Positions 1-64,000 of a stretch of DNA of 64,000 bases are shown piece by piece; position 1 is the stretch's first letter, and each line of letters starts with the position of its first letter. The position numbers were made by a program, and so were the translations under genes. The notes under the pieces are model-generated. The model was not told where the DNA came from and did not search any database. It was given only the letters and a program-made list of their open reading frames with translations. Source of the DNA: Ceratodon purpureus (taxonomy: Eukaryota; Streptophyta; Bryopsida; Pseudoditrichales; Ditrichaceae); NCBI GenBank assembly GCA_014871385.1, contig CM026422.1:9960564-10024563 (forward strand). The letters are read 5' to 3'.

Positions 1-752
1 AGGCGGTCCGGGTCTTCGTTTTGCATGTTTTCCCCCTATATTCCTTATCAGTAAAGTATTTGTGTTTTGTAAGTACTGTGCGTGATTTCCCGCTAAGTGT
101 GAATGATCCGGGAAGGATATGAGAGTTCCGCTGTAGCTCGGATAGGAAGGTGATGGGAGTTGCGACGAGACCCGAACCGGAAAGGAAATGGGATTGAGCG
201 GAAAGATTTAGCGGATTGTCGTAGGAGTGAAGCCTCACTGTTCCGTCCCCAAATCAACCTCATACGGAATAGCCGTCGCTAGGGTCGAAGCGGATCAAGA
301 ACTACTTGGTCGGGCTCCCTGAACTTCTGAAGAGGTTCCGTGCACAGTGAGAGGGGGAGTCGGAACGTGGTACGGGTCGCCTAGGGATAATCGGATCCTG
401 GTTCTCCCAGATCCGGAATGGTTTGTCGTTGTAGTCCCACGGATCGGAGAGGAGCGTTTGTGTGACCTGCTGGCCAGAGTACTCTAGGACAGTTGTGAGG
501 CGGTAGCTGATCCGAGACGTTGGGGTTTGTGGACGAAACACCTCATGAGAGAAGAATAGAGAAAGAGATAGTTCAGGAGTTACGTTCCGAAGACACTATC
601 CGAGCGGTGGCAAGGCTCGGAACGATTAGAAGTAACTACTTGGTAAAACACTATTGAATCCCTGGACGATACTCGGAACCTAGTGACAGTACGGAAGTTT
701 ACGCTCAATTAGAGCACTATCCGGATGTTAGTTGCGTTTCCGTGTTCCGACA
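1..752 (+). mobile_element. Right end of a T2-family element
   Basis: This stretch is nearly identical to 40400-41153, the 3' end of the complete T2 element nested in E2, and both copies stop at the same terminal GTTCCGACA. The left part of this copy lies outside the window, so its size and its own target duplication cannot be judged. It holds no part of the T2 coding region, only the 3' untranslated segment. A minus-strand ORF of about 80-90 codons is open in both copies, but the copies are too similar for that to indicate coding function. Confidence 0.85.
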
Positions 753-958
753 ACCTCCTAGTCAGCGGCTCTTCCTGCAGCTTCCGCATCTTCCACATCC
801 TGCACCCGCCGATCCTCCCGCGCGTTGCCGCCACCCGCCTCCATGATCGCAGCCCGTACTCGCCTTGCGCAGCCTCGCAGTTCCTCTCCCTCCGCTCCCT
901 CAATTCGAAATTGTTGCGTTCAAAGAAGGTTGAGGTCGAGGACGACCAAGCTTTGTAG
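753..958. other. GC-rich exon-like island, strand unresolved
   Basis: Directly after the T2-family terminus the sequence becomes GC-rich and is open in more than one frame. The plus-strand frame ends at a TAG near 955 and is rich in Arg, Ser and Leu. A minus-strand frame is Arg/Glu-rich. It may be exon sequence interrupted by the element at 752, but no domain is recognisable, so no product is assigned. From 959 to 1074 I see nothing. Confidence 0.25.
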
Positions 959-1074
959 AACAAGATATCAAAATCTCAACAAATCTATGGAAATGCCAGT
1001 GCGTAGATGGTCTGAGCCGAAGTGACGGCAGTGAGCTCGGTTGACTTTTACTACCCGAATCTAGTAATTGAATA

Positions 1075-1902
1075 TTACATCACATCAATGTCAACTACAT
1101 CATGCGATATCCAAGATGCCCGCTTGCGGCCAGTACCCTGCACGGGCTCTTCATTAATAATTAAGGTCTCATTACTATGACGCGTTCTTGCCTGTTCACA
1201 TCGACTACTTAAAAGAGAGCTATCTAGCCCCTTGGTATGGACATTTACACACTCTTCTACAATGACCAATGACTTCAAAAGAGAGCTCTATCTCGGTTAG
1301 GAGTATACTGTAGTAACCCCCCATGTTCAGCTGCTAGTTTTAAATTGTAAAAAAAATATGATTATAAAAATAACATAATTCAAATCACCAAAAACAAGGC
1401 ACCATCTGCTTAGACATGGTAGTACACTTACCATGTCAGAGTGACAATCATCGTCCGATTGTGAATGCATCTCCCTTAAGCGAGAATCCTTCTTCCCAAA
1501 CGAAGGCTGCGGTGACTCTACTCTTTGACTACAATTAATTTCTAAATCTTCCATCTGCTCCTCACGTAGTACCCCAATACAATGTATGTCGTGCTCCAGA
1601 TTCGTAACTCCACTGTCTTCCTATATCTCTTCCTTTACCTCAACTATACTGTCTAGAATGAGTTTACGAATGCTACAAAACTTCAAGGCTACAGGCACAC
1701 CCGCTCCTCTCCTCTTCACGGGTGCACTCAACTGATCACCTTCTAAAACTACCTTCTTACGTGATGCTCTCCTCTTTCTCGCTCTCCTATTCGTAAAATC
1801 TGTCTTACATGGTTTCCTTCTCAGTTTAGGAGTGATAAAAGCGGAGGGTGTAGACCCTCCACTATCCTTCATGTGTCTAACTAACAAGAGAACTCTCCTC
1901 AC
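1075..1902 (-). pseudogene. Unknown two-exon gene, 3' part, with in-frame stop
   Basis: On the minus strand an open frame runs from about 1902 to 1432, broken only by an in-frame TAG at 1621-1623. It ends at a strong donor (GTAAGT, 1431-1426). A TAG acceptor at 1290-1288 begins a second exon in the same phase (0 to 0), which runs to the stop at 1075. The 144-bp intron and matching phases support real gene structure. The first exon has a strongly basic stretch rich in Arg and Lys, like a nuclear localisation signal, followed by an acidic Ser/Asp-rich part. I recognise no domain. The TAG suggests a decayed gene or a transposon-derived ORF. The 5' end is not defined. Confidence 0.45.
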
Positions 1903-2512
1903 AATATAGCTCTCCTTCTAACTTCCCTTCTTCTTATATATCCCAGAACTTCCACCCCTCTGACTCAGCCCTATATACTTACTTTATTCTAAACATACTT
2001 AAATTAATGAAAACTATAAATAATTACTTTTTGAATTAAAGCTGATGAGATCAATCTATATTGGAAGAGAATAAACCAAGCCCACAAAATATTAAAAGAT
2101 TTGAATTAAGCACTAGAATACTTGTATTAAATATGGAAGCAACTGACGGCTCACTCTAATCTTAACAAACTTCACATCGAATCGAATCGGTTCCACGATT
2201 CAAATATTAAATGCATTATTAGTTCTAAAAACTCCTACCCTTTTAACTTGGGCCTGCAACAAGTAACATTCTAATTAGTTAGCGCCGTCTCTCTTAAATC
2301 ATACATTTGTTACGTTACAGAATGAATCATTCTCCAGCTGTTCACATGGACATTCCAATCTGAATAAAATGATCAACAACGATGCATCATTCCTCTCACC
2401 TTGCTCTCGCGATACTGCTTGTCTCGCTAGTACACTCACTCTTCTCCCTTCTTCCACTAGTACTTGTGATTTACCTGCGAACATTGGGATGGTCTGTCTG
2501 TATGCCTAAGGC
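1903..2512. other. AT-rich spacer without a convincing gene
   Basis: This is mostly AT-rich sequence. A minus-strand ORF of 61 codons (2299-2484) lies here but shows no motif, splice context or supporting neighbour, so I do not call it a gene. Confidence 0.5.
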
Positions 2513-2707
2513 ATGGGCATCCCTCTTAGGTTTCGCGTAGATGACGATGGTCTAGCTACAGTTTCCTCTCTTCGCCTCAGTCTCAGATTCCAATTCCGTG
2601 AGGATTCCATCAGCATAGAGGAGGAGATCTTTGATGACGTTACTGCAGAGGTTACCCACACCCTCGGGCAACCTTCAGTGAGAGATGAAAACAATATGTT
2701 GCAGTAA
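2513..2707 (+). CDS. Short ORF upstream of the MULE transposase, possible first exon
   Basis: A 64-codon plus-strand ORF ends in TAA at 2705-2707 and overlaps the first ATG of the transposase frame at 2685 in a different frame. It is acidic and alternates hydrophobic and charged residues, including a run of acidic residues before a Val-Thr-rich segment, which looks like protein-coding sequence. It could be the N-terminal exon of the MULE transposase with the junction lost, or a small separate accessory protein. I cannot identify a splice pair joining it in phase to the next ORF. Confidence 0.35.
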   Translation: MGIPLRFRVDDDGLATVSSLRLSLRFQFREDSISIEEEIFDDVTAEVTHTLGQPSVRDENNMLQ

Positions 2708-4565
2708 AGACTCCTCCCTGGATCCTATAGAGTCTATGGTCTTACTGATTCTCTCATGGCTGCATCCACTGAGATCCTCACCCCCCCGTCGCTCCTCTAC
2801 ATGCACAATTCAGACTCCCTTACCTCATGATGTCAAGGTCAAAGTCGAGCCTGGTACTAAAACTTCAGACGTTGAGAAACCTCCCCCTCCGACAGTCATT
2901 TCTCTCTCCTCTGATGACGAAGTCAGTCCCGTTAAGTCGGTGCCCAAGGTCCACGCTGATGCTCCTCCTTCCAATGTCTCTCCTCCATTGTCTCAGGTCA
3001 CAGTTAGCATTGTTCTGCTCCTTAAAGAGATTGCTAAGACGCGTGGGTCCAAAAACATTTTGAAGAAGATAGACTATTCCACTATTACACACGAGAGAGT
3101 AGAGTACTTGCCTGCGATGTTTGATGGTCTGGTTCTTTTTGAGTTGCCCCCAGCTGCTGCAGGATCCTCTAAGCTCGCCGCCAAGTCAATGCAGGGAATG
3201 GACAAACGATACGACGGACACTTGTGGACCAAGACCATCACAACAAACATCAAAAACGACTTCGGACTCTCTTTTCGAAGTTCCAACTGCGTCGGATGGC
3301 TGCGTTGCAGCAACCAGGAGTGTGACTTCCTCAAGCGTGTTCCCAAGATCTTCGAGGTTAACGAGACTGAGTTCGAAGGCTGTACCCTGCAAGCTTTTCT
3401 CATCGATCAGCCTCCTCCCTCGGACTCGACGCTAGTGTGCAAGGTATGTAAAGAACCTCCATCATGTGTAGCTACATGCGAGGCTAAGATTTATTACGTT
3501 GTGGGCAAACCAAATCAGACTAGAGCTTGTATTCACATAGGAACACATCATCATCCAGTGAAAGTAGGAGAGTACAGAGACTCTAAAGCAGAGATTAGTA
3601 GCTTAATAGAAGAGCAGGTAGAGATGAACAACAAAGCAACAAAGAGCGCCGTTGTCCTGGAGGCGAGCAAACTCCTCATCGGGAGCTACCTTCTATAGCC
3701 CGAGGATGCACCTCCGAGGAAGCTGACGATGGAGGAGCTGGTTCCTGTTTTGGATCGTTGCAAAGACATGGCGTCACCAAACATCCGCAACAAAGTCGCC
3801 ACCTTCAAAAAATTCAATAGGTACGGAATCATGGACGGTATCACCAAGCTCCGTGGAAACAGTCTCTGGGCGTATGTCCAGGAGAATAGGTTTCCTGGTC
3901 AGGGATCTATGCGTGACAAAGTCTTCGTCTTCAAGATGTCGGAGGTCGGGCCGGGAAGTGGTGTCGACTTGGTCAGCCGAATGCAAGCTGGTGGCGACTT
4001 GGAGAACGCATGGATCATGTTCGACCATGTAAAACGCGTCAAAGACTGGTCGACCATGGCGTGCCATGTGTACGACGCCACCTACTGCCGCGTCATGACA
4101 ATCGCCACTTGCGACATGCAGTCCGAGGACACGGACGCCCAGCTCGTCTTCTGGAAGAACCTGAACCTGGTCATGGAGATCAATGGCGTTGCAGCGCCGA
4201 ACTTCAAGGGGTTCATGGCGGATAACGCACAGGCGAATTGGAATGCAGTGCGAATCCTTTACGGCAATGGCAACAAAGAAGACCCAATGGAGGACCGGGA
4301 GAGGTCGTGCTTGTTCCACTGGACTCAGAACATGGTGGCGTATACGCAGAAGCACTTCCCCGAAGAACTCTGGGAACAGCACAAGAAGATGTGCACTCAG
4401 TACAAGAATGCGACCAGCATGGCAGAGGCGGAAACTCTGTACCACGCGTTGCGAGCATGGTGGGCATCCACGGGGGTCGTTGGCAAGAGCGGACTTATCA
4501 AACTCGATCAGTGGCTGTCATTCTGGCACCACCGCTTCCGCGAGTCGAGGGGATTCATGACCACG
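2685..4565 (+). pseudogene. MULE (Mutator-like) transposase, N-terminal and DDE part
   Basis: This is the first long exon of a Mutator-like transposase. The N-terminal 100 residues are Pro/Ser/Lys-rich. Residues about 160-320 hold a Cys/His-rich segment (CSNQEC, CKVC, C-x3-C, a run of His) resembling the zinc-binding module that precedes MULE cores. An in-frame TAG at 3696-3698 interrupts the frame, which then continues without a shift. The core follows with an Asp in YDATY, a second Asp in FMADNAQ, and a CLFHW motif, as in the MULE domain. The exon ends at a GTATG donor at 4566. The stop could be a nonsense mutation. Together with the phase problem at the next exon, it suggests decay. Confidence 0.75.
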
Positions 4566-4650
4566 GTATGATTTCTGCACTCTGATTTGATGTTTTTGAT
4601 ACTAGTTTCCTAGCCCTAACCTACAAAACTCTAATCGGTGAATCTAACAG
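4566..4650 (+). other. 85-bp intron in the MULE transposase, phase off by one
   Basis: The segment begins GTATG and ends CTAACAG, a standard GT-AG intron with a branch-like CTAAC at its 3' end. The upstream exon ends on a complete codon, but the downstream open frame starts one base after the acceptor, so the splice as drawn shifts the frame by one. Either one base was lost or gained near the junction or a different splice is used. Confidence 0.6.
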
Positions 4651-4651
4651 C

Positions 4652-6166
4652 ACCTACTGTCTTAAACCTCATAAATTCACGGAAGAAGAACTCACAGAGA
4701 TGCCCACCTGTAACCTCGCCGAAACAATTCACAACAAGTGGCTCCAAGCTTCAGGAAACAACGGGAACGACCTCTACGTTGCTACCGTGGACGATTTCGT
4801 TCGGGCTTTTCTACACGTTGTTAACTACTACCAGTTCCTCAAAGGTGACGTCGGCGGAACAGGAACATCGAAGAAGGAACTGAGGCTCCGGATGGCGGAA
4901 CGCAACGCGAAGAAATGGGGAAATCCTACACTGCTCGATAAGCCCATGCTTGATATGCCAGGCGCGGATGAATTCTGCATCCGTCAGCCTATCATGCCTG
5001 GAGCGGAAGTGTTTGGTTCACAGAAGCGAAAAGCCGACGTCCCCATCGGAGCTGACGAGGAGTCTCATTACCCGGACAAGACAAACTTCTCACGCCCAAG
5101 AGGCCCAAACCGTGCCGTCACGGCTGGCCCTATGCAGATGCCCGTCATTGTGGAAGACGACTCCGAACACGACACCGAGGTACAATGTACCCAACCTCCT
5201 GCCCAGGAAGTTGATTCCCCTTTACCTTCACCTGTGAACAAGGGCGGCATTCGCCATGTCAACGCGGTTGAAGAAACCAAGGTCGACGTGAAGGAGTGGC
5301 ACATTTCGAGACTTCACAAACTTTCTGCAAAGTGCTGCTGGGCCCAAAGAGCTGAAACGAAGAAGAAGTGCACTGAGAGAATCGTCAGGGGGCCCCATTC
5401 CACAGCTGCCCCGACCTACATTGGGCTTTGGACTAACTACCGCAGGAACATAGTCGAGAAGACAGAGTTCTTCTTCTGCTCCGACGATATTGAGCGCTGC
5501 GTGAAAGGCTCTAAGCGCAAGTGGGTAGCACACTACTCAAAGGACCAGGAATTCCCCTCCATTCCAGAGGTCTGGCCAGTGAAACCTGGTACTAACCTCA
5601 AACTCACCGAGATTCTTGCCCTCGAAGCAGCAGGCTTTCAACTTCCGCCGAAGAAGCCGGTCTCCCCAAGACGCCTCTTCTCCTCTGCCCCGCCCCCTGC
5701 AAATCTCAGCTCGGTGCCAGTCCTTGCAGATGCTGACCGCTACCCAGGTAAGAGAGACGGCAAGATGGTGAAGCGCACTGCCACTCGTCCCAATCCGGCG
5801 CAGCGACTCTCCATGGGCTCCTCCGAGTCTCTTAAAGCGCGCCTCCGTTCTGTCACCATGATACCTGAGCTGGGCCACGGTTGCATCATTGGGCTGGATT
5901 CGGGCGTCGCTCCACACATCACACGGCACCAGATTACCATCAGTTCTTACCCTGGTTGCACTTGCGCAGCATTCAAGAAGACGATGACTACGTTCCGTGG
6001 CAAGACTCAGTTCACGTATTGTAAGTACCTATACTACATACTCTTGAAGGTCTGCAACCGTGATCTCGAAGCCGAGCTTTTCATCCATGCGCCTACCTTC
6101 AGCTTCAACGAGGTCAAGCTACTCTTAGAGAGTGGAATCTTGCGTCACCCCTTGGCGAAGAAGTAG
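4652..6166 (+). pseudogene. MULE transposase, C-terminal part with SWIM-like finger
   Basis: The frame is open from just inside the acceptor at 4651, well before the first ATG at 4700, and reads through about 500 codons to a TAG. It contains a helical segment following the DDE core, a Pro/Ser-rich disordered middle with many KR pairs, and a C-terminal SWIM-type zinc finger (CTCAAF ... YCKYLYYILLKV). In plant MULEs this finger is normally C-x-C-xn-C-x-H. Here the usual His position is Tyr, so zinc binding is doubtful. The order DDE core then SWIM is the standard MURA-like layout. Confidence 0.72.
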
Positions 6167-6417
6167 GTAGCCCTCCTACTTTAGAACTGCCATTTCCACA
6201 ATGGCCATTTGTCACATAGTGAATGATTTTAGTAATATCCCATGTAGTAAGTCCGCAATACGGAAGCTATATTGACTTTTTCATTATAAAAGCTTTGTCG
6301 TTCACATTGATTGCACTCTATTTCAAAACATTTTATCTTGAACAAGTGCACTATATACTTCGTATCCCCTGACATGTACCTTTTATTACAGCAAACATAT
6401 ACTTGTTATTAGATGTC
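6167..6417. other. Intergenic spacer between convergent genes
   Basis: AT-rich DNA separates the 3' end of the MULE transposase from the 3' end of a minus-strand gene. I see no coding or structured feature in it. Confidence 0.5.
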
Positions 6418-6869
6418 TTAATCTTCGAACCTAACACGTTTAGTGTTGCCCACTACACTATCAACAGGACTACCAGCCCTGACTGTACTACAGAACAAAC
6501 TACATTCGCATTCACTTTTGTTCCCACACTTGGCAAGTGTCCTTGGTAAGAACGTTTCAGCAATGGCCCACCTCCCCGCCTCCGATTCACTGATTCCCTG
6601 GAATAGGTTCCCCTTGGGATCTTTCCAACCTTCGAGTATGCATGTGGTTGCAAAGGCACATTTGCGTCCTCCTCCAGCACTATGATATCATCCGATTTTT
6701 TTAAAAGTAGAGGATCAGCTCTTACATCCGGTTGTACGTCAACATCCCTTGTCAAAGGACGCCCTTGGCTGTTGGCCATCATCTCTTCTTCGTCCTCCAC
6801 CTCAAGATATGGTTGAAATGGACAAACATCGTCAGCAAGTGATACAACAATATCTCTGACGTCCTCCAT
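6418..6869 (-). pseudogene. Unknown gene, 3' end, in two frames
   Basis: On the minus strand an acidic exon-like ORF starts at 6869 and stays open past 6700 (rich in Asp, Glu and Val). From about 6679 a different frame looks like the real coding sequence. It is Cys-rich, with a C-x-C-x3-C type cluster, and ends with a basic tail RVRFED and a TAA at 6418-6420. A possible acceptor (CATAG) lies at 6680-6684, and donor-like GTAAGA lies about 45 bases upstream, but their phases do not match. A frameshift or an unseen intron therefore separates the parts. I recognise no family. Confidence 0.4.
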
Positions 6870-7082
6870 AACTGCTGTCCCGCACTACGGAAAAGAGCTT
6901 CACAAAACACCAACAGAAAAGAGGAAGAGACATTCCATAATCCTATCTTAAATATACCTGAAGAAGATGCTTGGCGCCCTTGAATATCGGCTTTTCACTC
7001 ATTTAAAAGTTGGCATCCTCCTAAACTGAATGGAAAAAGATGAGGGTTTAGCAGAGGTCATTTAGCATTTAAAATTATAAAA

Positions 7083-7113
<31 letters not shown>

Positions 7114-7963
7114 AAAATTTATAAAAAATGAAATTAAAAAGATTAAAGTAAAAAAAAGCAATATTTAATATGAAGGTTGAAAATAATATGAAGGAGATTA
7201 AGAAATTGAATGTGAAAATAAAATGTATGTGAAAATAAAATGAAGGAGAAAATTAAATGAAAGGAAGCTTTGACCCCTCTAACAAGATAGATAGAATAAA
7301 GAAAGTTAATAAAAAATACAGGACAATTATAAAAATAAAAATAAAATAAAAAAAAAGATGAAAGGCATGTAGACTATGGCGGATGAATTATAGCAATGTT
7401 AAGAAAATGTTACGATATTAAATGTTACTTGATCCATCTTAAGAGCTTCAATACCAATACATTTTAAGTAGTAATTTGCATATAAATGTGAGAGGATAAG
7501 GGGAATTAATGTATGCCTGAACCAGTTAGAAGGAGCTGGAGCATAGTGATTGGTGCACGTCAAAAAATTAATCACCATGAAAAGAGAAAACGAACTACAA
7601 ATTCAATGAAAATACTGTAATTAGTCCACGGTTATAGGGTCAATAAAATTACTAAAATAAGATTATTTCTAAAAATATACTGAGAATATTCGAATCTTCT
7701 AATTTTATATTATATTTTTAGTAAAAAAATTGCTATTTTAAGGTTCTGTCCCCCATTCTGTGCTCTCCGCTCTCCAAATCTCCGCTCACCGCTCTCCGCT
7801 CTCCGCTCACGTACAAGCTACCCCCCCGAATAACAGACCCCAAATGCAGAATTGTTCTATTCTAGGGTATGCAATCGACGTAGGGCACCAACTAACGCAG
7901 TGGACGGATTTTGCGTGATCCCTAAATGATCGTCATGGCCATCTCTTTCTCTGAATGTGATAG
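6870..7963. other. AT-rich intergenic DNA with A-tracts
   Basis: The stretch includes long A/AT-rich low-complexity DNA (7070-7380) and, near 7757-7809, a short imperfect CTCTCCG repeat. I see no gene until the acceptor at 7961-7963. Confidence 0.6.
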
Positions 7964-8062
7964 CTGCTCCGGCGCTTCTGATTCCGAAGAGCACACACCG
8001 GCGGAGGCGTGGTTTCTTATTGGAGCTCGTTCTGGCTATTTGTGTGGAAAGTGATTTCCACG
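7964..8062 (+). pseudogene. Gene G, exon A, left part (interrupted by T3)
   Basis: A pyrimidine-rich stretch followed by TAG at 7961-7963 forms a good acceptor. The frame that follows is open, and after removing T3 with one copy of CCACG it continues without a break into 11545-11658. The joined exon encodes a Leu/Val-rich helical segment ending in a basic patch and is spliced to 12207 in matching phase. Upstream exons of gene G are not identified. The ORF that starts with ATG at about 7926 in another frame ends before the element and is rejected in favour of this frame. Confidence 0.5.
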
Positions 8063-8421
8063 GTTGAGACACCGGAATACTAATTCCGGTAGGAAAATGA
8101 TAAAAATTTAAAAATTTTGTGTTAGGAATACGGAAGTACTACTTGGATAAGTGAAACAACCGGTTAAGACGGTTGGCCGAATAAATAAGAGAACCGGAAG
8201 GTCAGTCGGGTGAGATCCGGTCGTTTGCGGTGGAGGAGAGGGAGCACCGTCCGTATGACAGACCCCTGATACTGCAGACTTAAGGATAACCACCAAAAGG
8301 TACAACGCACGAGGGGAGAATGGCTGCAACCATTAAAACGCCGCCGGTCGCGACCGTCCAATGATGAAAGGCTACGACCGTCCGTCATGATGAGCTACGA
8401 ACGGGTGGGCGTGAGGGCAGG

Positions 8422-8428
8422 TATAAAA
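8422..8428 (+). promoter_or_regulatory. TATA box of the T3 ORF
   Basis: TATAAAA sits about 200 bases before the ORF start at 8631. T2 has a TATA box at a similar distance from its ORF, which supports both. Confidence 0.6.
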
Positions 8429-8630
8429 GGAGGAAGAACAGCCGTGCTCCTCCTTTCCTTTTGTCATTTTGTGGCACGCTGGGTCCTTGAGTTCCACGGC
8501 GAAGGGCGCAGTTAGGGTTGGACGATAGGAGAGAGACGGTGAGACGGAAGTGTTTCCGTTAGGTGAGAGATTGTGGTGAGGATCGTGCGTACAGGTGTTA
8601 CCGGAGTGACGGTGAGGAGGACTTAGCAGA

Positions 8631-10496
8631 ATGGGTAGAAAGGGGAAGGAACCGGCGGAGGAAGGACAGTTGGTTAGGGTACAACGGGTCATGCCGTTGA
8701 TGCCGGCAGACGAGGGGGAGCAGGAGCTCCTCCGGACCGCCTTAGAAACCATGGGCTGTAAGGTCCTACTGGACAAGGCATGGGGTTGGAAACATGCCCT
8801 TCCGGCCCAGGAGATCCTCGCCAAGAATCCCGAGAATCGAGGAACCATCCAGGGAGAGCCGGATAAGTGGACGGCACAACTCTGGAGGGAGACGTATGGT
8901 TTCAAGAACTCTGGAGAGATCTCGACACCGGAGACCCGGGACTTTGTATGGGGGTATATCAAGGGGTCCGGAGACCCGAGAGAAGGATGGGAGCTGGAGG
9001 ACATCACGAATCCGGAGGCCCGGAGAGTCGTAGGGTTTATGAACCCTATTTTCCATCCGGAAAAGCCCAAACGGATAACCATCAAGTGGGCGTCCGTTTT
9101 CATTGGGGCCATGATCGGTGAATTTACGGTAGACTGGGGCGTCATGATGAAGACGATAGTCGACCGGCAAGTAGCCAATCTCCGGAAGACCAAGAAGCAG
9201 GCCACCTGCCTTCCGTCTTTCCTCATTCACCTCTACCGTCACAAGGGGCTGTTGAGCCCTAAGGAGATCCGGGAGTACGATGAAATCAAGAGCTATCAGC
9301 AGTACGCCGAACCGGAAGAAGTGTCCGATCAGGACGATGATGATGATGTTATCGAGGTCTCCCCCACGCCGGCTAAGAGACCCCGTCCCAGCCCGGAGAA
9401 GGGACAGCCATCCGGATCACCTCGGACTCCCACACCAGCCAAGCGAACCTTGAACACGGAAGTCCAACAGCCCACCGGACCACCGGAGCACACCGGGGAC
9501 CCGTGCCAGGACTTAGTTAACCTTTCGGAGCAGATGACGACGTATGCTCGGTTCCTACAGTCGACTAGGCAGACGGAAGGCCGGTTGGCTACGGAGGTAA
9601 TTGCCCTTACGGGTTCGTACCGGTTGGAGGAATGCTTGAATATTCTTCGCAAGAACCGGGACTTGGCCAGTCTCCAGAACAAGCACATGGACCGGCTAGA
9701 GAAGTACCGGGAGAAGGTGCTGAAGCTCGAGCAGGAGGTGCTTGATGCCCGGAAGGATTACAGTGACGCCCGTGACCGGGCAGCCGAGGCCATCCGGTCG
9801 GTCGCCGAGATCAAGGCCACTTTAGCCCTTCCAGTGGATGTGGCCAATCAGTGCGCCGTTTACCAAGCCTTCTTGACCCGTCAACCGGATCCGACTGCCA
9901 AGAAGATTATAAAGTTCATGCACGACCGGACGCAGGTGATGAAGGACACTTGGATGCAGATGAAGAACATGGTGGAGATCATCAGTTCCGCAGAGGCCGG
10001 TCCGTCATCAGGGCCACCGGCAAATCGGGAGGAGCCCAGACCACCGTCCGCACCCAGGGAACCGGCGCCGGTGCCACCTCCAGCCTCTCCGATACGGTCG
10101 GCCATCCGGTCAGCCCAACAGGAGGTAGGACATCCGCTGGAGGATCCTATCCCGGATACCTTGAGCAGTCTCCACACTCTGCCCAATTTGGCTGGAATCG
10201 AGACTGTTAACCCCGGAAACATCCCTTTGGAACCGGACCAAAGACCACCACCGGAAGGCCTTATGCCGGTACAGGGATCTCCGGAAAAGCTCCAGGTGGA
10301 TCTCAGCACAGTTCCGGTGGCGGCACGATCTCCATCCCCGGCGGTTCAAGCAGAACGATCCCGGAAGTCCAGCGAACCGTCAGCATCTCAGGCTCCGGAA
10401 GAAGGACCCTCGTTGAAGAAACTGAAGAGGGTACAGAAGAAAGAACGGATGGATGGAACCCGGCACAGTCCTCGGTTCGATAAGCACCAGGAGTAG
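8631..10496 (+). CDS. T3 accessory protein (plant transposon accessory domain, coiled coil)
   Basis: The product has 621 residues. Residues about 75-220 form a globular region matching the T2 protein: a W..YGF motif, then PIFHPEKP, a beta stretch ending GEFTVDWG, and LPSFLIHLY before LLSPKE. The pattern resembles the domain described as a putative plant transposon protein and the Athila ORF1 product. An acidic run and a Pro/Lys-rich linker follow, then a coiled coil at about 310-400 and a disordered Pro-rich C-terminus. No nuclease or transposase motif is visible. By architecture it could be a DNA-binding or structural protein of the element. The function is unknown. The ATG is the first in the frame and lies downstream of a TATA box. 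Confidence 0.7.
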   Translation: MGRKGKEPAEEGQLVRVQRVMPLMPADEGEQELLRTALETMGCKVLLDKAWGWKHALPAQEILAKNPENRGTIQGEPDKWTAQLWRETYGFKNSGEISTPETRDFVWGYIKGSGDPREGWELEDITNPEARRVVGFMNPIFHPEKPKRITIKWASVFIGAMIGEFTVDWGVMMKTIVDRQVANLRKTKKQATCLPSFLIHLYRHKGLLSPKEIREYDEIKSYQQYAEPEEVSDQDDDDDVIEVSPTPAKRPRPSPEKGQPSGSPRTPTPAKRTLNTEVQQPTGPPEHTGDPCQDLVNLSEQMTTYARFLQSTRQTEGRLATEVIALTGSYRLEECLNILRKNRDLASLQNKHMDRLEKYREKVLKLEQEVLDARKDYSDARDRAAEAIRSVAEIKATLALPVDVANQCAVYQAFLTRQPDPTAKKIIKFMHDRTQVMKDTWMQMKNMVEIISSAEAGPSSGPPANREEPRPPSAPREPAPVPPPASPIRSAIRSAQQEVGHPLEDPIPDTLSSLHTLPNLAGIETVNPGNIPLEPDQRPPPEGLMPVQGSPEKLQVDLSTVPVAARSPSPAVQAERSRKSSEPSASQAPEEGPSLKKLKRVQKKERMDGTRHSPRFDKHQE

Positions 10497-11544
10497 AAGT
10501 TAGGATAGGGACCGGATAAAATGGCAGCGACTAACGATGGGGCTCCAGTGCACCCGGCTGCCAATCCGGATAGATAGCGGCAGTAACTAGGAATAGAAGG
10601 CGGCCACCGGTCCGGGATTCCCGGATCCAAGATCCGGAATTTCTGGATCTCGATGGGCCACTTGGTCGCTTTAAGAATCGATAGGTTTTAGTATTTAAGC
10701 TGGACGTTTTTCCAAGGCCGGGGCCTTGTTTTGTACGCCGTTTTGTTGTTGCAATTGAGAATATACTTTTGGAATTGTTGTGTCAACCGGTTGCTGACGG
10801 GTCCGTTGCCATATGGTTTGTTGGTACTATTGTCTTCAGTAGTGTTCCGGAGGAGTGTTGAACAGTAGGATAATCTGGAGAGCGCCCGGAGAGACTGGGG
10901 AGGTGTCAAGCATCGAGTGTTGACGGTTTCCAGTCCCGGAAGGAGTCCGTAGGGAAGGAGAGACGTATTGCAGCAGGGCTGGTAGTCTCAAGGACACGGA
11001 GAGCCGTGTGTACACCGGGATCCGGAAACGGACCGGTCGCTTCCTGTAGATGGGATAAAAGCCGGATGTCCTACTGCGAACCAATCCGGAAGGGAGATAG
11101 TATAGTAGAATACTGTGCAGCCGTAAGGTGATGTCATTGTAGTATGATTTCCGTATCCATAACCGGCACTGAGTAGTTATCCGGACCGGTACCTAGCCCT
11201 ACGGAAGGATTATTACTTCACTTCTCGGGTGGTAGATAGGAACAGTGGGGTGTCCAGCCACTTTAAGTCACGGGACGGTGGAAAATCCAGCCACTTGAAA
11301 GGATAGACGGATCAGTGGGAACCGGCCACTAGTCTAAAAAGCCGGAAAATAGGAACGAGGCAAAAACTACCGGATTCGGCCAACCGGTTGTAAGACGGAA
11401 TACGGTCGGACACCGGTGGTGATTTCCGTTAAAATCTAAAAGGAAGAAAACTATAGGTCTTCGTGGGAACAAACACGGAGTGGTTCACTTTGGGAGGGTA
11501 TTTAGTGTCAATTAAGTGCCTTCCGGAGGAATACGGATACCACG

Positions 11545-11658
11545 TCGTGCTACAATTTGCTGCCGTGCTTCAAATCCTTGAGGAAGTCCGTGATGTCGTC
11601 TGCCAATCCAAGCTCAAGTGGAGCCGCGCCACGCTCAACACCCTCCAATGCAACCCAG
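11545..11658 (+). pseudogene. Gene G, exon A, right part
   Basis: The frame restored across the T3 insertion runs to a donor (CAG|GTACTT) at 11659. The codon split at the donor leaves one base, which matches the two-base start of the exon at 12207. The encoded segment is helical, with alternating Leu/Val and charged residues and a single Trp. Confidence 0.5.
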
Positions 11659-12206
11659 GTACTTCTCTATGTTTCTTGTTTTTCCAGGCGAATATAGGGT
11701 TAGTGTGGTGATTTGTCGAACAGTGAGCATGATCCGCTACATAGTGCGAATTAATGCGACCCTAAACTTCAAGCAATTTTAGAGGAACGACAACGCTGAA
11801 TGAAATAGGTAACTTAGAAATACTGGATTGTGAGAAGCTCATATTGTGGATACATGTTTTCTGAGAGATCTCTGACCCTTTGCTGGAATACAATACCATT
11901 CCGAGACGATGTTGCTTTAGACCACATGCGACTACGTCATATTGGAGAATACAATTGGATTGCCTTGGCAATTTGTACATGCCATAACTGTGTGTAAATC
12001 GTGTGCGCAGCAGCTTAGCCATGGACAAAGACCGTCGTCTACACATCTTTTTCAACCAGACATTCCCCAAGCCGGATGGGCACCAAAACTCACGTAGCAG
12101 CCTTATGCAGACCCCCCTAGTAGCCAGGTACGAAATCAAGAGTCCTCACCATTCCATCGGAGAGTCCCTTACATTGTTCCACGCCCCGCACACACGGCCC
12201 CCCCAG
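11659..12206 (+). other. Gene G intron of 548 bp
   Basis: GT at 11659 and AG at 12205-12206 after a C-rich tract define the intron, and phases agree on both sides. I see no feature inside it. Confidence 0.5.
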
Positions 12207-12764
12207 CTGTGAACAACCAAAAACATACATCCCCAAGTGCTGGCATGTATGTCCAACAAATCCGAAGACGCCCTAGGAGTCCAGGCACAAGAGAGCGTGA
12301 AGCAATGGCGAAACGGAGAGCTAGGACTTTACAGAAAGAAGCTTATGCCATGCAAATAATCGCTCATGCCGAGGGTCGACAGATCAGGTATCCTATTTTG
12401 ACAAACCTTGATGGTGAGATTATTGGAAACCGTGGGAAGTGGCAAGCAGCCGTTAGGTCCATTGTCCAACTTACCGTAGACCGATCAATTCGAGAGTGTC
12501 GAAAAGAACCAAAGGAATGGAGATGGTTGTTGAACACGATCCAGAGGGAGCTCGATCTTTGTTTCTCTTTTGCATATCCTGTAAGGCCAGAGATTTTGTT
12601 ATTGTATCTTTCGATGATCTTGAGCAACGACAGGTATAAATGGCACAAACATTATGTTAACACTTCAGGTGGACAACATGAGGATTGCCCGGATGATGCA
12701 TTTGCTGCACTTGTTCAGTTCTGGGAGAGTCTGGAAGGAAAGGCCGAGACTCAAACCATGAAAG
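12207..12764 (+). pseudogene. Gene G, exon B, left part: En/Spm TNP-like domain, split by E1
   Basis: This exon encodes a basic leader followed by a segment resembling the plant Ptta/En/Spm transposase family (Transposase_24 type): NLDGEIIGNRG, then W-x-x-L-x-x-x-I about 45 residues later, a helical DLCFSFAYPV block, and YKWHKHYV before ALVQFWESLEGKAE. These spaced W and F positions are typical of the second (TNP-like) protein of CACTA elements. The frame is cut by E1 after TSD GAAAG (12760-12764) and resumes at 63222. Gene G is therefore probably part of an older CACTA-type element rather than a cellular gene, though a domesticated gene is possible. Confidence 0.6.
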
Positions 12765-13581
12765 TGTTACCGCCCAAGACACGGACTCCATAACCAAACA
12801 GGGAGGCAGCAAGGAAAGTCCCACCATGGCAAACTAAGAGTTAACAGAGACATCAAGGGGAGTAGGAGAGTAGCACCGTGGCGAACAAGCAGTTATAACA
12901 GATAGTCAGCACTAGGAATAGCAAGGTAGAGTAAGTATAAGAAGCAGAGACGATGTAGCAAGAGGATCTCTAGTTTTTCCATGACCGTCACGGCTGGTTA
13001 CATGAAGCATTAGCTCTCAACCAAGGACCTTAGGTCACTGCGCTAGCTGATCAGTTTTTCCATGACCGTCACGGCTGGTTACATGAAGCATTAGCTCTCA
13101 ACCAAGGACCTTAGGTCACTGCGCTAGCTGATCAGTTTTTCCCTTCTCTACCTCCGGGTCTGTGTACTTGTAACCTTGAACTATATCACGAAGCAATAAA
13201 CGTATAAGTCTACTTCTAACACACTCTTCGTCTGCCCTCTCGGATCCCTCACCTAAATGTCTCTGCTTGCATGCTGTTGCCTTGTCTACACTTTAGCAAT
13301 GAATGTTTGAACTGCTTCTCATTACTACGTCGACCAAGCCTCCCCTGGCTCCCTGGGGCAATACGAAGGGTCTCGGTGGGCGGGTAGCCTCCTAGCTTGA
13401 GGAAACGTAACCGTCACTTCCTTCTGGTCTCGGTAATAGGGGTCAGAACTCTATGACTATTTCTCCATTCACACGGGTTACTATCGCTTAGCTAACCTAC
13501 ATGTACCCCTTGGCTCTTACTCTCCTTCCATGACATGCTAGAATTGGTCTCAACACAATCCATCCCTGACCCAAGCCAACA
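12765..13581 (+). repeat. E1 5' LTR (817 bp)
   Basis: Starts TGTTACCGCCC and ends CCAACA, matching 62478-63216. It is longer than the 3' LTR because of an 81-bp tandem duplication. A TATA-like AGTATAAG lies near 12936-12943. Confidence 0.92.
12972..13133 (+). repeat. 81-bp tandem duplication inside the E1 5' LTR
   Basis: Two adjacent copies start with AGTTTTTCCATGACCG at 12972 and 13053 and are identical as far as I can see. The 3' LTR carries one copy. The duplication arose after insertion, or was not copied to the other LTR. Confidence 0.9.
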
Positions 13582-13584
13582 TTT

Positions 13585-13602
13585 TGGCGACCTTGCTGGG
13601 GA
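13585..13602 (+). other. E1 primer binding site
   Basis: TGGCGACCTTGCTGGGGA starts three bases after the 5' LTR. The same TGGCGACC(A/T)TGCT begins next to the 5' LTRs of E2 (31021) and E3 (47868). It begins TGG as expected for pairing with a tRNA CCA end. The tRNA is not identified. Confidence 0.75.
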
Positions 13603-13666
13603 TGGAAAATTGAGACTAGTGAAAAACTTGTCACGGACAAAAACACCCAAACTCTGGACCGATACC

Positions 13667-13787
13667 ATGCCTCCACGAAAACTCCCACTTGACCGGCTCA
13701 ATGACGCCGAAGAAACCATCCAACAAGACGACCCTGATCCTACTAAAGAACTGTTGCAATTTTTAAAAGAACAGATGACGGTCTTGG
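13667..13787 (+). pseudogene. E1 gag, first fragment
   Basis: The gag start (MPPRKLPLDR) is read from the ATG at 13667, 85 bases after the LTR, and matches the E3 gag at 47949 almost residue for residue. After about 40 codons it is cut by DNA transposon T between the two copies of TTGG. The frame resumes at 28860. Confidence 0.85.
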
Positions 13788-13806
13788 GGGTTAATGTACG
13801 CTAGAC
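13788..13806 (+). repeat. T left terminal inverted repeat
   Basis: GGGTTAATGTACGCTAGAC matches the right end in inverted orientation at 16 of 19 positions and contains GTAC. Confidence 0.88.
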
Positions 13807-16021
13807 GTAGTGCAGTTTTGGCAAAACAATTATGTACTGTTGGGACCTAGGAGTACGAATATGTACTTCTTGAACACTATCAATGTCGATCCTAGCCGTT
13901 GATTGGATTTCTCGGCAGCTGGGTTTTGTGATTAAGATCAGCCAATGGCGATGGCCAAAACTGACACAAAAGGATTTGTCGTGATCTGGGAAGCCCATGA
14001 TCCAGCTCGACGGAAGTTGGCGCCGGCCAAATTTAAAGACTGTAGCTTGGCGGGAGGGGAGTTCGAGCCTTGGTGGTGGGATCAGATTTGAATGGGGTTG
14101 TGAGCATCCTAGATTTTCCATACCAGGTGTCACTGTACAGTTATCCTGCAGAATCATCCCCCGCATAAATGTATTCTCATCCTACTTCTAAAAACAATGG
14201 ATTCAATAAACATTTGAGCTATGGATAAGTGAAACCTTCACCATTTTTTTAAGTTGAATTTGGGATAAAAAATATTTTGGTAGTGATTGGATTTAAAAAG
14301 TATTATGGAGATAAGAATAGATATAATTAAATTAGAGTAATGTAATGTAATGTAAATGAATTTTTGAGAAGGAATTTGGGGATCAATATGGAAATTCTAT
14401 TGTGATATTTAGTAACGTAGTAAATGTCTTGGTTATTAGTGATAGAGGAAAAGGCATTCTAAAGAATTATATGAAGCAATTTTAGCATTCTATATTTGTA
14501 TTAATATTCTATATTTGTATAATTAGTTATTTTCTATACGTGAGGTATATATGACAAGAAGAGTTTTCTTTTCCGATCAAAAATTAAGTGCATGATTAAT
14601 TGAAGCATTTTATTGTTTACACTTTATGCTTAAAAAATGCATTCAAAAATAACTATATTCATCAATATGAAAAAAAACTATATTCACCAAACTATATTCA
14701 TCAATATTCATCTGCATAAGGGGTTGGAAAAAAAATTAAAAAATAAAGAAAACCAATAAAAACAATAAGCTAACAAAATCAAATATATAGTGGGTTGATT
14801 TGTTTTTTTAAGAAAAAAAATAAAAATAGAAAAAACTATCAAAATGAAATACATGGGGGGTTGAATTTTTTTAAAATAGATAAATAAAAAAACACCCGAA
14901 TAAGCTATCAAAGGCAAATACGAAAGGAGTTGAAAAGAAATGAAGAAATAAAATAAGATAAAGTAAGATGAATTGAGGTTTAGGCTATCAAAATGAAATA
15001 CATAAGGGGTGGAATAAAAAAAAAAAAAAACATTTAAATATAGAGATACAAATACAAATAGAAAAAGCCATTACAATCAAGTACCGAAGGGGTTGGAAAT
15101 TAATTTTAATATGATGAGAAGAATAAGCTATCAAAATCAAATATATAAGCTGTTGAATAAAGAATAAAAAATCAATAAAAATGCTTCCACACCTTGGTGT
15201 CTTTTTTTCCAATGAATAACATTGATACCTTTGTATTTTTGGGAAATTAGTGGACATGGCTATCATGTATCGTTTAGAAGTAAGGAAGCTATGGTGTTTT
15301 TAGAAATTGAATAAGTCCTTTAGAATGTCAACTTCGGGCATTAAAAAATGAGGCAATGAAATATTTAACCCTTCGTGCTATAACTAAATGTATATACAAC
15401 TTTAAAATTTTATATCTAAGACCTATTATTTGAAAAAAAATTAGGTAAGTTATTTGTAGTTTTATGTGGAAGGTTTTGCCACATTTACATTTTTTAATTA
15501 AAGGGTTTGAAGTGACTTGGACAAAGGTTTAGTGGATAAAATTGCACTCTCTACAAAATTTACTTTGATGAATATTTAGGCAAGGAAATTTCCTCACTGA
15601 ACATCTAGTTTTTTTCTTTCTGAAGTATTCTTTATTAACCTTTCCTTTCTTTCATTTTTTTTTATAAATTTTTGTTTTCCTTATCTTCTTTCATTATCAA
15701 TATTTTGGTTTATTTCCTTTCTGTTCACTCTTCTTTATTTTATTATTTTATTAATTTTTTTTCCTTCTCTTCTCTTCTATCATTACTTATTTATTTCTTT
15801 TCAAATTTATTTTTCTTCGGTTCCCTCTTCTTATTATTTGTTTTTTAATTTTTTAATTTTTTTCTAGACAAAGGATGCTATGAATCATTGATGAATTTGG
15901 GGATCAAATTGAAAGAACATTCTAAGGTACATTACTTACATGTCAAAGATGGCGCTAAGTGAAGGACAGAACTTTGTGACTGATGTGGACGCCTTAATAC
16001 CGCCCCCAGGGTTTAAGAACT
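13807..16021. other. T left arm, AT-rich, no gene
   Basis: Long AT-rich DNA with poly-A and T-rich stretches and a degenerate tandem array (listed separately). No ORF with coding character is present on either strand. Confidence 0.6.
14766..15160 (+). repeat. Degenerate tandem array in T left arm
   Basis: Six units resemble AAGCTATCAAAATGAAATAC followed by ATAAGGGGTTGA. They start near 14766, 14834, 14901, 14981, 15064 and 15124, so spacing is about 60-83 bp, with A-rich filler between them. Such subterminal arrays are common transposase-binding regions in large DNA transposons. That role here is inferred. Confidence 0.65.
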
Positions 16022-16122
16022 GGTGACCGGAGGTTACCATCCGGGTTACTCATGGACGCAACCGGTGATCACCGGTAACCAAGGATCAGAGCAGCATTGG
16101 TGACTGGTGACCGCAGGTAACC
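16022..16122 (+). promoter_or_regulatory. Cluster of GGTNACC palindromes upstream of the SET-fusion gene
   Basis: Within 101 bp there are five exact GGTNACC sites (16022, 16032, 16074, 16106, 16116), two near matches ending in T (16044, 16099) and the palindrome GGTGATCACC at 16063-16072. The cluster ends about 260 bases before the ATG at 16381, a typical place for regulator binding. A dimeric regulator, possibly element-encoded, is a reasonable guess. Confidence 0.6.
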
Positions 16123-16380
16123 ATCGTCTCGCACCTCGCCTCGGGGAAAGGCTGTGCAGAGTCCCCAGGGGTTTTGCAACGTTGGTTGCGCTTGGTGTGT
16201 GGGCGGGGAGGCTCGGTGTGGGGAGAGAAGCTTCGAGTAGGGGGAGGGGAGAGATGTGTGGGGTGAGGGGAATTACTCGTGTTTTTTTGGGCCATTGCGC
16301 TGGGTGTGAGCGCCGGCATTGCTATTGAGAGTTGAATTGGAGTTGTGGGCTAGGAGTGTGCGCCGAGAGGTGGGTTTAGC

Positions 16381-19300
16381 ATGGATCGATCCATGAGCGG
16401 GAGGTCTGGGAGCACAGCCAGTGCTTGTGCCGGGAGAAGCGGTTTGGTGAGGGCGAGAGGGAGGCAGGGCGAGTGCAGTGACGAGGAGGGCGACTTGCGG
16501 TCCGCGCGCAAGAAGGCGAGGTCGGCAGTGAAAGGGGGCGGAGGAGGCGACACTACCAGGGATAATGTAGCGCCTCGGAGGAGGGGAGCAGCGACTGCAT
16601 CGGAGCCCTGTGAGAGAGAAGGAGGAGCTACTGTGGGGGCCGAAGGAGGGGGAGCTCTTCATGAAGTCGGGGGAGCTGCAAAGGCTAGCGCGAAGAAGAG
16701 GGGGAAGTCCGTGGGGAGGTCTGAGCGAGCTATCAACAGCGTAGAAGATGTAGACGAGGAGATCGCAAGATTGAAGAAGCCACCAAGAGAGCTCAAGAGG
16801 CGGGATTTCGAGGAGGAATTTGGGCTCCAGAACAAAGGAGAAAATCCGCATCACTTTCGGAGGAGTACTGTTCCCGCTGATTCGTTGCGGAAATTGTTTG
16901 GAAAACCGTATGGAGATGGTGGGCGCGGCGGCTTTTTCTGGCAGGATTGTGACAAGGTTGAGGTCGTTGATAGAGTTAAGTACCTGCATCCGATTCTCTA
17001 CCAACATAGAGAATGGGAGACCCCCAACCTTATCACGGTGCGGTTTGCTGAGGGGATAACTCTCGAGTATGAGGAGGGTGGAGGCCTCGTCAATTGGTGC
17101 GCGTTTGGAGAAGAGACGAACAAGCGACAAAGAAGTCGCTACCAACTGGATCGGGTCAAGCTGGAGGAGCTCCGCAAGAAGATCGCAGAGTCCAGGACCG
17201 TGGAGGGGAAGGGAAGGATTGATGTGCGAGGGAACGAATGGCGGGGAATCAAGGTTGAAGGCGGTTTCAAGGTGAAGATGGAGCAGGGCAGCGATGGAAG
17301 GGAGCAGGGCACGCGGAAGGTGGGGGAGGGAGCAGGATCTCAGGGAACAGTGCGGAGTGGAGGAAGGCTTCGCTATGGTGAGGGGGATGGTGGGCTTGAG
17401 TCCGCAAGGGAGTCGGGGATATGTTTGCAGGAGGACGTTGCAGCTGGAGGGAGGGGTACGGAGTTGAAGAAGGCAGTAGCTTCGGAGCGGCTGGAAGTTG
17501 TTGAAGGTCTGATGGCAGCGATACACTCGGAGCTGAAGCACAAGCGAGAGGAGAAGAAGAAGGCGGCACAGAGGCTTGATGGTGCGGTTTCGAGGAGCAA
17601 ACAGTCGGAATGGGGTGTAGGGACGCTGAAGAAGCAAGAAGAACAGAAGGCAGCGCTGATCAAGGCACTAGAGGAGGGAGGGGGCGATGTCTACAAGGAG
17701 AAAATCAAAATGGAGGGAATCCAAGAACAACTAGCGGAGGAGGATGTGAAGGCTGCATCTGCGAGGGAAGAGCTACAATCCGCGGAAGCCGAGATCCAGT
17801 TGCTGACAAGGGGGTTAGAAAACGGACAGTTACAATTCGACGCTCTTCCAGCAGAGAAATTTGCCCTCAAACAGGGAAGGAGTGGTGCTAATTTCAACCC
17901 CCAACCAATGGTGTATGCACTTGGAGATCCGGCTACAGTAGAGTTTGATGTCACCGATGAGAGCAAGTTCATTCAAATTACTGTTTGTAGCTTGTGCGAT
18001 TTTCCATTTCCTCAGAATGATATAGTTGTTAGCTCTTGTAAGCATCTGTACCATCCCTATTGTGCTTCGGTGTTGTATGTGCGAAGCTGTAAGTGTGTGG
18101 CGGAAGGGTGCGGAGAGTTGTCCCATCCAGACTGGCATCGGAGCTTCGGTTGGGGGGAGCCATCTGCAGAGCTACTAGAGAGGGCGTTGATGTTGGGATT
18201 GGCTGAGGAGAGAAGAAGATTGCTGCATGAGAGAACAGACCAAGCTAGGGCGCTGGTGCCCTTGGATGGTATGTTTACTTGACTTCCAATCTTCGACATT
18301 TCAGTATGTAACCTTCGTAGCGTGCCATTGCTTTCTGATGCTTTGCGGTTTAGGGTGTTCTAGACTACAAGTTCTTTTGTTGTCTCTAAGTGCCTACTGT
18401 CCCCAGAGTTATGTGTACATGGCCTCGGTTACTGGTTTGAGTAGTCTTGAATTGTCTATTGGTACATAGTGTAACTTATGGAATGAAACACTAGGTAAAC
18501 CCAGGAGTCTACTTTGTAGGAAATATTGGAAAGTTTGGTAATGTACCTTCTCACTTGTACTTGTGTATTCTTGTTAAAGGGTGATTTAGCTTCACCCTTC
18601 AAAAGCTATTGTACTGTCTAGATCTAAAAAGGAACTCTCGAAATTTTTAGTACCCACCTAATCAATTCTGCTCAGCCCTATTCTGCCCCTTGACAGCCCC
18701 AGATTCTAATCATTCTGCTCTAATCTACTGCTCCATCAATTCTAGAACCCACAATGCAAGAACCCACAATACAATTCTGCCTTAAGCCCTAGCATTCAAT
18801 GTGCACAATCTCCCATTATCCAAAATTGTTTTCTTATCATTACTCTCTTCACGTACAACCAGATCTGCTCCTAGATCCTGCTCTACAGCAGTAACCTCCT
18901 CCTCCTACTTCCTAACCTCCTCTAACATCCTACCATACCTCTCAAAACACACATCAACAAGAGCAAGAGAGAGTGAGAGCCGCCATGCTCTCACTCCTCA
19001 CTACCCCCCCAAACCCTAGCCGTCGTCATCCACTGTCCGTTTTTCATCCAAGTCGATTTTTCATCCGACTGTCAAAACTTCATCCAAAACGCAGTAACTA
19101 AGAAATCCGCAGTAACTAACTGTTTTTACTGCTCCTAACTGCTTTTACTGCTCCTAGCAGTTTATTGTTACTGCTCCTAGGTAAAAAGGCAAAAAATCCC
19201 TTTAACAATCCTGTCATGTCCATTTGAGTCTGCAAGTGCCTTAGTTTACTTTGAGTTGTAGTAGTTTGTCCTCAGATGTATGGTTAATACAGGGTTGGCT

Positions 19301-22300
19301 TTTAAGAAGGGTACACAGAGTTCTCTAGTAGTACTAAACTTGCATTCTGAATGGACTATGTGTACATAAACTGTGATGGAGGAGTTAAGGATTGAATTGG
19401 GGTCATGGGGAGTATGTGGACACGAGATGTCTTAATGTACTAGCCTAGAAGAAAGTGTATTCCAAGGGTGTACTTCGATGTGATCCACAGATGAGTGTAC
19501 ATTTCAAAGTACGTTTCGGTTTAAAGTAGGTATTACAATTTTCTCTTTGTACAGAGTGTTTAGTATTTAGGTACATGCAACAGACTACAACAAGTACTTC
19601 GTGTACTCGAGATCCAAAGTTTGGGTTGAAAATGTACTAACTTCCCTTGTACGCAGTGAGCACTGTACTTGATGGAGCTACAACAGGTATTTCTTGTCTT
19701 CTATCCACTTTAAACTAAAAGTCGTCTAGGTTTGTCACTAATCCAGTAGGGTTTAGGGAGTACAGTAAATACTCCGGCTTAGTACAGAAGCTCTATTAGT
19801 GTAGTTCTTACAGGTAGAGATAGTACTAGTTCATTAGTACATCCTAGAGTGCTTGTGTATTTTAGTACATTGTTTACATCTTCTACAATGTCTAATGTTG
19901 TGTGTTATGGCAGGCTCCAGCTTGAGGTTTGCACCACCTCCTTTAGCGTTGGGCAATTCAAGTCGCGGCGTGGAGGGAGAGATTGCGCAGCCCGATTGGT
20001 CGACAAGGGAATGTGAGGGATACAGGAAGGCAGCGACTTTGATGGCAAAGGGAGCGCGGTCTCTTGAGAGGCGAGAAAGAAGTGAAGTGAAGCCGGTTGA
20101 GGGAGTGGTGATGGAGGCCTTGACGGGTGGCAATCCTTTGAAGGGATCAGGACCCGATTTGGACTCTGAAGAAGATTCTTCGGAGGATGAAGAAGAGATA
20201 AAGATGTCAAAAGACCATTCCAGCTCTGGCACGACGGTTACAGGTGCCAACGACGAGGACGATGCAGATTCCGAGGAGGCAACGGGGGATGGTGAGGATG
20301 GGGGTTGTGACGACGATGATCAAACTGAGCAACCCGTCTTGGTAGCCAGCCCAGCCCAGCTCAGTCCCACTCTCACGGCACCATCTCCACTGGATGGCAT
20401 TGCGTTTTTCAGGGTTGTCCAGACCGGCGGGGCAGCGGGAGGAGGCATGCAAATACTGGTAGGAGACGGCGAGCCAGAGGGAGGAGATCCCTCTTTGGCA
20501 AGAGGAGGGGGCAGCAGCCAAGGGGAAGGAGGGGGAAGCAGGCCAAAAGGAGGAGGAGGCAGCAGGCACGGGGAAGGAGGGGGCAGCAGGCAGGGGGAAG
20601 GAGGGGGCAGCAGGCCAGCAGGAGGAGGGGGAAGGAGCCCAGTGGGAGAAGGAGGCAGCACCTCAGTGGGAGGAGGCGGCAGCACCCCAGTGGGAGGAGG
20701 GGGCAGCACCCCAGCGGGAGGAGGGGGCAGCACCCCAGCGGAAGTAACCAAGTGTTTCTCGGTAGGGGGAGGCAGTCTACTGGATTTAGTGATGGAGGCC
20801 TCAGGAGTGGGCCATAGTCCAGCGCATCAGAGGGATAATGAGAAGCGTGAGGAGGGGAAGTTGCAGATAGAAGAAGGGGAGAAGGGCAAGGAGAGGAAGT
20901 CATCACCGCAGGCTCTAAAGAGCATCCCAGCGAAACCAGGATCCCAATGCCTGCCAGGACGCAAAGCAAAGGGGGGGAAGGTAGGGGAGCCCACGGCAAA
21001 GGGAGCGCAGCCGGCTGTGAAAGGAGGAGAGCCATGCGGGAAGGAAGGGGAGCCAGCCACAAAGGGAGGATCTCCCGTAGCAAAGCAAGGAGAGCCAGAG
21101 TCAAAAGAAGTGGAGCCCGCAGCAGCAAAAGAAGGAGAGCCTCCCGCATCGAAGGGGACAAAATCAGCAGTGGAGAGTCCTAGGTCTCGTTTCAAGCTAA
21201 GGGCAAAGAGGGCGCGCGGTCCAAGCGTGTCCGATGACACAACACCAGGGGATCTTACTGCACCAGAAAACATCTACTCGGCTGAGAAGACGACCTATAA
21301 GGAGCTTACAGAGATTGCCGATGGAGGGGGCAGCAGCCCAATCGTTGCAGAGGGACAAGTGCGAACCAGAGCACGCACTGCAAAGGAGGCCCAGCCAGCA
21401 TCAGAAGAATCTCCTTCGACCAAGGTTAAGAATAAACGGGGGGAAAAGGTCAAGGGTGATAAGGTAGGTGGCGCTCTCTTACTAAAGAGACGGAGAGGTG
21501 CCACATAGAATGAGGGTCAGAGTGTAGACTGTCGTTACAGTTCATTATTTTTGTTTTTTTTGGTTTTTGCTATCAAGCAGTTTACCTGCACTAGTATGCT
21601 TGGATAAATTGGCATTGCAGGTACTTCCATGTATCATACCTCATCTATGAGGCCCCTCTAACGAGAACTGTTCACGGCTGAGATTCTCTGTTTATCCATT
21701 GGCGTTGATGTTTTTTTTAATAAGTTTGTTCCTTGATGAATTATTTGATGTTTTCAGTTCTTGAATAACTATGCAGTAGGTAGTTGGTTGCTCCGATGTT
21801 GGATATTTTCTTGCACTTTGTTTTTTTCACATCATGACTTGGGAAGGTGGTCTGGTGGGATGTGATTCAACCAGGCCGACAGTTGGTATGATCCTGAAGA
21901 TCTGTCTAATGGGCTCGAGAGGGTGCCTATCCTTGTTGGTCAGTCTGATATTGCTATGCGTTATTTTCAGTATGTGAACTCTAGTGTGGTCTATGACCAA
22001 GCCCGGGTACCTACCACCCTAGAGAGTTTCCGACCCGGGGACTACTGCTTGTGTTCCTCAGAATGTCTCCGTGGAACTGGTACGTGTGCATGCCAAGAGC
22101 AGTCCCTAGGTGGAGTCGGCTACAGCGATGGAGGACTTCTGGAGGACATGGCTCTTGATCGGTTCAACACCGGCGATGCTAACTACTGTAAGAAGGATTC
22201 ACTGTGTCTAAATGGAAATGAAGTTTGTGAGGGTCATGTGCCTCGCCCATTTGTTAAGGAGTGCAATGTTAAGTGTAGGTGTCGTGGTGATTGTGGGAAT

Positions 22301-22938
22301 CGTGTTGTTCAGCAGGGGATGAAGTATCAAGTAGAGGTTTTTCGTACAGCCCTTACGGGATGGGGGATTTGGACATGTGAGCATATACCTAGAGGTGCAT
22401 TTGTTTTTGAGTTGATGGGAGAGATTTTAACTAATGCTGAGCAAATGTTTAGAAATTTGGGGGTAGATGGGGGTCAGTCCTATAGCTTGCAACTCGATGC
22501 TGATTGGGCCACAGAGCGGAATTTGGACGACAACAATGCATTGTGCTTGGACAGTGCTCGATTTGGAAATGTTGCCAGATTTTTGAACCACAGGTTAGAG
22601 TCTGATTCCATTTTCACTACATCGACCTCCCCTTCCTTGTGTCCAATTCAATGTGACCTGACCGTGGGCCTTTGTCCTACAGGTGGGAAGATTCTAACTT
22701 AGTGGACATTCCAGTGTCAATAGAGAGTGTTGATCGCCGGTATTACCATGTGGCATTCTTTGCTAGTCGAATTATATATCCTGGAGAGGAACTAACCTGG
22801 GATTATGGCACAAATTTTTCTAAAGAAGATCCAGATTTGCCTAAATTTACTTGTAAATGCAAAAGTGCTAAGTGTAGGGACGGTACAGTACCACTTGCAG
22901 TCCGAAAGCCCCCCCGCACACCGCGTAGGAGTAGATGA
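16381..22938 (+). CDS. SET-domain fusion protein: accessory domain, coiled coil, RING-like, Gly/Ser repeats, pre-SET/SET/post-SET
   Basis: Exons 16381-18268, 19914-21463, 21875-22593 and 22683-22938 join in phase with GT-AG introns to about 1,470 residues. Exon 1 has a basic disordered start, an accessory domain (HPILYQHREW, then GGGLVNW) like those of T2/T3, a coiled coil and a RING-like finger (C-x2-C, CKHLYHPYC, CKC, later Cys/His). Exon 2 is acidic, then Gly/Ser-repeat, then Lys/Glu/Pro-rich. Exon 3 opens with a stretch ending SNGLERVP, then a pre-SET Cys cluster (CLCSSEC, CRCRGDCGNRVV), then SET (GWGIW, ELMGE). Exon 4 has GEELTWDYG and post-SET CKCKSAKC. SUVR/G9a-type enzymes of this build methylate H3K9. 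The usual NHSC motif reads NHRW, so activity is uncertain. The first in-frame ATG is used. If the second intron is not spliced, the product ends at TAG 21506. Confidence 0.72.
18269..19913 (+). other. Intron 1 of the SET-fusion gene, GTAC-rich
   Basis: GTATGT donor at 18269 and GGCAG acceptor at 19913, with a matching split Gly codon. In 19261-19860 I count about 20 GTAC tetramers where two or three are expected. I see no convincing coding sequence. Confidence 0.65.
20502..20742 (+). repeat. Coding tandem repeat (Gly/Ser) in the SET-fusion gene
   Basis: About eleven units of 18-30 bp encode variants of EGGGSRQG and then GGGGSTPV. The first half carries Arg/Gln, the second Thr/Pro. The tract resembles a long flexible linker between the RING-like part and the SET part. 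Copy number is likely to vary between element copies. Confidence 0.85.
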
Positions 22939-23899
22939 CTTCGGCATTGTGCTTGAACTTTACCATTTTCTGAAGTATGCACACATTTGCACATTCTTGT
23001 ATTTTTCGTATTTTTCATGCGGCTGCCCTTAATGTTCGTACAGACGGGATGTAATTCAAGTGACAGTCAGCTTCTCTATTGTCTGTAGAGCTGTAGACTT
23101 TGTCTTTGCACATGATTTGGATGTATTGTACTTACAAATAGACCAGCTGCAAAATGTTGAGCACTTAAGCAAGTAGCATTCATCTATAACAAACATTACA
23201 CACTCCAGTAAAACAGAGAAGAATTTAAATTGAGTTGATAAACTCACGCAATAATTTGAGGTAGCAAATCAGTATTTCAAACTGCTATAAGTACTTTCGA
23301 TGGTATTGTTTGAGTACTCTTAGTACTTGTCGAAACACCAACCAGTACTTCTAAAACCAACCCCAAATGAGAAACAAACCTCTCACCAAGGTCTGATAGC
23401 TCCCAATTTCTACATTCCGCATATCACTGCTATCCTCAGATATGAGCTCTTGAGGTACCGCTATCTAGTGCTCCCTGTAAAAGGGCCAAAAAAAAAGGAA
23501 AATAACTACAGTTCCTAATATCCAGCAAAATGTAGAACTATGATCGTCCAGCTTGACTCAAAATGAAAAAAGAAAAGGCACACTAAAAAGGTACGGACTC
23601 AAAAGAGAGTGACATTAGAAGGTACAAAATGAAATTTAAAAAAGAAGATTAGAAAGAATAAAATAAAAGAAAGGGATTGCAGGTTCTCTTAATCACAGAC
23701 TACTATGCCAGACAGTAGATGACTGAAGCAAAAAAAAGGGGGAGCACTTGGATAGCGGGACATCTCTAGAGCTCACTTTCAGTCAGACAAATACCCAAGC
23801 ATTTGTTTGACTTGTATCATCACGGGACCACTCCTTCTAAAACCAACGTCAAATGAGAAACTATCGTGAAATCAGAGTACAGAGTGGACCAACTTGTAC
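22939..23899. other. Spacer between the convergent SET-fusion and transposase genes
   Basis: Non-coding, fairly AT-rich, with GTAC/AGTACT motifs (23290-23345) and A-rich runs (23560-23660). It presumably holds both polyadenylation regions. No ORF of interest. Confidence 0.6.
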
Positions 23900-26800
23900 T
23901 TAATCTGCATTGAACGCCCACCACTCTCGCAAAGCATCTTCACATATCCTTTGTGTTTCACTTGACATCTTGTATACGGGAGTACCCTTTACCCTGTGTG
24001 GAGCAAGAACCATCGGAAATTTGCAAGCTCTAACCAGATGGGCATCAACGTGGGCATCAACTGCTCTGTCACACAGTACATATGTCTTCTCTCCACGACC
24101 ATACTTCTTGTAGTATTTTGCCTTGATCACAATGTCTCCGGCCCTGAATACGCCCCCCCATGGGCAAGTCATGGGTTCTGTTAAGACGAACTTCTTGGCT
24201 TGACACTGGAGAATGTAGAACTCCACCCCGTCTTCGTTGTCTTCTTCCGCTGGAATCATGAAGTTGTCACCAATGTCCACCAAGTCTCCCACCTCCTCGG
24301 AAACGCCGTCATACACCCAGTTTGCTTCCTCGTCAATTTCTTCAATTTGTTGAGCTACGGCACTTGCACTGAATGGTCGGAGCCTTTGGACCTGCCACTC
24401 CTCCACATGCGACAAGTTCTCACACTCAGTCCAATCACCATCTATGCAGGTATTACAGAAGCAAGACAACTCACGAGTTCTAAGCATGGTAGGATCAGTC
24501 ATAGAAAATCCCATGATTGAGTAGAGACTCTTCGAGCCTGGCAAAGTGTTACACTTCACACTCTTGTCAGCATGATCACATTCTGTATCTCCAATCAACC
24601 AGAATACTCGGGATAGAGGAGCAATTCTGGTTTGTGCATATGAGCTAGGAACACGCTCTGTATATTTCTCCTCCAAAAACTCCACAACTTGAGCTGCATT
24701 TTGTAAGGGCCTCAAGGGATTCTGAATTTGTTCAGCAGCAAGTGCCCTCTTCATCACAGCCCCTGCCCCATCCCATTCCCCCTTCCCATGAGCCGATTCA
24801 AAGTAATTCCAACGCATCTTGCAGCCACCGGTGAGCGCAGGGTACCGAGCAACGAAATACATAGCTGTTGCACACTTAAATTGGGCACTGCATCCGTCAC
24901 TGTACACCCAATGCTCCTCTGGAGTCAACCCCGAATCTCTTAGCCAATCCCAATGCAACAGCAAACAATGTTGCACAAACGCTGAATCGTGCGCCTTGTC
25001 GTCGGATATGTAGAAATGAGTTTGTTTCATGGTTTGCTCGCCTTCCTTCCACATTGTGATGTGCACCAAGATGGTCACACTCGTACTGAAGTAGTACAAG
25101 CTCTGGACCTCGTTTTGGATAGCAAATGTATAGTTCTCCGCATAGTCAATATGCGATATGACAACTCCCTCGGGCACGTTTTTCATCATCAATTGGCACT
25201 GCTCATCTTGCCATCGTGCTTTGAAGTTGTGGGTGATGAAGGTGGTCACGGTTTTCTCCATGTACGAAAGGAATTCGTGGGCAGGTGTCTCTCTGAAAGC
25301 CTCCCGCAACCGTTTCTTCACCTTTCCAGTCTGTGCATCCACTCCCACCTGGTAGTACTCAAAGCACTTCCATTTCACAAGGGCCGTGTTAGAAGCAGAC
25401 AACTCTAGAGGATAGATAGGAAAGAGATGGAAACCACAATGAGGACAGTCGCCGATAAGGCACTGAAGTCTATGCCACACATCGTACTCCCCTTTTGGAC
25501 ACACACATGACTCCCACATCAAGGGTATTCGCTTGAAAACATTCTCATGTGCATGACAACTCCCCTCCACATTGCCTGCGCACACTTGACAGTCACAAAC
25601 ACAGATCATCTGCGCATGCAGTCCTCGAGACTTCTCTCTGAGGTTGCTTAATCCAACCTTCATCATGTCCATCTCGACATGATATATACAACAACATGTA
25701 TTCCTCTCCTTTAGTTTTCGCACCCACCACGGCTTCAACCTCTCAAAAGCTCTCTGCCGCACACTGCATTCTGGATGGACTTCTTTGAATCGTAAGAAGA
25801 ATGTGGTCTGCAAAACACATACGCGAATCCATCAGGTACAAAAGGTCTCCCAGGCCTAAGTCCATAATATGGACAGATGGTACATAATTGTACTGAATGC
25901 AACAAACTACTACCACTGAGTACAAAAACGCATTGACACATACATTCAGGACCATTGTGTACAATTCACACTGCTATAAGTACTTTGTGGAGAACCAACT
26001 TCGGGGATATGGTAGGGTTTTAGGACTACCGTCGGTCGCTAAAATACTCGAAGTACTAAACGGTCAAACTTGTACATGGAAACTGATTAGTCCCAATTGT
26101 GAATGCTAAATTAAGGTAACAACGTACATGCTCTAGTATATTCTTTATACAATAAGTACATTGAAGGAACTTCTAATGTACATCTATAACTTTAAATTCC
26201 TACTGATACAACACTGAGTAGTTTTATGTACAAAGAGACAATCGACTTGATATCACAGAGTACTAGGAACACGTTTAGAACCACTTCTGTACTTCTCATT
26301 CCTAGTGGTTAGAAGTACAAGACCTTTAGAGGAATCAATGAATACGATAAGTACAAGTGATATTTCGCTCAAGAGAGACCACATGACAAGCTAAATTTAC
26401 AAAGAGTACACCTCCCAGCTACTCTATAGACCGAGGTTATCTAGGGACTTTTTTTTCCAACATTATGTATGTAAGACTACAGACTAGATAGAAAACGCAG
26501 TGCAGTAGTTACAGGGCAACTCATGTCGAGTACTCTCCATTTTTTTAACTACCTTCTTTGTACAACAGGAGCTCAAAAGCACAAGGACTAAGCATTCAGC
26601 TCTGCCAAAAAAATGAATATTTTTTGGAGTCTTATAACTTACCTGAGTCTCACAGAGATAATGTGTTGGATGCGGCTCGGCCCAGTCTCTGCGACCTACT
26701 CTGTGCCGCACAATGTCCTTCTTGTTTGGCGATACCTTAGTCTGACCATTCCACCAGGCCTCTATGCACTGCTTCACATACTCAGACAGACCCCCTCTCT

Positions 26801-27440
26801 TTTTCCGATGAAGACGAAGACTACAAACCGTGTCTGCTTGGTTGGGGGCGTAAACCCTTCTACTCAATGCAATACTGATGCTTGCTTGTGTTGTATCCAA
26901 AACGCGTGACAGGGGCCTCACCCCATCAATCCCCAAACTGACAGCGGCATCCAACAAGGCACTCTTCCTTGCTAAGCGCTCGTTTGAGTTGGCCACCTTC
27001 ACCAACTGCAACTCGTTTTTGAAGTTCTCAATAAAAGAATGAATCACCTTTGCTTCCTGTGGCCGAGCATAGTACACAGGAAGCAAAGGCAAAATAGTGT
27101 TATGACGCATGACCCTCTCTATAACATCTCTCCTACTCGATGGACCGGGACAACTTCTCAACTCCTTGACTACATACTGTGCAATGCGAAGGGACATCCG
27201 GTTTAACTCCCGCACTGTCATGCTGTCTTCAACATCGTCATTTGGCAGCACTGAAGCTAAAACCAGGGTCTCCTTGTGTCTCTGTCTATCTCTAGCTCTT
27301 TGACGAGCCTTCCTTTCTCTGGCCCTATCTGTAGCTGCTGCATGTAGCTCTTCCTGCAAGCGGACCTCAGCCTGCCTAGCTGCGAGACCAGGACGACTAA
27401 CACCATGTCGTAATCGCTGCCTCTTAGCAGTGTTACCCAT
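23900..27440 (-). CDS. T transposase (DDE-like), two exons
   Basis: The minus-strand exons 27440-26643 and 25807-23900 join in phase 0 (donor CAG|GTAAGT, acceptor TTTGCAG; 835-bp intron) to about 901 residues. The N-terminal 100 residues are strongly basic and probably bind DNA. A helical region follows with a segment like those before DDE cores (WAEPHPTHYLCETQ). The second exon has a Cys/His-rich module (CVCDCQVCAG, CPKGEYD, CPHCGFH), then HIDYAENY, YSDGCSAQFK and FESAHGKGEWDGAGAVMKR. This triplet of motifs, with an HGKG-x2-DG-x-G-x3-KR signature, is one I know from uncharacterised transposase-like proteins in animals. I take the two Asp and a later acidic residue as the catalytic triad. The start ATG at 27440 is chosen because seven upstream codons lack a conserved look. 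Confidence 0.75.
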
Positions 27441-27627
27441 TGCGGTAAATCTAATACACAATCACACGTCAAAAACCAAGCCACGGATCAGATACGTTAC
27501 ACTAAAGTAGAGTATGTAGTTGAAGAGTTGAGAAGCTAACACGGTTCAATAGTACTGCATGAGAAACAAAGAAGAATCACAGTGTCATGAGTCTAAAACG
27601 GGAACTCACCCTTGAGCCTCAGCCTCT

Positions 27628-27975
27628 CTACTTCCTAAACGCAACTGATTCGCAAGAAGCAGTAGGAGACCCAACTGAAACCCTTCCGACCGAAACAGAC
27701 GGTGATCGCTCGAAGCTGCTGGTGGAATAAGAATACGAAACTGGACTCATGAATAGAGAACGCCTTGGGGACTCATCTACGTTGTTGCACTTGCCAAGGT
27801 AGAAATCGCGATTCCCTTGTTTAGACACTGGGGTTTCTTCAACATATCCAGACTCAGATATCTCACTAAGTGAATGGTAACAAGAAGATTCAAACTCAGA
27901 AATCACCTCCTTCGTAAAATAAGAAGTAATCAGTCTCTGAACTAGAACAGCTTGGTGTGGTGTGGACCTTGACAT
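27628..27975 (-). CDS. Small Ser-rich ORF upstream of the T transposase
   Basis: An ATG-initiated 115-codon ORF, rich in Ser, Glu and Val, ends in TAG about 20 bases before a good donor (AAGG|GTGAGT) that could splice toward the transposase exon. It could be a 5' exon whose frame I cannot join, a regulatory upstream ORF, or chance. No domain is recognised. Confidence 0.35.
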   Translation of the reverse strand: MSRSTPHQAVLVQRLITSYFTKEVISEFESSCYHSLSEISESGYVEETPVSKQGNRDFYLGKCNNVDESPRRSLFMSPVSYSYSTSSFERSPSVSVGRVSVGSPTASCESVAFRK

Positions 27976-28836
27976 TATTCAGAAGGGAAGAACAAGCGGC
28001 TAAAAACTCATGCAGTCGATGTGTCTCGCTACACACACTACGAACTACAGCATTCAACCTAAACCCTTGCACGCAGCATGAACATCAACACATGAGGAAC
28101 AGCGTACTGAATCAAAGGTGAGCAACAGTGTGCTGCAAGCGTCAGGAAGGGACATGAACGAGAGAGACGATGACGTGGAAAAAATCACAAGGTGGCGGCG
28201 CCTTCATGACATGGCGGCCTGGCAGAATAGGATCTGGCATCAAAAACAAGGCAGTAGTTATTACACATTACGAGTACAATATATACGTCTAAGTACATTT
28301 AGTACAAGTAGCACGCAGGAAGGCGTCGAGGGCCAAGTAACGGAAAAATGATTTTTTGCTTAATTTGAGAGATGGCCATTCTAGAAACATGTCCTGCCGT
28401 CTAGAATCACAGACCCGATTAAGAAAAATATAATTTTCTACTTCGTAAGCCGTTGCAACCGAAGCCAGCATTTACTTCTAAGATCTATGCAAATTAAGTG
28501 ACGTACTTGTAGAATTTACGACGGATCCCAGAAGACTGGTTCTTCTTATCTCCTCTAAGAAAAAAGAAAACAAGATCTGAACCTTTGAGGCTTACCAAAT
28601 TTGTACTTTTTAAAATCTGAATACAGTGTGACTTTTCCATAGTACTTGACAATAGTACTTTTTTTGGACAATTAACTTCGTTTTCTAAGTAACTCAATAA
28701 CGTAGAAGAGACTTCACCTATGTAGAACTAAACAAAGCAAACCAAAAAAAGGAATTGAAATGCCTAAGCTAAGGTAATACGAAGTACAAAGTAATGTACT
28801 CTTTGACTAGTGTACTGTGACTCAAAAAGTACATTG
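27976..28836. other. T right arm, GTAC-rich, no gene
   Basis: Non-coding. From 28240 to the terminus I count about a dozen GTAC tetramers, many as AGTAC or GTACTT, in both orientations. The array runs up to the right TIR. Confidence 0.6.
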
Positions 28837-28855
28837 GTCTAGCGTACACACACCC
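28837..28855 (-). repeat. T right terminal inverted repeat
   Basis: GTCTAGCGTACACACACCC is the inverse of the left TIR at 16 of 19 positions and is followed by TTGG. Confidence 0.88.
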
Positions 28856-30596
28856 TTGGCTGCCAAAAATGAAGCCACGAATGCCAAGCTGGAACTCCTA
28901 AGCCTACATCTACATGGAACCGCTACCAACGAGGCAGCTAACGCTACCCCTCACGACTTGGAAGCACCCTTGGATCCTCTTAGATCAACTACACTTCCCA
29001 GAGAAAACCGCACTGCTGTAACATCACAGAGCGGAGGTGACCAAGAAAGGGTAACCAAATTTCCAAAAATACCATACCCGGTTTTTGACGAATCGGGAGA
29101 TCCTGACTGGCACATTCGCAGATTCAAAGTCATTGCTCGAACAAATGGTATACTTAGCTCCCTGGATTTACAGAACATTTTCGGTACCACGCTCCAAGGA
29201 AATCACATCAATTGGTACATTGATTTTGAAACCGAACACCCCTATGCCAACTGGGACGACATGGAACGCAGTTTCTTGCACAAATTTTGAAAGCTAAAAA
29301 CTAGCTCAGAGATACTCAGGGCTTTGGGTACTATCACCCAAGACAGAAACGAACTCGTGGACAAATTCTATGACAGATTCAAGCAATTGGCGGACAAGCT
29401 TAATCAACGGCCTGAAGAAGACTATCTATGTGAGTGGTTCAAAAAAGGCTTGTTACCATGGATTCAACAAGGTATTGTGATTCGTAGAGTTAAGACGTTA
29501 AGTGACATAGTCACGGAAGCCAATGACATAAGTAGAGAACTTGGAGCTCTAAACCGTACACAGTCACCACTGTTGCCCTTACCCACTTTGAGACCCAAAA
29601 ATCGCCAAGCACCCACGGTTTGTAGCACTTGTGGTAAAATACATAGTGGCCGTTGCTGTTTCGCTCAAGGAAGCTCCCGACCAGAAGAAAACAGACGCCC
29701 ACGGCCCACAGCAGCCTCCATGTACGCCGAGGAAGTACACGTAGACGCTTTTCAGCCGGGAAGGAATGATAGGTGCTGGGAATGCGGATCGCCCAATCAC
29801 CGACGAGGCCAATGCCCACACTTAAGGCAGCGCTGGAGTCAAACTCAAGGACCTTCGGAGATACATCGATCCGCTCCTACCACCATGGAAAACCAGAAAC
29901 CACCGGTCCAGAACCGTCGGGGCGGGGTTACACTAACTGAAGTACATAATGCTGAGACGAACGTGGCAGCCATCAGCGCCGCGGCAGTCACTACCCGCTC
30001 CAAGGCTACCGTGACTGAACATGTCGTGGAACACAGAAAACCCTTTCCCCCAAATCACTGGGAACGCTTGCATGATATCCGCAGAGACTTACAGAAAGGT
30101 CTAGAAATGACCACGACAAGCCCAGACCTTCAAAGCATACTGGAAGACACGAACGTCACCATAACTTTGTCCAAGTTATTAAAACTCAGCCCCGAATTAC
30201 ACAAGTATTTGCACCAAGTTACTCTGCCAGATACTAGAACAGATCCTACAGTGGTCGAGGTAAACGCAACCACCTTGGACCCTGATGCTGCAGTAATCCA
30301 CCTACAACTTGGACATCATGAGCTTACTAATGTGTTGGTTGACGGAGGATCTGGTGTGAATGTCATGAGTGAACACTTACGGAAACATTTGGGACTACCT
30401 CAACCAAAGACAGCCAAGTTTATCCTCCGAATGGCCAATGACGACCTTGTCACACCCTTGGGAATCTTAACCACCGTAGCCATCACCACCCATGGAGTAT
30501 TGACACCAGCTACGTTCGTCATTATAAACATGCCAAATAGTAGCAACTTCCCAATCATCCTGGGAAGGCCATGGCTCCGAGATATGAACGCGATAC
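28856..30596 (+). pseudogene. E1 gag (rest) and protease
   Basis: The frame resumes after T and encodes the gag body (FPKIPYPVFDESGD..DWHIRRF), a zinc knuckle (CWECGSPNHRRGQC, about 29772-29813) preceded by a C-x2-C..C cluster, then an aspartic protease (LVDGGSGVN at about 30335-30360; ILGRPWL near its end). A TGA at 29288-29290 stands where E3 has CGA, a C-to-T change at a CpG. The ORF is cut after RDMNAI by E2 at TSD GATAC and resumes at 46778. Confidence 0.85.
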
Positions 30597-31019
30597 TGTT
30601 AACCGGAGATTTATCCATCTCCCCTTTCCCAGTTCCAGTAACACTTTGTACAGTTTTTCATCCATGTCCCCGACAGTCATCCAGTCGGCTGGATGAACTC
30701 TGTCAGAGCCGACTGGATGAACTCTGTCGGAGCCGACCGGATGATTTCTGCTAGACTCTTAAGGCAGGTTTTAGGGTTTCTAAGATCATTCCTCACTAGT
30801 GCACTCAGAGTTAGGAGAGACTGAGGAGTCTTTATGAGCTACTGTGCCATGATTTTGGGGCAGATTTGACCCTCTTTATACAGTTTTGACTCACTTTTCC
30901 ACTCCTTTTGAGTGTTTCCTGCATTGTATGAGTGTTTCAGCACTATTGCTAGTTGGGTTTTTGTAGGGTTTTGATGGGTTGTGAAGGTTAGGGTTTTATG
31001 GGAAATCCTCCCTTTACCA
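30597..31019 (+). repeat. E2 5' LTR (423 bp)
   Basis: TGTTAACC...TTTACCA. It contains two imperfect 27-bp tandem units with TGGATGAACTCTGTC and three GCCGAC/GTCGGC sites at 30675-30740. TTTATACAG near 30876 is TATA-like. Confidence 0.92.
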
Positions 31020-31020
31020 T

Positions 31021-31032
31021 TGGCGACCATGC
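31021..31032 (+). other. E2 primer binding site
   Basis: TGGCGACCATGC starts one base after the LTR and matches the E1 and E3 sites. Confidence 0.7.
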
Positions 31033-32056
31033 TCTAGTTCGTTCGATGTGAATCTCCTGCTGTTTGGGGGCTGTCCACACACTAGAAGGGTTAGAAAGTA
31101 CACTCATTAGGGCTGCAGGGGTGCAGCAGGAGCTGTTACGACCTCCTAGTAGTGCTGATTGTTGTTCATTCTCAGTTCACAGGCTGCACAGTTTTTGATT
31201 GGGTGTTGCGAGTCACTGCAAGTGTCTGCATTGGGGGCAGGCTGCACCATCAGCACTGGCAGAATCTTTGTTGTTTCACTCAACATCACTGGGGCAGTAG
31301 ACAGAGGACAACATTACTTAGGTGTTTCCAAGGTGGAGGCACTGGTGCAGTTACAGAGACAGACTAGCACACGTCCAGAGCGCAGTGACAGCAGAGCGGA
31401 TCTGTTGCAGACTGGAGGGCGTAGGTGCTGCGACATTTTGTGAGAGGCAGAATTTTCATCACCCACCACAGTGAACTGAGGGCCGTTCCCAGATCGAAAA
31501 AGGGGATACAGGCTGATCTGCAACCTCATCACGGGAGAGGAGGTGAAGGTAAGTCACTGTAACCCTAGTATTTTAGATTCAAAGTTACAGATCCAGAGAA
31601 ACTGCTGTTAAGGAATTTGAATTTTGAATTTGGGTATATCGATTGGCACCTCAGTCAGCCTTGCGGTTCTCAAAGTTGGGACCTGGTCAGACTGTAGGAT
31701 AGTGTGGAGTACTTGAGTCTGCAATTGAATTGTGTTTTGGGTAAAACTGTAAGGACAGTTAACTACAGGATTAAAAATCTGTAGGAGTTAATACACTGCG
31801 AAAAAGGGGATAGCAAACAGCTGGGAAGTATACCCCCAGAAAATGTTCAGTAAAAATTTTCAGTAAGGAAAAAGATGGTACTACTAACCGGGCCACACAG
31901 CTAGGGGGCTGTGGTCTGTGAGTGTTGTATTAGCAGGAAGACTCAGGACAGTGAACAGTCGACTGACTGTGAAGGGAGAAGTGCAATCAGTCAACAGCAG
32001 AGGCAAGTAGTACCATACAAGCAGCAGAACAACTCAACAGTCAACAACCACCATCC
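31033..32056 (+). other. E2 leader, about 1 kb
   Basis: No conserved coding sequence. Short ORFs lie in it without motifs. GGTAAGTCACTG near 31549 could be a donor, but no paired acceptor is evident. It would hold the packaging signal of the RNA. Confidence 0.5.
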
Positions 32057-35000
32057 ATGGAGGAGGGGGACCAAAATGACCTGCGAGCAGAAAGGCAGGC
32101 CAGGGAACGATTCAGACGCTACATGCAACGGGATGAACGGGCGACAGAGCCAACTCCAGCGGAAGGACATGGCCGACTTAGCTCACACGGCAGTGCGGCT
32201 AAGCAGGTAGGAGAACTCATTGACATGGAGGTGGAAAACGACCTGTCATCATCAGATGGGAGAACCAGAGAGAGCAGATTTGGAGGGGAGACTCAGTTCG
32301 AAAAAGGGGATAGGCTGAGCCGCCAGCCTGACCCAACTGGTACACCTTGGAAGTATCAAGATATGAAGAGGACATCATCATTCAGGAGGGATTTTTCCAC
32401 TGCTGCAAATGATTACAACACCTTCAGAGAAGAACGCAGACAGACGCAGGAGGTCTTCGCAGAACCAACCCAGTGGCCCAGTACAGTCACTGGCAGAGCC
32501 GACGCGGGCACAGAGCCAACTCGGGGGCGCAGCCGACCAGTCTCTCCTGCACATCTGCCACAAACTCCAGAAACCTTACCTGCTGCTTTTCAGAGTTTGA
32601 AGCAAAAGCTGGAAGAGACCAAGAGTCGATCAGTTCAGGAACAGGGACTGGCAAATCCCACAGAAGGTGGACCCAGCAGGAATGTTCATTTTTTGGACGA
32701 ATTCAGACTCCGGGCTGAGTGGGAGCAAGAAGAGGAGGACAGGCGGGCTGTGGAAGCATTCAAGGCAGACTTACAAGCTAGAAGAGAGAGGGCCAAACAG
32801 CATTCCACGACCCACACTCACAGCAGGCCTGATCCAGGTAAATACCTCCAGCAATTGGAAGCTTTACAGCAGGCGGCACCCTCGGGCGAGGCGTCGTTAC
32901 ATCACTGGCATACGGAGTCACAGTGGCCGCCAGAACCGTCTCAGACTGCATGGGAGCTTGAGTTCAACCGACGGGTCCAGGAGACAGCTCAGAGGTTAGC
33001 CACCCAGCAGTTAGCGGCACAGCAACGAGAGCAACAAAGGGTGGAAAGGGAAAGGCAGGAGCTAGCGCAGCTGCACGATCTATGGGAGGAACAGAGACGG
33101 GAGCGCGAACAGGAACAGACTGAAGGGATTCCGGTCAGGACTCCCTACTTAGCCGACCCAACTCCGGAGGTGCCAGAGGATAGAAAGATACCTGGACTCC
33201 TTCCAACTACAGCTTCCTCGACAGTCCCTCGACCGCTTGCCTATGTGGATCACCTTACAGGTGATACCTATCACTCTGCCCAGCCGACTCAGCATACAGA
33301 AATCCCTGTCAGAATAGCAGAGCCCACTTTTGGGGAATCCGTCCCTGAAGTGATTTATGGGGGGAGACCTACAGTTCACACCTCATCCTCTGCCCCAGTA
33401 GGCTACGGCCCAGCTACTGTCCCCGGAGGCCCTCACAGTACTGCACCTACTCCACAACCCCCGAGGTATTTCACAGTGACATCAGTAGTGCGACCTCCTG
33501 CTGTGCCCACAGCCCGCACAACCGACTTCACCTCTGCGCCTCCTCGACCCCCTGTCAGTACTCAACGGAAGCAGTTACCGTACAGAGCCTACAAGGAAGG
33601 TAGTGATCCAGATGCCCATCTCCGCTACTTTGATAAATGTGCCTGGTTCAATGGGGAAACTGATGAACAAGTGATTATCACACTGTTCGGGACGACTCTG
33701 GTGGATAAAGCCCAGAGATGGTTTGATGATTGGTTGGATCACCATCTTTACTGCACATGGGAAGAGGCTAAGGAAGCTTTCAAACTGCGATATCGAGAGC
33801 AGGATTCAGATGAGCAGGTCTACATGACCCTCAGGACCTTCAAACAGGGTGAGGGAGAAAAGGTACAAGATTACTATGAACGTTTTATGAAGTTGATCAA
33901 GTGCCTGCAGACAGAAGTGGGAGAAGGGTTCAAGCTTACATATTTCAGGGCAGGTCTGCTTGATTACTTGAAGGTGACTACCAGTGGGTCCACAGCAAAC
34001 ACTTTTACCGAACTGAAGGAGTTGGCTAGGCGCTGTGAGACTAATTGTACTGATGCTTCGGGGAAGAAGTTATACTTTCAGGCCAAGCGGACAGAGCCGA
34101 CTAATAGTCGGGCCAGTACTGCAAATGCCCAGGCAGATCAGGTGGAGACAGTCAACCGCAGGTTCTGCACGGTATGCAAGAAATTTGGGCATGAAGACAA
34201 ATACTGCTTCGTGAACCCAGATAACCCAAACAACAGGCTACCCAGGGCAGATGGGAAGCCGACTGTAGGAGTTCACGAAGTATCGGCTACACAGCCGACT
34301 AGTGGCTCAGGAAGACAGTTCAACAGCAGACCTGGAGGATATCAAAACAGCGGAGCTGGCAGGATTGATGGGTGCTTCTTGTGTTTGGGCACTGACCATC
34401 AGATGCGTAATTGCCATTTACGCCTAAAGTTTCAGCAAATGTTGGCTGCTGAAAAGCTAGGAACTAACTCTGTTGGTGTCAACAGTGTGGAATTGCAGGA
34501 GTTGGATAACCCTGAAGTGGCCACTATACTAACCAGGGCGGCTAGGGTGCGAGCCGGACTTCCACTGGAAGATAAGGAACTGAAAGAGCCAGAACCACGG
34601 CTGCCCAAGACTCAGGCAGACTGGGAGAAGGAGGAACGGCTCCGAAAGGAATTCATTGCTTTAACTGAGGAGATTAATCGGGAGAATGAGTTGGCACAGC
34701 AAAAGGAAGAGGAGCTTCAAAAAGCAAATGTGGACAACTCTACATCCACAGTTACAGATGGACCAGTACTAGATAGTGACTGGGCAGGGTTTCCTGATGC
34801 GGACTGCTTGCAGGAGACACCCAAGCTGGTGCCGACTGGGACTTCGACAGAGCCGACTACTTCCCAGCCTTCAACAGCCGTTAAGACTGTGAGCAGACAG
34901 ATTTTACAGACACCTATTACTGTGTCTTTGGGGGAACTGCTCGAAGTGGCCCCCAACCTTACTGAGTATGTCAGAGCGAAAGTATTTCCCAATACTCAGA

Positions 35001-35095
35001 GACAGCATAGACTGTCATTTGAGCCGGTTCAGCATCAGCAGACTTCAATGAAGACACAGCCTACAACAACACCAGTGGATATCCAGAATCCCTAG
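32057..35095 (+). CDS. E2 gag polyprotein
   Basis: The product has 1,012 residues and is intact. The first 470 are Gln/Glu/Arg-rich with coiled-coil stretches (about 210-240 and 315-360), then a Pro-rich linker. The capsid-like gag domain lies at about 505-665 (YRAYKEGSDPDAHLRYF, WFDDWLDH, FKQGEGEKVQDYYERF). Two zinc knuckles follow, CTVCKKFGHEDKYC and CFLCLGTDHQMRNC. The C-terminus ends in TAG at 35093-35095, just before the protease, which continues in the same frame. The stop is followed by G (TAGGGA), the context known for readthrough at the gag/pol boundary of some retroviruses. The gag is much longer than most Ty3 gags because of its N-terminal extension. Confidence 0.88.
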   Translation: MEEGDQNDLRAERQARERFRRYMQRDERATEPTPAEGHGRLSSHGSAAKQVGELIDMEVENDLSSSDGRTRESRFGGETQFEKGDRLSRQPDPTGTPWKYQDMKRTSSFRRDFSTAANDYNTFREERRQTQEVFAEPTQWPSTVTGRADAGTEPTRGRSRPVSPAHLPQTPETLPAAFQSLKQKLEETKSRSVQEQGLANPTEGGPSRNVHFLDEFRLRAEWEQEEEDRRAVEAFKADLQARRERAKQHSTTHTHSRPDPGKYLQQLEALQQAAPSGEASLHHWHTESQWPPEPSQTAWELEFNRRVQETAQRLATQQLAAQQREQQRVERERQELAQLHDLWEEQRREREQEQTEGIPVRTPYLADPTPEVPEDRKIPGLLPTTASSTVPRPLAYVDHLTGDTYHSAQPTQHTEIPVRIAEPTFGESVPEVIYGGRPTVHTSSSAPVGYGPATVPGGPHSTAPTPQPPRYFTVTSVVRPPAVPTARTTDFTSAPPRPPVSTQRKQLPYRAYKEGSDPDAHLRYFDKCAWFNGETDEQVIITLFGTTLVDKAQRWFDDWLDHHLYCTWEEAKEAFKLRYREQDSDEQVYMTLRTFKQGEGEKVQDYYERFMKLIKCLQTEVGEGFKLTYFRAGLLDYLKVTTSGSTANTFTELKELARRCETNCTDASGKKLYFQAKRTEPTNSRASTANAQADQVETVNRRFCTVCKKFGHEDKYCFVNPDNPNNRLPRADGKPTVGVHEVSATQPTSGSGRQFNSRPGGYQNSGAGRIDGCFLCLGTDHQMRNCHLRLKFQQMLAAEKLGTNSVGVNSVELQELDNPEVATILTRAARVRAGLPLEDKELKEPEPRLPKTQADWEKEERLRKEFIALTEEINRENELAQQKEEELQKANVDNSTSTVTDGPVLDSDWAGFPDADCLQETPKLVPTGTSTEPTTSQPSTAVKTVSRQILQTPITVSLGELLEVAPNLTEYVRAKVFPNTQRQHRLSFEPVQHQQTSMKTQPTTTPVDIQNP

Positions 35096-37494
35096 GGATC
35101 ATCGGCACCCCCTAACCTGGTCGTTGGTGCAGTAGATATTGATCGAGGTCTTCCGCTCATTTCTGTGCAAGTGGGGCACTTAACATTGGATAACGTACTC
35201 CTGGATGGAGGGTCTGGTGTCAACCTAATTACTGAGGAGGAGCGAGTTCGGTTGGGGTTGAAGGAGCCATCACCAGCACCTTATCGGTTGCGTATGGCTG
35301 ATCAGGCCGTGGTGGAGCGAGTGGGTTTGATAAGGAATGTCCGGATTCATATCCATGGTATTCCGTACAACATCAGTTTGACTGTCATCAGGAACAAAGA
35401 GGTCAACGAAGCCTACAGCATGCTACTGGGCCGCCCTTGGCTCATAGATGCTAAGGTTACTCATGATTGGGGAAACAAACTGGTTACTATCCGGGGTAAC
35501 GGCACAGTCAAGACGATATCTATCAACCAACGAAAAGGTCCTCTGCCCAAGCTGCCAGAAGTACTGGTATGTTACAATTTAGCTGAAGGGCTGACGGACG
35601 AGGAGGAGGATCGTTTTTTGAGGACAGAGGAGGATATATTCGCAGTGGGGACTATTACACTACCAGAGGATTTGAGCCTTCCACTTAACCACGGGATTAA
35701 CCGACCCCCAGCCGACCTTCGCAAAGCCGACCGTACCACAGCCGACATAAGAGCCGACTTGGGCACCGCCGACTCAGCGAAGGTACCTACACCAGTTCCG
35801 GATTCTGCCACTTACCCAGAACACTTTTATACCTTCACGGAGGGTGACATGCCGGTGGATGAAACCCCTGTAAGAGACAAGCTAGGGGATATGAAGGTGG
35901 CAGCATGGAACCTGACTGAAGAGGAGCAGTTACGCAAGATCAATGTTGGCACTGAGGAGTCTCCCAAGATCTTGAAGATTGGAGCTCAATTGGAGCCAGC
36001 CATGGCCAAGGCAGCTGAGGACCTGTTGAGGGAGTATACAGATGTGTTTGCCTGGACATACAAGGATTTGAAGGGCATACCTCCATCGGTAGCTCAGCAC
36101 CGGATTGTGCTGGAGAAAGACATTCCGCCTATCCATCAGGCCCGTTACAGGATGAATCCTAACTATGCCAGCATTGTCAAACACGATATTGACAAACTGT
36201 TGGCAGCAGGGTTCATCATACCAGTCGAGGAAGCAACCTGGCTCTCACCCATTGTTGTTGTTCCTAAAAAGAATGGTCAATTAAGGATTTGTATTGACTA
36301 CAGAAAATTAAATGCTGCTACTAAAAAGGACCCTTACCCTCTACCGTTTACTGAAGAGGTGTTAGATGCTGTGGCAGGTTATGAGATGTACTCCTTCCTG
36401 GATGGTCGGTCTGGTTACTATCAGATTTCGATTGCTCCTGAGGATAGGCATAAGACTGCCTTCATCACGGAATGGGGCGCCTTTGTCTGGGTGGTCATGC
36501 CTTTCGGCCTGACTAATGCACCGCCGACTTATCAGAGGGCTGTGAACAAAGCGTTCAAGGAATACTTGGGGCGGTTTATGAAGCTGTTCCTAGATGACTT
36601 CACAGTGTACAGCGACCTAGCCGACCATTTACAGATACTGCGCCTCTGTTTCGAGAAGTGCAGGCAGTACGGCATCAGTTTAAATCCAGAGAAGTGTGCA
36701 TTTCTGGTCACCTCTGGCATTATACTAGGCCATGTGGTTTCTAAGGTAGGCAAGATGCCAGACCCTAAGAAAATTGAGGTCATTCAGGAGATGCCCCGAC
36801 CACAGTACGGAGCCGACGTACAGGTTTTCAACGGATTTGCATAGTTCAACAGAATTTACATCAAATTCTATGCTCACATTATGGAGCCAATAACCAAACT
36901 GATGCGAAAATCCGAAGAGTTTGTGTGGATAGACAAGTGTGAAGCTGCATGGTTGGAGATCAAGGACAGATATACTAAGGCACCAATCCTGGTTGCCCCC
37001 CGCTGGGATTTGGAGTTTCATGTCCACACAGATGCCTCTGACATAGCCGTCGTGGCTATGCTGGCTCAGAACCAGACAGGGAAGTGTGACCAGCCGATCT
37101 CCTATGCTTCTAGATTGCTTAATTCTGCTGAAAAGAATTATACCACCACAGAAAAGGAAGCCTTGGCTATGGTTTATGCTCTTACAAAATATCGTCATTA
37201 TCTTTTGGGGAATAAGGTGGTTTTTTATGTGGATCATATGGCTCTTGTGTATTTGGTTAACAAGCCTCAAGTGTCTGGACGGATTGCCCGATGGCTTTTG
37301 TTATTTCAGGAGTATGATTTCACAGTGGTGTACAAGCCTGGCAGGACGCATGGTGCAGCCGACTTACTCAGCCGACTTCCTAACGGCGAGCCGCCTACAG
37401 GAGTTCCTGACCAGCTTCCTGATGCTGGCCTGTTCTATGTATCCCCGGAATGGTTGCAAGACATCCGCGATTACTTGCGTACAGGAGAGCCGCC
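35096..37494 (+). pseudogene. E2 pol: protease, RT, RNase H
   Basis: This is in the same frame as gag. Protease: LLDGGSGVNLI with LLGRPWL. A linker with many GCCGAC codon pairs follows (35698-35780). RT: YRMNPNY, PIVVVPKKNGQLRICIDYRK, SFLDGRSGYYQI, MPFGLTNAP and the catalytic FLDD. A TAG at 36842-36844 replaces a Gln before FNRIYI, probably a nonsense change (CAG to TAG). RNase H: VHTDAS, TEKEALA, VDHMAL and ADLLSR carry the acidic residues. The coding sequence is cut at 37494 by T2 and resumes at 41154 in frame. Confidence 0.88.
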
Positions 37495-37859
37495 TGTGGG
37501 ATCCGAGAAACTCAGAATAAACCGGAACAGCCCCAGCCGGCGTAAGTATTCCATTTATTTTTCATTTTTTTGGTTAATTAGGTAAAAGCTGGCCAGACAC
37601 TAGCAGTATTAGTAGTTAACGCAAACCGGATACTCCAGAAACGTTAAAACAGTTAACGTAGGAAGTGTTCCCGGAACCTGGATTCCGGAAACTCGGAAGA
37701 TAAGATACGGAACGGGTGGACGATCCGAGTACTGACCGTTACTGTAACCGCGTCAAGGATCCGAAGCGACGCGGAAGTCATCATGACTCGGATAGGCGTT
37801 TACCCCGGTACGTTGGCGGCTGCAATTACGGGCCGCCACAGCGTTTATTATGCCTGGGG

Positions 37860-37867
37860 TATATAAG
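37860..37867 (+). promoter_or_regulatory. TATA box of the T2 ORF
   Basis: TATATAAG stands 150 bases before the ATG at 38019, at a position comparable to the T3 TATA box. Confidence 0.6.
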
Positions 37868-38018
37868 CGGGGGTGTTAGGGTTTGGAATTCCTTTTTGCG
37901 AACTGGGAGTAGAGAGTGAAAGAGCGGTGAGGTGTTTTTGTCTTTTCCGATTCACCGGCAGTTGGATTGCCGGGTTTCTTGCTGTCGGGTCGTAGAGGGA
38001 GAGAAGTAAGGAGTAGAG

Positions 38019-40217
38019 ATGGCGCACGTGCAGTGTAGCGTCCTTAGCCCCGGAACTCCAAGGAAGGAATTGGAATTGGAGGAACTGATCACCGACCTCA
38101 CTCGGATGAGGTGTGAGGGATTGTTGGCACGGCCGTGGTTACTGAAGAGTGAGGTGATGGTGAGGGAGGTCCTGGAAGGTCCGGACAACCGGTGGGATAA
38201 TACGATCCGAGGCAAGCCCACGCTGTGGAATGCGGAACAGTGGGCGGAAGCTTACGGTTTCGAGCAGAAGGGACTCCTTTGGGCGACCCGGACGGATAAG
38301 TACGTGCAGGATAGGTTCCACGGGAAGATCCATAGGAACAATGGATACGAGATAGACGCCTGCAAGGATAGGAGGCAGAGGCAGGTCTTAGCTTTCCTCG
38401 TTCCAATCCTGTATCCGCAGAAACCGGCACAAGTTACCATTACGGTCGGGAATACCATCCTCGGAGCGTTTACAGGAGAACGTCCGGTAAATTGGGCTGC
38501 ACTCATGGCGGAAGTGGTGCAGAAGATGGTTCCGACGATCGGAAAGAAGCCGACCCCACTCTCCCCTTTCCTCTTTCACCTTTACCATGCGTATGACTTG
38601 CTGACCGATAAGGAGGACGAGACGTATACGCACGCGAAGAACTGCCTCAATTTCTCGGAGATTCCGCCCGGAATGGAACCCGATCCGCGAGGTGAGCTCT
38701 CGGATACAACGGACTCGGAAGATGAGGACGATACGAAGGAAGTTCCGAACCCTGGCGCTGCTAGGGCTCAGTCCAGATCGCGATCGGAGCAGCCTGCGTC
38801 CCGACATGCGGAGCCGTCTACGGCCCGGGGAGATCCGGAACGGAGAGAGGTCAGTTCCGATCGTGGATTTCCGGTGGACCTATTTCGGGGGATTCGGGAG
38901 GAGACTCACCGGGCGCAAGCTTCTTATGATCGGATCGAAACCCTGTTCCGGAGGGTCTGTACAGCGCTGGGAGGGTGCTTACCGGAAGAGGTGATCCGAG
39001 AAGTGGAGTTGTTGAAGGATGCCCCAACTCTCCGGAGTGAGAAGAAGCGGCTGGAGCTTCAGTTGCAGGAGCTGACGAAGGAGCTGGCGGCAAAGAGTGA
39101 GGAGATCCGTAAGTTCCACGCCGAACAGGAGGAAACGTTGGGGGAGCTTCGGAAGTTGGTGGGAAGTTCGGGAGCGGTAATCAACAAGGCCCGGCTGTTT
39201 GATGAGAACGTAGTGCAGCCGGCTGATTTCGAGGACAAGAAGAGGATCATCATGATCCTCTTCAAATGCGAGCACTCGATGAACATGATCCTGAAGAAGG
39301 TCCGGCAGCTGCTCAATCCGAGTACCGGAAGTCCCAGTCTCGGAGTCGCTGGTCGGAGACTTCCGCTCCCCGGATCGCCCTCTTGTGCCGTGGTAGGAGA
39401 ATCTCGCGGAGTGGAGTTCCGGACCCCGATAGGGAGTAACCTCCAAGTCGAGGAACGGATGACAGTCGAAGAGGCCGCCATGACAAATAAGACGATTGCG
39501 GAGGTGCTCCGGGAACACCAAGCACAAGTGGCGTCACCCGGAACCAGTACAGTCGAGCAGAGCTGCGCGATCCCCAGAGGACAGGTGGAGGTGACCGGAA
39601 CGACAGTCACCGAGAGACGGATCGAGGAGAGGACGGTTTCGGAACAGGTGACTCGGACCGTGCCGCCGGATGTTCTTCCACGACTCGGAGAGGAGGTGAT
39701 CATTGCGAATTACCGAGGGGAGGTAGCGGGACCGGAATGGGGACGACCTATTTCACCACCCGGACGGACCCGAGTGACTCAGGAGGGGGGATTGACCCCT
39801 TCACCCACAGCCAAGACCGGAACGGTGACGCCTACTCCCACCGGAACGCCAGCAGCGGGTTCCCCTCCGAACAGTGTCGGTGCTTTACGGAGGTTGCGGA
39901 AAAGGAAGGAGCCGATTACGATTTCAGAGTCCGATTCAGAGACGCGTGAGAGCTCTCCGGTCAGGACCACCGGAACTGAAACTCGGACTCCGACGTCCGG
40001 AACCCCTCCCGCACATATGATCCCGAAATCGCCCAATTCCCCCAAGCCCCGGATTGTTACCCGGTTGTCCTTGGAGGCTCAGGAGAGAGAGTCAAAGGCG
40101 GAACGGAGTGCTAGGCGCAAGGCGGCACGAGCAGCAGGGGCGGGCGGATCAGAGCCGCGGGTGACCAGGTCGAAGGATCGCGAGCAGGAGAGCCACAAGA
40201 AGACAAAGAAACTGTGA
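38019..40217 (+). CDS. T2 accessory protein (plant transposon accessory domain, coiled coil)
   Basis: The product has 732 residues. Residues about 60-215 align with T3: W..AYGF, AFLVPILYPQKP, then GERPVNW and LSPFLFHLYHAYDLL. An acidic run and Arg/Ser-rich linker follow, then a coiled coil at about 295-385 with Glu/Lys/Leu heptads, and a Pro/Thr/Arg-rich disordered C-terminus ending in a very basic tail (KAERSARRKAARAAG). No catalytic motif. It is probably a nuclear, nucleic-acid-binding or oligomerising protein of the element. The CCGG-rich codon choice (Pro-Glu, Ser-Gly, Arg-Glu) is unlike that of the surrounding E2. The ORF is intact. Confidence 0.7.
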   Translation: MAHVQCSVLSPGTPRKELELEELITDLTRMRCEGLLARPWLLKSEVMVREVLEGPDNRWDNTIRGKPTLWNAEQWAEAYGFEQKGLLWATRTDKYVQDRFHGKIHRNNGYEIDACKDRRQRQVLAFLVPILYPQKPAQVTITVGNTILGAFTGERPVNWAALMAEVVQKMVPTIGKKPTPLSPFLFHLYHAYDLLTDKEDETYTHAKNCLNFSEIPPGMEPDPRGELSDTTDSEDEDDTKEVPNPGAARAQSRSRSEQPASRHAEPSTARGDPERREVSSDRGFPVDLFRGIREETHRAQASYDRIETLFRRVCTALGGCLPEEVIREVELLKDAPTLRSEKKRLELQLQELTKELAAKSEEIRKFHAEQEETLGELRKLVGSSGAVINKARLFDENVVQPADFEDKKRIIMILFKCEHSMNMILKKVRQLLNPSTGSPSLGVAGRRLPLPGSPSCAVVGESRGVEFRTPIGSNLQVEERMTVEEAAMTNKTIAEVLREHQAQVASPGTSTVEQSCAIPRGQVEVTGTTVTERRIEERTVSEQVTRTVPPDVLPRLGEEVIIANYRGEVAGPEWGRPISPPGRTRVTQEGGLTPSPTAKTGTVTPTPTGTPAAGSPPNSVGALRRLRKRKEPITISESDSETRESSPVRTTGTETRTPTSGTPPAHMIPKSPNSPKPRIVTRLSLEAQERESKAERSARRKAARAAGAGGSEPRVTRSKDREQESHKKTKKL

Positions 40218-41153
40218 TAGATTCCTCTCGCTGCCACTAGCCGTAACTTTCCGGATTTATAGGAGTAGATTCCGGATTGGGAGATCCGATCTAGTCGTAA
40301 CGTAGAATTCTAGGTAGATTGTTAGGGATTAGGGTTTTGATTGAATTACCGGCGCCGCCGCTTTTGTGAAAGCCCCTGCTTACTTAAACAGGGCAGGCGA
40401 TGCGGTCCGGGTCTTCGTTTTTTGCATGTTTTCTCCCTATATTCCTTATCAGTAAAGTATTTGTGTTTTGCAAGTACTGTGCGTGATTTCCCGCTAAGTG
40501 TGAATGATCCGGGAAGGATATGAGAGTTCCGCTGTAGCTCGGATAGGAAGGTGATGGGAGTTGCAACGAGACCCGAACCGGAAAGGAAATGGGATTGAGC
40601 GGAAAGATTTAGCGGATTGTCGTAGGAGTGAAGCCTCACTGTTCCGTCCCCAAATCAGCCTCATACGGAATAGCCGTCGCTAGGGTCGAAGCGGATCAAG
40701 AACCACTTGGTCGGGCTACCTGAACTTCTGAAGAGGTTCCGTGCACAGTGAGAGGGGGAGTCGGAACGTGGTACGGGTCGCCTAGGGATAATCGGATCCT
40801 GGTTCTCCCAGATCCGGATTGGTTTGTCGTTGTAGTCCCACGGATCGGAGAGGATCGTTTGTGTGACCTGCTGGCCAGAGTACTCTAGGACAGTTGTGAG
40901 ACGGTAACTGATCCGAGACGTTGGGGTTTGTGGACGAAACACCTAATGAGAGAAGAATAGAGAAGGAGATAGTTCAGGAGTTACGTTCCGAAGACACTAT
41001 CCGAGCAGTGGCAAGGCTCGGAACGATTAGAGGTAACTACTTGGTGAAACACTATTGAATCCCTGGACGATACTCGGAACCTAGTGACAGTACGGAAGTT
41101 TACGCTCAATTAGAGTGCTACCCGGATGTTAGTTGCGTTTCCGTGTTCCGACA
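40218..41153. other. T2 3' non-coding region
   Basis: About 940 bases without plus-strand coding sequence. The part from 40400 is repeated at 1-752. A minus-strand ORF (40661-40942) is open but unsupported. Confidence 0.6.
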
Positions 41154-42665
41154 CCGCTTGCCACTATGCCTAGGGATGATAAGCGGAAGTTACTGTTACG
41201 GGCCCTCCCTTATACTTTACTGGATGGAGTGTTATATAAGAAGGGGCAGGATTTGGTACTCAGGAAGGTTTTAGACCCTGTCCAAGCCGACACAGTTATG
41301 AGGGAGATGCACGATGGCTGCGCAGGTGGCCACTTCTCCCAGGACATCACCTCTAGGAAGATTCTGGATGCTGGGTACTGGTGGCCGACCCTCCATAAGG
41401 ATGTTTCAGAGTATTGCAGGGCCTGTGATAAGTGCCAACGGGTCGGAGGATTAGCCAACACAGGACTCGCTCAGTTAGTCACCAGTCTACCTGCAGAGCC
41501 GTTCATGAAGTGGGGCTTAGATTTTGTGGGGCCCATCAAGCCAGCAGCAGCCAGGACAGGTAACAGGTACATTCTAGTCGCAACCGACTATGCGACTAAA
41601 TGGGTGGAGGCTAAGGCACTCCGCACGAATACGGCCGCTGTCACTGCCAAGTTTCTGTATGAGAATATCCTGACCCGCTATGGCTGTCTTCTAACTCTGG
41701 TTAGTGACCAGGGCACTCACTTCATCAACGAAGCCATCGAGTACCTGGTACAGCATTTCCTCCTGCAACATCGGACATCCACCACTTACTATCCACAGGG
41801 CAATGGACAAGCAGAATCGACCAACAAGGTTCTAGGTCGGATACTCACCAAACTTGTCAGTGACAACAGGACTGACTGGGATGAGCATTTACCAACTGCC
41901 CTATTCTCTTACAGGACCGCCTTTAAGGTTAGCACTGGGTATACCCCTTTTCAGCTGGTCTACGGGCTACATCCACTTATGCCTACGGAGTACACTGTCC
42001 CTACCCGCAGAACCGACGGCGAGGTAGATTTTCCTCCAACTCGAGTCTTACAAGCCCGCACAGCCGACCTTGAGCAGCTCGACAGCCACCGATTGGCTGC
42101 ACAGGCAGAGTCAGGAAGTCGGCAGTGGGATCGAGCCCTGTGGAGCCAACAGCATTACCGGCAGAAGGATTTTCAAGTGGGGGACCATGTCTTGTGGTAC
42201 CCCAAGGGTGAAAAGGAGCACGCTGGAAAGTTTAAGAGCAGGTGGTTTGGGCCTTACCGCGTTCAGTACCGACTTCCCAATAATACCGCTTTATTGGTGA
42301 CTGAGGAGCATTTCGAGCCCAATCCCATAATTGTCAACATAAACAAGCTCAAACCTTACCGGTTCTATTCTGCAGACCAGCTGGTCACTGTTGGTCCCAA
42401 ACAACTGCCCCGTGGGTCATCTACGAACCCTATCCAGGAGTCCGATACATCTTTGAACTCCGCAGCATCGCAGTCAAGTCATCCATTGGCCGGCCTCCAG
42501 GGTTCTTTTTCTCCATCCCCACCACTCCCAACAATGGGCGACTATGTGCTCCCAACCGGCTCTCTTCCTGACTCGATCGACGATCAGCCAACAGCAACAC
42601 CCTGCATTGATGACTTCGCGCCTACCGCAACAATTACTCCGACCGTGAGCTGTTTTTCGGTATAG
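41154..42665 (+). CDS. E2 integrase
   Basis: The frame restored across T2 reads into the HHCC zinc domain ([30 protein letters not shown]), the catalytic core with Asp in GLDFVGP, Asp in LVSDQGTHF and Glu in GQAESTNK, then a GPY/F module (WFGPYRVQY). All catalytic residues are present. A Ser/Thr/Pro-rich tail ends with TAG at 42663-42665, after which the same frame stays open into the third ORF. No chromodomain is seen. Confidence 0.88.
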
Positions 42666-42716
42666 CCAGTATTCAATTTCTCTGACCTCCCTCCTTCTCC
42701 ATCCGCCAGCCCTCGC

Positions 42717-45155
42717 TTGCCCCCTCTCTCTCGTGACTCCCACTTGGGCGGCTTTCTTTCTCCCATCTCCTCCCATACCCCTTCCCCTCTACTTTCCCCT
42801 ATTCCAGTTTTATCGCTTCCCTTTGCCTCGACTTCCCCCCCTTCATCTCGGCACTACACTGCTTCTCTTCCCCCCCGCCCTTCTCCTTCTCTTCAAGTTT
42901 CTCCCTCCCTCCTTGACCGCCCTCTTCATTCTCTATCCGGTTCTCTCACTGCTCATCTTAGGGTTTCCACACCTTTGTCGGAAGGCGCTCGGCGGGACAG
43001 CACATTTGAGTCGCAACCTTCCAGCTCCGACTGCTCTAGGCGACCCCTGCAGACACACCGCTCACTGCACACGACGGAGCTCACTTCCATCGCGACAGGC
43101 ACTTCGCCGACTCTCTACCAGCCCCCTCCCGTGATCGGCAGTGGTCCTCACTGTCGCTTATCCTCAGGTTTTTCGTCACTTTCTGTTTCTGCGAGTCAAC
43201 TTCCCGGTTCGTCTGCTCTCTTTGCTCCCTTGCCGTCGTCCTCTCAGTGTTTTACGTCTAGGGTTTCCGCCAGTCCTCGTAGTACATCGAGTCTAGTTCT
43301 CCCCTCGGTCAAATTAGAGTCCGCTCACAGTTTTCAGTGCCATCCCTCCGAATTATTATCTACCCCTCCTCATCTTTTTGTCCCCTCTCTCTTTGATCAC
43401 CCCGCACCTAACCCTAATTTTCGGCCACAGTCGGCACTGTTCGCGTCGTCTGATCCTGTCATTCTTCCCCACACTGTTAACCCCCTACATCCCTTCTGTG
43501 CGACCAATCGCTTCCCGCAGACTGAACCCTCTGAGTATACTTCCGAGGGTAGTAGTAGTTCGGATACATTAGAGTTTCCTACGCATTGTTCCCAGGGTCC
43601 AGTCCGAGTTGTTGGCAGGTCTAATTTCGTACTCACCGGAACCGACCCAGCTCCGCACCGACCAGCACGCAACTGCAAACGCCGTCGTCGAGGGCATTTT
43701 GCCACTTTGGAGCGCTACTTTGCTCGTGGACTACTGCACCAGGGTCCTAGCCAGGAATCCATGGAGGCTGGTGGACCACGCCAACCTCCACCAGAGACGG
43801 CCATGGCCGTCGACAGCGCGAGTGGCCACCTACCTGCACCGGACGTCGACCTTCCCGCACCGACTGGATTAGCGCCCCCAGCCTCCGAGCCTGCCCCCCC
43901 TGCAGGAGTCAGCACACCCTCATCGGAGACTCAGCGTAGAGGAATTAAGCGGAAATTAACCCCCGTTGATGGTCGGGTACCGAAGCGCCTCCGAATTCCG
44001 CAGAAGATGCAGAGACGATGGAAGGTTAAATTCGAACCCTTTAAGTACTGGACACAGTGGACGGCAATGGCGGATGAAGACTGGGCTTCTCAGACCAGCC
44101 TCGAAGTTTTTTACAACTTCAGCTGGCCTGAACCCCGCACCGAGCTCCTGCTTGACTTCGTGGAGGGTTTTCAGTACGTGCAGCCACCTGCAGGCAAACG
44201 CCGTCCCGCTGCAGAATTAGGGGGGCCGATCAGGTCTATGGTATGGGGCAAGCCGGTCGAGATCACCGCCTTTGTTATTCGGGCGGCATTGGGCTTCGAG
44301 GCAGGGAGGGATTTGTCAAGCCGCAAACCTGTACATGGATTTCACCGTCGCTACTCTCGTTATGGTCTCAGCGCAGCCGACCACAAGCACGACGGTAACA
44401 GGGTTACAGCGCTGCACCTGGCCTATCAGGTTCGGGTTCAAGCACTCGGGGACGCCATCGGTTTCAAGCAGCGCCATATTTTTGTCAGCAATGACATGCT
44501 GGAACACATGTTTGCGGCTGAGGAGGCGGGAGCCGATCAGAAACCGTTTGACTGGTCCCACTTCGTCTTGACTAATCTTCGTCGGCATCTTATCTATATC
44601 CATTCCCAGGCTCCCGGCACGAGACGCCTCCGAGGAGCACCAGTGATGGACGCCATCCTGTCGACATGGTTCCCGGAGCGAGAAGAGGTTACCGCCCCCC
44701 TCCTCGTTTCTTCGAGCGTTGATACTGCAGACGGCAGCCATGAGGGCGCCCCAGTCAGTGATACTCCGCCTTTACATCGAGTCGGCTCGGTTTTGCGTGA
44801 CCAGACGAGTGGAGCCGACCTCCCAGCCACTGTCAGTGCCTCCGTGGACCCGGCATTGGCAGCCACCCCAACCTCCAAGTCTATGGAGGGTTCATCCGAT
44901 GTGGGCCGCTCTACCCAGCGTATCACGCGACAAACCCTCCGACGTCACCCTAACGACCTCCTGCCCCCCCCCGGACAACACAGCCCAGGCCACACCCCCC
45001 ACTGCCGGAGGGTCCCCACCGTGTCGGTATCCCTTAAGGTCCCGAGCACCTATGATGGTAGCGGCCACGGTCTCGACCGACTCAGAGCCACTTATTATCG
45101 GGCGTACACTGGCGCCTTCCAGAGTTCCCCTCGCGTGTCTCGACAGCTCCTCTAG
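42717..45155 (+). CDS. E2 third ORF, N-terminal part: accessory domain
   Basis: This is in the same frame as integrase, beyond the TAG at 42663. The first 340 residues are Ser/Pro/Leu-rich. A plausible start is the ATG at 43761. The domain at about residues 430-640 has EVFYNFSWPEP, GKPVEITAFVIRAALGF, HIFVSNDMLEHMF and a KPFDWSHFV block. This is the N/D-W pattern shared with the other elements and with plant ORF1-type proteins. At a run of nine C (44964-44972) the frame that looks like coding moves to the +1 frame, and the original frame ends at TAG 45153. The frameshift may be an indel or slippage. The location downstream of integrase matches the 'env-like' slot of plant Ty3 elements, but no membrane segment is visible. 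Confidence 0.65.
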   Translation: MPPLSRDSHLGGFLSPISSHTPSPLLSPIPVLSLPFASTSPPSSRHYTASLPPRPSPSLQVSPSLLDRPLHSLSGSLTAHLRVSTPLSEGARRDSTFESQPSSSDCSRRPLQTHRSLHTTELTSIATGTSPTLYQPPPVIGSGPHCRLSSGFSSLSVSASQLPGSSALFAPLPSSSQCFTSRVSASPRSTSSLVLPSVKLESAHSFQCHPSELLSTPPHLFVPSLFDHPAPNPNFRPQSALFASSDPVILPHTVNPLHPFCATNRFPQTEPSEYTSEGSSSSDTLEFPTHCSQGPVRVVGRSNFVLTGTDPAPHRPARNCKRRRRGHFATLERYFARGLLHQGPSQESMEAGGPRQPPPETAMAVDSASGHLPAPDVDLPAPTGLAPPASEPAPPAGVSTPSSETQRRGIKRKLTPVDGRVPKRLRIPQKMQRRWKVKFEPFKYWTQWTAMADEDWASQTSLEVFYNFSWPEPRTELLLDFVEGFQYVQPPAGKRRPAAELGGPIRSMVWGKPVEITAFVIRAALGFEAGRDLSSRKPVHGFHRRYSRYGLSAADHKHDGNRVTALHLAYQVRVQALGDAIGFKQRHIFVSNDMLEHMFAAEEAGADQKPFDWSHFVLTNLRRHLIYIHSQAPGTRRLRGAPVMDAILSTWFPEREEVTAPLLVSSSVDTADGSHEGAPVSDTPPLHRVGSVLRDQTSGADLPATVSASVDPALAATPTSKSMEGSSDVGRSTQRITRQTLRRHPNDLLPPPGQHSPGHTPHCRRVPTVSVSLKVPSTYDGSGHGLDRLRATYYRAYTGAFQSSPRVSRQLL

Positions 45156-46158
45156 CGAGTCCCTTCCCATGGCCTCGCCACCCTCCTCCCCGCGAGGCAC
45201 TACTCATACGGCACCGACTCTGACTACGCCAATAGAACCCTCATCTGCAGCCCCGCCGATTCAAAGTCGTCACTGGGCGATTGTTCCGTGGCGACCATTC
45301 TTAATCCTTGGCAGACACCCCCAACATATCTCTCAGTCTGCAGCAGTCTCGCAACCTGCACAAGGCCAAGGTTCACCGGCAAACCCCAGTCGATGCCCGA
45401 CCCCTCCCACTGACCCTGTTGGCCATGCCCCTACGGGCCCCTCACAGCCGACACCACCCCAACGCCAACAGTCTGGTGGTTCTTCTGGTGGACCCCCTGG
45501 GGACTCTTTGGGTAGCCTCCCGGCTGAGGCCACTTCCATCACAGATTTTCAGCTCTTGCTGAATAATCTAAATGCTATGGCAACTGTCCTTGTAAGGACA
45601 CGAGCAGCGGCTCGGCAATTGGAGGCTACCCGCTCCTCTTGTGATATTCGAGTAACTGAGCTCGAATCGACCCTCGGTGAGCTAACCACACAGGTCGCGG
45701 GTCTTACACAGCAGCTTCACGACTCCGAGACTGCTCGCGAGCAGTTACTCTTGGACAACACCAACCTGCGGAACTCCATCACCACCTTACAGGACCAGTT
45801 AGCTGCTGCAGCCGTTCCTCATAGCCGACCTGATCCATCCCTTCGTCGTCTGGAACTCGAGCAGCAACTTAGCCACCGCTTGCAAAACGCTGATATCCTC
45901 CTCCTCGAGAATCAGACGCTTACCTTGCAGTTAGCTACGCTGACTCTTCCTCCTCGGGAACTCAGCAGAGCAGTCCGTGACTACGCCACCTCCAAACACA
46001 GAGACCTGGAGCTTGCCCTCACCGCACACCGCGAGGACTTTGAATGCCAGCAGCGATGGCTTCGTAGGTTCGAAGAGCGAGACCCCACATTCGAGCCATG
46101 GCTCGAGGACGGCGACGCTTCAGCTGCAGAGCCGACTTTGACACAACCGACCCCTTGA
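44973..46158 (+). CDS. E2 third ORF, C-terminal part in the +1 frame: coiled coil
   Basis: From the C run at 44964-44972 the coding-like frame is that of an ORF open from 44719 to 46158. It is Pro/Ser-rich to about 45530, then forms a long coiled coil (about 45550-46060) with Leu/Glu/Gln heptads, and ends with an acidic tail. A coiled coil after the accessory domain is the same order as in E1, E3, T2 and T3, so I treat this as the rest of the third protein after a frameshift. Confidence 0.6.
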
Positions 46159-46333
46159 GCGGAGTCCGACCTCCGAGACTACAGGCACATCCGGCGCGGC
46201 TTTGTAGATGTTAGACTACCGTCTCAGTCTACTCTTTTCTTTTTCATTTTGATTTTTTTTCCTTTTTCTCCTAGGCTATGTTGTCCCACCCTTCTTTTTC
46301 GCCCCGACCTCCAGTTCTGAGGACAGAACTACC

Positions 46334-46349
46334 GGAAAAAAGGGGATAA
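46334..46349 (+). other. E2 polypurine tract
   Basis: GGAAAAAAGGGGATAA lies directly before the 3' LTR. Confidence 0.8.
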
Positions 46350-46772
46350 TGTTAACCGGAGATTTATCCATCTCCCCTTTCCCAGTTCCAGTAACACTTT
46401 GTACAGTTTTTCATCCATGTCCCCGACAGTCATCCAGTCGGCTGGATGAACTCTGTCAGAGCCGACTGGATGAACTCTGTCGGAGCCGACCGGATGATTT
46501 CTGCTAGACTCTTAAGGCAGGTTTTAGGGTTTCTAAGATCATTCCTCACTAGTGCACTCAGAGTTAGGAGAGACTGAGGAGTCTTTATGAGCTACTGTAC
46601 CATGATTTTGGGGCAGATTTGACCCTCTTTATACAGTTTTGACTCACTTTTCCACTCCTTTTGAGTGTTTCCTGCATTGTATGAGTGTTTCAGCACTATT
46701 GCTAGTTGGGTTTTTGTAGGGTTTTGATGGGTTGTGAAGGTTAGGGTTTTATGGGAAATCCTCCCTTTACCA
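46350..46772 (+). repeat. E2 3' LTR (423 bp)
   Basis: Same length as the 5' LTR with a single difference seen. Followed by GATAC. Confidence 0.92.
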
Positions 46773-46777
46773 GATAC

Positions 46778-47120
46778 ACGACTGGTCCAGAAACCACATA
46801 CGTATTCACCGACAGGGAAAGACAGTGATCATTCCTGTTGATAGTTGTATCACCTGAGCCAAGGCAGCCCAGATTCGCCATAAAGCAGGAACAGATTGGG
46901 TGAAGGGCCTCTCCCAAGATCAAGAAGCATTGGTCTTGCATGCAAACCCTGATCTCATACCTTTAGCGGAAATTCACTTGGCAAGCCTGGTTATAGCGCC
47001 CGAAAAAATTGATCTGCCACCAAGGTTTTCCAAGGAAACAGCAGGCTCAGTCACCGTAGATGCCACACCAGCATTTCGTGCCCTTGAAAACGAGGTAGTA
47101 AACGGATGGACCCATGGCGC
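46778..47120 (+). pseudogene. E1 pol fragment after protease
   Basis: Continues the E1 frame after E2 (HDWSRNHIRI). It contains a TGA at 46855-46857 where E3 has AGA. It encodes the linker between protease and RT and ends at TSD GGCGC, where E3 is inserted. The frame resumes at 56798. Confidence 0.85.
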
Positions 47121-47864
47121 TGTAACCCGACCACGGGCACCATGGCAAGACCAGGAGAAGAGTGGGACGAACAAGCAGTCAGCAGATCCCCACCGTAACA
47201 GACTGGGAGTTCGAAGATATTACCCAAGGAGTAACAGGGAGTTAGGAATGCGGAAATAGCAGGATTTGAATAGTATAAAGGCAAGGCGAGTACAGTAGCT
47301 AGCTCTCTTGATTTTCCACGGACTCTAAGCTAGTTTTGCTGTACTTAGCTCACCGTAGACAGACTCTTAGAGCGTCACTCACCGAGGACACTATCTCCTC
47401 CCTTTGTTCCCGATCCTCTCAAGGACCACACTTCTATCTACAAACAACTCTTCTATTTTGCTTTACACTCCGATCTATTGCTTTGCTTTACTATCTGTAT
47501 TCCTTGCTATTCTGCCTGTCTGAATACCCTTAATGCTTATGGTGGTGCTGGTTCATTAGTTGCCTCTTGGTCTGCTGGGACTCTGTCCGACTGTCTTGGT
47601 CCATCCTTGGTGTACCGAGAATCTTTTCCAAAGCCCTCTGGGCCATCACAGAGTCTTGGGGCTCGTAACGTAACCGCTCCTTGTTCCTTTCCCCGATACT
47701 CCCAAGTTACAACCCACAGCTGGCAGTTACTAGCCCTCCCCGCACCGGGACTCCCGGTCACCAGACACTACCCTTGCTACATTATACTAGTACCCTGTCC
47801 TCACTTAAGGTAGGCCTCTTTTCCTCTGGCGATCTCAGACCTCCATGGACAACCCAGACTAACA
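47121..47864 (+). repeat. E3 5' LTR (744 bp)
   Basis: TGTAACCCGACC...GACTAACA. A TATA-like AGTATAAAGG lies near 47272, about 150 bases inside the LTR. Confidence 0.92.
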
Positions 47865-47867
47865 TTT

Positions 47868-47885
47868 TGGCGACCATGCTGGGGA
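47868..47885 (+). other. E3 primer binding site
   Basis: TGGCGACCATGCTGGGGA, matching E1 with one difference. Confidence 0.75.
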
Positions 47886-47948
47886 TGGAAAGTTGAGATC
47901 AGAACAACAATCCCTACGACCAAGGACACCAAGTTCTAGGGTGCCACC

Positions 47949-50900
47949 ATGCCACCACGGAAACTACCACTTGATCGAATCAATGACACCGAAGAAATTG
48001 TCCAGCAGGACGACCCTGACCCGACTAAAGAATTACTACAATTTCTAAAAGACCAGATGACCGCCTTGGCAGCCAAGACTGAGGCTACAAACGCCAAATT
48101 AGAGCTGCTAAATCTCCAATACCAGAATCTCCATGGAACATCAACAAATGAGGCAGTCCATGCTACGCCTCATGATTTAGAAGCACCATTGGACCCCCTG
48201 AGATCCACTACTCTTCCTAGAGAAAACTGTACTGCCATGACGTCCTAAAATGGGGACGACCCAAACAGAATTGTCAAATTTCCCAAAATCCCTTATCCCG
48301 TCTTTGATGAATCAAGCGACCCTGATTGGCACATTCGACGGTTCAAAGTCATTGCACGTACCAATGGCATCCTTAGCTCCTTGGATTTACAAAACATCTT
48401 TGGCACCACACTCCAAGGAAATCCAATAAATTGGTACATTGATTTTGAAACCGAGCACCCCCATGCCAACTGGGACGATATGGAACGCAGTTTTTTACAC
48501 AAATTCCGAAAGTTAAAAACTAGTTCAGAGATACTCAGGGCTTTGGGCAGCATTACTCAGGACAGAAACGAACCTGTGGACAAGTTTTACGATCGATTTA
48601 AACAATTATCAGACAAACTTAGCCAACGGCCTGAGGAGGATTATTTATGCGAATGGTTCAAAAAGGGACTATTACCGTGGATTCAGCAAGGTATTGTGAT
48701 TCGTGGTGTCAAAACATTTAGAGACATACTCACCGCAGCCAACGATATTAGCCGGGAACTTGGCGCATTAAACCGCACTCAGGCTCCGTTATTACCGTTG
48801 CCAACACTGAGAACCGAAAACCGACCAGCCCTCACGGTCTGTGGCACCTGTGGAAAGGTACACATCGGACGCTGCTGGTTCGCACAAGGAGGCTCACGTC
48901 CTGACGACAATCGACGACCGCGCCCTACCAGCGCTGCCATGTATACCGAGGATGTCAATGTCGATGCTTTTCAGCCAGGACGCAATGACACGTGCTGGCA
49001 GTGCGGGTCCCCAAATCACAGAAGAAGCCAATGTCCGTTGCTTCGACAAAGATGGGCACAACACCAAGGACCTACAGACCCACACCGACCCTCACCAACC
49101 CCCATGGAAAATACAAAGCAAACCATGCCAAATCGCCGGGGTGGTGTAACGCTCACCGAAGTTCACAATGCTGAAACTAATGTAGCAACCATCAGTGCTA
49201 CTGCAGTCACCACGCGCTCCAAGGCTACCCCGGCAGACCACGTCGTGGAACATAGAAAACCTTTCCCCACGGATCACTGGGACAGATTACATGATATCCG
49301 CAAAGGTTTACAAAAGGAATTGGAAATGGCCAAGCCGAACTCAGAAATCCAACACATACTAGAAGATACAAACGTTACCATCACATTATCAAAATTATTG
49401 AGATTGAGCCCAGAGTTACACCAATACCTCCAACAGGCTAGCTTGTCAGACACTACCTTTGACCCTACGGTAATTGAGGTTAATGCCACTACCTTGGACC
49501 CCGATGCCGCGGTCATACACCTTCAGCTAGGCCACCACGAGTTAACTAATGTGTTGGTAGATGGCGGATCTGGCGTCAATGTGATGAGTGAACACTTAAG
49601 GAAACGTTTAGGATTACCTCCTCCAAAAACTGCCAAGTTTATCTTACGAATGGCCAACGATGATCCAGTAACACCCTTAGGAATCTTGGCCACCGTAGCC
49701 ATCAGGCCCATCACCACGCATGGAGTCTCCACGCCACCAACGTTTGTTATCATCGATATGCCAAATAGTAGTAATTTCCCGATTATCCTTGGACGGCCAT
49801 GGCTCAGGGATATGAATGCCGTCCATGATTGGTCTCGGAATCACATTCGAATTCAACGCCAAGGAAAAACAGTGATAATTCCCGTGGATAGCTGTATCAC
49901 CAGAGCCAAGGCAGCTCAGATACGACACAAAGCAGGGACGGATTGGGTCAGAGGCCTGTCCCAAGATCAGGAAACTTTGGTACTCTATGCAAACCCCGAT
50001 ATCATTCCCCTGGCAGAGATCCACTTAGCTAGTCTGGTTACTGCTCCGGAAAAGATTGATTTGCCACCACGGTTCTCCAAGGAAATCGCAGAATCAGTTA
50101 CCGTAAATACAACTCCAGCTTTTCGCGCCCTTGAAAAAGAGGTGGTTAATGGCTGGACTCATGGAGCCAAGGATAGGGTAGAATTGGTTAATCTAGGAAC
50201 ATCCGAGGACCCCAAGTTTATCAAAATCAACGCAGACGCTCCAACTACCATCAAAAAGGCTGCGATCGCTTTGTTCCATGAATACCAAGATATATTCGCT
50301 TGGAATCATGAGGATCTTAAGGGCATCCCGAGAAACTTAGCAGAGCATACCATTGACTTGGTACCCAACGCCACCCCTGTACAACAAAGACGTTACCGAA
50401 TGAATCCAAATTATGCGTCTAGAGTAAAAGAAGAATTGGATAAACTCCTCCAAGCCAAGTTTATATCCCCAGTTGACTCAGCACCATGGCTATCCCCAAT
50501 GGTCATCATTACAAAAAAGAATGGTGCACTACGCATCTGTGTAGATTTCCGAAAACTCAATGCAGCCACAAGAAAAGACCACTATCCCTTGCCATACATG
50601 GAAGAAATAATTGATGAAGTTGCAGGACACGAGATGTACTCATTTTTAGATTTTTTTTCAGGGTACTACCAGGTAGCCATGGCAGAACAAGACAAAAATA
50701 AAACGACTTTTTCAACGGAGTGGGGACCTTACCAGTTCGAGCGTATGCCGTTTGGAGCCAAAAATGCACCCATGACATTCCAAAGGGTCATGGAACTTAT
50801 CTTCCGACCCTACCTAAAACGGTTCTTTTGAATATATTTGGACGATGGCACCGTTTACGGTCAAATACAAGATCATGTCGCCCATCTTAGGCTAATTTTT

Positions 50901-53789
50901 GATGCCTGCCGAACAAATGGTGTCAGCCTAAATGCCGACAAATGTATGTTCTTGTTTTTTGCCGGGGTTATCTTGGGGTACATTGTCTGTAAATACGGCA
51001 AACTCCCAGACCCGGCCAAAATCAAAGACATCTTGGATATGACACCACCAAGAGACCAAAAGGGAGTGCAACGTTTACTTGGGTTATCACAATTCAACAG
51101 AATATATATCGAAAAGTTGGCACACATCACCGCACCTATCATAGCTCTCAACCATGCAAAATATACGTACCCCAGAGATTGGACACCGGAAGCCCAGGCA
51201 GCCTTGGATAAGATCAAGGAGGCATACACGCATGCACCCATTCTCATAGCTCCAAACTGGACCAAGCCGTTCCATGTACACACCGATGCGTCCAATATTG
51301 CCGTGGGAGTAATGCTTGCTCAAAACATCAATGGAAAACATGATCAGCCTGTGGCCTACGCCAGCAGATTATTAAACCAAGCAGAAAGAAATTATTCTAC
51401 AACTGAACGGGAGGCACTAGCCATGATATATGCTGTGAAGAAATTCCGGCACTATTTATTAGGGAACAAATTTCGTTTCATGGTTGATCATCACAGTCTT
51501 TCATACCTCGTAAACCAACCTTTAGTAACCGGCCAAATAGCCAGGTGGATCATGATTTTATTAGAGTATGATTTTGAAGTTGTGTACATACCTGGAAACC
51601 AACATATCGTTGCAGATTACCTGTCCAGGGATACCAATACCACCGAGGAAGGCATTGATGACTCTTTCAATGAGTTGTATATCCAAGCCGCCACCGTGGT
51701 CGTCCAGGAACACCAGGACTGGACTACGAGATTCACCCAATACTTAACAACAAGAACTATTCCTCCCGAACTTACAGGAACACGAAAAACTAGTTTTGTC
51801 AGAACTACGCTGCCATATACAGTCGTCCATGGCCAACTATATCGCCAAGGCCTAGACCATGTAATCCGGTTATGTGTACCTTCGAAGGCACAACAAGAAA
51901 TCATGTCGCATCTCCATGATGGCCCAGCCGGTGGACACCAAGGTCCAGAAACTACCATAAAAAAAATACTAACGGCCAAGTACTGGTGGCCTACACTCCA
52001 CCGTGATGTCCACAATTATATTAAGAACTGCCATGCCTGCCAAATCTCCACCACCAACTTTCAATATCAAGGAAAGGTCCCTTTAAAATCCACACCGCCA
52101 TTGGGTCCATTCCAGCGATGGGGGCTGGACTTTGTCGGCCCAATACGCCCCGTTACCCGCCAGGGCTACAAATACATCTTGGTGGCCACGGACTACACCA
52201 CCAAGTGGGTCGAAGCAAAACCCCTGCGCAACAACACCGTGGTGATTACGGCAACATTTCTCTACGTGAATATCATCACTCGTTTTGGGTGTCCACTGGA
52301 GATTGTGTCCGATCAAGGCTCCCATTTTGTCAACGCCGTCATCGAGGACCTCATGGAAAAACACATCATCAAACATCGAACAAGCACAGTTTACTACCCT
52401 CAAGGTAACGGACAAGCGGAATCTACAAATAAAACTATCATTAATATGCTCCGCCGGTTCATCCATGCTAACAAAGCAGACTGGGATGACTGCCTTCCCG
52501 CTGCTCTATGGGCTTATCGTGTGGCTACCAAAACCGCGAGCCAACGGAGTCCATTTGAAATGGTGTACGGTACTCAACCGTTACTGCCCACCGAGTATAT
52601 CGCCCCAACATTTCAGTCCATGAACCCTCGAGAATACTCACCACACAAAGTCCTAGCAGCCCGTATCCAAGATATACACCACTTAGAAGAAATCAGAGAA
52701 TTAGCACTTCAGAATATCACAAGCAGTCAGGCGCTGAGTGCCAAGTATTTCCAAGCTTCGCAGCCAGCACGCCTATTCCAAAAAGGCGATCGAGTGCTTT
52801 GGTGTCCCAGGGATCCCAAGCTCCGGAAAACCAAGTTTGAATCGATCTGGCACGGCCCATATCGAGTACAACTAGCCTTACCGAATAACACTGTCCTCTT
52901 GGTTAACAATGATTACTATGATACACACGCCACCATTGTTAATACTAACAAGCTTAAACACTATCACACTACCTCACCCGATGTTGCTCCTAAGCTAAGC
53001 TTAGGGGAACTCTACACTAAATTAGCCACGGACGCACAGACCTTGGCAGATTCCGCCCTGACCCAGGATTCCGAGGATACCACGGCAGATACCCAAGCAC
53101 CAACTCAGGAAACTCCCCAGGTTCACGTCAACCATATCCGGGTAGAGCTGTGCGACCAAGGGACCCCGGCAACGGGTATCTCCCCTGGGTATGGTACACG
53201 ACACGATACCTGCATCGGCTGTACCCACCAGTGCCCTGTCTCCCTGGATATCCACCCCGGGTATGAAGTATGTCATGGGACAACCAACTACCACAACCGT
53301 TTAAGAAAGTCCCATCCTCGAACGCAGCCTCACTCATATAGACACCAAGGAGTGGAACCTGTCCAAATCCCCACACCACCAGCCATCAAACATCAGGGCT
53401 ATCATCATGGGCACCATGGAATACCTCGGCATCGTCCCATCAACCAAGGCCTTCATCCTTCTACTCCAAGGCACTCTCAAGGACACTCGCCACACCAAGC
53501 ACCTTGGAGTCCCATCCAGCATGATCACACCCGCATCGATCGGACTCCGCCGCCATCATCCACGGGCAGCTCATCACATAACATCATCAGGCACCCAGCC
53601 AACAACCAGCCATCTAATCAGTCTCAGGCAGTCCCACTCTGGGCGCCGCCATATGCTCCAACCTTCCTCCCTCCCTCTCTCCCCTTCAACTTGGACAACC
53701 CATACGCACGCAACACTTCATTCCAGTACTGCAGCACCTTGGGTCCGTGTAGCTCGCTCAGCGCTGTTGTCATAGTCGTAGTGTACGCC
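47949..53789 (+). pseudogene. E3 gag-protease-RT-RNase H-integrase
   Basis: One frame from the ATG at 47949 (MPPRKLPLDR). Gag body, then zinc knuckle CWQCGSPNHRRSQC (about 48993). Protease LVDGGSGVN (about 49555) with ILGRPWL. RT at about 50380-51090 with PMVIITKKNGALRIC, SFLDFFSGYYQVA, MPFGAKNAP and YLDD. RNase H with VHTDAS, TEREALA, VDHHS and ADYLSR. Integrase with HLHDGPAGGH, CHACQ, GLDFVGP, VSDQGSHF and GQAESTNK, and GPYRVQL. Stops: TAA 48246-48248 (probably from CAA or CAG) and TGA 50829-50831 just before YLDD (E1 has CGT there). All catalytic motifs persist. A His/Pro-rich spacer leads to the third ORF without a stop. Confidence 0.9.
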
Positions 53790-56000
53790 ATGGACACCAA
53801 GACCTCCATGGGTTCGATATATACTCCTAGGATGGTGAGAGAATGGAAGAGAAAAACAGATGGGGCGTGGCTTACCAAGACCAACTTGATCAAGTATTGG
53901 ACGCGCTTAGATGGCAAGGTAGATATCGCTAGATGCCAGGAGTTCTTGCGGTCCAATGCGGCGCAGAGTGAAGAAGAACAGTTTCCGTCGGGCGTTGTGG
54001 AGGGCATACTGGTGCGCTACTCTCCGCGGTTTCTCCATGTTTTCTTCGGCTGGGATGGCACAGGGATCACGGAGTGGACGCCCCAGTGTGCAACGCCGCA
54101 GCCCACCGTCACAGGCGCAATCAAAGGCGTTCTCCCCGATGCGGACGGAAGGTACGATGACTATGCTTTGGGAAGTGCGTTACGGGAACCTTGGTTTGCA
54201 AGGATGCGGGGTACTCTGAGTCAAATTTTCTTTCGGAATGACTGTAACCGAATCCAGCCAGACCACTTGAGCCTCTTGTTCCTTGCCGACAAGGGCGAAA
54301 AGATTAATTGGGGACTGATCTTGGACGACCAGTTTCGAGTCCAGCTTCGTGGGTACCGAAGCAGGCCCGATTACTCTAGCCCTATAGGACCATTGCTGAC
54401 CGCGTATATCTCCAAGTACCTCGCATACCACCGATTGCACCATCAACCACCGCTGATGGGCACGTTTCTGGACATACAACGGGAATTAGCCGCCGTGGCT
54501 ACCAGGGACCCTAACGCGCCAGGACCAAGTAAACGCCCAAGGATAGTCGCTCCTGAGACACATGGGGGAGAAGACAGCAAAACCAACTTTGGGCCTCACG
54601 CATTAGAATTCCAGGAACAGGGGAAGGAGTTAAACACCTGTATCGAGCGCATGTTGCAGTTCGTGCACACCACGGAGCAGGAGCGCCTCGCCATCGCGGC
54701 ACAGCAAGGGGGATTCGAGGAGCGTGCCAAACGCAAGATCACACAAGCTGTCCAAGCCGCCCAAGCCCGCGCACAGAAGACCATCGAGGACGCCAGGGAG
54801 GAATGCCACACACAGATGACTGAGGCTCAAGAGACCATCGGCAATTTCCGGCATCAAGTGGCCAACCTGGAGGCAGAGCTCGCTGCGGCACAAGAACAAA
54901 CAGATGCAATGACAAAGTGAAAAGGCTTGGCCGAGGAGAGAGCACAGCGCATGGAGCAAAGACATGCCGAGACCATCGCCAAATACAGAGCCCTCACCAC
55001 GGCAGCACCTCAGGGAGTCAGTTCACCTGCCACGGAGCCACGGAACACTGAGGAGTCGGCTCGTCTACAGCAGCTATGTACTGACACCGAGAATGAACGG
55101 GCCAATTTCGAAGCCAATAAATCCAATTGGATTCAGAATGCTGCTCGACTGATAGCCACGCATGCCCACCGTCTCTTGTGGGAGAATCCCCCGGCCTCGG
55201 CAGTACCGTCACAGGAATTCTTGGATTCCTGTATTGACGATGCCCTGGTGGATCTGGATTTGGAGCAATCCGAGGGCACTTGGGACGAGGATTTGGAGGT
55301 TATGTCATTGGAAGCCATAGCCAACATCGAACCTGAGCTAGACGAGGCACCCGGCGACACAAGCATCCCGGCCGACAATGCTCCCCAAGCCCAGGAGCTC
55401 CACATACCGATGTTCGTTGTTTTTGAGGACCGAGGCGAAAGACCCGATCGCGTCCACATTCCGGACGCTCCCACCGACGTCGATGTTACGCCCCAAGCTT
55501 CACCTCGGCCACCAGTTGCAGCACCTGCCCTGCCGCCCGCACCAGCCATCCACGCAACGCCAAGTCAGTCCAATTCCATGGTATTAGCTCAACCCATAAC
55601 CTTCAGAGAACATAAGCTTGCTTTACAGAAATTAGAGGAAGAGTATGAAATGGAGGGTGATGGTAGCAAAGATAGTGATACAGAGGAGAATTCCGAAATT
55701 GCCATCAACGCAGTCAAACAGTATTTTGCCTCCCACCCTGACCTGGCTAACAGATACGGTGACCCCGAGGCTGCCAACATACAATGTCCAGCCTGTAATA
55801 AGATCTTGGGCAAAACCGTATTTGATGTGTACCAACATGCCCGCACGTCCAGGTCTAAACACAACTTGCTGCACAGTGGCGTTGCTGCAGCCATAGCCAC
55901 AATCTACGGCAACCAAGATCCCCCAAGACGTCAAGCACAGGTTCCGCGTGAAGAAACCCGCCCCGACAAGAGACCCGCTGGCCGAAGAACTCGCCGCTGA
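53790..56000 (+). pseudogene. E3 third ORF: accessory domain, coiled coil, zf-XS-like finger
   Basis: It is in frame with integrase; ATG at 53790 is homologous to the E1 start. Residues 1-240: RMVREWKRKTDGAW, a hydrophobic core, FLADKGEKINWGLI and SPIGPLLTAYISKYL, the accessory-domain pattern. Residues about 270-450 form a coiled coil. An acidic, disordered part with a second helical block follows, then a finger at about 665-695: C-x2-C (55785-55796), YQHARTSRSKH and LLHSGVAAAIA. The spacing (CPxC, hydrophobic, x-x-HA, Arg, His, then a helix) resembles the zf-XS finger of SGS3. The tail is Arg-rich. TGA at 54918-54920 is the only defect; the frame stays open on both sides. Function unknown; RNA or DNA binding is plausible. 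Confidence 0.7.
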
Positions 56001-56034
56001 ACACCTCCAAATGCGAGGACGATTTGCACTCTAC

Positions 56035-56048
56035 AAGGAGGGGCAAAA
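56035..56048 (+). other. E3 polypurine tract
   Basis: AAGGAGGGGCAAAA lies directly before the 3' LTR. Confidence 0.8.
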
Positions 56049-56792
56049 TGTTACCCGACCACGGGCACCATGGCAAGACCAGGAGAAGAGTGGGACGAAC
56101 AAGCAGTCAGCAGATCCCCACCGTAACAGACTGGGAGTTCGAAGATATTACCCAAGGAGTAACAGGGAGTTAGGAATGCGGAAATAGCAGGATTTGAATA
56201 GTATAAAGGCAAGGCGAGTACAGTAGCTAGCTCTCTTGATTTTCCACGGACTCTAAGCTAGTTTTGCTGTACTTAGCTCACCGTAGACAGACTCTTAGAG
56301 CGTCACTCACCGAGGACACTATCTCCTCCCTTTGTTCCCGATCCTCTCAAGGACCACACTTCTATCTACAAACAACTCTTCTATTTTGCTTTACACTCCG
56401 ATCTATTGCTTTGCTTTACTATCTGTATTCCTTGCTATTCTGCCTGTCTGAATACCCTTAATGCTTATGGTGGTGCTGGTTCATTAGTTGCCTCTTGGTC
56501 TGCTGGGACTCTGTCCGACTGTCTTGGTCCATCCTTGGTGTACCGAGAATCTTTTCCAAAGCCCTCTGGGCCATCACAGAGTCTTGGGGCTCGTAACGTA
56601 ACCGCTCCTTGTTCCTTTCCCCGATACTCCCAAGTTACAACCCACAGCTGGCAGTTACTAGCCCTCCCCGCACCGGGACTCCCGGTCACCAGACACTACC
56701 CTTGCTACATTATACTAGTACCCTGTCCTCACTTAAGGTAGGCCTCTTTTCCTCTAGCAATCTCAGACCTCCATGGACAACCCAGACTAACA
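56049..56792 (+). repeat. E3 3' LTR (744 bp)
   Basis: TGTTACCCGACC...GACTAACA, followed by GGCGC. Confidence 0.92.
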
Positions 56793-56797
56793 GGCGC

Positions 56798-59076
56798 CAA
56801 AGACAAAGTAGAATTAGTAAACCTTGGTACCATAGATGACTCCAAATTTATTAAAATAAATGCCGATGCACCAGCCGAAATCAAACAAGCTGCCATTGCT
56901 TTATTCAGGGAATACCATGACATCTTTGCATGGAACCATGAAGATCTAAAAGGCATACCAAGGACTCTCGCAGAACATACAATTGACCTTGTACCAAATG
57001 CTACGCCTGTTCAACAGAGACGTTACAGGATGAATCCGAATTATGCTATTCGGGTCAAGGAGGAATTAGATAAGCTGCTAAAGGCTAAGTTCATCTCCCC
57101 TGTCGACTCCGCACCATGGCTCTCTCCTATGGTCATCATACCCAAGAAGAATGGTGCATTAAGAATTTGCGTAGATTTCCAAAAATTAAACGCTGCAACC
57201 AAAAAGGATCACTACCCCCTGCCATACATGGAAGAAATCATAGATGAGGTAGCAGGGCACGAAATGTATTCTTTTCTTGACTGCTTCTCAGGATACTACC
57301 AAGTAGCCAATGGCCATGGCCGAACAAGATAAAAACAAAATGGCTTTTTCAACAGAATGGGGACCTTACCAATTCGAGGGCATGCCTTTTGGAGCAAAAA
57401 ATGCGCCCATGACATTCCAAAGAGTCATGGAATTAATATTTCGCCCATACTTGAAACGCTTCTTTCGTATTTACTTGGATGACAGTACCGTATACGGACA
57501 GATGCAGGACCATGTCAACCATTTACGGCCGCTCATATTTGATGCCTGCAGAGCCAACGGCGTTAGTCTAAATGCAGACAAATGTAGGTTCCTCTTTTTT
57601 GCCGGAGTAATCTTGGGATATATCGTTTGTAAGTATGGCAAGCTTCCAGACCCAGCCAAGATCAAGGACATCATAGATATGACACCACCTAAGGATCAAA
57701 AAGGAGTCCAGCGTCTTCTAGGCCTATCACAGTTTAACCGTATTTACATCAAGAAACTCGCGCATATTACTGGGCAACCTATCACGGCCCTCAACCATAC
57801 CAAGTATACGTACCCAAGGGACTGGACACCGGCAGCTCAGACAGCCTTGGATAAAATCAAGGAAGCCTACACCCATGCACCAATTTTGATCGCACCAGAC
57901 TGGACCAAGCCGTTTCATGTCCACACGGATGCTTCCAACCTAGCCGTGGGAGTTATGCTAGCCCAAAGTATTAATGGCAAACATGACCAACCTGTAGCCT
58001 ACGCAAGCAGGTTGTTAAATCTAGCCGAGAGAAATTACTCTAAAATAGAAAGGGAAGCTTTAGCTATGATCTATGCCGTGAAAAAATTTCGCCATTATCT
58101 CTTAGAAAATAAGTTCCGGTTCATGGTAGATCACCATAGCTTGTCATACCTTGTAAATCAACCTCTCGTAACAGGACGAGTAGCTCGCTGGATTATGATA
58201 GTGTTAGAATACGATTTCGAGGTGGTATACATACCTGGAAAGAGACACATTGTAGCAGATTACTTGTCTCGAGATACGAACACCAAGGAAGAAGGAATCG
58301 ATTACTCCTTCAACGAACTCTATATCCAGGCCGCCACCGTGGTTGTCCAAGATAACCAAGATTGGACCACCGAAATTATCAAATATTTAACCACTAGTAC
58401 GACACCACCAAGTCTCACTGGCACACGAAAGATTAGTTTCGTTAAGACTACCCTTCCCTACACTGTCATCCATGGACAGATGTATCGCCAAGGGCCAGAC
58501 CAAGTCCTTAGACTCTGTGTACCCACAAGAGAACAATCGACAATACTGGCACATCTCCATGACGGACCTGTTGGTGGTCACCAGAGACCCGATACAACAA
58601 TCAAAAAGATTTTGACCGCTAAATATTGGTGGCCAACACTTCACCGAGACGTTCATGTTTACATCAAGAATTGCCACGCATGTCAGGTATCCACCACTAA
58701 TTTCCAGTACCAAGGAAAGGTTCCTTTAAAATCCACACCACCATTGGGTCCCTTCCAAAGATGGGGATTGGATTTCGTAGGACCTATCCGCCCAGCCACT
58801 TGTCAAGGGTATAAATACATCTTAGTTGCCACGGATTACACAACTAAATGGGTCAAAGCCAAGCCACTGCGCAGTAACACTGCAGTCGTCACAGCAACCT
58901 TCTTGTATGACAATATCATTACCAGGTTCGGCTGCCCCTTGGAAATTGTGTCCGACCAAGGATCTCACTTTGTCAACTCTGTCATAGAAGGTCTACGGCA
59001 CATAGCCCTTGCTCCCCACCGAGTATGTCGCACCTACCTTTCAATCCATAAATCCAAGGGAGTACTCGCCACATAA
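56798..59076 (+). pseudogene. E1 RT, RNase H and broken integrase
   Basis: Continues E1 after E3. RT motifs: PMVIIPKKNGALRIC, SFLDCFSGYYQVA, MPFGAKNAP, YLDD. A 7-base insertion at about 57308 shifts the frame within RT. RNase H motifs are intact (VHTDAS, EREALA, VDHHS, ADYLSR). Integrase has HLHDGPVGGH, CHACQ, GLDFVGP and VSDQGSHF. It then loses about 75 codons near 58990, including the region that holds the catalytic Glu in E2 and E3. The deletion is out of frame and the reading ends at TAA 59074. The enzyme cannot be functional. Confidence 0.88.
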
Positions 59077-60253
59077 GGTCCTCGTAACTTGTATCCAAGA
59101 CATTCATCACTTAGAAGAGATCAGAGCCTTCGCAATCAAAAATATCACAGATAAATAGGCCCTCAGCGCCAAGTATTTCCAAGCCTCCCAGCCGGCTCGG
59201 ATTTTTCAGAAAGGAGATCAAGTACTCTGGTGTCCACGTGATCCCAAATTAAAAAGAACCAAGTTTGAATCAATGTGGCACGGCCCTTTCCGTGTTCATT
59301 TAGCATTACCAAATAACACTGTACTCTTGGTCAACAATGACTACTATGACAATCAAGCAACCATTGTCAATGCAAATAAACTAAAACACTATCATACTAC
59401 CTCGGTCCCTGTAGCACCCAAACTAAGCCTTGGCGAAATCTACACTAACCTGGCAAATGACGCACACGACGTGACAGAGCCAGCCGAGGACACCACGGTC
59501 ACACAAGACCCGACCCTTGACCAAGAAGCACAAGTACAGGTCCATGTCAGCCATATACAGGTCGACATGTCCGCTAGTCCGGGTACCTATCCAGGATATG
59601 AACCCTACCCTCAGACCCGGCCACCTGATACCCCTGTCCCGGATCTCGGTTGCCAATTTTGCAATCCGGGTATCCATCCAGGGCAGGTGGCATGTCCTAC
59701 GACAACTCTAGGCCATCTTGGACATAACTACCTAAACGGTTTTGATAGGTCTAGACTACTCAGTGTTCCTAGAGCTCAGCTTCCGTCAAGTCTACTCACT
59801 CTTTCAACTCCAAACTCACGACTTCTCAACCATCGCGTCAAGCTCCTTGGCCGCCATGGACACTCTAGATCAGTCACACCCAACACAGCCTACCACTCCA
59901 TGGAGTTAGCTCACACTCATGAACAACTCGCACTCCATGGCCCTAGGCATCAAGATCACCATGATCATCTCCGCCTTGATCGGACTCCGCCGCCACAGTC
60001 CACGGACAGCCCGCCAAAGCGCACTCGCCTTGTCCAAATCTATCCCCAACCATCCCACCACACTGTGGAAACCACATCAGAAACTCTTGGCAAACTTCCA
60101 AAGCATCCCCCTCCATTCTCTCCTTCTTCCTCTCTCAGAGTTCTGGAGGCACAGTCCCTCCAACACCATCTACCCCGCACCACAGCTCACGGCCGCCCCA
60201 TTTGTTCGCTCGTTTTAGTTCAGCGTAGCGCCCTCTTCGAATTGTTACACAAC
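59077..60253 (+). pseudogene. E1 integrase C-terminus and spacer
   Basis: The frame after the deletion has a TAG at 59156-59158, then reads the GPY/F module (WHGPFRVHL, about 59275) and a His/Thr/Pro-rich spacer without stops into the third ORF. No chromodomain is seen. Confidence 0.8.
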
Positions 60254-62431
60254 ATGGCTTCCAAGACCTCCGTGGGCCCAATCTACAGTCCGCGAATGGT
60301 ACGCGAGTGGAAGAGGAAGCTAGACGGAGCATGGTTGACAAAGACGCACCTCATTAAGTACTCGACGCGCTTGGATGGGAAGGTCGATGTCGCCCAGTGC
60401 ATGGAATTTTTGGCTTCCATGAAGACGCGCCGCGAGGACGAGGCGTTCCCGGCAGGCTATGTCGACAGAGTTCTGGTTCAATACTCTCCCTGGTACCTCC
60501 ATGCATTCTTTGGCTGGGATGGCACCGGAGTTACGGGATGGACACCAGCCTGCACCACACCACAACCCGAAGTCACTGGCCCCATCAACGGCAGGTATGA
60601 CGTGTTTGCCCTTGGTCCTGCCTTGAAGGAGCCGTGGTTTGCTAGGATGAGGGGCGTACTTAGTCAAATTTTCTTCAAGAATAATTGCAAATGTATCCAC
60701 CTAGATCAGCTCAGTCTCATGCTCTTAGCCGACAAGGGAGAGAAAATAAACTGGGGGCTCATAGTAGATGAGCATTTCCGTGTCCAGCTCCGAGGGTATT
60801 GCAGGGATGAGGCATACTCCAGCCCAATCGGCCCCTTCCTCACGGCCTACATCACCAGGTTCTTGGCATACTACAGGACCAACCATCAGCTGCCAAGGAT
60901 TGGCACCTTTTTGGATTTGCAGAAGAACATGGCCATGGCTGCCAAGAGAGACCCCGCGGCCCCATCCACCAGCAAACGCCCGAGGACAGCCGAGCCTGCA
61001 ACCACTGAGGGAGATAGTGTCAAGACAGAGCTCGGACCAAAAGCCAAGGAAGTTCAAGAACAGGGCAAGGAACTTGCTACCTGTATGGAGCGCTTACTGC
61101 AGTTCGTCCACACCATGGAGCAGGAACGCATAGCCATGGCAGCGCAGCAGGGGGAGATCGAGGAGCGACACAAAAGAAAAGCCATACAGGCCATCCAAGT
61201 TGCCCAAGCCCAAGCCAAGCAATCCATCACGGACGCCAGGGAGGAATTTCAATCGCAGCTCGCAGAATCACTTCAGACCATCGGCAATTTCCGAAACCAG
61301 GTGGCGACATTGGAACTCGAGCTAACAGCGGCACGCGAACAGGTTGAAGCCATGGAGAAGGCCAAGCAGCTAGCAGAGCAACGTGCCCCGCGATTGGAAC
61401 AGCAGGCTACTAAGGCCCTGGCACGATACAAAGCCCTCAGTGAAGCTTCAGCCCTAGGAGGAACAACAACCATGGACCCAGGGAAATCCGCGGAGCTGGC
61501 GCATCTACAGCAACTAAGAATAGAAACCGAAAATGCCAAGACGAATTTCAAGGCAAACAAAGCAATTTGGGTACAGAACGCTGCTAAGTCAATCACCACC
61601 CACGCCCATCGAATGCTATGGGAGAAACCGCTAGCCTCGGCAATTCCGACACAAGACTTCCTAGATTCCTGTATCGACGATGCAATGGTGGACCTGGACT
61701 TAGAGCAATCAGAACCAGCATGGGACATGGACATAGACGGCATGGCACTAGAAGTCACGGCATCCATGGAGCAGCAGCCAAATAACCTTGGAAACATCCC
61801 ACAGTCAACTCAGGATCAGGAGATATACGCCCCGGTAGCAGCTGTCTTCCCCAAATTCCAAGAGCCGCTCGACCGCGTGCATATCCTAGATGTTGCTACC
61901 GACACAGAAGACACGCCCCAAGCTTCGCCTCGGTTGATGGCCCTGGTCACAGCTCTGCCCGAGTTGCTTGCACCCGCCATCCCAGACGTCCCAAGTCATG
62001 ACAACCCAATGGTACATGCTCAACCCAAGTCTTTCCGCGAACATAAATTAGCCTTGCAAAAACTAGAAGAGGAATATGACATGGAGGCAGAGCATAGTGA
62101 TGATAGCAATGCTGAGGAAGATTCTGACCTCGCCATTGCTGTAGTCAAAGACTATTTTGCTGCGCATCCGGATTTAATAAGAAGATACTCTAACCCTGAA
62201 TCAGACAATGTCCAATGCCCGGCCTGTAATAAACTACTGGGAAAGACAGTCTTTGATGTCTATCAGCATGCCCGTACCTCCAGGACTAAGCATAATTTGT
62301 TGCATCGTGGAGTCGCGGCCGCCATAGCCGCCATCTTCGCCAACCAAGACCCTCCAAGACGCCAAGCTCAAGTACCCCGCGAAGAAACCCGCCCCGACCG
62401 GCGCCCTGCTGCACGAAGAACAAAACACTAA
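60254..62431 (+). CDS. E1 third ORF: accessory domain, coiled coil, zf-XS-like finger
   Basis: The intact product has 725 residues if started at the ATG at 60254, which begins MASKTSVGPIYSPRMV; the frame is also open back to 59159. Residues 1-235 form the accessory domain (LMLLADKGEKINWGLI, SSPIGPFLTAYITRFL). Residues about 265-450 form a coiled coil (EQERIAMAAQQGEIEERHKR and following). Acidic linker at 480-630. Finger near 650-690: CPACNKLLGKTVF, YQHARTSRTKH, LLHRGVAAAIA. Arg-rich C-terminus. It is the only long undamaged ORF of E1, although gag and pol are broken. That contrast could be chance, or could mean that it is maintained or expressed separately. Confidence 0.75.
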   Translation: MASKTSVGPIYSPRMVREWKRKLDGAWLTKTHLIKYSTRLDGKVDVAQCMEFLASMKTRREDEAFPAGYVDRVLVQYSPWYLHAFFGWDGTGVTGWTPACTTPQPEVTGPINGRYDVFALGPALKEPWFARMRGVLSQIFFKNNCKCIHLDQLSLMLLADKGEKINWGLIVDEHFRVQLRGYCRDEAYSSPIGPFLTAYITRFLAYYRTNHQLPRIGTFLDLQKNMAMAAKRDPAAPSTSKRPRTAEPATTEGDSVKTELGPKAKEVQEQGKELATCMERLLQFVHTMEQERIAMAAQQGEIEERHKRKAIQAIQVAQAQAKQSITDAREEFQSQLAESLQTIGNFRNQVATLELELTAAREQVEAMEKAKQLAEQRAPRLEQQATKALARYKALSEASALGGTTTMDPGKSAELAHLQQLRIETENAKTNFKANKAIWVQNAAKSITTHAHRMLWEKPLASAIPTQDFLDSCIDDAMVDLDLEQSEPAWDMDIDGMALEVTASMEQQPNNLGNIPQSTQDQEIYAPVAAVFPKFQEPLDRVHILDVATDTEDTPQASPRLMALVTALPELLAPAIPDVPSHDNPMVHAQPKSFREHKLALQKLEEEYDMEAEHSDDSNAEEDSDLAIAVVKDYFAAHPDLIRRYSNPESDNVQCPACNKLLGKTVFDVYQHARTSRTKHNLLHRGVAAAIAAIFANQDPPRRQAQVPREETRPDRRPAARRTKH

Positions 62432-62463
62432 ACCCTGCAAACCAGCGACGGTTTGCACTCTAC

Positions 62464-62477
62464 GAGGAGGGGTAAAA
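62464..62477 (+). other. E1 polypurine tract
   Basis: GAGGAGGGGTAAAA lies directly before the 3' LTR. Confidence 0.8.
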
Positions 62478-63216
62478 TGTTACCGCCCAAGACACGGACT
62501 CCATAACCAAACAGGGAGGCAGCAAGGAAAGTCCCACCATGGCAAACTAAGAGTTAACAGAGACATCAAGGGGAGTAGGAGAGTAGCACTGTGGCGAACA
62601 AGCAGTTATAACAGATAGTTAGCACTAGGAATAGCAAGGTAGAGTAAGTATAAGAAGCAGAGACGATGTAGCAAGAGGATCTCTAGTTTTTCCATGACTG
62701 TCACGGCTGGTTACATGAAGCACTAGCTCTCAACCAAGGACCTTAGGTCACTGCGCTAGCTGATCAGTTTTTCCCTTCTCTACCTCCGGGTCTGTGTACT
62801 TGTAACCTTGAACTACTATATCAGGAAGCAATAAACGTATAAGTCAACTTCTAACACACTCTTCGTCTGCCCTCTCGGATCCCTCACCTAAATGTCTCTA
62901 CTTGCATGTTGTTGCCTTGTCTACACTTTAGCTATGAATGTTTGAACTGCTTCTCATTACTACGTCGACCAAGCCTCCCCTGGCTCCCTGGGGCAACACG
63001 AAGGGTCTCGGTGGGCGGGTAGCCTCCTAGCTTGAGGAAACGTAACCGTCACTTCCTTCTGGTCTCGGTAATAGGGGTCAGAACTCTATGACTATTTCTC
63101 CATTCACACGGGTTACTATCGCTTAGCTAACCTACCTGTACCCCTTGGCTCTTACTCTCCTTCCATGACATGCTAGAATTGGTCTCAACACAATCCATCC
63201 CTGACCCAGGCTAACA
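62478..63216 (+). repeat. E1 3' LTR (739 bp)
   Basis: TGTTACCGCCC...GGCTAACA, followed by TSD GAAAG. Carries a single copy of the 81-bp unit that is doubled in the 5' LTR. Confidence 0.92.
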
Positions 63217-63221
63217 GAAAG

Positions 63222-63351
63222 GTATCCGATCTAAGGTGGAAAAAGGTGTTGCGTGGTGCAGTGAGCAAGTCCCTGAGCAAACCCCCAGTCGTCCCACCAG
63301 GAGCACATCTTTCTCCGAGGGGTTACATACACCGGGCCTGACCCTATCAGG
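63222..63351 (+). pseudogene. Gene G, exon B, right part
   Basis: Removing E1 with one GAAAG joins this to 12764 in frame. The segment continues the En/Spm-like domain (MKGIRSKVEKG) with a Ser/Thr/Pro-rich stretch and ends at donor GTATGT (63352). Two bases of a codon remain at the donor. Confidence 0.6.
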
Positions 63352-63559
63352 GTATGTATGTTACAAACTCTTGCTCTTACACTCTTCATTGCGTGAAAAA
63401 TTTGTATAATTCTTTTGTGTCGTTATTTGCTTTGGACTTCGTAATGTCTGCTCATCCAATCCTAATATTCTTTGTAAGTACTTCACCTGGAATGTGGTGT
63501 CTAAAAAAAAATTAAAAATTTGAGCCATAGCAGTTTGCTAACTCTTATGACACACCAAT
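63352..63559 (+). other. Gene G intron, 3' border uncertain
   Basis: Starts GTATGT. CATAG (63530) and CAG (63533) are acceptor candidates whose phase fits exon B but leads to a stop. The frame that looks coding downstream needs another phase. The intron is AT-rich, without other features. Confidence 0.4.
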
Positions 63560-63673
63560 GTGTTCCGAACTTCCGACTGGGTCATGGATGCACCTACGGA
63601 GTATGGGGCGACAGAAACTTACGGTTCGATGGCGCACTCCCCAAAAGTTGTTAATTCCACCTCATTACGGCAG
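63560..63673 (+). pseudogene. Gene G, exon C (5' end uncertain)
   Basis: The frame open from about 63551 encodes a short acidic, Ser/Thr-rich segment (WVMDAPTEYGATETYG) and ends at a good donor CAG|GTACGA (63674) in phase 0, which fits exon D. The acceptor is not resolved. Confidence 0.4.
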
Positions 63674-63782
63674 GTACGATATGTCGTTGCATCACTTAAA
63701 GATTTAAAGAACATTGTGTTTAAGCACTTGTATTGCATTAAGCACCTTCTTCGAAAAAATTGACTCTGTTAAGTCTTCGCAG

Positions 63783-64000
63783 GGCACCACGAGTCAAAAT
63801 CATTCAACACCTGTGGAGAAAATCTCAGACGCTTGGAAGGTAGGCATGGAGAGTCGAATGGATTTTCTACAAACAAATCTAACCGAATTGCTACAACTCA
63901 TAAAGCATGGCGGTGCAGCACCTCCGAAACATTCTCCTGCCTTAGTTCCCACGCATACAACCCCGAGCATGACAACGCCGAGAGTCACAGAAGATTGTAT
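63783..64000 (+). pseudogene. Gene G, exon D (runs off the window)
   Basis: A CGCAG acceptor at 63778-63782 begins an open frame in phase 0 that continues to the end of the window. It encodes a helical, coiled-coil-like segment (ISDAWKVGMESRMDF, LTELLQLIK) and a Pro/Thr-rich linker. C-terminal coiled coils are common in TNP-type proteins. Confidence 0.5.

Follow-up and report, generated by a model that had tools for sequence, protein, structure and literature searches.

A DNA transposon of 15,068 bp, inserted in a retrotransposon gag gene of the moss Ceratodon purpureus, carries a SET-domain fusion gene convergent to its transposase gene. It occupies positions 13788..28855 of the window (the whole 64,000-nucleotide stretch analysed) and is one copy of a high-copy cut-and-paste family with terminal inverted repeats (TIRs) and autonomous-type features. 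Both genes are retained in almost all of the copies examined, so the enzyme appears to belong to the element as a working part and not as a stray passenger. We are fairly confident of the structural part of this account, namely a TIR transposon with 4-bp target site duplications (TSDs) whose convergent transposase and SET fusion genes are co-inherited and under purifying selection.

Structure of the element

The left TIR (GGGTTAATGTACGCTAGAC, 13788..13806, plus strand) and the right TIR (28837..28855, minus strand, reverse complement GGGTGTGTGTACGCTAGAC) are each 19 bp long and are flanked by the duplication TTGG at 13784..13787 and 28856..28859, so that the ends reported in the earlier note were seen again. 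Its claim that the element interrupts a gag gene also stands, as a related gag without the interruption lies in the same window and serves as an empty site, which is available for the window copy only. Perfect 4-bp TSDs are found at both ends in 8 of 11 copies (the window copy and ten others), and they read TTGG, TTCT, TAAT, AGTA, ATTA, ATCT (pieced together by eye from its two halves), CCCG, and AAGA; across these 8 copies the family shows no fixed target sequence and no sequence preference. For the remaining 3 copies, one or both ends are missing from the DNA stretch examined. The left TIR has the same 19 bases in 7 left ends (window, C7a, C9a, C6a, C6b, C8, and C10) and differs slightly in C10a and C13a. 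These last two are 99.4% identical across 640 bp at the left end and occupy separate sites, each with its own TSD. A 636-bp nested insertion at 18572..19207, within intron 1 of the fusion gene, is missing from C7a and falls outside the family.

The transposase gene lies on the minus strand, with an N-terminal exon 1 (26643..27440), a GTAC-dense intron (25808..26642), and an exon 2 encoding the RNase H-like core (23900..25807). Among 30 sequences, D229 and D312 are invariant and D354 nearly so (numbering of window:23903-25831:-), and the protein is predicted to be a DDD-type transposase with an RNase H fold and three conserved acidic residues. The earlier note had described a minus-strand DDE-like transposase; the strand holds, with the gene in two exons, and the triad reads DDD. 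No match was obtained against Pfam and NCBIfam models. With Foldseek, the structure model gave weak matches to NurA, Argonaute, and RNase H, and a second look added integrases. In the 362-Mb genome of C. purpureus, to which all own-genome counts refer, the 69 scored matches of exon 2 are the best 69 of 1,616 candidates, and the best 72 of 1,544 candidates were scored for P0013. Stops interrupt the transposase exons of several copies.

Assignment to the Sola superfamily was considered and set aside, the comparison being by description only. Sola2 elements have short TIRs of 12–13 bp, and one of them has a transposase of 888 aa (PMC3627910). The 4-bp TSDs, short TIRs, and similar transposase length recall the present element, but the AT-rich AWWT target given there for the Dictyostelium-group Sola2 fits none of the 8 TSDs found here.

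The SET fusion gene

On the plus strand, convergent to the transposase, four exons are predicted to encode a product of about 1,466 aa with RING-like, coiled-coil, and SET parts. Exon 1 (16393..18268) encodes a charged N-terminus, a coiled coil, and a RING-like cysteine cluster; an additional in-frame ATG lies at 16381. It is followed by a GTAC-dense intron 1 (18269..19913) and by exon 2 (19914..21463), which is low-complexity and fast evolving, with GGGGS-type and EPA-type peptide repeats. Exon 3 (21875..22593) carries the pre-SET and most of the SET domain, and exon 4 (22683..22938) the end of SET (ELTWDYG) and the post-SET motif CxCx4C. A GTAC-dense space (22940..23902) separates the convergent genes. 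Both Pre-SET (39.9 bits, cut-off 29.1) and SET (35.6 bits, cut-off 22.4) exceed the curated Pfam cut-offs, in agreement with the earlier reading of a convergent plus-strand gene with pre-SET, SET, and post-SET motifs. The RING match (E 0.012) is below the Pfam cut-off, and the structure model of the RING exon is poor (pLDDT 48.5). The best PDB match of the SET part is EHMT1 (E 1.8e-32).

By its domains and motifs the fusion is of the SUV39 class, with H3K9 activity as a prediction only. Like EHMT1/2, SETMAR, Clr4, SUV39H2, and plant SUVH proteins, it combines a Pre-SET with nine conserved cysteines, a SET, and a post-SET; its RING-like/coiled-coil N-terminus sets it apart from them, and no SRA or ankyrin match was obtained among the fusion exons. 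The NHRC..NLV stretch of the element SET presumably resembles that of SUVR4.

The motifs GWG, NHxC, ELTWDYG, and CxCx4C are all present in 9 of 11 copies, and the SET exon is stop-free in all 11; of 10 copies, 3 carry stops in fusion exon 1. Individual copies show lesions. C13b reads ELTWAYG instead of ELTWDYG, C6b has an exon 3 acceptor AA instead of AG, and exon 3 of C8 ends in A. In the window copy the first full codon of exon 4 encodes W (NHRW) in place of the C found in all ten others, and a further R-to-W change follows GWGI. Lacking one zinc cysteine, its SET enzyme is probably impaired, so that the window copy would combine an open transposase with an impaired SET enzyme. An apparent one-base deletion breaking the frame at the start of exon 3, relative to database relatives, was dropped because intron sequence terminating in CAG accounts better for the upstream residues of these relatives.

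That the plus-strand exons belong to two or three distinct genes, and not to one fusion, is rather improbable. Exon 2, low-complexity and poorly conserved, would suit such a division, but the exon phases fit, the donor and acceptor sites are kept across copies, and some donor changes still leave a donor (GTATGT to GTAAGT). In addition, an exon-1 relative (P0074) and a SET relative (P0044) have the same longest contig size, 8,592, in one public source. This coincidence, like that of 5,267 for P0003 and P0051, was rejected as proof of linkage and is suggestive only, as a size of 2,787 coincides too between different sources (P0063/P0078).

Linkage of the two genes across the family

Scoring covered 69 transposase matches, and next to 64 of them lies a convergent SET gene or what remains of one. 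In the match lists, 52 of the 69 have a convergent SET exon 96–1,524 bp away, against a mean of 0.065 pairs and a maximum of 1 in 200 trials in which positions were reshuffled. Among the other 17, SET sequence is present in the adjoining DNA of 12, and 5 show no SET in the roughly 2.2 kb read beside each; for one of these 5, the match list shows a SET exon in convergent orientation at a distance of about 8 kb. In each of ten other copies, picked where transposase and fusion exon 1 both matched and before SET matches were looked at, SET, post-SET, and transposase are present with unchanged order and strands. Fusion exon 1 was found in 9 of them, lying in the tenth outside the DNA examined, and C10 has transposase exon 1 only in part. 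These copies, with both genes and, among the 8 perfect cases in 11, differing TSDs, bear out what the earlier note had proposed as a check.

Throughout the deep divergence of the family, the two genes have been passed on as a pair. In 12 other copies, which are not independent, transposase and SET identities to the window copy fall together (Spearman 0.99). SET is common to subfamilies down to 78% transposase identity, and in a clade whose transposase is 47–48% identical to that of the window (two measured), a convergent SET gene is present in 5 of 5 stretches.

Selection was assessed by NG86 between subfamilies, and there both genes are under purifying selection. The dN/dS ratio is 0.25–0.34 for SET (dS 0.53–0.65), 0.12–0.17 for post-SET (dS above 0.9), 0.16–0.19 for fusion exon 1, 0.12–0.16 for transposase exon 1, and 0.07–0.08 for transposase exon 2 (dS 0.81–1.0). 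Between very close copies some ratios approach 1 (fusion exon 1, 0.93 for window–C8 and 0.96 for window–C6b; transposase exon 1, 0.74–0.89), as expected for decaying copies, and do not speak for selection over such short divergence.

In the genome as a whole, the best 70 of 2,100 candidates were scored for fusion exon 1, the best 139 of 755 for fusion exon 3 (SET), and the best 150 of 315 for Pre-SET. SET or Pre-SET sequence occupies at least 275 distinct loci, and two or more of these are host genes. Ordinary SUVH genes (SRA E 5.2e-48 and 3.8e-30) account for the two best Pre-SET matches; no host SUVR gene was identified among the best 150 of 315 Pre-SET matches, mostly sequences besides these two. 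In viral contigs, none of 45 pattern matches was confirmed.

The view that SET is host cargo taken up by one copy of an element otherwise without it has precedent in the capture of gene pieces by plant transposons, as described in PMC13317346, and host SUVH genes do exist in this genome, but it is refuted, with next to no probability left, by the SET gene beside 64 of 69 transposases, its presence in subfamilies down to 78% identity and in the 47–48% clade, the purifying selection on it, and the identity of only about 29–37% between the two host SUVH proteins and the element SET. The earlier note had named copies without SET and a single SET locus as the pattern that would count against an element component, and the genome holds the opposite.

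Comparison with known systems

SET genes in DNA transposons as such have already been described. The earlier note knew of no DNA transposon of this sort, which is too strong, as SET histone methyltransferase genes are reported from the HarbingerS and MuDR families of Phytophthora (Kojima and Jurka 2014, cited in PMC12730594). As far as the citing text describes them, they share with the present element a SET methyltransferase gene riding in a DNA transposon. They differ from it, by those descriptions, in that the transposase here matches no Pfam or NCBIfam model (a lack that is not proof against a Harbinger- or MuDR-type enzyme), the 4-bp TSDs follow no fixed sequence, a plant is the host, and SET forms the C-terminus of a RING-like/coiled-coil fusion. 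What is new here is thus a variant of the SET-carrying DNA transposon. Among the papers listed by searches of the open-licence literature, none dealt with a SET-carrying moss transposon.

Other systems show partial likeness. In primate SETMAR, a lysine methyltransferase domain is joined to a single intact copy of the Hsmar1 mariner transposase (PMC9062482). SET and transposase are combined in both cases, and both SETMAR domains are among the matches here, but the present element has two separate convergent genes and is mobile, with many copies. Fungal DNA transposons carry TET/JBP genes (PMC12730594), so that several transposon lineages carry an enzyme for an epigenetic mark; theirs acts on methylcytosine, whereas the enzyme here is of histone methyltransferase type.

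The closest functional parallel considered is VANC, an anti-silencing factor encoded by the MuDR-type VANDAL elements of Arabidopsis (PMC5735166). Going by that source, VANC and the present fusion are alike as element-encoded factors related to silencing (presumed in the present case), with variable regions, often of tandem peptide motifs; a short motif is dense in the non-coding DNA of introns, intergenic space, and termini; and motif arrays differ between related elements. The motif here is the palindrome GTAC, there YAGTATTAY, and the fusion is a candidate reader only; it contains a SET domain, and none is given for VANC in the passages of that source considered here.

GTAC arrays

In the introns and intergenic DNA of the element, GTAC occurs 75 times, against 25.9 ± 5.1 expected; most sites fall within introns, in the space separating the two genes, or in the right terminal part. 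There are 23 sites in fusion intron 1 with the nested insert excluded (8.0 expected), 10 in 949 nt of intergenic space (2.5 expected), and 19 in the transposase intron (4.6 expected). The left terminal 2.6 kb holds 7 (3.6 expected, z 1.8). Slight enrichment (z 2.7) is also seen in the remainder of the window, the sole background used for other DNA. Conservation of the sites between subfamilies exceeds background: between introns only 52–56% identical, 9–10 of 19–21 GTAC sites are common, compared with 7–10% of 4-mers without GTAC overlap. In the 47–48% clade, 3 of 5 stretches (SET side only) lack such enrichment. For the window's clade, the pattern is that of a short motif enriched in the non-coding parts of the element, resembling VANC/VANDAL.

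There is a nearly even chance that the arrays serve host SBP-box (SPL) transcription factors, or else the transposase, as binding sites and are unrelated to the SET fusion. SBP-box proteins bind a GTAC core, and the TIR itself contains TGTACG. The sites are mainly internal and right terminal, with the weak excess noted in the left 2.6 kb, a distribution that argues against classical subterminal transposase sites only.

Proposed role of the fusion

The most likely mechanism, which we hold at about even confidence from sequence comparison, is that the fusion would be an element-encoded, catalytically competent lysine methyltransferase of the SUV39 class, acting in trans on the chromatin of the element's own copies, such that the element, not the host, would set its silencing state. 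We are less sure that the fusion would be guided, by analogy with VANC at VANDAL motifs in Arabidopsis, by the dense GTAC sites in introns and intergenic DNA. The outcome may be anti-silencing or self-restraint.

SUV39-class SET enzymes are usually repressive, and the fusion might accordingly repress the element itself or rival copies, as self-restraint or copy-number control via H3K9 methylation. That 9 of 11 copies retain the catalytic signature is in line with this, but the at least 275 SET or Pre-SET loci, host genes included, do not suggest tight restraint, and we consider repression a minority possibility. Somewhat less likely still is a role in transposition, in which SET would methylate the transposase or a partner, or mark or read target chromatin for insertion into heterochromatin or repeats. 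The window copy does sit in a retrotransposon, a distant transposase relative (P0037) has a chromodomain at its end, and contig C6 (110 Mb, 30% of the genome) holds 36 of the 69 transposases and 101 of the 139 SET exons. That contig, however, is a probable non-recombining sex chromosome, on which transposons would accumulate anyway, and the TSDs lack sequence preference.

The mechanism preferred above can be extended to a self-contained chromatin programmer, which taken jointly is a long shot. The fusion would read its own GTAC arrays, its RING-like part would ubiquitinate histones, and SET, stimulated by ubiquitin, would methylate H3K9 or a related lysine; the element would control the switch between silence and mobility of its copies, and the enzyme would probably have spread to hundreds of loci, with the probable sex chromosome holding over half of these. 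The Clr4 complex of fission yeast joins an E3 ligase and a methyltransferase, and the fusion would be its single-polypeptide counterpart.

H3K9 methylation and similar silencing marks are normally seen as a host weapon against transposons. That a transposon family has kept its own SUV39-class enzyme, with SET retained through long divergence under purifying selection, suggests that writing or perturbing such marks benefits the element. As only the two best Pre-SET matches among the at least 275 loci were confirmed as SUVH genes, many, perhaps most, pre-SET sequences of this genome may be transposon-borne (an adjoining transposase was checked at a minority of loci), which matters when histone methyltransferases are counted in such genomes. 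The GTAC arrays offer a direct handle on the question of self-recognition.

Pairing of the SET gene with the transposase

Own-genome searches scored the best candidates only, and the match counts are lower bounds: at least 69 for the transposase exon, 70 for exon 1 of the fusion gene (the RING-like exon), 139 for its SET exon (exon 3) and 41 for the left 400 bp of the element. An opposite-strand SET exon was found 96–1,524 bp beyond the 3' end of 52 of the 69 scored transposases, compared with a mean of 0.065 pairs and a maximum of 1 when SET positions were reshuffled within contigs (200 trials). For the other 17, about 2.2 kb past the 3' end was fetched; 12 have a convergent SET gene or remnant there, and 5 have no SET gene or remnant within that distance. 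Match lists and fetched DNA together thus place a convergent SET gene or remnant beside 64 of the 69 scored transposases. Likewise, 52 of the 70 exon-1 matches are followed on their own strand by a SET exon no more than 20 kb downstream. Ten other copies, selected for having both transposase and exon 1 among the listed matches, were read (C8 and C10 as left and right pieces, with the DNA between them unread), and SET, post-SET and transposase follow in the same order in all ten. These data show a mobile unit that carries and retains both genes, as the earlier note had proposed for the SET fusion gene; a SET gene at a single locus, with other copies lacking it, is not what the scored matches show.

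Element ends and insertion sites

The element (13788–28855) ends in 19-bp terminal inverted repeats, identical at 16 of 19 bases, with TTGG on either side. Its target is a retrotransposon gag frame, and an uninterrupted related gag (47840–48340) aligns straight through the insertion junction with a single TTGG. The inverted repeats, duplication and gag interruption first noticed in the sequence are therefore confirmed, the empty site being demonstrated by a related gag copy, not an allelic one. Several copies holding both genes have different target site duplications: these are perfect, 4 bp long and all different in 8 of the 11 copies read (window copy included), and the remaining three (C10, C13b and C9b) have one or both ends missing from the fetched DNA. 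The left ends of copies C10a and C13a are 99.4% identical across 640 bp, yet their genomic sites differ, and whole units have therefore moved recently.

Intron 1 of the fusion gene contains a 636-bp insertion (18572–19207; ends TTAAAGGG...CCCTTTAA), not present in copy C7a, which resembles a small non-autonomous DNA element. Around the transposon, near-identical repeat pairs at 47121–47864/56049–56792 (99.6%), 30592–31019/46345–46772 (99.5%) and 13053–13581/62685–63216 (97.4%) suggest that 12761–63216 consists of nested retrotransposons, with an outer LTR element broken by this transposon and two younger LTR elements.

Depth of the association

Across 12 other copies, the transposase and SET lose identity to the window copy in step, the former going from 99% to 78% and the latter from 99% to 46% (Spearman 0.99, the copies not being independent). 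A genome search with P0013, a divergent relative 41% identical to the window transposase, gave at least 72 transposases, 43 of them new. Going by a portion of the Pre-SET matches and by the SET matches, 16 of these 43 have one or the other facing them convergently no more than 3 kb away. In the clade nearest P0013, no convergent SET or Pre-SET was found among the matches listed; all five stretches fetched beside its transposases hold a convergent SET gene, about 30–50% identical piece by piece. Two transposases measured from this clade are 47–48% identical to the window's. Given the in-step divergence and these five stretches, the pairing is old relative to the family. The SET gene in this clade (stretches L052–L056) has extra introns, possibly the older gene structure. 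Separately, P0037, a distant 581-aa transposase relative, has a C-terminal chromodomain (Pfam Chromo, E 1.4e-8), and a chromatin-reading part therefore occurs in the wider transposase lineage.

Selection and decay

Between subfamilies, dN/dS (NG86) is 0.25–0.34 for SET at dS 0.53–0.65, 0.12–0.17 for post-SET, 0.16–0.19 for fusion exon 1 in comparisons with unsaturated dS, and 0.12–0.16 and 0.07–0.08 for transposase exons 1 and 2. The SET exon is stop-free in 11/11 copies, and all four SET/post-SET motifs are intact in 9/11. Close copy pairs have higher dN/dS, some near 1, as expected if copies degenerate once inserted. Stops interrupt exon 1 or the transposase in several copies, and in copy C6b the exon-3 acceptor no longer has its AG.

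Genomic distribution

The window maps to contig C2 of an assembly of 362,488,568 bases in 151 contigs. Contig C6 (110.5 Mb) is likely a sex chromosome, since a review puts the genome of Ceratodon purpureus at 360 Mb, with U and V chromosomes that each exceed 100 Mb and together make up about 30% of it (PMC8000587). A Pre-SET search gave at least 147 matches among the best candidates, the two best falling in host SUVH genes, an assignment confirmed by their SRA domain (Pfam). SET-exon and Pre-SET matches together mark at least 275 distinct loci, a count of matches and not of complete elements, with 11 of them common to both lists. Among the matches listed, C6, with 30% of the genome, carries 101/139 SET-exon and 94/147 Pre-SET matches; SET-exon matches are thus strongly over-represented on this probable sex chromosome.

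GTAC arrays

GTAC is the top over-represented 4-mer by z-score in the element's non-coding DNA, with 75 sites in 7,323 nt against 25.9 ± 5.1 expected (first-order Markov, nested insertion excluded); the rest of the window has 166 against 133 ± 12. The transposase intron and intergenic space are GTAC-dense in the 10 copies where they were delimited, as is fusion intron 1 in the 6 where it was, and parts of two distant subfamilies are also dense. Between transposase introns only 52–56% identical, 9–10 of 19–21 GTAC sites are common, compared with 7–10% of 4-mers not touching GTAC. The enrichment is absent from 3 of the 5 SET-side stretches of the 47–48% clade, and the other two have local clusters. 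SBP-box factors bind a GTAC core, and host factors of this type are the main alternative reader of the sites.

The moss arrays resemble the targets of VANC21 in VANDAL21, which are described as short motifs packed into introns and into the intergenic and terminal non-coding DNA and as differing between related elements (PMC5735166). VANC proteins are also described there with tandem peptide motifs (PMC5735166); exon 2 of the fusion has a tandem GGGGS-type peptide repeat (20500–20750).

Known elements and a proposed role

The earlier note knew of no DNA transposon with this fusion architecture. SET-bearing HarbingerS and MuDR elements of Phytophthora had in fact already been named (cited in PMC12730594). 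In the main text of a 2026 review of plant gene capture, which covers VANC, the terms 'histone', 'methyltransferase' and 'SET domain' are absent (PMC13317346). The moss element is therefore a new form of SET-bearing transposon, characterised by its plant host, its RING-like/SET fusion, deep co-inheritance, the GTAC arrays and a transposase that matched no Pfam or NCBIfam model.

The fusion would be an active SUV39-class lysine methyltransferase working on the element's own chromatin. In the window copy, a W replaces the cysteine after NHR and another the R after GWGI, each unique among the 11 copies, and both count against this reading for this particular copy. The favoured role, at about even odds, is to set the element's silencing state, in either direction; a part in transposition itself or in choosing targets is ranked lower and seems unlikely. 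The RING-like region of the fusion weakly suggests ubiquitin-linked action.
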